DNA from: a virus
Virus record (IMG/VR): IMGVR_UViG_3300020471_000082
Coordinates: 1-27,399 of that record
Length of the DNA stretch: 27,399 bases
Reading direction: 5' to 3' (one strand)
Shown here piece by piece: positions 1-27,399 of this stretch. How positions within the stretch are numbered: position 1 is the first letter of the stretch; the number at the start of each line of letters is the position of its first letter. Under the pieces are notes generated by a model. The model made no database searches, was not told the DNA's origin, and saw nothing but the letters and a program-made list of their open reading frames with translations. Both the position numbers and the translations under genes were made by a program.

Positions 1-774
1 GGTAAAACAAAAGGATGGATAGATGTTTATGTTTTAAATAAACTAGGTGCTATAGAAGAAGGTAAACCTGTATATCCTAACTTTAAACAAGAACTACATA
101 TATCAAAAGAAAAATTAAATCCGAATATACAACAACCAATATTTATAGGTATTGACTTTGGATTAACACCTGCAGCAGTCTTTGGTCAAAGAACAGCTTT
201 AGGTAAATGGAATATACTAAATGAACTAGTATGTTTTGATATGGGTGTTATGAGATTTTCAGAATTACTCAGAGGTGAGATAGCTAAAAATTATAAGAAC
301 TATGATATACAAATTTATGGAGATCCTGCTGGAGATTTTAGATCACAAACAGATGAAAGAACTCCTTTTTCAATTATGAGGAACTATGGATTAAAAGCAT
401 TACCTGCACCATCTAATGATGTTGCTTTAAGAATAGAATCTGTAGATTCAGCTTTACAAAGACTTATAGATGGTAAAGCAGGATTTAATATTGATCCTCA
501 ATGTATTAATTTAAAAAAAGGATTTAATGGAGGTTATCATTATAGAAGATTACAAACTTCAGGAGATAGATATGATGAGAAGCCATTTAAGAATAGATAT
601 TCTCATGTCCATGATGCTCTCCAATATCTGATGATGGGTGCTGGAGAAGGTAGAACTTTATTAGCAGGTAGATCACAATCTAAACCAACAGTAGTTAAAA
701 AGGAATGGGATGTCTTTGCAGGACAAAGAACTAAAAAAAGGAGAGTATGGGATCTGTTCAAAAAGAATGGTTAG
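1..774 (+). CDS. Terminase large subunit, C-terminal part (5' end outside window)
   Basis: The frame is open from base 1, so the ATPase half lies upstream of the window; 257 residues remain. This is the RNase H-like nuclease domain that cuts concatemeric DNA during packaging into the prohead. Three acidic motifs expected for the nuclease are visible: IGIDFG with Asp at fragment residue 52, YGDPAG with Asp near residue 108, and HVHDALQY with Asp near residue 205. The basic C-terminal tail (KKRRVWDLFKKNG) is typical of such proteins. An internal ATG at 241 is not the start, because the first catalytic Asp lies before it. The gene leads directly into the small-gene/portal cluster, the usual podovirus order. 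Family call is firm; the subtype is not resolved. Confidence 0.93.
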   Translation, partial: GKTKGWIDVYVLNKLGAIEEGKPVYPNFKQELHISKEKLNPNIQQPIFIGIDFGLTPAAVFGQRTALGKWNILNELVCFDMGVMRFSELLRGEIAKNYKNYDIQIYGDPAGDFRSQTDERTPFSIMRNYGLKALPAPSNDVALRIESVDSALQRLIDGKAGFNIDPQCINLKKGFNGGYHYRRLQTSGDRYDEKPFKNRYSHVHDALQYLMMGAGEGRTLLAGRSQSKPTVVKKEWDVFAGQRTKKRRVWDLFKKNG

Positions 775-1193
775 TTTATTTTTATGAAGATGGTATTAAA
801 AATAAATATAGTAAATACCTCTTTTGGTTAAAAAAAGGGTTTACCCATTGTGGAGCTTTACAATATGATCCTCATTTAGAAAGATGGTTTCATTTACAAT
901 TTACTCATGCAGGTATTAAATTAGATGTTTTAACTTCTGAAGAAGCATCTGGTATATTTAATATTCTATATCATTTTAAAGTCTTAAAGTGTCCTTTAAA
1001 AGATGACATGCAATTTCTTAGGATAAATGCCATAACCTGCGTATCATTCATTATGAGATTAATCGGATTTTGGAGGTGGTACATCTTTACTCCATATCAA
1101 TTATATTGTGCGTTGCTAAAAGCTGGATATAAGCCATTTTGGTCAAAACGGACAAATCATGGCAAAAAAACTGACACCGAAACAAATCTTTGA
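747..1193 (+). CDS. Small protein, possible circularly permuted NlpC/P60-like cysteine peptidase
   Basis: 148 residues. The start overlaps the terminase 3' end by 28 nt and is preceded by GGAG (740-743). I do not recognise a named family. What can be seen is a His in a beta-like segment (FTHCGALQYD, His34) and, about 64 residues later, a Cys at the head of a predicted helix (AITCVSFIMRLIG, Cys98), followed by a TPYQLYCALLKAG helix. His before Cys is the order found in permuted papain-like folds (YiiX/LRAT-like NlpC/P60), where Cys sits at a helix N-terminus. A short protein of this kind between terminase and portal could be an accessory peptidase or amidase, but that is inference. The region encoding residues 121-123 (Cys-Ala-Leu) holds a copy of the TGTGCGTTG motif. 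The real gene call is good; the function is tentative. Confidence 0.75.
   Translation: MGSVQKEWLVYFYEDGIKNKYSKYLFWLKKGFTHCGALQYDPHLERWFHLQFTHAGIKLDVLTSEEASGIFNILYHFKVLKCPLKDDMQFLRINAITCVSFIMRLIGFWRWYIFTPYQLYCALLKAGYKPFWSKRTNHGKKTDTETNL
1107..1115 (+). promoter_or_regulatory. TGTGCGTTG motif, copy 1 (candidate promoter element)
   Basis: One of five exact TGTGCGTT copies in the window, all on the + strand. It lies inside the preceding gene, about 45 nt before the start of the 48-residue gene at 1159. It is followed after 5 nt by AGCTGGA, as is the copy at 17897. No function is proven. Confidence 0.35.
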
Positions 1194-1305
1194 TAAGCTG
1201 GAAGACCTCCATGCTGAAGAAGAAGATTTATTAAATCAATTAAAAGATCAAGTGTGTGAATGTGATGATGATGATTTAGACGCAGATTTCGAGGAGGATA
1301 TATAA
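1159..1305 (+). CDS. Small acidic hypothetical protein (48 aa)
   Basis: Reads MAKKLTPKQIFDKLEDLHAE and ends in a strongly acidic tail containing CECDDDD and FEEDI. The start ATG overlaps the previous gene by 35 nt, and its TAA shares one base with the next ATG (TAATG), a coupling arrangement seen throughout this operon. It is predicted to be helical and amphipathic in its first 30 residues, then acidic and disordered, with two Cys two residues apart. The product is unrecognised. Position between terminase and portal suggests a packaging or head-assembly accessory role, but this is only context. Confidence 0.7.
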   Translation: MAKKLTPKQIFDKLEDLHAEEEDLLNQLKDQVCECDDDDLDADFEEDI

Positions 1306-1517
1306 TGGGAAGCATATTTAGAAAACCTAAAAAACCTGCTAAGTCACAAGCTCAAATAGATTATGAAGCTAGACTTGCAAGAGAAACTAAAGCTCAAGAA
1401 GAAGCTAAAGCACAAGCTGAAGCTAATGCTAAAGAAACAGAATATAAAAAAGCTAAAGGTTTAATAGGTTCTCGATCTTTATTTGGAAACCCAGGTGGTC
1501 GAGGATTTTATAGTTAG
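1305..1517 (+). CDS. Small conserved phage protein, Ala/Lys-rich helix (70 aa)
   Basis: Starts at ATG 1305 with GAGGAGG (1291-1297) upstream. Residues 1-12 (MGSIFRKPKKPA) are basic, residues 14-50 form a long charged Ala/Glu/Lys helix likely to be a coiled coil, and the C-terminus is a Gly/Ser tail (SRSLFGNPGGRGFYS). Short proteins with this layout, an N-terminal G-x-F-x-K-P motif and a Gly-rich end, are common beside the portal in marine and T7-like podoviruses, usually annotated as hypothetical. No enzymatic motif is visible. A structural or assembly role is inferred from position only. Confidence 0.75.
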   Translation: MGSIFRKPKKPAKSQAQIDYEARLARETKAQEEAKAQAEANAKETEYKKAKGLIGSRSLFGNPGGRGFYS

Positions 1518-1525
1518 GAGATAAA

Positions 1526-1705
1526 ATGGCACACGAAACTTGGCATACAAAAGCGTGGATAGCAGAAAAGATTAAAAAAGGTAAAAAGGAACACGGAGAT
1601 CATTATCCTGCTACTGATGCTCAAATAGATGAAGTATATGGCCCAGGTTCTGTTGAAAAAGAATTTGACAGAATTTATAATAAAAAAAATAAAAAGAATA
1701 AGTAA
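1526..1705 (+). CDS. Small hypothetical protein, lysine-rich (59 aa)
   Basis: Reads MAHETWHTKAWIAEKIKKGK and ends in a run of Lys/Asn. The start has GGAG (1517-1520) five bases upstream, and the TAA overlaps the portal ATG by one base (TAATG), so it is translationally placed in the operon. The sequence contains a histidine/aromatic segment (HETWHTKAW), a middle HGDHYPATDAQIDEVYG stretch and a basic tail. The product is not recognised. The clean coupling on both sides and codon use like its neighbours argue that it is a real gene. Confidence 0.75.
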   Translation: MAHETWHTKAWIAEKIKKGKKEHGDHYPATDAQIDEVYGPGSVEKEFDRIYNKKNKKNK

Positions 1706-3264
1706 TGGCATATGTTGATGTTAGTGATCCACCTAGTTATGGATCTACAGATAAAGCTACAAGCATCCTTAAGAAATATAAGGAAGCTGAAAACATAAAG
1801 GATTACTGGAAAGATAAATTCGAAGAAGCATATGAGTATTGTTTACCTAATCGTGAGTCTTTCTATGATGAGTCCCCAGGACAAAAGCGTACCGATAAAA
1901 TTTTTGACGAAACAGCTGTTGTCGGAGTCCAAGAATTTGCATCAAGACTCCAAGCAGGAATTACGCCAACATTCGCTAGATGGGCAGATTTTCAAGCTGG
2001 ATCAGAAATACCAGATTTACAAAAACCACAAATAAATTTAGAGTTAGATAAAATTACTAACTATGTTTTTCAAGTATTACAAAATTCAAACTTTAATCAA
2101 GAGATACATGAATCATTTATGGATCTTGCAATTGGAACAGGAATCTTATTAGTAGAAGAAGGTGATGCTGTTAATCCAATTAAATTTACTGCTGTACCAT
2201 TAACAAGAGTATGTTTAAACAATGGCCCAGATGGTAAAATAGATACTGTTTATAGAACAAGATATTGCAAACCTAATGAAATAAATCTTTTATATCCTAA
2301 AGCAGTATTACCTGAAAATTTTGATCCATTAAAACAAAAGAAACAAGTTAAAATTATAGAAGCTATTTACAAACAACACGAAACAAATGTTGAAAAATAT
2401 AAGATGTGTGTTGTTATGGAAAATCCTAAACATGTTTTATTAGAAGAAACATATTCAGGTTCAGGTTCTAATCCTTATTTAGTATTTAGATGGAACAAAG
2501 CATCTGGTGAAGTTTATGGTAGAGGCCCAGTATTTAATGCAATGGGTGCTATTAAAACTTGCAACTTAACTATAGAATTAATTTTACAAAATGCACAGAT
2601 GTCCGTATCTGGTGTATATACTTATGAAGATGATGGCGTTATCAATCCTGATAACATATCTCTCGTTCCCGGATCTTTAATACCTGTAGCTCCAGGTTCT
2701 AAAGGCCTCTTGCCAATTCAGGCAGCATCTAACTTTGATGTTGCCCAATTGGTTTTAAATGACATGAGAGCTAATATTAAAAAAGCATTATACATGGAAG
2801 CTCTAGGTAAACCAGAAGGAACACCTATGACTGCTACCGAAGTTTCTGAAAGAATGGCAGATCTATCAAGACAAATAGGTTCCTCTTTTGGTAGACTTCA
2901 ATCTGAATTAATAAATCCATTATTACAAAGAATTATTAGAATTTTATCCAAACAGGGTAGAATAGAAATCCCTAAAGTAAACGGTAGGGAAGTTCAAATA
3001 GCTCCTCGTTCTCCTCTAGCACAAGCTCAGCATCTACAAGATGTAGCAGATGTAACTAGATTCAACGAAATAATTGCATCAACTTTTGGGCCACAAATGA
3101 TTAATTTAATTGTGAACCAAAATAATACTGCAAAATATTTAGCTGAAAAAATGAATCTGCCTGAGAAGTTAATTAGAAGTGAACAAGAGCAACAGGCGTT
3201 AGCTCAACAACTACAGCAGCTAAGCCAAGTCCCACAAGGAGGTGAAACTCCAGAAGGAGGTTAA
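1705..3264 (+). CDS. Portal (head-to-tail connector) protein
   Basis: 519 residues, close to T7 gp8 (about 536). It forms the dodecameric ring at the unique vertex, through which DNA is packaged and ejected and to which the tail tube attaches. The recognisable N-terminal region includes YEYCLPNRESFY, then DETAVVGVQEFASRLQAGITP, a hallmark of the T7-like head-tail connector family. A central GRGPVFNAMGAIKTCN segment and a following long helix also match the connector fold, and the C-terminus is Gln-rich and disordered. The start ATG shares a base with the upstream stop, and the stop directly abuts the next ATG at 3265. The order terminase, portal, scaffold, capsid supports the call. Confidence 0.95.
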   Translation: MAYVDVSDPPSYGSTDKATSILKKYKEAENIKDYWKDKFEEAYEYCLPNRESFYDESPGQKRTDKIFDETAVVGVQEFASRLQAGITPTFARWADFQAGSEIPDLQKPQINLELDKITNYVFQVLQNSNFNQEIHESFMDLAIGTGILLVEEGDAVNPIKFTAVPLTRVCLNNGPDGKIDTVYRTRYCKPNEINLLYPKAVLPENFDPLKQKKQVKIIEAIYKQHETNVEKYKMCVVMENPKHVLLEETYSGSGSNPYLVFRWNKASGEVYGRGPVFNAMGAIKTCNLTIELILQNAQMSVSGVYTYEDDGVINPDNISLVPGSLIPVAPGSKGLLPIQAASNFDVAQLVLNDMRANIKKALYMEALGKPEGTPMTATEVSERMADLSRQIGSSFGRLQSELINPLLQRIIRILSKQGRIEIPKVNGREVQIAPRSPLAQAQHLQDVADVTRFNEIIASTFGPQMINLIVNQNNTAKYLAEKMNLPEKLIRSEQEQQALAQQLQQLSQVPQGGETPEGG

Positions 3265-3546
3265 ATGACTTGGGATAAGTTAAAGAAAGAAAAGCCCAAA
3301 ATAGCAAATAGTATAGATGGTTATATAAGAACACCTGAAGAAGATAAGGTTCTTAATAAACATTTTGCCAATGTCTTTAAAGGAGATGAAGGTAAAAAAG
3401 TTTTAGACTATTTGAAATCAATAACAACTGAAGCTGTTGCAGGGCCTAATATTGAAAGCAACAGATTATTTCATTTAGAAGGTATGCGTTTTCTATTTGG
3501 AATTATAACCACACGCATAAACAAAGGAGAAAATGATGGCAGATGA
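3265..3546 (+). CDS. Bbp19-like small phage protein
   Basis: 93 residues beginning immediately after the portal stop, with GGAGG 3257-3261 as RBS. The pattern F-x-G-D-E-G-K-K-V-L-D-Y-L followed by N-R-L-F-H-L-E-G-M-R-F-L near the C-terminus, then a short helix, is that of the Bbp19 family of small phage proteins encoded next to the portal. The family's function is unknown to me; helical content and position suggest a head-assembly accessory. It overlaps the scaffold gene by 14 nt. The family call rests on remembered motif shape, not a search. Confidence 0.75.
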   Translation: MTWDKLKKEKPKIANSIDGYIRTPEEDKVLNKHFANVFKGDEGKKVLDYLKSITTEAVAGPNIESNRLFHLEGMRFLFGIITTRINKGENDGR

Positions 3547-4282
3547 TAATGCTAATGCAGCACCAATCGTCACAGAAAAAACTTCTGAGATAACTAAACC
3601 TGATTATGTTCAGGATAAGTTTTGGGATGCTGACAAAAAAGAAGTAAATATAGAAAATTTATCTTCTTCTTATAACTCACTTGAATCTAAATTAGGTTCA
3701 AGAACTGAAGATCTAACAAAGCAAATCAGAACTGATCTTGAAGCTGAAAAACTCAAGAATGTTCCTGAAACATATAAACTTAATGTACCAGAATTAGAAA
3801 ATACTTCTGTAAAAGTATCAGAAGATATGCCTATTGTTCAATGGTGGAATAAGACTGCTAAAGATGCAGGTCTTTCACAAGAACAATATGATTCTGGTGT
3901 TAAAGCATTTGTTGATAATGCTGTTGCTAATCTTCCTAATGTTGATCTTGAAAGACAAAAACTTGGAGATAACGGTAAGGAAAGAATAGAAGCAGCTTCT
4001 ATGTGGAGTAAAAAACATTTAAGTCCTGATGGGTATAGTGCTATAGCTAATATGGCTAGTACTGCTGAAGGAGTTAAAGCTATTGAGGAAATTATGAATC
4101 TAACTAAAGATACTAATATTCCTACTACACAAACTCAAATAGATGTATCTGCAAATGCAGATGATTTAAAAACAATGCTTAATGATCCTCGTTATTGGGA
4201 TAGCTCAAGACGAGATCCTGCGTATGTAAGACGAGTAACGGAGTTATATGAAAAAGCATACAAAGGGCAAAAGCAAGGTTAA
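3533..4282 (+). CDS. Capsid assembly scaffold protein
   Basis: 249 residues, highly charged, Glu/Lys/Asp/Asn-rich, with only one short aromatic core near the N-terminus (YVQDKFWDADKKEVNIENL) and predicted helix over most of its length. T7 gp9 scaffold (about 307 residues) has the same acidic low-complexity character and the same place between portal and capsid genes. The N-terminal FWD...VN.ENL..SY..LE motif is common in podovirus scaffold proteins. There are two adjacent ATGs (3533 and 3536), both served by AAAGGAGA 3523-3530. The C-terminus (RDPAYVRRVTELYEKAYKG) is basic and helical, as expected for a capsid-binding segment. Confidence 0.85.
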   Translation: MMADDNANAAPIVTEKTSEITKPDYVQDKFWDADKKEVNIENLSSSYNSLESKLGSRTEDLTKQIRTDLEAEKLKNVPETYKLNVPELENTSVKVSEDMPIVQWWNKTAKDAGLSQEQYDSGVKAFVDNAVANLPNVDLERQKLGDNGKERIEAASMWSKKHLSPDGYSAIANMASTAEGVKAIEEIMNLTKDTNIPTTQTQIDVSANADDLKTMLNDPRYWDSSRRDPAYVRRVTELYEKAYKGQKQG

Positions 4283-4517
4283 GTTTAATTTTAAAAAACT
4301 TAAAAAACCTATTAAATGGCTTGACTGTGTATCGCAAACAGGTTGGTTATCAGCAGCACAAGTAGATGCTGCTGAACCAGCTAAATGTGTTACAGGCGAG
4401 TTTTGGGTATTCAAAGATACAGACGCTTATATTACATTATTTGGCACCTATTCCTACGATGAAAAAGGTGATATAGAATTTGGAGAAGTTATTACTATTC
4501 CTAAACAATGGATATAA
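4248..4517 (+). CDS. Small conserved phage protein (89 aa), WLD...GW type
   Basis: The start ATG overlaps the scaffold gene by 35 nt and has GGAG at 4240-4243. After a basic N-terminus it reads IKWLDCVSQTGWLS, then a GEFWVFKDTDAYITLFGTYS core and ends GEVITIPKQWI. This W-D...GW...lv-x-D-x-D...Ip-x-x-I layout recurs in short beta-rich proteins from many phages, whose role is not known to me. Here it sits between scaffold and capsid genes. No catalytic residues are evident. The stop codon is one base before the TGTGCGTTG motif at 4519. Confidence 0.72.
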   Translation: MKKHTKGKSKVKFNFKKLKKPIKWLDCVSQTGWLSAAQVDAAEPAKCVTGEFWVFKDTDAYITLFGTYSYDEKGDIEFGEVITIPKQWI

Positions 4518-4665
4518 TTGTGCGTTGTCAATAATTAACATTATATAATATTCCTATTTCAAGACCTTTTTAAAGTCTATGATTGCCCTTAACTGGACAA
4601 CAATCCCCTGCATTAAAAAGATAATCGGTTAATTTAAATAAACGCTTAACAAAAGGACATGCATA
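4518..4665 (+). promoter_or_regulatory. Capsid gene leader with candidate promoter motif
   Basis: This is the longest gap inside the head module (148 nt), between the small gene and the major capsid gene. It opens with TGTGCGTTG (4519-4527), part of a 13-nt string ATAATTGTGCGTT that recurs exactly at 23960-23972, also right after a stop codon. Downstream is an AT-rich stretch with TATAAT (4544-4549), but with no well-spaced -35 box. The capsid RBS is AAAAGGA ending at 4656, nine bases before ATG 4666. A dedicated promoter upstream of the capsid gene is typical of T7-like phages; here it is inferred. Confidence 0.5.
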
Positions 4666-5493
4666 ATGGCAACTTCAATAACTAATGCTTTTATCACTCA
4701 GTTCGAAGCTGAAGTTCACATGGCTTACCAAAGAATGGGAAGCAAGTTGAAAAACTTAGTTAGAACAGTCAATGGTGTCAACGGAAATACTGTTAAGTTT
4801 CAGAAAGTAGCTAAAGGTTCAGCTAATACTAAAGCAAGACATGCAGAAGTAGTAGCTATGGATCTAGCTCACAGCAATGTGTCTGCTACTTTAACTGATT
4901 ACTATGCAGCTGATTATGTTGATAAACTTGACGAGTTAAAGATAAACATAGACGAAAGACAAGTTGTAGCTCAATCTGCAGCGTATGCACTTGGTAGAAA
5001 AACTGACCAAGTTCTTATCGATGTACTTGATTCTTCAACTTCAATCGCAGCTAATGTTAACAGTTCTGCTACAGGTATGACTTTGATCAAAGCAAAGAAC
5101 ATGATGGAAATTTTTAATGGAAATGATGTTCCTGATGATGGTCAAAGATACTGGGTAGTAGGGCCGAAACAATGGTCAGATCTATTATCAATAGATCAAT
5201 TCTCTAGAGTAGAGTATGTTGGCCCACAAGATCTTCCATTCCCTGGCGGTATTACTGCTAAGAGATGGATGGGATTCTTGTTCTTCGTACACTCTGGATT
5301 ATCGACTTCTGGTTCGGACAGAAAAACTCTTTGCTTCCATAAATCTTCAATAGGTTGTGGAATTGGCTCAGATGTTAGAACTGAAGTTAACTACATCCCT
5401 GAAAAAGTATCTCACCTAATAACTTCAATGTTATCTTTAGGTGCAGTAGAAATTGATGGCGATGCTGCTAGAGTGCAACTTTGTACAGAATAA
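4666..5493 (+). CDS. Major capsid protein
   Basis: 275 residues, short compared with T7 gp10A (about 345) but in the range of marine podovirus capsid proteins. The N-terminus (TNAFITQFEAEVHMAYQRMGSKL) is helical. It is followed by G.NT.KFQK.AKGSA and LTDYYAADYVDKLDELKINIDERQVVAQSAAYALGRKTDQVL, a pattern of a widespread HK97-fold phage capsid family in which two dioxygenase-unrelated helices form the backbone. The C-terminal part carries WMGFLFFVHSGL and a final IDGDAARVQL segment. No maturation protease gene is seen nearby, consistent with T7-like heads that do not need proteolysis. The gene sits between a motif-containing leader and the terminator at 5780, so it may be expressed as a short, abundant transcript. 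Confidence 0.9.
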   Translation: MATSITNAFITQFEAEVHMAYQRMGSKLKNLVRTVNGVNGNTVKFQKVAKGSANTKARHAEVVAMDLAHSNVSATLTDYYAADYVDKLDELKINIDERQVVAQSAAYALGRKTDQVLIDVLDSSTSIAANVNSSATGMTLIKAKNMMEIFNGNDVPDDGQRYWVVGPKQWSDLLSIDQFSRVEYVGPQDLPFPGGITAKRWMGFLFFVHSGLSTSGSDRKTLCFHKSSIGCGIGSDVRTEVNYIPEKVSHLITSMLSLGAVEIDGDAARVQLCTE

Positions 5494-5514
5494 TAACTAA
5501 GGAGATATAATAAT

Positions 5515-5766
5515 ATGGCTTACGCAACTGACAATCCGATCAAAAAGGTGGCTCAAATGGGTGGCAATGCTCTTTGGTTTTATACTGACGGAGATGCTAT
5601 CGCAACTGTAGTCGCTAGTGGTTACTTTAATAGTGCTTACGCTGAATTAAAACAAGGTGATTTAATTCTTTGTTCTATCGGTATCGGTGGAACACCAGAA
5701 GCAGATTTACTTACTGTTACTTCAGCAACAGGTGCAACTACTGTAACAACTGCTAAATTGGCATAA
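5515..5766 (+). CDS. Small capsid-associated (decoration-like) protein
   Basis: 83 residues starting MAYATDNPIKKVAQMGG, with GGAGATA at 5502-5508 as RBS. It is predicted to be beta-rich: ALWFYTDGDAIATVVASGYFN, then LKQGDLILCSIG and a Thr-rich C-terminal strand (LLTVTSATGATTVTTAKL). Small proteins with the opening MAYAT.NP.KK.A and a GYFN...L..GD core are often encoded directly after the capsid gene and are thought to sit on the capsid surface. That role is inferred from position. It is the last gene before the strong terminator. Confidence 0.75.
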   Translation: MAYATDNPIKKVAQMGGNALWFYTDGDAIATVVASGYFNSAYAELKQGDLILCSIGIGGTPEADLLTVTSATGATTVTTAKLA

Positions 5767-5779
5767 CGCTGATTTCGAT

Positions 5780-5813
5780 TTAGGGGGAGAAATCCCCCTA
5801 GATCATTTTTTTT
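5780..5813 (+). terminator. Strong intrinsic terminator after the capsid module
   Basis: A perfect 8-bp stem, TAGGGGGA (5781-5788) with TCCCCCTA (5793-5800), closed by a GAAA tetraloop and followed after five bases by eight T residues (5806-5813). The five consecutive G-C pairs stand out in this AT-rich genome. It lies 14 nt after the small capsid-associated gene and just before tail tube A, the position of T-phi in T7, so it probably lets the capsid gene be transcribed more than the tail genes. Confidence 0.92.
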
Positions 5814-5819
5814 AAAATT

Positions 5820-6419
5820 ATGGCAACAACGAATATAGACATATGTGCAAGAGCTTTAGTAATGATAGGTGCTCAACCAATTTCATCTTTTTCAGATGGA
5901 AGTACAGAAGCATTAGTTGCTAATAATGTATACGAAGATATAACTAAAGCTGCTCTTACTAGACATAAGTGGAGATTCGCAACAACTCAAAAACAAATTT
6001 CACTATTAACAAATACACCAGCAGGAAGATATGATTATGCATATCAAGTTCCTACATCACCAGAAGTTTTACAAATTAATACAATTACAGTTAATGATTA
6101 TGTAATTCCATATGCTAGATACCAAGATTACATTTATGTAAATGGATATGGTTCAGGAAATAAATTAATTATGGATTATATCTATAGAGTAGATGAAGGA
6201 TATTTCCCTCCACATTTTGTATTAGCTTTAGAATATGAATTAGCATCAATCTTTGCAGGTTCTGTTGCAAGAGATTCTGCTATGATTTCTCAATTTAAAG
6301 AATTAGCTGAAAGACAATTTCTTATTGCTAAAAACATTGATTCTTCAGAAACTACTTCAAAAGTATTAGATACAAATAGATTTATTAATTTAAGAAGATC
6401 TACAAGAACGGATGTATAA
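5820..6419 (+). CDS. Tail tubular protein A (T7 gp11-like)
   Basis: 199 residues, almost the same length as T7 gp11 (196). It forms the adaptor ring between the portal and the nozzle. Visible features match the family: ICARALVMIGAQPISSFSDGSTEALVANNVYEDITKAALTRHKWRFA at the N-terminus, then a beta-domain with Y-x-Y-A-Y-Q-V-P and a helical C-terminus. The ATG comes directly after the terminator's T-run, with little Shine-Dalgarno complementarity, so initiation may be weak. Its TAA overlaps the tube B ATG by one base, indicating coupled translation. Confidence 0.93.
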   Translation: MATTNIDICARALVMIGAQPISSFSDGSTEALVANNVYEDITKAALTRHKWRFATTQKQISLLTNTPAGRYDYAYQVPTSPEVLQINTITVNDYVIPYARYQDYIYVNGYGSGNKLIMDYIYRVDEGYFPPHFVLALEYELASIFAGSVARDSAMISQFKELAERQFLIAKNIDSSETTSKVLDTNRFINLRRSTRTDV

Positions 6420-8611
6420 TGGCGAGAACATTAAAGACCGTAATAACTAATTTTTCTTCAGGTGAATTAAATCCATTATTAGCACAAAGAACAGATGTTC
6501 CATCTTATTTTTCAGGAGCTAAAAGCTGTAAAAATTTTGCTTTATTAGCTGAAGGTGGAATTATGCGAAGACCAGGAACAAGTTTTTTAACATCACTTCC
6601 TGCTGAATCTAGAATTATTCCATTTATATTTTCTGATGATGAAGTAGCTGTTATTGTATTATCTAATAATAGAATGGATGTATATAATACAAGTGGTGTA
6701 GCTCTTACTGCAAATTATACAACAAATGCTAATTGGACAACAGCTCAATTATTTGAATTAAATTTTGCTCAATTTGGAGATACTATTTATGTTACACATA
6801 GAAATAATGCAGTAAGAAAAATATTTAGAGCATCAGCAACTTCATTTACAATTAGTACTTTTGATTTTGCAACTCATTCTTCTGGTTTTCCTATATATGA
6901 ACCATATTATAAATACGAAGTATCTAGTACAACTATATCTACTAGTGGTACTACTGGTTCAGTAACAGTTACAGCTTCTGCAAATACTTTTTCTAACTCT
7001 TGGGTAGGATTAAGAATTAGAAAAAATAAAAAGACTATGACTATTACTGGTTATACTAGTGCAACACAAGTTACAGCAACAGTAAATGAAACATTAACTA
7101 ATACTACTGCAACAGCAGATTGGGATGAACAAGCTATGTCAGATTTAAGAGGTTATCCTCAAGCTGTTACTTTCCATAATAATAGATTATGGTTTGGAGG
7201 TTTGTTTTCTAGACCTGCATCTATACAAGCATCTAAAATTTCTGAATATACAAATTTTGATGTAGATGTTGGAGGAGCTTCAGATGCTATTGATATTGAT
7301 ATATCTGGAGATCAAGTTAATGAAGTAAGACACATTATTACTGGTAAAGACTTACAAGTTTTTACAGATGGAGGAGAATATTATATTCCAAGAGCAAATG
7401 ATAATACTATAACACCAGCAAATGTTGCTGTTAAAAGACAAACACCTTATGGAATATCTAGAACAGCTCCTCAGATGTTTGACCAAGCAACAGGTTTTGT
7501 TCAAAAAAATGGTAAAGCTATAAGAGAATTTATTTATTCAGATATTGAAGATGGTTATAAATCTACAACAGTATCTATACTTGCTCAACATTTAATTGAT
7601 AGCCCAAAAGAAATAGCAGTTATGAAAGGTAATTTAACAAGACCTGAACAATATGCTTTCTTTTTAAATAATGGTTCTACACACGCAGGTAAACTTTCAG
7701 TTTTTCATTCTGTAAGAGATGAAAAAATAGCAGGATGGACTCAATGGTTTACAAGAGCAAGTGATACATTTCAATCAGTATCAGCTTTAAATGATAATTT
7801 AATAGTTATAGCTAAAAGATCTCTTAATGGTGTTACCACATATACATTAGAAAAATTTGCAGATGATGATAGTACTACATTAGATTGCCAAACTACTTCA
7901 ACTTTAAACCAACGAGGAACACCTCTTATTGATGGAGCAGGTCAATCAGGAACAGTAGTAGTAATAGATGGATTAACTTCAGCACCTAAAGTAAATGAAT
8001 CATTTACAATAGCTGGTAATGCAACTGAATATACTATTCAATCATTAGTTAATAATGGTAGTGGAGAATATTCGTTAACACTTGATAAAACTTTAGCAGC
8101 AACTCCAGCAGATGATGCTGTAGTAACTTTTACTAAAGGATTTTTACATACAGTAAATGGTATATATACAAATGAATCTGTTAATGTTATTGATGGTAAT
8201 AGTTCTGTTGGCTCATTTACAGTATCAGGATCTGATACAATAACATTAGTTAATGCACCAAAAGCTACTGGTTTAAAAATAGGATTCAATTATTCTACTG
8301 AAGTAGAAACAATGCCAATTGACAAAGAATTACCTGAAGGCCCATTAACAGGTCTTCCAAGAAGAATCTCAAGAGCCATCGTGGATCTTAACTCTACTCT
8401 AGATATGAATATTAAAGCAGCAGACAGCACCTCTAAAGCTCTAGTTATTCAACAAGTTAGTTTCCAAGGTGGTTCTGACCTCGTTCCTGTAACATCTAAA
8501 AAAGAATTTTATTTTTTAGGTTATGATAAAAGTCCAACAATAACTATTTCTCAAGATGATCCTTTACCAATTAAAATCTTGGGAATGAATGTGGAGGTAG
8601 TTTTTGCATGA
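6419..8611 (+). CDS. Tail tubular protein B / nozzle (T7 gp12-like)
   Basis: 730 residues against 794 for T7 gp12, the hexameric nozzle through which DNA leaves. The N-terminus shows the family hallmark: NFSSGELNPLLAQRTDVPSY, then SCKNFALLAEGGIMRRPGT. Further motifs typical of the family include LRGYPQAVTFHNNRLWFGG and the DQATGFVQKNGKAIREF segment. The middle (about residues 160-240 and 490-590) is Thr/Ser-rich beta sequence. The C-terminus overlaps the next ATG by 4 nt (ATGA). Identification is firm from motifs and gene order. Confidence 0.93.
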   Translation: MARTLKTVITNFSSGELNPLLAQRTDVPSYFSGAKSCKNFALLAEGGIMRRPGTSFLTSLPAESRIIPFIFSDDEVAVIVLSNNRMDVYNTSGVALTANYTTNANWTTAQLFELNFAQFGDTIYVTHRNNAVRKIFRASATSFTISTFDFATHSSGFPIYEPYYKYEVSSTTISTSGTTGSVTVTASANTFSNSWVGLRIRKNKKTMTITGYTSATQVTATVNETLTNTTATADWDEQAMSDLRGYPQAVTFHNNRLWFGGLFSRPASIQASKISEYTNFDVDVGGASDAIDIDISGDQVNEVRHIITGKDLQVFTDGGEYYIPRANDNTITPANVAVKRQTPYGISRTAPQMFDQATGFVQKNGKAIREFIYSDIEDGYKSTTVSILAQHLIDSPKEIAVMKGNLTRPEQYAFFLNNGSTHAGKLSVFHSVRDEKIAGWTQWFTRASDTFQSVSALNDNLIVIAKRSLNGVTTYTLEKFADDDSTTLDCQTTSTLNQRGTPLIDGAGQSGTVVVIDGLTSAPKVNESFTIAGNATEYTIQSLVNNGSGEYSLTLDKTLAATPADDAVVTFTKGFLHTVNGIYTNESVNVIDGNSSVGSFTVSGSDTITLVNAPKATGLKIGFNYSTEVETMPIDKELPEGPLTGLPRRISRAIVDLNSTLDMNIKAADSTSKALVIQQVSFQGGSDLVPVTSKKEFYFLGYDKSPTITISQDDPLPIKILGMNVEVVFA

Positions 8612-9129
8612 GTGCTGATCCAGTAACAATGATGATTATATCTAGTGCTGTACAAATAGGTGGAGCATATAGAGATATTCAAGATTCTAAAATTCAAAGT
8701 GAAATAGAACAAGAACAATATGAATTAAAAATTAAAGCAGCTAACCTTGATGGTTTAACTAAAGAAAATGATAGATTAACAGAAGCTGAAGAAACTAAAA
8801 AAAATAATTTAGCTATTTTAAGTGGTTCAAACATAGATGATAATAGTGTTTCTTTTTTAAATATTCAAAAAGAAGTAGATAAAAAAGCACAGAAAGATAT
8901 AACTACTATTAGATTAAATGTTGGTGCTGCAGTTAGTGATTATTCGTTAGAAGCAGCTAAAGCTAAAAATGTTAGAAAAAACGAACAATTTGGTGGTTGG
9001 GTATCTATTGTAAATTCAGGTATTGAAACTAAAGCTAAAATAGACAAGTATAAAAAACCTAATACAACTAAAAGATATACTGGTTATGGAAAAACTGGTT
9101 ATGGAAGGAATCCAGATGTTTGGAAATAG
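8608..9129 (+). CDS. Internal virion protein (T7 gp14-like)
   Basis: 173 residues (T7 gp14 is 196). Gene order directly after tube B and before two giant genes makes this the small ejectosome protein that inserts into the outer membrane. The N-terminus (DPVTMMIISSAVQIGGAY) is hydrophobic, then comes a long charged helix (residues 25-75) rich in Gln/Glu/Lys. The middle carries SGSNIDDNSVSFLNIQKEVDKKAQKDI, similar in style to small gp14 homologues with a conserved G-S-x-x-x-D-x-x-S motif. The C-terminus has a repeated TGYGK/TGYGR tail. The homology is remote and based mostly on layout. Confidence 0.8.
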   Translation: MSADPVTMMIISSAVQIGGAYRDIQDSKIQSEIEQEQYELKIKAANLDGLTKENDRLTEAEETKKNNLAILSGSNIDDNSVSFLNIQKEVDKKAQKDITTIRLNVGAAVSDYSLEAAKAKNVRKNEQFGGWVSIVNSGIETKAKIDKYKKPNTTKRYTGYGKTGYGRNPDVWK

Positions 9130-9165
9130 TTTAATAATAATTTTTTTTTGTGGAGTATATCAATA

Positions 9166-12100
9166 ATGGCATTAGATACAGGTAAAAAGAAAATTGCTTT
9201 AGAATTAAATAAGAGTCCTGTTACTCAGGTAAAATCAAAAAGCAAACTAGGTATTATTGCAGATGAAATGGAATCATCTCTACAAGCATTAGAACAAAAT
9301 GCTATAGCTATTGATCAAGCAGATTGGTATAATAGTTTTGTAGAAACTACTGAAACTGATTTTAGAAAATTTGCTGAAGAAAATAAAGGCAATCCTAATA
9401 ATATGACAGAAGTAGTTAATGCATATAGTGAGTCTATATTAGCTCAAGTACCTATTGCATACAAACAAACAGCTGTATCTATATTAGCTCATAAAAAAGC
9501 TAATGCTATTAATAAAGCATCTACTGATTATATTAATTTAAAAAATGATAAAGCTGCAGCAGGTAATGTTAAAAACTTTGATTATACTTCTGGAGAAATT
9601 AATGAAGGATTTGAAAACATTTTTAACAATGCAACAGATAGTTGGGAAACAAAAATTAATAAAATTAATCAAGAAGCAGTAAATAATTCTATACCTTTAT
9701 TAAACAATAATAGCCATGAAAGTCAAAATTTAGTTGATGGTTTTGTTATAAACCAGTCAACTCATAATAAATTGTTTTATCAAGGAATTAATGATTTTAC
9801 AGAAAATAGATTGTTAGCAATAATGCAATCTTTTGATAGTGAAGATCAAGCATTTAATTATTTGCAATCTTGGTTAAATGGAGAAGATGTATACCCTATG
9901 CCAGAAAGTAATAATGCTGTTATGACCGAATATAAAAAATATATTTCTGAACAAGGTACTAGAGATAAAATTTATGAAAGTGTATTTGGTAAATTTAATA
10001 ATATTCGTGGAAAAAGAATAGCTGATTTAAATGCAAGTAAAAATAATTTTTCTTTTGAAGCTGCAATTGAACCTGGTGGAGCTTTTCATTTTATGAATTT
10101 TATGGAAGGTAAAAATAGAAACTTTTCTTTACACATGTCAAAACATGCATCTTCTGTAAAAAATACAGATAAAAAGAAATTAATGAAACACTTTGCTAAA
10201 GTAACTAAACTTGCTGATAAAGCAGATGAAGCAAGAAGATTTAAATTTGTTACTGGTTTATCAAAAGAAGAAAAATATGAAATGCTAGATATGCTTTTAT
10301 ATTCTGAAGGTATACATGATGGTAGAGAAATACTTAAAGTAACTGATGCTAATTATGGAAAAATGAAAGCAATATATAAAGCACAAGGTCTTGTTCCTAA
10401 ACATTGGGCAGCTTTTATAAATTCTGAAACTGGAAATTTAGAAGACGAAGGTGTTATGAAAAATTTTAAAGAAAAATTAGATTTATATAATGATATTAAA
10501 AATGATTTTGTAGTTGGAAGTTTAGAAGCAGATCCTTTTTTAGTACATGTAGCAAATTCTGATTATACAACAGATATGGATTTAATAACTGCTGGTATGA
10601 AATGGGGTACTAGAGATATGAAAAAAATAACTGAATATGTAGATAATATTGCATTAGAAAATATGGATAAACTTAAATTTGAAATTAATGAAGCATTAGA
10701 TGGTAATCCAAATATAATAGATGATATATTTTTACCTTGGAGGGAAAGTGTATCTAGAGATAAATCATGGAGTACTTTTTTAGGAGATAATAAATATTCA
10801 GATCTATTATTTCCTGGATGGACATTTTGGGCAAGAAGTCCTGCAGAATTATTTGAAGATAATCCACAATTGCTAGAGGAGTTTACAGCAAAAGTTTTAG
10901 AAAATATTAAAATAAATGCTCCTAATGCTACATTTAATATGTTTCCAAAAGATAATGGGATTATAACTAATGCAGTATATAAATCATTAGATCAAATGTT
11001 AGCTGGAGGATGGGCACCAAGTAAATATACTAAAGCAGGAGATAATAAATATCATCTAATTAAAAATGGTATTGAAAGAGAATATGGCATAGATGGAACT
11101 GTTCTTAATGCAGATGGTATAGCTCATGTAGAAGCATGGTATGATTCATTACCTAAAGATCAAAAAGTAGGTCTATTAGGTATTAAAGAAAACGGAGATG
11201 AATGGACATTAAAAGAAATTACTAATGTAATAATGGACACAGATAGTAATATTATTTATCAACCAACTAATCAATTAGTTAAAAACAAAATGTCATATAG
11301 AATATCTATTATTAATCCTGATGGTAAAGTAATTAGAGTAACTCCTTCTGATGCTGTATGGGTTCCTGATGCTTTTGATCAAGAAATTAATCCTGATGCT
11401 CCTGCTAATGTAGGACAATTAGTAGAATGGTTAGCACAAGATAGAAAAAATTTTATAGACAAATGGTTAGGCCCAGCTAAACCTGATGATAATGGTTTAG
11501 AAACAGTAATTAAAAAAGCATCTCATGGTGTAGAAAAATTAAAAATTAGAATGGCAGATTGGTCATGGATGGTAGATTTTCCTTTTGCTGATGACATTCC
11601 TAATGAATGGAAGCCATTTAAAATGTTATTTAATATTGCACAAAATGTTCCTGATTTAAGTGAAGCTAAAAAAAATGTTGAATTACAAAGCATTAAAGAA
11701 AATGAAGTATTAAGTTATTCACAAAAAGTAAATAAAAATAATAAAATACCAAATAATTCTAAATTTGTAGAAGGTTTATTTGCTCCACATAAAATGCCAG
11801 TAAGAAATTACAATGAAGGTACAATGTTTATGCAATTTATTAATGATAATTGGCAAGACAAATCATTACCATTAACATTTAGAACTAACAATTATATGGC
11901 AGTTAAAAAGATTAAAGGTGGATGGAATGGTGCTTTAGATCTTAAAAACGAAGGTAATGAAGCTGCAGTGTTTGCTCATCCTGCTGATAGTATTAGAGCA
12001 GGTGTTATAACTATGATTAATATGTCAACTATTGTTAATAATAAATTAGTTAAAAAATATGGTGATACTCCAAGTTTAGAAGAAATATTATCTGCTTATG

Positions 12101-12342
12101 CAGAAGATAGTGCTTCTTATATTAAATCAGCAATAGAACAAGGTTTTGATGTAACAGAAGCTGTTAATTTTCAAGATGAAAATCAAATGCATAATATAAT
12201 TAAATTTATGATTAGACATGAAATGGGTAATGAAGCATTTGATAAATATTATCCTGAAGGTAATTTAATCTTAGATGTATATATTCAACAAGGTTACAAA
12301 AATGGGATTAATCATTTTGCTGGTAAAATGTTAAAATACTAA
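9166..12342 (+). CDS. Large internal virion protein (T7 gp15-like position)
   Basis: 1,058 residues if it starts at ATG 9166, served by GGAG 9152-9155; an in-frame TTG at 9148 would add six residues, but it lies before that RBS and is unlikely. The protein is hydrophilic and mostly helical, with no signal peptide, TM helix or recognisable enzyme motif. T7 gp15 (747 residues) holds the same place and forms the periplasmic part of the DNA-ejection tube. This one is about 300 residues longer. I see no E-x-x-S lytic transglycosylase signature. Translation is coupled to the next giant gene (TAATG). Assignment is by synteny and composition. Confidence 0.78.
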   Translation: MALDTGKKKIALELNKSPVTQVKSKSKLGIIADEMESSLQALEQNAIAIDQADWYNSFVETTETDFRKFAEENKGNPNNMTEVVNAYSESILAQVPIAYKQTAVSILAHKKANAINKASTDYINLKNDKAAAGNVKNFDYTSGEINEGFENIFNNATDSWETKINKINQEAVNNSIPLLNNNSHESQNLVDGFVINQSTHNKLFYQGINDFTENRLLAIMQSFDSEDQAFNYLQSWLNGEDVYPMPESNNAVMTEYKKYISEQGTRDKIYESVFGKFNNIRGKRIADLNASKNNFSFEAAIEPGGAFHFMNFMEGKNRNFSLHMSKHASSVKNTDKKKLMKHFAKVTKLADKADEARRFKFVTGLSKEEKYEMLDMLLYSEGIHDGREILKVTDANYGKMKAIYKAQGLVPKHWAAFINSETGNLEDEGVMKNFKEKLDLYNDIKNDFVVGSLEADPFLVHVANSDYTTDMDLITAGMKWGTRDMKKITEYVDNIALENMDKLKFEINEALDGNPNIIDDIFLPWRESVSRDKSWSTFLGDNKYSDLLFPGWTFWARSPAELFEDNPQLLEEFTAKVLENIKINAPNATFNMFPKDNGIITNAVYKSLDQMLAGGWAPSKYTKAGDNKYHLIKNGIEREYGIDGTVLNADGIAHVEAWYDSLPKDQKVGLLGIKENGDEWTLKEITNVIMDTDSNIIYQPTNQLVKNKMSYRISIINPDGKVIRVTPSDAVWVPDAFDQEINPDAPANVGQLVEWLAQDRKNFIDKWLGPAKPDDNGLETVIKKASHGVEKLKIRMADWSWMVDFPFADDIPNEWKPFKMLFNIAQNVPDLSEAKKNVELQSIKENEVLSYSQKVNKNNKIPNNSKFVEGLFAPHKMPVRNYNEGTMFMQFINDNWQDKSLPLTFRTNNYMAVKKIKGGWNGALDLKNEGNEAAVFAHPADSIRAGVITMINMSTIVNNKLVKKYGDTPSLEEILSAYAEDSASYIKSAIEQGFDVTEAVNFQDENQMHNIIKFMIRHEMGNEAFDKYYPEGNLILDVYIQQGYKNGINHFAGKMLKY

Positions 12343-15300
12343 TGGGAACTTTTTATACTCAACAAAAACCTATGGACTGGGAAACCAGAGAGAAAAGAGC
12401 TATGGAAGCTCAAAAAACTTTAAAGTTTCAACCTTTCAGAGATACATGGGATGGTATTTCTGATGAAAACCTTTTCGTTATGGGTGGAGAATATTTGTAT
12501 GATGAAATCATGGATAAAAAGAATTTTGTTGATGATGAAAATTATAATTACAAAACAGATCCTCAATTAATAGGTATGGAATCTATACAAGATAAATTTA
12601 TGTTTAGTAAAAGTGCTCAAGAAACTAAATGGTTATTAGATGAAATGAATCACAATGCTACTATTCAAAAAGAATCACCTTATTATTTTCTTGGTAGAAT
12701 AATAGGAGCTGTTACAGATCCTTCTACTTATGTAGCTTGGAAAGCTAAAGCAGCAAGATCATCTATTGCATTTGGCTCTATGCTTACAGCAGAAGAATTA
12801 ATAAAACAAAATATAGATCCTCATAGAGCAGATGATATTGTTCCATGGATAGCAGCAGGTGGTTATGTAATACCAATGGCATTAAATAAATTTACAAGTG
12901 ATATTCCAGCAAAAGTAGTAGATGATGTTGTTGAGTTAGATAAAACATATAACAAAACTGCTGTTCCTAAAATAACAACTAAATTAGATGAAACAGGTCA
13001 AACTAAAATATATGAAGATGGTATATTAGTTGATGCTAATAAAATAGATTCTCCACCAAGTAGTGTAGGTTCACAAGGTATTAAAAGTAATAATATAGCT
13101 AACACTCCTAAAAAAAGAATGGAAGGAGAAGAATTTGTTAAAACTCATTTAAAATGGTTTGGTGAAGATGGGCCATGGACTCCTGTATTTAGAGTAGTTA
13201 AATCATCATCTCTTACTGCTAAGAAAATGATGGGAGATATTTTAGATACTCCTTTATTAAAAATAAAAAATACTAAAGCACAAAATTGGACTGCTAGTAC
13301 AGGTTCTATAGAAACTAAAATGAAAATAATGAAAGTAGATGAGCTAGAAGCTCACATGGCAGTTAGAAATAAATATTTAGAATATATAGCTAGAGTACAA
13401 GGTGAAAATGCAAAACCTAAAACTCAAATAGGTTTACATTTACATAATAGAATGACTCCAAATTATTTAACTTTAAATGAATTTTCTCAAGAAGTAGCAA
13501 AAGCAAGAATATTAAAAAAACATGATGTACCTGAAGTTTATGAATCATCTCGTATTTATGGTGATAAAGTTTATGACAAACTCTGGAAAGAAATAGATGA
13601 GTTAGGTATTAGAGAAATGCCAGTAGTAAAAGAATTAAAACTATGGGAAGAAACATTAAAAAAAATGAGAATCAAACAAGAAAAGACAGTTGATTTTTAT
13701 GAACCATCTTCAAAAACTAGAGTACAATATACTATTAATGAAATTCAATCGAATATAGATGAATTAAAAAAATTACATGACAGAATTAAATCAGGTTCTA
13801 AAGTAGATAATTATATAAATAGAATTTATCTTAAAAATAATATTGATGCTAACAAAGCAGGATTTAGACAAATTATAATTGATAATAATAGAAGATTAGG
13901 CATTACAATGAATAAAAAAGCATTGGATGATTTAATCGAAGATTTGTCTAATTATTTTCCTTTTCAAAGATTTGAAAAAACACCTTGGAAAAAATGGCTT
14001 GAAGAATGGGAGGCATATGGAAAAGGTGGTGTTAAAGGTTTAGATGAATTTTTAGCACATAAAAGATTTATCTTTAATAAAGATAGATATGCTAGATCAT
14101 TAAGAGCGAGAACATTAAATTTAGATGCTAAAGCTCAAATAGAAATGATTGAGCAAGGTTTTATTATGGGAGATATATTCGGTCTTGCTAAAGCATATTC
14201 TAGACAAATGATACCAGATATACTTCTTACTAGAAAATTTGGAGATCCTAATGGTAAAGGATATAAATATATTTCAGAAGCTGAATCTATGACAGATGCA
14301 GGTTTACTATCTGTTGCTAATGAATATGCTTTAAAATTAGTTGGTAAAAAAGGTAAAGAAAGAATTGCTCTTATTAAAGAAAGAGATCAAGTTTTATCAG
14401 ATTTAGAAGCAGCAATAGAATTAGTTAGAGGTACTTTTGGATTACCTAAAGATCCTCATGCTTGGTATTCTACTGCAATGAGAACAATGAAACATTATAA
14501 TACACTAACTATGCTTACAGGATTTATGGCAGCAGCTCCAGATATAGCTCGTGTTGTTATGACTTCTGGAGTTAAAAGAGGATTTAGAACTCAATTTGAA
14601 TTATTAGGTAATTTTCTTGCAGATGGTAATTTATTTAAATTAGGAAAAGCAGAAGGTAGAGCAGCAGGAGAAGCATGGGATTTAATTACAGGACAAAGAG
14701 CAATGCTTATGGGTGATATAGGAGATATGTTTGGTGTTGCAAATAAAATAGAACGAGGAATGGGACAACTAGCTCATTTAAACTTTATGTATGTAAACAT
14801 GATGTCCAGATGGACAGAATTTGCAAAAGCATTAGCTTCGGTAACAATTGGTTCTAGAATACTTGAAGACTCTATTAAATGGTCTAAAGGAGGACAGTTA
14901 GCAGATAAATGGAAAACTGCTTTAGCTAGTTCAGGTATTGATCAACAAATGGCTAAAAGAATAGCTAAACAATTTGAAGAACATGGAACAAAAGCAAAAT
15001 ATAATTTTATGGCTAATACTGCTTCTTGGACAGATGATGGAGCAAGAGCAGCTTTTAGAGAAGCTCTAAATAAAGATATTAATATTGCAATTGTAACTCC
15101 AGGTTTAGGAGATACTCCTAAATGGATGAGTTATGAATTAGGTTCTGTTTTGGCTCAATTTAAAAAATTTGCAATGGGTGCACAACAAAGAATGTTAATG
15201 AGAGGTATGCAAGAAAAAGATGGAGATTTCTTATTTGGTGCAATGCTTTTATTAGGATCTGGTATGGTTATAGATGCTATCTATCACAAAACTAGATTTA

Positions 15301-15665
15301 ATAGAGATTATTCAAAATTATCATTAACACAAAAATTACTTAATGGATTTGATAGATCTGGATTAGGTGGAATTTATACAGATATAAATAAAGCTATAGA
15401 AACATTATCAAATAACAATATTGGAATTTCTCCTATGTTAGGAGAATCTAAACCATACGGATCATCAATGAGATGGAAAGCAGGAACAATAGGTGGAGCT
15501 ACTGGAGGACAGCTTTACAATATTGCTGACATTTTATTTGATGTATTTGGAAATAAATATAATCACCACACAGCAAAGAATGTGCGTAGATTGATACCAC
15601 TTCAGAATATATGGTATCTGGACTGGTTGTTTGACGACATACAAAAAGGACTAAGATTTAAATAA
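12342..15665 (+). CDS. Large internal virion protein (T7 gp16-like position)
   Basis: 1,107 residues (T7 gp16 is 1,318). It is the third ejectosome gene by position and probably forms the inner-membrane end of the ejection channel. Hydrophobic segments appear around residues 165-180 (DDIVPWIAAGGYVIPMAL), 715-735 (YNTLTMLTGFMAAAPDIARV) and 955-975 (DFLFGAMLLLGSGMVIDAIY). The C-terminal 400 residues, with LAQFKKFAMGAQQRMLMRG and an end rich in aromatic residues, resemble C-terminal regions of large podovirus internal proteins. I find no N-terminal lytic transglycosylase domain such as T7 gp16 carries. The stop overlaps the fibre start (TAATG). Function rests on synteny. Confidence 0.78.
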   Translation: MGTFYTQQKPMDWETREKRAMEAQKTLKFQPFRDTWDGISDENLFVMGGEYLYDEIMDKKNFVDDENYNYKTDPQLIGMESIQDKFMFSKSAQETKWLLDEMNHNATIQKESPYYFLGRIIGAVTDPSTYVAWKAKAARSSIAFGSMLTAEELIKQNIDPHRADDIVPWIAAGGYVIPMALNKFTSDIPAKVVDDVVELDKTYNKTAVPKITTKLDETGQTKIYEDGILVDANKIDSPPSSVGSQGIKSNNIANTPKKRMEGEEFVKTHLKWFGEDGPWTPVFRVVKSSSLTAKKMMGDILDTPLLKIKNTKAQNWTASTGSIETKMKIMKVDELEAHMAVRNKYLEYIARVQGENAKPKTQIGLHLHNRMTPNYLTLNEFSQEVAKARILKKHDVPEVYESSRIYGDKVYDKLWKEIDELGIREMPVVKELKLWEETLKKMRIKQEKTVDFYEPSSKTRVQYTINEIQSNIDELKKLHDRIKSGSKVDNYINRIYLKNNIDANKAGFRQIIIDNNRRLGITMNKKALDDLIEDLSNYFPFQRFEKTPWKKWLEEWEAYGKGGVKGLDEFLAHKRFIFNKDRYARSLRARTLNLDAKAQIEMIEQGFIMGDIFGLAKAYSRQMIPDILLTRKFGDPNGKGYKYISEAESMTDAGLLSVANEYALKLVGKKGKERIALIKERDQVLSDLEAAIELVRGTFGLPKDPHAWYSTAMRTMKHYNTLTMLTGFMAAAPDIARVVMTSGVKRGFRTQFELLGNFLADGNLFKLGKAEGRAAGEAWDLITGQRAMLMGDIGDMFGVANKIERGMGQLAHLNFMYVNMMSRWTEFAKALASVTIGSRILEDSIKWSKGGQLADKWKTALASSGIDQQMAKRIAKQFEEHGTKAKYNFMANTASWTDDGARAAFREALNKDINIAIVTPGLGDTPKWMSYELGSVLAQFKKFAMGAQQRMLMRGMQEKDGDFLFGAMLLLGSGMVIDAIYHKTRFNRDYSKLSLTQKLLNGFDRSGLGGIYTDINKAIETLSNNNIGISPMLGESKPYGSSMRWKAGTIGGATGGQLYNIADILFDVFGNKYNHHTAKNVRRLIPLQNIWYLDWLFDDIQKGLRFK
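15581..15589 (+). promoter_or_regulatory. Near match to the TGTGCGTTG motif (TGTGCGTAG)
   Basis: Matches the motif at 8 of 9 positions. It lies within the end of the ejectosome gene, 76 nt before the first fibre gene. Its reading frame relative to the host gene differs from the exact genic copies, so it does not encode Cys-Ala-Leu. It is weak on its own and is listed because its placement before a module repeats the pattern. Confidence 0.2.
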
Positions 15666-18070
15666 TGGCTATTACTATTTCTGATACAGAACCTCGAGTT
15701 CAATATACAGCAACATCAGGACAGACAAGTTTTTCTGTTCCTTTTGAATTTTTCACAGTAAACGATATTAAAGTTTACAACGGTACTTCATTGTTATCAT
15801 ACAATGCTTCACCATCATCAGCTTCACAATATTCGGTAACTGGAGCAGGTGTTTCAGGTGGAGGATCAATTACATTAGGTGGGGGTGCCACTCTTAATGA
15901 TAAGATTACAATTTTTAGAGATTTAGCAATATCAAGATCTACTGACTTTCCTACTTCAGGAGCTTTTCAAATATCTTCATTAAATGATGAATTAGATAAA
16001 ATTATAGCTATGTGTCAACAGCTTGAAAGAGATTTAAAATTCTCTCCAAGAGCTGCATCAACAACTGCTTCAACTTATAATCTTACTTTTCCTGAATTAG
16101 CTGCAAATAAAATTTTATCAGTTAATTCTGGTGGTACAGCTTTAGAATTTTCACAAGATATTACAAATGTAAATACTATTGCGGCAATAGCAACAGATGT
16201 AAGTACAGTTTCTGGTATTGCAGCAAATGTAACTTCAGTTGCAGGAAATGCAACAAACATAAATACAGTAGCTAGTAATATTACATCCGTTAATACGGTA
16301 GCAGCAGATATTACTAAAGTAGTTGCTGTTGCAAATGATTTAGCTGAAACAGTTTCTGAAATTGAAACAGTAGCAGATGATTTAAATGAAACAACTTCTG
16401 AAATAGATACAGTAGCAGCTAATGTTGCTAATGTTAATTCAGTAGGTAATGATATAGCTAATGTCAATACGGTAGCAGGAGCTATATCTAATGTTAACTC
16501 AGTAGCTGGTAATGCAACAAATATTAATGCTGTTGCTGGAAACGCAACAAATATAAACGCTGTTAATTCAAATTCAACAAATATAAATACAGTAGCAGGA
16601 GATGCTTCTGATATAAATACTTTAGCAGCTATATCTTCAGATATTACAACACTAGCTGGAACAACTGGATTAACAACATTAGCAAACAATGCTTCAAATA
16701 TAACAATTGTAGCAAACAATAATACTAATCTTTCACTTGTTGGAAATGATATTGCAAATGTTAATACAGTTGCTACAAATATTAGTGGCGTTAATAGTTT
16801 TGGTGAAAGATATAGAGTTGCATCTTCAGCACCAACTTCTTCAACAGATGTAGGTGACTTATATTTTGACACTACTGCTAATGAATTAAAAGTTTACAAA
16901 ACTTCTGGTTGGGCAGCAGCAGGTTCAACAGTTAATGGAACTTCTCAAAGATATACATATAATATTACAGGTGCAGTTTCTAATGTAACTGGTGCAGATG
17001 CAAACGGAAATACTCTCGCTTATGATGCAGGGTACGCTGATGTTTATGTTAATGGTGTTCGTATGTCAGCAGCTGATATTACAATTACTTCTGGTACTTC
17101 AGTAGTATTTGCTTCACCTTTATCTAATGGTGATGTTGTAGATATAGTTGCTTATGGAACATTTGATGTAGCTTCTATTAACGCAGCTAATATAGATTCA
17201 GGAACTTTAAACATTGCAAGAATTGCAGATCTTGGAATAACAACTGCTAAATTAAATACAGGTGCAGTAACAGGAGATAAAATTGGTGCTGATGCTGTTA
17301 ATGGAGATAAAATTGCAGATGATAGTATTAATAGTGAACATGTAGCAGATGGTTCAATAGATAATATTCATTTAGCAGGTTCTATTGCAAATAATAAATT
17401 ATCTAATTCAAGTATTACAATTAACGGATCAGCAGTATCATTAGGTGGTTCAGTTACAGTAGGTGAAACTAAACCTACTATAACAAGTTTAACACCAAGT
17501 GTTATTACTAATGATCCTTCCAATGTAGTTATTGCAGGAGCAAACTTCCAAGCAATACCTAGAGTACACGCAATTAATACTTCAACAGGAATATGGTATG
17601 AAGCAAGTACAGTTACTTATACTTCTGCTTCATCAATAACAGCAAACTTTACATTAACTGTTGATTCAGCAAATTACAGAATTAGAGTTGAAAACCCAGA
17701 TGGTAACGCAGTTATATCTGGAGCTAGTGCATTAAATGTAAGTGATGCACCTGCTTGGACAACAGCAGCTGGATCTCTTGGATCAGTAGCAGGTGATTTT
17801 AATGGAACAATAACAACAGTAGCAGCCACAGGAGATACAGTTACTTTTACAGAAGTATCTTCTCCTTTAGTTTTAACAAATGCTTCTCAAGCAAACTGTG
17901 CGTTGTCTACAGCTGGAGTAATTACTACAAGTGATTTTGGTGGTTCAAGTACAACAGCAACTTTATATACTTTTACTATCCGAGCAACAGATGCACAAGG
18001 ACAAACAAGTGACAGAGTATTTACATTACAATCATCATTTGGTTCAACAGGTGGAGGACAATTTAACTAA
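15665..18070 (+). CDS. Tail fibre with T7 gp17-like N-terminus and decapeptide repeats
   Basis: 801 residues. Residues 1-130 (ISDTEPRVQYTATSGQTSFSVPFEFF...LNDKITIFRDLAISRSTDFPTSG...LNDELDKIIAMCQQLERDL) are the T7 tail-fibre N-terminal domain, which attaches the fibre to the tail. Residues about 166-377 are about 20 ten-residue repeats of the type xINTVAGNAT. Residues 380-420 form a short VGDLYFDTTANELKVYKTSGW motif common in phage fibres, and 505-590 contain short repeats such as DKIGADAVNGDKIADDSI. A TIG/IPT-like domain (about 602-692) and a cadherin/Ig-like domain (about 695-795) end the protein. It should be the trimeric anchor fibre. The last two domains recur in the protein at 20872. Confidence 0.9.
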   Translation: MAITISDTEPRVQYTATSGQTSFSVPFEFFTVNDIKVYNGTSLLSYNASPSSASQYSVTGAGVSGGGSITLGGGATLNDKITIFRDLAISRSTDFPTSGAFQISSLNDELDKIIAMCQQLERDLKFSPRAASTTASTYNLTFPELAANKILSVNSGGTALEFSQDITNVNTIAAIATDVSTVSGIAANVTSVAGNATNINTVASNITSVNTVAADITKVVAVANDLAETVSEIETVADDLNETTSEIDTVAANVANVNSVGNDIANVNTVAGAISNVNSVAGNATNINAVAGNATNINAVNSNSTNINTVAGDASDINTLAAISSDITTLAGTTGLTTLANNASNITIVANNNTNLSLVGNDIANVNTVATNISGVNSFGERYRVASSAPTSSTDVGDLYFDTTANELKVYKTSGWAAAGSTVNGTSQRYTYNITGAVSNVTGADANGNTLAYDAGYADVYVNGVRMSAADITITSGTSVVFASPLSNGDVVDIVAYGTFDVASINAANIDSGTLNIARIADLGITTAKLNTGAVTGDKIGADAVNGDKIADDSINSEHVADGSIDNIHLAGSIANNKLSNSSITINGSAVSLGGSVTVGETKPTITSLTPSVITNDPSNVVIAGANFQAIPRVHAINTSTGIWYEASTVTYTSASSITANFTLTVDSANYRIRVENPDGNAVISGASALNVSDAPAWTTAAGSLGSVAGDFNGTITTVAATGDTVTFTEVSSPLVLTNASQANCALSTAGVITTSDFGGSSTTATLYTFTIRATDAQGQTSDRVFTLQSSFGSTGGGQFN
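16160..16795 (+). repeat. In-frame 30-bp/10-residue repeat array in the fibre gene
   Basis: About 20 imperfect tandem units encode a ten-residue pattern like INTVAGNATN, VNSVAGNATN and INAVAGNATN, with a departure from register around residues 225-250 (TVSEIETVADDLNETTSEIDTV). A hydrophobic residue recurs every few positions, consistent with a fibrous trimeric shaft (beta-helix or coiled coil). The DNA period is 30 bp, so recombination could change shaft length. The array also keeps the opposite strand open for about 265 codons, which explains the antisense ORF there. Confidence 0.85.
17897..17905 (+). promoter_or_regulatory. TGTGCGTTG motif, copy 3 (candidate promoter element)
   Basis: An exact copy inside the fibre gene's last domain, where it encodes Cys-Ala-Leu. 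It lies 165 nt before the LamG/SPRY fibre gene. AGCTGGA follows after 5 nt, exactly as at 1107. Codons TGT-GCG-TTG are unusual here, since Ala is mostly GCT/GCA and Leu mostly TTA. Confidence 0.35.
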
Positions 18071-19431
18071 TGGCTAGTACATCACTACAAAGAACTTTTG
18101 GATCAGAAGGTAATAGAAAAAAATGGACTTGGAGTGCGTGGATAAAAAGAAGTGCAACAGGTTCTGCAACTGCTTCTAACGGCTACACACTTTGGAACTG
18201 CGAAGGCAATAATGCAAATGATAATTTCATTTTTCAAATAACTATAAATGGGGGAGGCTCAGGCGGAACTACTGATAGTTTGGCTTTGCATACTTACGGC
18301 AATGACGTATTTAGAACAACTAGAAAACTGGCAGATACGAACGGCTGGTATCATATAGTTTTTGCTTTAGATACAACTCAAGCCACTGCGACTGACAGAA
18401 TAAAACTGTATGTTAATGGGGATCAACTTACTTATTCTCAAGAAACTAATTTTCCTACTCAAAATTATAATATGGGAATTAATAGAGCAGCTTTACATTG
18501 TATAGGAAGTCACGGATCTAATGCTAATTATTATTTTGACGGTTTAATGAGCCATATTCATTTTTGCGATGGTTATCAATATGCTGCATCAGACTTTGGC
18601 GAAACAAATAGCGTCACTGGTGAGTGGACTATAAAAACTTCACCAAGCGTTTCTTATGGAACTAATGGTTTCTTTATTTTAAAAGATGGCAACTCAGGAA
18701 CAGACCAATCTCCTAACTCTAATGATTTTACTGCGGCTGCTGGTTCACTTACAAAATCTGAAGATTGTCCAAACAATATTTTTTGCACGTTTAATCCACT
18801 TTATAAATCGCTACCTACTGGTGGTTTATTCAACGGAAATACAACAGCAAAAACTGGTAATGGTGACAGCACTTGGCGAAGTGCTTTTGGAACTTTAGCA
18901 GCTAATTCAGGAAAATATTATATGGAGGTAAAATGGTCAGCTGGTTCACATTTTGCAATTGGATTTGCTAGTACAAAAGTTTTACAAATGAAAGACGTAA
19001 AAGATTTAACAGATAATAGTTATTCAGGTGGAGGATATTATTACGCCCAGTATGGTACGAATTTTTATTCTCAAGGCTCAGCAGCTAGCGGTTATACTAG
19101 TTATTCTGCAGGTGACATACTTGGATTAGCTTTAGATTTAGATAATAACAAAATGTATGTAAGCATTAATGGAACTTTTCAAGGTAGCGACAATCCTGCA
19201 ACAAACACTGGTGGAGTTTCTATCGGTGGTGACTTAGACAGTTTTTGGACATTTGGTATTTCTGTTTATAGTAATTCAGGAGTTGGTACTTATGACGCTA
19301 ACTTCGGTAATGGCTATTTTGGAACAACGGCAGTATCAAGTGCAGGAACTAACGCAAGTAATAATGGGATCTTTGAGTACAATGTTCCAAGCGGCTTCAC
19401 GGCATTATCAACTAAAGGATTAAATTTATAG
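18070..19431 (+). CDS. Fibre/adhesin with LamG-like and SPRY-like domains
   Basis: 453 residues. Residues 1-185 look like a concanavalin-type LamG domain: SLQRTF..EGNRKKWTWSAWIKRS at the start, NGWYHIVFALDT...RIKLYVNGD in the middle and NYYFDGLMSHIHFCDGYQY at the end, all typical of marine phage LamG proteins. Residues about 255-430 look like a SPRY/B30.2 domain (GKYYMEVKW, FAIGFAS, YSAGDILGLALDLDNNKMYVSINGTF). Both folds bind carbohydrates or proteins, so host recognition is likely. It has no tail-attachment domain of its own and overlaps the previous stop (TAATG), suggesting it assembles with the anchor fibre. Confidence 0.85.
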   Translation: MASTSLQRTFGSEGNRKKWTWSAWIKRSATGSATASNGYTLWNCEGNNANDNFIFQITINGGGSGGTTDSLALHTYGNDVFRTTRKLADTNGWYHIVFALDTTQATATDRIKLYVNGDQLTYSQETNFPTQNYNMGINRAALHCIGSHGSNANYYFDGLMSHIHFCDGYQYAASDFGETNSVTGEWTIKTSPSVSYGTNGFFILKDGNSGTDQSPNSNDFTAAAGSLTKSEDCPNNIFCTFNPLYKSLPTGGLFNGNTTAKTGNGDSTWRSAFGTLAANSGKYYMEVKWSAGSHFAIGFASTKVLQMKDVKDLTDNSYSGGGYYYAQYGTNFYSQGSAASGYTSYSAGDILGLALDLDNNKMYVSINGTFQGSDNPATNTGGVSIGGDLDSFWTFGISVYSNSGVGTYDANFGNGYFGTTAVSSAGTNASNNGIFEYNVPSGFTALSTKGLNL

Positions 19432-19439
19432 TAGGAATT

Positions 19440-20870
19440 ATGGCTTACACAGCAATAGATAAACACACATCATTTTTTAATACTAAACTTTATACAGGAA
19501 CAAATGCAATACAAAATGTTACTGGTGTCGGTCATCAGCCAGACCTTGTCTGGATAAAAGATAGAAGTGGTACAAATTCTGGTAGTCATAATCATAATTT
19601 AATAGACTCAGTAAGAGGTGCACCAAAAATAATTATGACAGATAATAGTGGTGCTGAAATAACAGATAGTACAGATGCATTAACAGCTTTTGCTTCAGAT
19701 GGATTTACATTAGGTGCTAATAATACAGGAACACAATCACAAGAATTAAATGGTCATACTAATGGTGGAAATGAATATGTATCATGGAACTGGAAAGCAG
19801 GAGGCACAGCACCATCACAAACTTATGTTGTTAAAGTAGTTTCAGATAGTGGTAACAAATATAGATTTGATGATTTTGGTACGAGTGCTGTTACATTAGA
19901 TTTGCAAGAAGGTGGTACTTATACTTTTGACCAAGCAGATAGTTCTAACTCTGGTCATCCATTAAGATTTTATACAGCAGCAGATAAAACTGGTGGAGAA
20001 TATACAACAGGAGTTACAACAAATGGAACACCAGGAAGTTCTGGTGCTTATACTAGAATAACAGTAGCAGGTTCTGCACCAACATTATATTATCAATGTT
20101 CTGCACACGCATCAATGGGTGGTCAAGTAAATACAAACTCAACATTTGGTTCATCTAATTTTAGTGGTAGCATACAATCAACTGTTTCTGTTAATATCAC
20201 ATCAGGTTTTTCAATTTCAAAATATACTGGCACTGGTTCAGCAGCAACAATAGGACACGGACTAGGTGCAGTTCCTCAAATGATATGGGTAAAAAGATTA
20301 GATAGTGGTAATAACTGGACAGTTTATCATCACAGACACGGTAATAACAAAGGTCTTTATTTAGATACAAATGGAACTGGTGATACTAGCTCAGCGTTTT
20401 GGAATGACACTACTCCAACATCAACTGTCATTTCGTTAGGTAATGGAGCTTCAGTAAATGCTAGTGGTGGAACTTACCTTTGTTACAGTTTCGTGTCTAA
20501 AACTGGTTTTAGTGAAATCGGTGAATACATAGGAAATGGAAATGCTGATGGAACATTTGTTTACACAGGATTTAAACCAGCTTGGTTGATGATTAGACGA
20601 ACAGATGCAAATGAACATTGGCATATTTTTGATGTAAAAAGAAATCCAACTTATCCAACAAGTACGAGCTATGACGGTATGGCTACAAGATTGATGGCAG
20701 ATCTTACTAGTGGTACTGACTTATCTCAAGGTGGTTTTAGATTTTTAAGTAATGGATTAAAAATGACTACAAGTTGGACAGGTGGAAATAATAGTGGTAG
20801 CTCATTTATTTATATGGCTATTGGACAATCATTAGTAGGAACAAACAAAGTACCATGTACAGCGAGGTAA
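19440..20870 (+). CDS. Fibre-associated protein (DUF7483-like) with inserted cupredoxin-like domain
   Basis: 476 residues; AGGA at 19433 precedes ATG 19440. Residues 1-122 (GVGHQPDLVWIKDRSGTNSGSHNHNLIDSVRG...FASDGFTLG...YVSWNWKAGG) and 250-476 (KYTGTGSAATIGHGLGAVPQMIWVKRL...YTGFKPAWLMIRRTD) belong to a marine-phage tail domain type annotated DUF7483. Between them, residues about 127-232 resemble a cupredoxin: VTLDLQEGGTYTFD strands, His173 in SGHPLRF, and a C-terminal YYQCSAHASMGG supplying Cys220, His223 and Met226, the type 1 copper ligand order. Copper binding is not proven. A purely structural beta-sandwich is the alternative. The role is probably receptor binding or fibre-tip stability. 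Confidence 0.8.
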   Translation: MAYTAIDKHTSFFNTKLYTGTNAIQNVTGVGHQPDLVWIKDRSGTNSGSHNHNLIDSVRGAPKIIMTDNSGAEITDSTDALTAFASDGFTLGANNTGTQSQELNGHTNGGNEYVSWNWKAGGTAPSQTYVVKVVSDSGNKYRFDDFGTSAVTLDLQEGGTYTFDQADSSNSGHPLRFYTAADKTGGEYTTGVTTNGTPGSSGAYTRITVAGSAPTLYYQCSAHASMGGQVNTNSTFGSSNFSGSIQSTVSVNITSGFSISKYTGTGSAATIGHGLGAVPQMIWVKRLDSGNNWTVYHHRHGNNKGLYLDTNGTGDTSSAFWNDTTPTSTVISLGNGASVNASGGTYLCYSFVSKTGFSEIGEYIGNGNADGTFVYTGFKPAWLMIRRTDANEHWHIFDVKRNPTYPTSTSYDGMATRLMADLTSGTDLSQGGFRFLSNGLKMTTSWTGGNNSGSSFIYMAIGQSLVGTNKVPCTAR

Positions 20871-20871
20871 T

Positions 20872-22719
20872 ATGACAAAAGCACGAGATTTAAGTAAAAT
20901 AGCAGGAAGTATAACAAACAATAAAATACCTTCAGCAAAATTAGATGTTTCATTTGAAAATATAAATGACACAGGTACAGAAGGTACTAAAGTATCTGTA
21001 GGTTCTACTGGTCAAAGAGGAACAACTACAGGACAATTAAGATATAATTCAACAACAAATAATTTTGAATTTAGAGATAATACTGGAACAACAGATTTTT
21101 TATCTCCTCCTCAATTAACTTCTGTTGATGTGAACGATGTTCAAACAGATTTAGGTGGTAACGAAACTTTTGTTATTACAGGTAAAAATTTTAAAACAGG
21201 AGCTGTAATTAAATTTATAGCTAATGATGCTAGTGAAGTAACAGCAACAACAACAACGAGAAATAGTGCTACTCAAATAACAGCTGTAATAGCAAGATCA
21301 CAATTTACTAATGCTAAAGAACCATATGATATTCATATTACAAATGGTGATGCTTTAACTGCTGTTTTAGCTGATGTTGTCAATGTAGATAATAATCCTG
21401 TATGGCAAACAAATGCTACCCTCCCTATCATATACAATAACATGTCACAAAATATTCAGTTATCTTGTACTGATAGTGATGGAGATACAGTAACTTATGC
21501 AATAACTTCTGGTTCATTACCAACTGGATTATCAATGAATAGTTCTGGATTAATTACAGGAACATCTCCTAATGTTGGTAGTTCAACTTCATATAATTTT
21601 ACAGTTAGAGCAACAGCAAATTCAAAAACAGCAGACAGAGCTTTTACTCAAACTGTTAATCCAAATACTGCTCCAACTTGGAATACAGCAGCAGGTTCTC
21701 TTGGTACTCTTTACGATAGTGGTAGAGCAGCATCAGGAGTAACAGCGTTATCAGCAAGTGATGCACAAGGTCAATCAATTACTTACGCTGTAACTTCTGG
21801 TTCTATTCCTGGAGGATTAACTTTAAATAATGACGGTACTTGGTCAGGAACAGCTACTGCTGTTGGTTCAGATACAACTTCTACATTTGAAGTAACACCA
21901 ACTGATAGTGCTAGTGCAGCAGGTTCAGCAAGACAATTTACTATTCTAGTTAAGGCTCCTACATTACAAACATTCTCAACTTACGGAACAGGAACATGGA
22001 CAGCTCCTGTAACTGGAAATATTAAAGCAGTAGTTATAGGTGCAGCTGGAGGAAGTGGACACAACGGAGGAAAAGGTGGAGGTGGTGGTATAGTTTACCA
22101 TGCATCTTATGCTGTTGTTAAAGATACAGTTTACAATTACACAGTTGGTGAAAGTGGAGCAGCTTGGCATACTAGAACAGGTGGTGGATCATCTGTTGGA
22201 AAAAATGGTGGCTCATCTAAATTTGGAATATCTGGAAATTCAGCAGAACTAATTGCATTAGGTGGTGGTGGTGGACAACACTCAAATGGTTCTCAAGAAA
22301 AATCAGCTGGAGCTGCTAACGAAGGATCTTATATGGGTACTGTAGGTTCGCAAGTACAAGGATGTTACAGACCAACTGCATCTCTTGGAACACAACAAGG
22401 TGTAGGTGCAACAATCTATGGAGGATATAGATGTGGAACTTCAAACATGCAACACTATGCTTGGGATCTTGCAGGATCAGCAGGAGCTGGTGGTAATGGT
22501 AATTCAGTATCAAGATGTGGTGGAAATGCAAACGGAGGAGCTGGTGTTGATTTCTCAAGTCTTGATTCTGATATTGCTGCTTTAGGTCATAATAGTTGTT
22601 TTGCTGCTGGTTGGCATGCAGGAGGTTGGTATAGTGGAACAACTGGAACAAAACAAAATGGATTCGATGCGTATGGTGGAGGAGGAACACAAACAGGAGC
22701 AGTTATCCTTAAATATTAA
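20872..22719 (+). CDS. Fibre protein with TIG, two Ig-like domains and polyglycine tip
   Basis: 615 residues. Residues 1-75 hold a short fibre segment (SKIAGSITNNKI and GQLRYNSTTNNFEFRDNTGTTDF). Residues about 79-172 are TIG/IPT-like (TSVDVNDVQTDLGGNETFVITGKNF). Residues 176-262 and 267-360 are two putative Ig/cadherin-like domains, each with a T-Y-A-I/V-T-S-G-S-L/I-P-x-G-L core. Residues 365-615 are glycine-rich with runs of 4-5 Gly and several Cys, and end in GAVILKY. Polyglycine domains form the receptor-binding tips of adhesins such as gp38-type proteins. It lacks a T7-type attachment domain. The stop and start of its neighbours overlap its glycine region. Confidence 0.85.
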   Translation: MTKARDLSKIAGSITNNKIPSAKLDVSFENINDTGTEGTKVSVGSTGQRGTTTGQLRYNSTTNNFEFRDNTGTTDFLSPPQLTSVDVNDVQTDLGGNETFVITGKNFKTGAVIKFIANDASEVTATTTTRNSATQITAVIARSQFTNAKEPYDIHITNGDALTAVLADVVNVDNNPVWQTNATLPIIYNNMSQNIQLSCTDSDGDTVTYAITSGSLPTGLSMNSSGLITGTSPNVGSSTSYNFTVRATANSKTADRAFTQTVNPNTAPTWNTAAGSLGTLYDSGRAASGVTALSASDAQGQSITYAVTSGSIPGGLTLNNDGTWSGTATAVGSDTTSTFEVTPTDSASAAGSARQFTILVKAPTLQTFSTYGTGTWTAPVTGNIKAVVIGAAGGSGHNGGKGGGGGIVYHASYAVVKDTVYNYTVGESGAAWHTRTGGGSSVGKNGGSSKFGISGNSAELIALGGGGGQHSNGSQEKSAGAANEGSYMGTVGSQVQGCYRPTASLGTQQGVGATIYGGYRCGTSNMQHYAWDLAGSAGAGGNGNSVSRCGGNANGGAGVDFSSLDSDIAALGHNSCFAAGWHAGGWYSGTTGTKQNGFDAYGGGGTQTGAVILKY

Positions 22720-22903
22720 GGAATTAGAAAACTCTCCTCATCCTGAAACTTCTTTATCAAAAGAAAGATATTTAATTTGTCAAAAATGTGATAGGTTTAA
22801 TAACACCTTTAAATTATGTAAAGAGTGTAATTGTTTTATGCCATTAAAAGTAAGAATACCAAAATCACTTCACGACATTAAATGTCCGATAGGTAAGTGG
22901 TGA
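22634..22903 (+). CDS. Zinc-ribbon small protein (DUF6171-like), start uncertain
   Basis: The conserved part begins around 22770 and reads ICQKCDRFNNTFKLCKECNC, then FMPLKVRIP and a final KCPIGKW. The two C-x2-C pairs ten residues apart and the CPIGKW end match short zinc-ribbon proteins common in marine phages (DUF6171 type). The start is unclear. The frame is open from ATG 22601 inside the fibre gene, with further in-frame ATGs at 22616, 22658, 22667 and 22673. GTG 22634 is chosen for AGGAGG at 22620-22625, but GGAGG is common there because of Gly codons. The role is unknown, possibly RNA or protein binding. It overlaps the next gene by 4-7 nt. Confidence 0.7.
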   Translation: MEQLEQNKMDSMRMVEEEHKQEQLSLNIKELENSPHPETSLSKERYLICQKCDRFNNTFKLCKECNCFMPLKVRIPKSLHDIKCPIGKW

Positions 22904-23484
22904 TTAAATTATATTTTCCTACAGCTATATTTTATAAAGATAAAATTTTTGATGAATTAGAATTAGATTTACTTAAAGAGAAATCAAATAACATTTTAAA
23001 TAAAATAAAAGAAAATAAATCTAATTGGTACTCTCAACTTAAAAATACTTTTAATCAATATAATCTAGTTGACGATCCTCATTTTGAAGTTTTATTAAAA
23101 GTCATTAATGAATATGTAACTTCTTTTAATCATGCACATGGATCTAAATTAGTTTATAACAAACCTTATTCTGCTTGGTTAAATCTTTATAACGAAGGTG
23201 ACTATCAAGAATTTCACAATCATGCTTCTCATAGGTATTCAGCTATATTTATTATAGAAGGAGAAAAGAATATAGATAAAGCAACACCAATTTGTTTTAA
23301 CAATCCCTATCAAGATATGCTACCACCAAATGGTGTAGAAGGATTAAATGAATTAACCTTTCAACAATATTCTTTTAATGCTTTAGAAAATAGTCTTATT
23401 ATATTTAGAAGTCATTTACAGCATTGTGTACAAAAACATATAGGCAAAAAGCAAAGAATAAGTTTAGCACTTAATTATAATTAA
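22897..23484 (+). CDS. Putative 2OG-Fe(II) oxygenase (2OG-FeII_Oxy_5 type)
   Basis: 195 residues from GTG 22897; a second GTG at 22900 overlaps the previous stop as GTGA and may be the true start. It reads YFPTAIFYKD at the N-terminus, WLNLYNEGDYQEFHNHASHRYSAIFII in the middle (His107, His109) and SLIIFRSHLQHCVQKHIGKKQRISLALN near the end (distal His176, Arg187). This is the layout of a phage-rich family of putative 2-oxoglutarate/iron oxygenases, which hydroxylate protein or nucleotide substrates. The substrate is unknown. Since the gene follows the fibres, hydroxylation of a virion or host protein is possible but speculative. The metal-binding set appears intact. Confidence 0.82.
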   Translation: MVIKLYFPTAIFYKDKIFDELELDLLKEKSNNILNKIKENKSNWYSQLKNTFNQYNLVDDPHFEVLLKVINEYVTSFNHAHGSKLVYNKPYSAWLNLYNEGDYQEFHNHASHRYSAIFIIEGEKNIDKATPICFNNPYQDMLPPNGVEGLNELTFQQYSFNALENSLIIFRSHLQHCVQKHIGKKQRISLALNYN

Positions 23485-23963
23485 TGAAAATTATTAAAAA
23501 TTTTTTACCAGATCCATTGTTTAAAACAATTAAGACAATGACAATGGAAAGTGATTTTCCATATTATTATATGGCATCAACAGCAGATCCAAATGATGAT
23601 AGTTACTTTTTCTTTTGTCATTTACTATACAAAGACAAACAAACATTAAGCGATCATTTAATGCCTATTGTTTATCCAATAATGGCAAAGGTAGAACATC
23701 AAGAATTACTAAGAGGTAAAGTTAATTTATATACCAAGACTCCTAAACCTATAACTACAGGATTTCATATAGATGGAGATTTTCAACACAAAGTATTACT
23801 TTATTCAGTTAATACTAATAATGGATATACTTTATTCGAAGATGGTAAGAAAGTACATTCGGTAGCTAATCAAGCTGTTATATTTGATGGTCATATAAAA
23901 CATTCCTCAGTAACACAAACTGATGAGAAAATTCGAGTAAATATTAATATTAATTTTAGATAA
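23484..23963 (+). CDS. Putative 2OG-Fe(II) oxygenase, second type (prolyl-4-hydroxylase-like)
   Basis: 159 residues, start overlapping the previous stop (TAATG). The C-terminal half is a compact double-stranded beta-helix: TTGFHIDGDFQHKVLLYSVN gives His95-x-Asp97, NGYTLFEDGKKVHSVANQAVIFDGHIKHSS gives the distal His140, and KIRVNININF gives Arg151 for 2-oxoglutarate. This full H-x-D...H...R set differs from the HxH pattern in the upstream neighbour, so they are not recent duplicates. Similar small oxygenases occur in T4-like and marine phages, with substrates unknown. The gene ends one base before the motif at 23965. Confidence 0.85.
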   Translation: MKIIKNFLPDPLFKTIKTMTMESDFPYYYMASTADPNDDSYFFFCHLLYKDKQTLSDHLMPIVYPIMAKVEHQELLRGKVNLYTKTPKPITTGFHIDGDFQHKVLLYSVNTNNGYTLFEDGKKVHSVANQAVIFDGHIKHSSVTQTDEKIRVNININFR

Positions 23964-24005
23964 TTGTGCGTTTAGTAAAATACATAAAACTTATAGCAAC
24001 AACAA
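23960..24005 (+). promoter_or_regulatory. Intergenic TGTGCGTTT motif before the lysis region
   Basis: This is a 42-nt gap plus the preceding stop codon. The string ATAATTGTGCGTT (23960-23972) is identical to 4514-4526 ahead of the capsid gene, and in both cases the TAA inside it is the stop codon of the preceding gene. It is followed by an AT-rich stretch and ATG 24006, with little Shine-Dalgarno. No good -35/-10 pair is seen, so if it is a promoter it is probably not a standard sigma-70 one. Confidence 0.45.
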
Positions 24006-24221
24006 ATGACTTATGTTCTCAATATAATTGTATGCTCTATAGTTTTAGGTACATGCTCAGCACCTATTCCTCAAGGGCAATTCAGTTCATATCAAGAATG
24101 TGGACATGCAGGTTATGAATATGCATACAATACTTTTAAATCTTATCATGTTGAAGATGTTAATAAATTTCAAACACTTATTAAATTTTATTGTCAACCA
24201 ATTGAGGTTATTCAATCATGA
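24006..24221 (+). CDS. Small protein with hydrophobic N-terminus (71 aa)
   Basis: Reads MTYVLNIIVCSIVLGTCSAP at the N-terminus, a hydrophobic stretch that could be a signal peptide or membrane anchor, followed by a Tyr/Cys-containing domain (SYQECGHAGYEYAYNTFKSY) and FYCQPIEV at the end. The Cys residues would suit disulfides in the periplasm. LGTC followed by Ser is suggestive of, but does not cleanly match, a lipobox. It is the first gene after the motif at 23965 and overlaps the next by 4 nt (ATGA). A lysis-associated role, for example spanin-like, is only a possibility. Confidence 0.65.
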   Translation: MTYVLNIIVCSIVLGTCSAPIPQGQFSSYQECGHAGYEYAYNTFKSYHVEDVNKFQTLIKFYCQPIEVIQS

Positions 24222-24457
24222 GAAAAAAGAAGATAATATCTGCAAAGGAATATAGCGATATGGTTACTGCAGTAAGATTATCTTCTCATGAAAAGATTTG
24301 TGCAGAAAGAATGAAAAGTTTAATTAAAACAATGGATGAATTAAGAAAGGATGTAAAGGATATGAAAGCAGATATGAATAGGTGGAAAGGTGCAGGTGGA
24401 ATTATTATTTTACTTGGTGGACTTATTGGATCTGTTTTCTATTTCTTTATGAAATAG
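24218..24457 (+). CDS. XhlA/holin-like protein: coiled coil plus C-terminal TM
   Basis: 79 residues. Residues 1-55 are charged and helical (RMKSLIKTMDELRKDVKDMKADMNRWKG), and residues 56-77 form one TM helix (GAGGIIILLGGLIGSVFYFF) ending in a Lys. The coiled-coil-then-membrane layout matches haemolysin XhlA-type phage proteins, which help holins or anchor endolysins at the membrane. It is coupled to the previous gene (ATGA overlap). With the true 2-TM holin at 25721, this may be a second membrane lysis factor. The similarity is architectural rather than motif-based. Confidence 0.7.
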   Translation: MRKKKIISAKEYSDMVTAVRLSSHEKICAERMKSLIKTMDELRKDVKDMKADMNRWKGAGGIIILLGGLIGSVFYFFMK

Positions 24458-24460
24458 TTT

Positions 24461-25225
24461 ATGTTTAAAGGACACAGAATAATAGTTATAGGTGATACAC
24501 ATGATTCACCTAATATACCTCAAGATAGATTTAAATGGATTGGCAAATATATAAAAGAACAAGAACCTGACTACATTATTCAAATAGGTGATTTTGCTTC
24601 ATTCGATAGTTTAAGTTATTTTCAAAAAAATTCTACACAAGCTGGTAAACTTAAAGATGCCTATATGGTAGATATAGACTCATTAAGATCTGCTATTAAT
24701 TTATTAGATAAATATATTGATAACGATAGAATACCTAGACATTGTACATTCGGTAACCACGAACAAAGAGTTTATAAGTTTGAGGAGAACATTCCTGAAA
24801 TAGCAGGTATGATGAAAAAAGAACTGCATGATACTTATTTATTGCGTAACTGGAAAATTTCTCCTTATGGGGCATTTAAAAATGTAGGGGGGGTGGCTTT
24901 TACACATTGCCCTCTCAATATTATGGGTAAAGAATATGGAGGGAAAAATTGTGAAATCCAAATAGCTAATGATGCAACTAATGATATAGTCTTTGGACAT
25001 ACTCATAAATACAGAGATTGGAAAGCTCCTAAAATAGGCGATAGAAACTTTGTTAGAATAGTTAATGTAGGTTGTGCGTTGCCTTTTAATCATGTTGAGG
25101 AGTATGCTAAATTGAATTTAACTGGGTGGAGTTGGGGAATAGTCGAACTCGGAATCTGGGAAAATCACATCCAAGAAAGTCAATTTATTTCTATGGATAG
25201 ACTGGAGAAACAATATGCTAGATAA
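24461..25225 (+). CDS. Calcineurin-like metallophosphoesterase
   Basis: 254 residues with the full metal-binding set: GDTH (Asp12, His14), IGDFASFD (Asp44), GNHE (Asn99, His100), FTHC (His149) and GHTH (His180, His182). These bind a di-metal centre and hydrolyse phosphomonoesters or diesters. There is no signal peptide, so it is cytoplasmic. The start at ATG 24461, three bases after the previous stop, has no clear RBS and probably depends on reinitiation. An enzyme of this family among holin and endolysin genes is unusual. Substrates might be nucleotides, RNA ends or phospho-proteins; nothing visible decides. Cys205-Ala-Leu is encoded by the motif copy at 25073. Confidence 0.93.
   Translation: MFKGHRIIVIGDTHDSPNIPQDRFKWIGKYIKEQEPDYIIQIGDFASFDSLSYFQKNSTQAGKLKDAYMVDIDSLRSAINLLDKYIDNDRIPRHCTFGNHEQRVYKFEENIPEIAGMMKKELHDTYLLRNWKISPYGAFKNVGGVAFTHCPLNIMGKEYGGKNCEIQIANDATNDIVFGHTHKYRDWKAPKIGDRNFVRIVNVGCALPFNHVEEYAKLNLTGWSWGIVELGIWENHIQESQFISMDRLEKQYAR
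25073..25081 (+). promoter_or_regulatory. TGTGCGTTG motif, copy 5 (candidate promoter element)
   Basis: An exact copy inside the phosphoesterase gene, in frame as Cys-Ala-Leu, 134 nt before the 33-residue gene at 25215 and about 230 nt before the endolysin. It is one of three genic copies that all use TGT-GCG-TTG codons in unrelated proteins. Confidence 0.35.
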
Positions 25226-25316
25226 ATTTAAAAATTGGTGGAGTAATTTTAAAGATAGAATGGTATTGAGATGGAATCAATACAAAAACCATTTATATAG
25301 GAGTTATAAAAAATGA
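25215..25316 (+). CDS. Tiny basic protein (33 aa) upstream of the endolysin
   Basis: Reads MLDKFKNWWSNFKDRMVLRW, then NQYKNHLYRSYKK. GGAGA at 25204-25208 lies six bases before ATG 25215. It overlaps the phosphoesterase 3' end by 11 nt and the endolysin start by 4 nt (ATGA). The peptide is amphipathic, aromatic and strongly basic, so it could bind membranes or simply serve as a leader that couples endolysin translation. The tight double overlap and proper RBS make it a probable real gene despite its size. Confidence 0.6.
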   Translation: MLDKFKNWWSNFKDRMVLRWNQYKNHLYRSYKK

Positions 25317-25720
25317 TAACTTCTGTTGATCAATGGGATGCAGAAAGATGGCCAAACTTTTCTGCTGATGAATTTAAATGTCAAGGTTCTGGAGAATTAA
25401 ATATATCTCCTATAGTATTAGATTTTTGCCAAGCATTTAGAAATATGCATGGTGAAGGAGTTTCTATTAACTCTGGTTATAGATGTCCTGATCATAATAA
25501 TTCGGTATCTTCTACAGGTACAGATGGCCCACATACAACAGGATTAGCTGTTGATATTTCTACAAATACACAAACACAATATAAGTTAATTAGATTTGCA
25601 ATGAACTACAATCCTCAAGCAATGGGTATTGGAGTTGCAAAAACATTTACTCATATTGATTTTTTAACAACAGATAACGGTGATAAGTATGCTGTTAGAC
25701 CTAATGTATGGAAATATTAA
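25313..25720 (+). CDS. Endolysin, peptidase M15 (D-Ala-D-Ala carboxypeptidase-like)
   Basis: 135 residues, a single-domain zinc peptidase of the M15_3 type. It reads WPNFSADEFKCQGSGELNI at the start, the family's SGYRCPDHNN (residues 54-63), then GPHTTGLAVDI with zinc ligands His74 and Asp81, and FTHIDF with His114. It cleaves peptide cross-links in peptidoglycan and so would act as the phage lysin. There is no signal peptide, so it needs the holin next door for export. The RBS is AGGAG about 12 bases before ATG 25313. Confidence 0.93.
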   Translation: MITSVDQWDAERWPNFSADEFKCQGSGELNISPIVLDFCQAFRNMHGEGVSINSGYRCPDHNNSVSSTGTDGPHTTGLAVDISTNTQTQYKLIRFAMNYNPQAMGIGVAKTFTHIDFLTTDNGDKYAVRPNVWKY

Positions 25721-26101
25721 ATGTGGTTCTCAGCTCTTAAATTAGGATTAAACGCAGCAACACACATCTACAAAAAGAAACAAGAAACTAAAATGTTAAT
25801 GTCAGATGCTGCTGCTAAACATGCCGAAAAAATGGCTAAAGGAGAATTAGCTTATTCTGGTAAATTATTAGAAGCTCGTCAATCAGACTGGAAAGACGAG
25901 GCAGTACTTATAATATTAACGCTTCCAATTTTAGTGATCGCTTATGGAGTTTTTAGTGACGATCCGGGAGCTTCAGAAAAAATTAAAATGTTCTTCGAAC
26001 AATTCCAACAGCTCCCTTCATGGTTCACAAATTTGTGGATCCTCGTTGTAGCATCAATATACGGTATTAAAGGAACTCAGATATTTAAAGGCAAGAAATG
26101 A
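25721..26101 (+). CDS. Holin-like protein with two TM helices
   Basis: 126 residues starting right after the endolysin stop. The N-terminal half is soluble and helical (KKKQETKMLMSDAAAKHAEKMAKGE). TM1 spans about residues 60-78 (EAVLIILTLPILVIAYGVF) and TM2 about 101-117 (WFTNLWILVVASIYGIK), with a basic tail. The sequence E-A-R-Q-S-D-W-K-D-E ahead of TM1 is typical of the phage holin 3-TM family next to M15 or lysozyme genes. It would permeabilise the inner membrane and release the endolysin. Confidence 0.8.
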   Translation: MWFSALKLGLNAATHIYKKKQETKMLMSDAAAKHAEKMAKGELAYSGKLLEARQSDWKDEAVLIILTLPILVIAYGVFSDDPGASEKIKMFFEQFQQLPSWFTNLWILVVASIYGIKGTQIFKGKK

Positions 26102-26184
26102 AATTTGTAAAGTTAGGAGTTTACTTTTTTCTAACTTTATTATGGTCTTCGTTATTAATATTAACAACAATTAATTTAGTATGA
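26098..26184 (+). CDS. Tiny single-TM membrane peptide (28 aa)
   Basis: Reads MKFVKLGVYFFLTLLWSSLL, then ILTTINLV. Two Lys residues precede an almost entirely hydrophobic helix, a classic small inner-membrane peptide. Its ATG overlaps the holin stop (ATGA) and its TGA overlaps the next ATG (ATGA), so both ends are coupled. It could modulate the holin, as antiholins or small lysis peptides do, but this is inference from context and composition. Confidence 0.6.
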   Translation: MKFVKLGVYFFLTLLWSSLLILTTINLV

Positions 26185-26606
26185 GCAGAAAATCACCTTT
26201 AAAAATATCTGAAGAAGCAGCTGTGCAAATGCCGATGAAAACGGTAGCTTCTTTAATTTGTATGGTAGCAATTGGCACTTGGGCTTATTTCGGTATCGTA
26301 GAACAACTTAATAAACATTCTACTGAACTTCAATTAATGACAAGTGATTTAGAAAAGAATACCGAGTTTAGAATTAAATGGCCTCGTGGTGCTTTAGGAA
26401 GTCTTCCTGCAGATAGTGAACAATTTATGCTTATTGAAGATTTATACAAACAAGTAGAAAAATTACAAAAAGCACAAGAAGATGGTATGCACAATAAAGT
26501 TAATATTGAATTTTTACAAAAACAAGTTGAGAAACTTTTAGCTGATGTTGAAAAATTAAAAGATTCTAATAGATCTCTTAAATATAAGAATGGAGGTGGC
26601 AATTGA
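26181..26606 (+). CDS. Membrane-anchored coiled-coil protein, spanin-like layout
   Basis: 141 residues. An N-terminal cytoplasmic stretch leads into one TM helix (about residues 21-40, TVASLICMVAIGTWAYFGIV), then a periplasmic part containing EFRIKWPRGALGSLPADSEQFMLIEDLYKQVEKL and a long coiled coil (about 85-135). This topology, one N-terminal TM and a periplasmic coiled coil beside holin and endolysin, is what inner-membrane spanins (Rz) show. The FRIKWPRG...LPADSEQ motif is one I associate with marine phages and may instead indicate a structural role. The next gene overlaps it (TTGA). Confidence 0.7.
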   Translation: MSRKSPLKISEEAAVQMPMKTVASLICMVAIGTWAYFGIVEQLNKHSTELQLMTSDLEKNTEFRIKWPRGALGSLPADSEQFMLIEDLYKQVEKLQKAQEDGMHNKVNIEFLQKQVEKLLADVEKLKDSNRSLKYKNGGGN

Positions 26607-26821
26607 AAACAGAGTTGATAGTAGCTTTATTAATGTTTGTAGGAGCAGAAATTAAAGAACATAGAATACAAGTTGATGGAATGGCTCAATGCCTTCGTGG
26701 TAAGCGTGAAGCTGAAAGAATATTTACAGAAAATGTTACTTATAAATGTATTAAGTCTAAAGCAGAATTAGAACAAAATATAGATGGCAGCTGGTCGATC
26801 AAAAAACTCATTCTTGAATAA
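26603..26821 (+). CDS. Small conserved protein with TTG start (72 aa)
   Basis: GGAGG at 26592-26596 is six bases before TTG 26603, which overlaps the previous stop as TTGA, so TTG is the likely start. It reads MKTELIVALLMFVGAEIKEH, then a Cys-containing middle (GMAQCLRGKREAERI, NVTYKCIKSKAELE) and IDGSWSIKKLILE. The short hydrophobic start may be a membrane anchor or signal peptide, and the two Cys could pair in the periplasm. Together with the upstream coiled-coil protein it might form a spanin pair, but this is not established. Confidence 0.72.
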   Translation: MKTELIVALLMFVGAEIKEHRIQVDGMAQCLRGKREAERIFTENVTYKCIKSKAELEQNIDGSWSIKKLILE

Positions 26822-26975
26822 AAGAACTTATACTCATCATAAAGAACATGGTGAGGATATGTCTTATGAAAATGAGTTAAATAAATTTATTGACGACATT
26901 GCCAATAACACCCCAAACGCAGATCAGTTTAATGAGAAAAAAAGCAAAAAAAAGAAAGTTAGAAGATATAGATAG
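26784..26975 (+). CDS. Small basic hypothetical protein (63 aa)
   Basis: Reads MAAGRSKNSFLNKRTYTHHK from ATG 26784, with an acidic middle (YENELNKFIDDIANNTPNADQF) and a basic tail (EKKSKKKKVRRYR). It overlaps the previous gene by 38 nt. A second in-frame ATG at 26859 with GGTGAGG just upstream is an alternative start giving about 38 residues. No domain is recognised; the tail could bind nucleic acid. It overlaps the next gene by 44 nt. Confidence 0.55.
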   Translation: MAAGRSKNSFLNKRTYTHHKEHGEDMSYENELNKFIDDIANNTPNADQFNEKKSKKKKVRRYR

Positions 26976-27123
26976 ATACATTGCTCAATGTAGATATTGT
27001 AAAAAAGATGTATCTTCACAACAATCATTTGTTGCTTTTGCATCTAAAGATTATGCTCATTATCAATGTATGAAGGAAGAAGACGAAAAACAGCAAAAAG
27101 ATCTAAAACACAATCAAGAATAG
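26932..27123 (+). CDS. Small zinc-finger-like protein (63 aa)
   Basis: Start chosen at ATG 26932 (MRKKAKKRKLEDIDRYIAQC); a TTG at 26890 would add 14 residues without an RBS. It carries a CRYCKKD knuckle (C-x2-C) and, about 26 residues later, HYQCMKEED (H-x2-C), a C2HC-type zinc site, flanked by a Lys/Arg-rich N-terminus. This suggests a small nucleic-acid-binding protein. It is the last clear + strand gene before the convergent region. Confidence 0.65.
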   Translation: MRKKAKKRKLEDIDRYIAQCRYCKKDVSSQQSFVAFASKDYAHYQCMKEEDEKQQKDLKHNQE

Positions 27124-27213
27124 CATTTAAAGCTCCATATCTTAACGGAGAGTGCCCTTCAGGCATAAATACGGTATCAGTGTACCCCCTAATATTAGAG
27201 CTTCTGTATGAGC
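27124..27213. other. Probable convergent intergenic gap
   Basis: No convincing gene is seen. The stretch has local small palindromes (CTAATATTAG at 27189-27198, GGTA with TACC around 27173-27186, TGCC with GGCA around 27152-27164). They are too short to call structured RNA. It lies between the last + strand gene and a likely minus-strand gene. Confidence 0.4.
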
Positions 27214-27399
27214 TTAATTTAGCTTATTACCGTCTTCTCGGTATTTTTCAGATTGAATGGTAGCTAAAGCTGATGAAAGTAGATCTATAAAGAAAGGTTT
27301 TTTATTATATTGGGAAGATAAAGTCATTGTTGCTGAAACTAATGCAACAAGTGTCGCATCTACATTTCCTCTTTTAAGTATGTCTACCGTTAGGTAGTC
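27214..27399 (-). CDS. Partial minus-strand CDS, C-terminal 61 residues (5' end outside window)
   Basis: On the minus strand the frame is open from the window edge to TAA at 27216-27214. It ends in FIDLLSSALATIQSEKYRED and GNKLN, a plausible helical domain preceded by LVALVSATMTLSSQYNKKP. It would be the only minus-strand gene in the window and so marks the end of the late transcription unit. The product is unrecognised. A competing 46-codon + frame (27257-27397) is open over the same bases. The minus frame is preferred because it is longer, runs off the edge and has protein-like helical periodicity, but it is not certain. Confidence 0.45.
   Translation of the reverse strand, partial: DYLTVDILKRGNVDATLVALVSATMTLSSQYNKKPFFIDLLSSALATIQSEKYREDGNKLN
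27228..27248 (+). terminator. Possible weak terminator at the end of the late unit
   Basis: TACCG (27228-27232) pairs with CGGTA (27239-27243) across a 6-nt loop, followed directly by five T residues. The stem is only 5 bp, so it is weak. It lies about 105 nt after the last + strand gene, where transcription should end, and overlaps the tail of the likely minus-strand gene. Confidence 0.4.

Follow-up and report, generated by a model that had tools for sequence, protein, structure and literature searches.

Cupredoxins are known as electron carriers or as domains of enzymes. The copper ligands of amicyanin are His53, Cys92, His95 and Met98, with an Asn following the first His (PMC12723479), and the C-terminal type 1 site of the nitrite reductase TsNirK includes Cys428, His431 and Met434 (PMC6400189). 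Metal sites have also been described in phage fibres, namely the iron-binding HxH sites of T4 gp37 and of alterophage R22Y (PMC11705849).

The locus considered here lies in a window of 27,399 nucleotides, by which we mean the whole stretch of DNA that was analysed, and the underlying record is a 27.4-kb virus contig. With a probability of roughly 80%, residues 127-232 of a 476-aa fibre-region protein of the DUF7483 family constitute a true cupredoxin domain that has been grafted into this protein and forms an amicyanin-like metal site of type 1. The insert has in common with amicyanin the ligand set, the Cys-x2-His-x2-Met spacing and, in the predicted model, the fold, and the same spacing is found at the C-terminal type 1 site of TsNirK. 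The original prediction had placed a beta-rich insert at residues about 127-232, with His173 and Cys220-x2-His223-x2-Met226, and both the coordinates and the residues proved exact.

The DUF7483 protein and its genomic surroundings

The window belongs to a T7-like marine podovirus and covers its structural and lysis genes. Its gene order begins with a head-tail adaptor/portal protein, a T7 capsid-assembly protein, the major capsid protein and tail tube proteins, continues with internal virion proteins, a tail fibre and fibre-region proteins of 453, 476 and 615 aa, and ends with a 2OG-Fe(II) oxygenase, a phosphoesterase and an M15 peptidase. Pelagibacter phage EXVC031P Hodr is the closest isolate when portal (58%) and capsid (61%) are compared, which makes a SAR11 host plausible for the window phage. 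The features relevant to the insert, all on the plus strand, are as follows.

15665..18070, +, upstream tail fibre protein, given for context (phrog_21412, 22284 and 1640)
18070..19431, +, 453-aa fibre-region protein with a SPRY-like part, given for context (phrog_27411 and 19943; SPRY just below cut-off)
19440..20870, +, DUF7483 fibre-region protein bearing the insert (uninterrupted ATG-start ORF, 476 aa)
19440..19817, +, N-terminal DUF7483 part, residues 1-126 (aligns directly with insert-free DUF7483 proteins up to the joint)
19818..20135, +, residues 127-232, predicted cupredoxin domain that interrupts DUF7483 at its joint (AlphaFold2, Foldseek and profile matches)
20136..20867, +, C-terminal DUF7483 part, residues 233-476 (PF24299 stretch 235-461)
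20872..22719, +, 615-aa protein, given for context, that combines two Ig-like repeats (He_PIG, E 4.6e-19) with a glycine-rich end (Gly_rich_2, below cut-off)

Pfam recognises PF24299 (DUF7483) on the 476-aa protein with E 3e-97 and a score of 326 bits, against a gathering score of 27, in two stretches that flank the insert and lie above the cut-off on either side of it, and calls no family inside the insert. The PHROG relatives of the protein are annotated as virion structural or tail fiber proteins, and the insert by itself matches PHROG families of tail proteins, one of which is the cyanophage 'baseplate wedge tail fiber protein connector'. We infer that the protein occupies the fibre region of the virion. 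Residues 11-122, 249-352 and 353-470 of the DUF7483 protein resemble three weakly similar repeats, with 28-34% identity over 62-81 residues, and the insert lies between the first and the second. Elsewhere in the window, the 2OG-Fe(II) oxygenase and an adjoining ORF matching phrog_274 (labelled DNA endonuclease V) occupy positions 22897-23484 and 23484-23963; the endonuclease V label may be doubtful, since the oxygenase ORF weakly matches the same family. An antisense open frame of 265 aa (16075-16872, minus strand) within the tail fibre gene is probably a shadow ORF.

Predicted fold and conservation of the ligand set

Modelling of the insert by AlphaFold2 with 18 close relatives gave pLDDT 86 and pTM 0.81, and Foldseek matched this model to rusticyanin and to an azurin with its loop altered to CAAHAAM, which has the spacing of the insert. 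With alignment A2, comprising 84 divergent relatives and restricted to intact domains, these values were 93.7 and 0.87, and among the Foldseek matches listed against the PDB, 50 of 50 had the cupredoxin fold, including nitrite reductase, rusticyanin, laccases, plastocyanin, amicyanin, AcoP and a relative of factor V, whose A domains have this fold. The top structural matches were rusticyanin and three-domain nitrite reductases (2dv6, 6hbe). The matches are weak but uniform (best E 1.3e-3, TM-scores about 0.55-0.59), and the fold call leans on the uniformity of the list and the quality of the model because no single Foldseek match is strong. In the predicted topology, the first His lies ahead of a strand, the Cys closes a strand, and the next loop holds both the second His and the Met, a placement of the four ligands relative to strands and loop that is the same as in plastocyanin. 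The modelling thus bears out the earlier suggestion of a cupredoxin-like domain: the insert is predicted to form a Greek-key beta-sandwich of the cupredoxin type, with its ligands at the canonical topological places. The four residues correspond to domain positions H47, C94, H97 and M100, and the ligand loop reads CSAHASM (Cys-x2-His-x2-Met).

19956..19958, +, His173, predicted ligand 1, before a strand and followed by Pro174 (invariant in alignment A1; aligned with plastocyanin His37)
20097..20099, +, Cys220, predicted thiolate ligand at a strand end (invariant in A1)
20106..20108, +, His223, predicted ligand 2, in the loop (invariant in A1)
20115..20117, +, Met226, predicted axial ligand (invariant in A1)

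In A2 the ligands are invariant by construction, as that alignment was limited to intact domains. Selection for the ligand motif was to be avoided, and loci were therefore collected with two DNA patterns, FDQ[ST]Dx[ST]N and NKY[FY]IDG, neither of which contains the ligands. All four ligands were present in 217 of the 239 domain hits obtained in this ligand-blind manner, truncated ones being scored as misses (114/133 for the FDQSD pattern and 103/106 for the NKYFIDG pattern, several of the others being merely truncated), and the ligands ranked among the most conserved positions in these sets. Across all sets, 322 of 342 distinct complete domains retained the four ligands, 17 had lost two to four and three had lost one. 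Expressed as raw counts over distinct domains, uncorrected for relatedness, single losses numbered 3 against 51 expected under independence, and multiple losses 17 against 3.5 expected. The degenerate copies behind these counts come from several different proteins, and the second His was gone in all 15 of the 15 domains that lacked the Cys (Fisher p 2.4e-24; relatedness uncorrected).

Two of the three single ligand losses were Met-to-Gln replacements, and Gln is the axial ligand in stellacyanin and at one TsNirK site (PMC6400189). These variants occur at loci L214 (ORF L214_+_1, residues 15-138) and L247 (ORF L247_-_1, residues 163-289). Exactly one Cys was found in 341 of 345 intact domains, which rules out an internal disulfide as the cause of Cys conservation. 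In 193 of 211 intact domains, the residue directly after the first His is a Pro. Among close relatives, only one position varies more than residue 222, which lies in the stretch between the invariant Cys and His. Degenerate domain copies that have lost several ligands (L156, L120, L104, L106, L127 and L121) often lie beside an intact copy in the same protein. Their sequences are still recognisable, and the fold therefore appears to be kept without metal in a minority of cases.

Random loss of single ligands was looked for among the homologues and proved rare; the ligands appear to be inherited and lost as a set. This joint retention and loss across divergent relatives supports, at the level of sequence, selection for metal binding beyond the mere borrowing of a scaffold, as had originally been proposed from the intact ligand set of the window domain.

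Kinship with blue copper proteins and distribution of the module

A single-sequence search of the PDB with the insert returned no match, hits in that database being obtained with profiles only. Starting at E 0.006, the A2 profile retrieved nitrite reductases, pseudoazurin, plastocyanins and rusticyanins, the remaining listed matches being mainly antibodies, and in its alignments with plastocyanins each of the four ligands, in the order His, Cys, His and Met, was paired with its counterpart. Profile-profile comparison of the insert with plastocyanins gave identical ligand pairing at P 0.0023, with a low probability (12.7%). No Pfam or NCBIfam cupredoxin model scored above its cut-off for the window domain: TIGR02657 (amicyanin) gave no match to it and matched 2 of the 84 relatives at E 0.02 or weaker, TIGR02656 (plastocyanin) gave no match to it and reached E 0.0017 with the best relative, and DUF7308 reached E 3.6e-4 on the domain, below its cut-off. 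An Ig-like origin of the insert was rejected, comparison of its profile with the neighbouring He_PIG repeats yielding P 0.69 (from two template sequences only).

A sister subfamily, gathered in alignment A5, consists of the C-termini of cyanomyovirus gp9 and related proteins. Its profile reached amicyanin at E 9.5e-6, and blue copper proteins made up nearly all of the 60 matches listed, one of them being a cytochrome oxidase CuA chimera. The gp9 subfamily is found by tblastn with the window domain (S-SSM5 gp9, E 4e-7), and the resulting chain from the window domain through the gp9 domain to amicyanin therefore supports common descent. In sequence, the gp9 C-terminal domain is nearer to amicyanin than the window domain is.

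The module is graftable: DUF7483 proteins share one joint whether or not they have the insert, and the majority of carriers lie outside the DUF7483 family. When the C-terminal DUF7483 part was used to select loci by similarity, the insert was absent from 85 of 90 ORFs, in which residue ~126 runs straight on to ~237, and the other 5 carry a cupredoxin at that joint; pattern and genome searches found no DUF7483 flanks in most domain-bearing proteins. One phage (locus L005) encodes two DUF7483 paralogues, a 353-aa and a 485-aa ORF, one without and one with the cupredoxin insert. The domain is better conserved than its flanks: in loci ranked on the domain, identity to the window was 82% in the domain vs 46/44% in the flanks, a contrast inflated by ranking on domain similarity, and the five carriers selected by their flanks show the same tendency, with 62-87% in the insert and 38-54% in the flanks. 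Fourfold-degenerate sites were only slightly more alike in the domain (0.50) than in the flanks (0.42/0.40), which speaks against explaining the high identity of the domain chiefly by a recent transfer of DNA and points mainly to purifying selection at the protein level.

Among the named carriers are tail fibres from two Pelagibacter phages, Baldr and Mosig, and from methylophage Melnitz, as well as fibre-like proteins of P-SSM2 and virion proteins of S-TIM5. Many of the hosts are photosynthetic, and non-photosynthetic SAR11 and OM43 are also represented. Structural matches of the domain in BFVD include further fibre and baseplate proteins, and gp9-type proteins with a related domain occur in 349 phage records, nearly all of cyanophages and including well-studied isolates. 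Judged by sequence, hundreds of cyanophages and some pelagiphages thus carry the module in their tail proteins. The gp9 of T4-like cyanophages (baseplate wedge tail fibre connector) has a C-terminal cupredoxin with the four ligands, e.g. at L082:2083-3309, and all four ligands are present in 16 of the 16 gp9-type domains listed. In S-SSM5 gp9, the N-terminus is related to T4 gp9/gp10 and the cupredoxin lies at the C-terminal end. In S-CREM2, for which virion proteomics has been published (PMC10665884), no such domain was found in the searched 50-kb fibre/baseplate stretch. Intact copies also occur in proteins of 1500-2800 aa (L120, L104, L106, L098, L118, L126 and L109), the contigs of which are filed as SAR86, Flavobacteriaceae, Bacteroidetes, Prochlorococcus, Euryarchaeota and Dehalococcoidia and may be cellular or proviral.

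Possible roles of the metal site and comparison with known systems

The predicted site of His173, Cys220, His223 and Met226 most likely binds one copper ion. Copper, one per domain, would be acquired outside the cytoplasm, after assembly or lysis, and may act as a staple that locks the compact beta-sandwich at an exposed place in the fibre or baseplate, while the copper-edge loop around His223 would serve as a contact surface. Given metal binding, this combination of staple and contact surface, rather than an electron carrier, is put forward tentatively, at somewhat below even odds. A metal-stapled structural or binding module is the most likely role overall, and redox or copper-receptor roles are possible.

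The recognisable sequences of ligand-less relatives could also be accommodated by a cupredoxin-derived scaffold without a working metal site, serving as an Ig-like spacer or adhesive in which the ligands persist through descent or because they help packing; phage tails often contain Ig-like sandwiches, and the neighbouring 615-aa protein has two of them. Such a scaffold is nevertheless improbable, as packing offers no reason for an invariant unpaired Cys plus two His and a Met, the ligands are top-conserved in the ligand-blind sets and lost as a group, and Gln replaces Met in both single Met losses. Another metal might occupy the site as a plain structural ion, zinc being one candidate. Cupredoxin Cys/His sites can take up zinc in vitro, and the second sphere, with its Pro after the first His, is unlike that of classic cupredoxins; however, retention of the Met with the other ligands and its substitution by Gln follow the type 1 copper pattern and are unusual for structural zinc, which leaves this reading only a small chance.

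To our knowledge, every cupredoxin characterised so far uses its type 1 site for redox chemistry, which favours a redox-active or copper-sensing module whose copper would switch state at the surface of the host or in seawater exposed to light, and would thereby gate adsorption, or would pass electrons. The photosynthetic hosts of many carrier phages and the variable residue 222 beside the ligand His, as expected for a docking surface, point the same way, but no electron-transfer partner domain or gene was found within the window and carriers also infect non-photosynthetic SAR11 and OM43, so that we regard this role as quite improbable. The iron Trojan (Ferrojan) horse idea, together with the iron in T4 gp37 and alterophage fibres (PMC11705849), suggests by analogy that the metal might be recognised by a copper-uptake receptor of the host. 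Such a lure seems highly improbable, since the module also occurs in baseplate gp9, beyond the fibre tips, and since type 1 metal is buried and would hardly be visible to a receptor. Even taken jointly, redox gating and a receptor lure appear unlikely. Returning to the copper-binding module, it is doubtful, although conceivable, that marine phage virions (gp9-bearing cyanomyoviruses and some pelagiphages) hold stoichiometric type 1 copper in their fibres or baseplates and that its state or occupancy controls adsorption or particle survival.

The cupredoxin family is well known, but the open-access literature searched appears to contain no account of it as an exchangeable module, with a conserved copper-type site, that is widespread among virions. 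In that literature no description of a cupredoxin module in phage tail proteins was found, nor any paper that pairs cupredoxin or plastocyanin-like with tail fiber or that names DUF7483, and the one paper found to mention both cupredoxin and cyanophage is the Borg paper. A cupredoxin as an exchangeable virion building block would represent a new use of the fold. As hundreds of ocean phages have relatives of the domain, their virions may carry copper; if they do and its state or occupancy governs adsorption or survival, virions would form a copper-binding pool in seawater and be copper-dependent in their infectivity, and copper would join a discussion of phage-carried metals that has so far been about iron. 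The presence of the gp9 domain in well-studied cyanophage isolates makes both copper content and the copper dependence of infection testable in laboratory phages.

Amicyanin is a free periplasmic electron carrier with an Asn after the first His, whereas the phage insert is a domain of a fibre-region protein with a Pro at that place; rusticyanin has a Ser there, and the phage domains mostly have Pro. Plastocyanin, including that encoded by cyanophage petE, matches the insert in its fold, ligand order and the 47 residues from the first His to the Cys, but its loop is Cys-x2-His-x4-Met, two residues longer than that of the insert, and it is a stand-alone photosynthetic carrier expressed in the host cell rather than part of a structural protein. 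Rusticyanin and the nitrite reductases are respiratory proteins or enzymes with defined redox partners, in contrast to the insert, for which none is known. The cyanophage gp9 domain, for which no description of metal binding was found in the literature searched, forms the C-terminal part of a baseplate protein, while the window domain is an insert in DUF7483, and both belong to the same wider family. Among phage structures, T4 gp37 and R22Y hold octahedral, His-only iron sites, whereas the insert has a predicted Cys/His/Met site within one domain, although both types of site would hold a metal in a phage fibre. The Ig-like domains of phage tails are exchangeable beta-sandwich modules like the insert, from which they differ in having no metal ligands.
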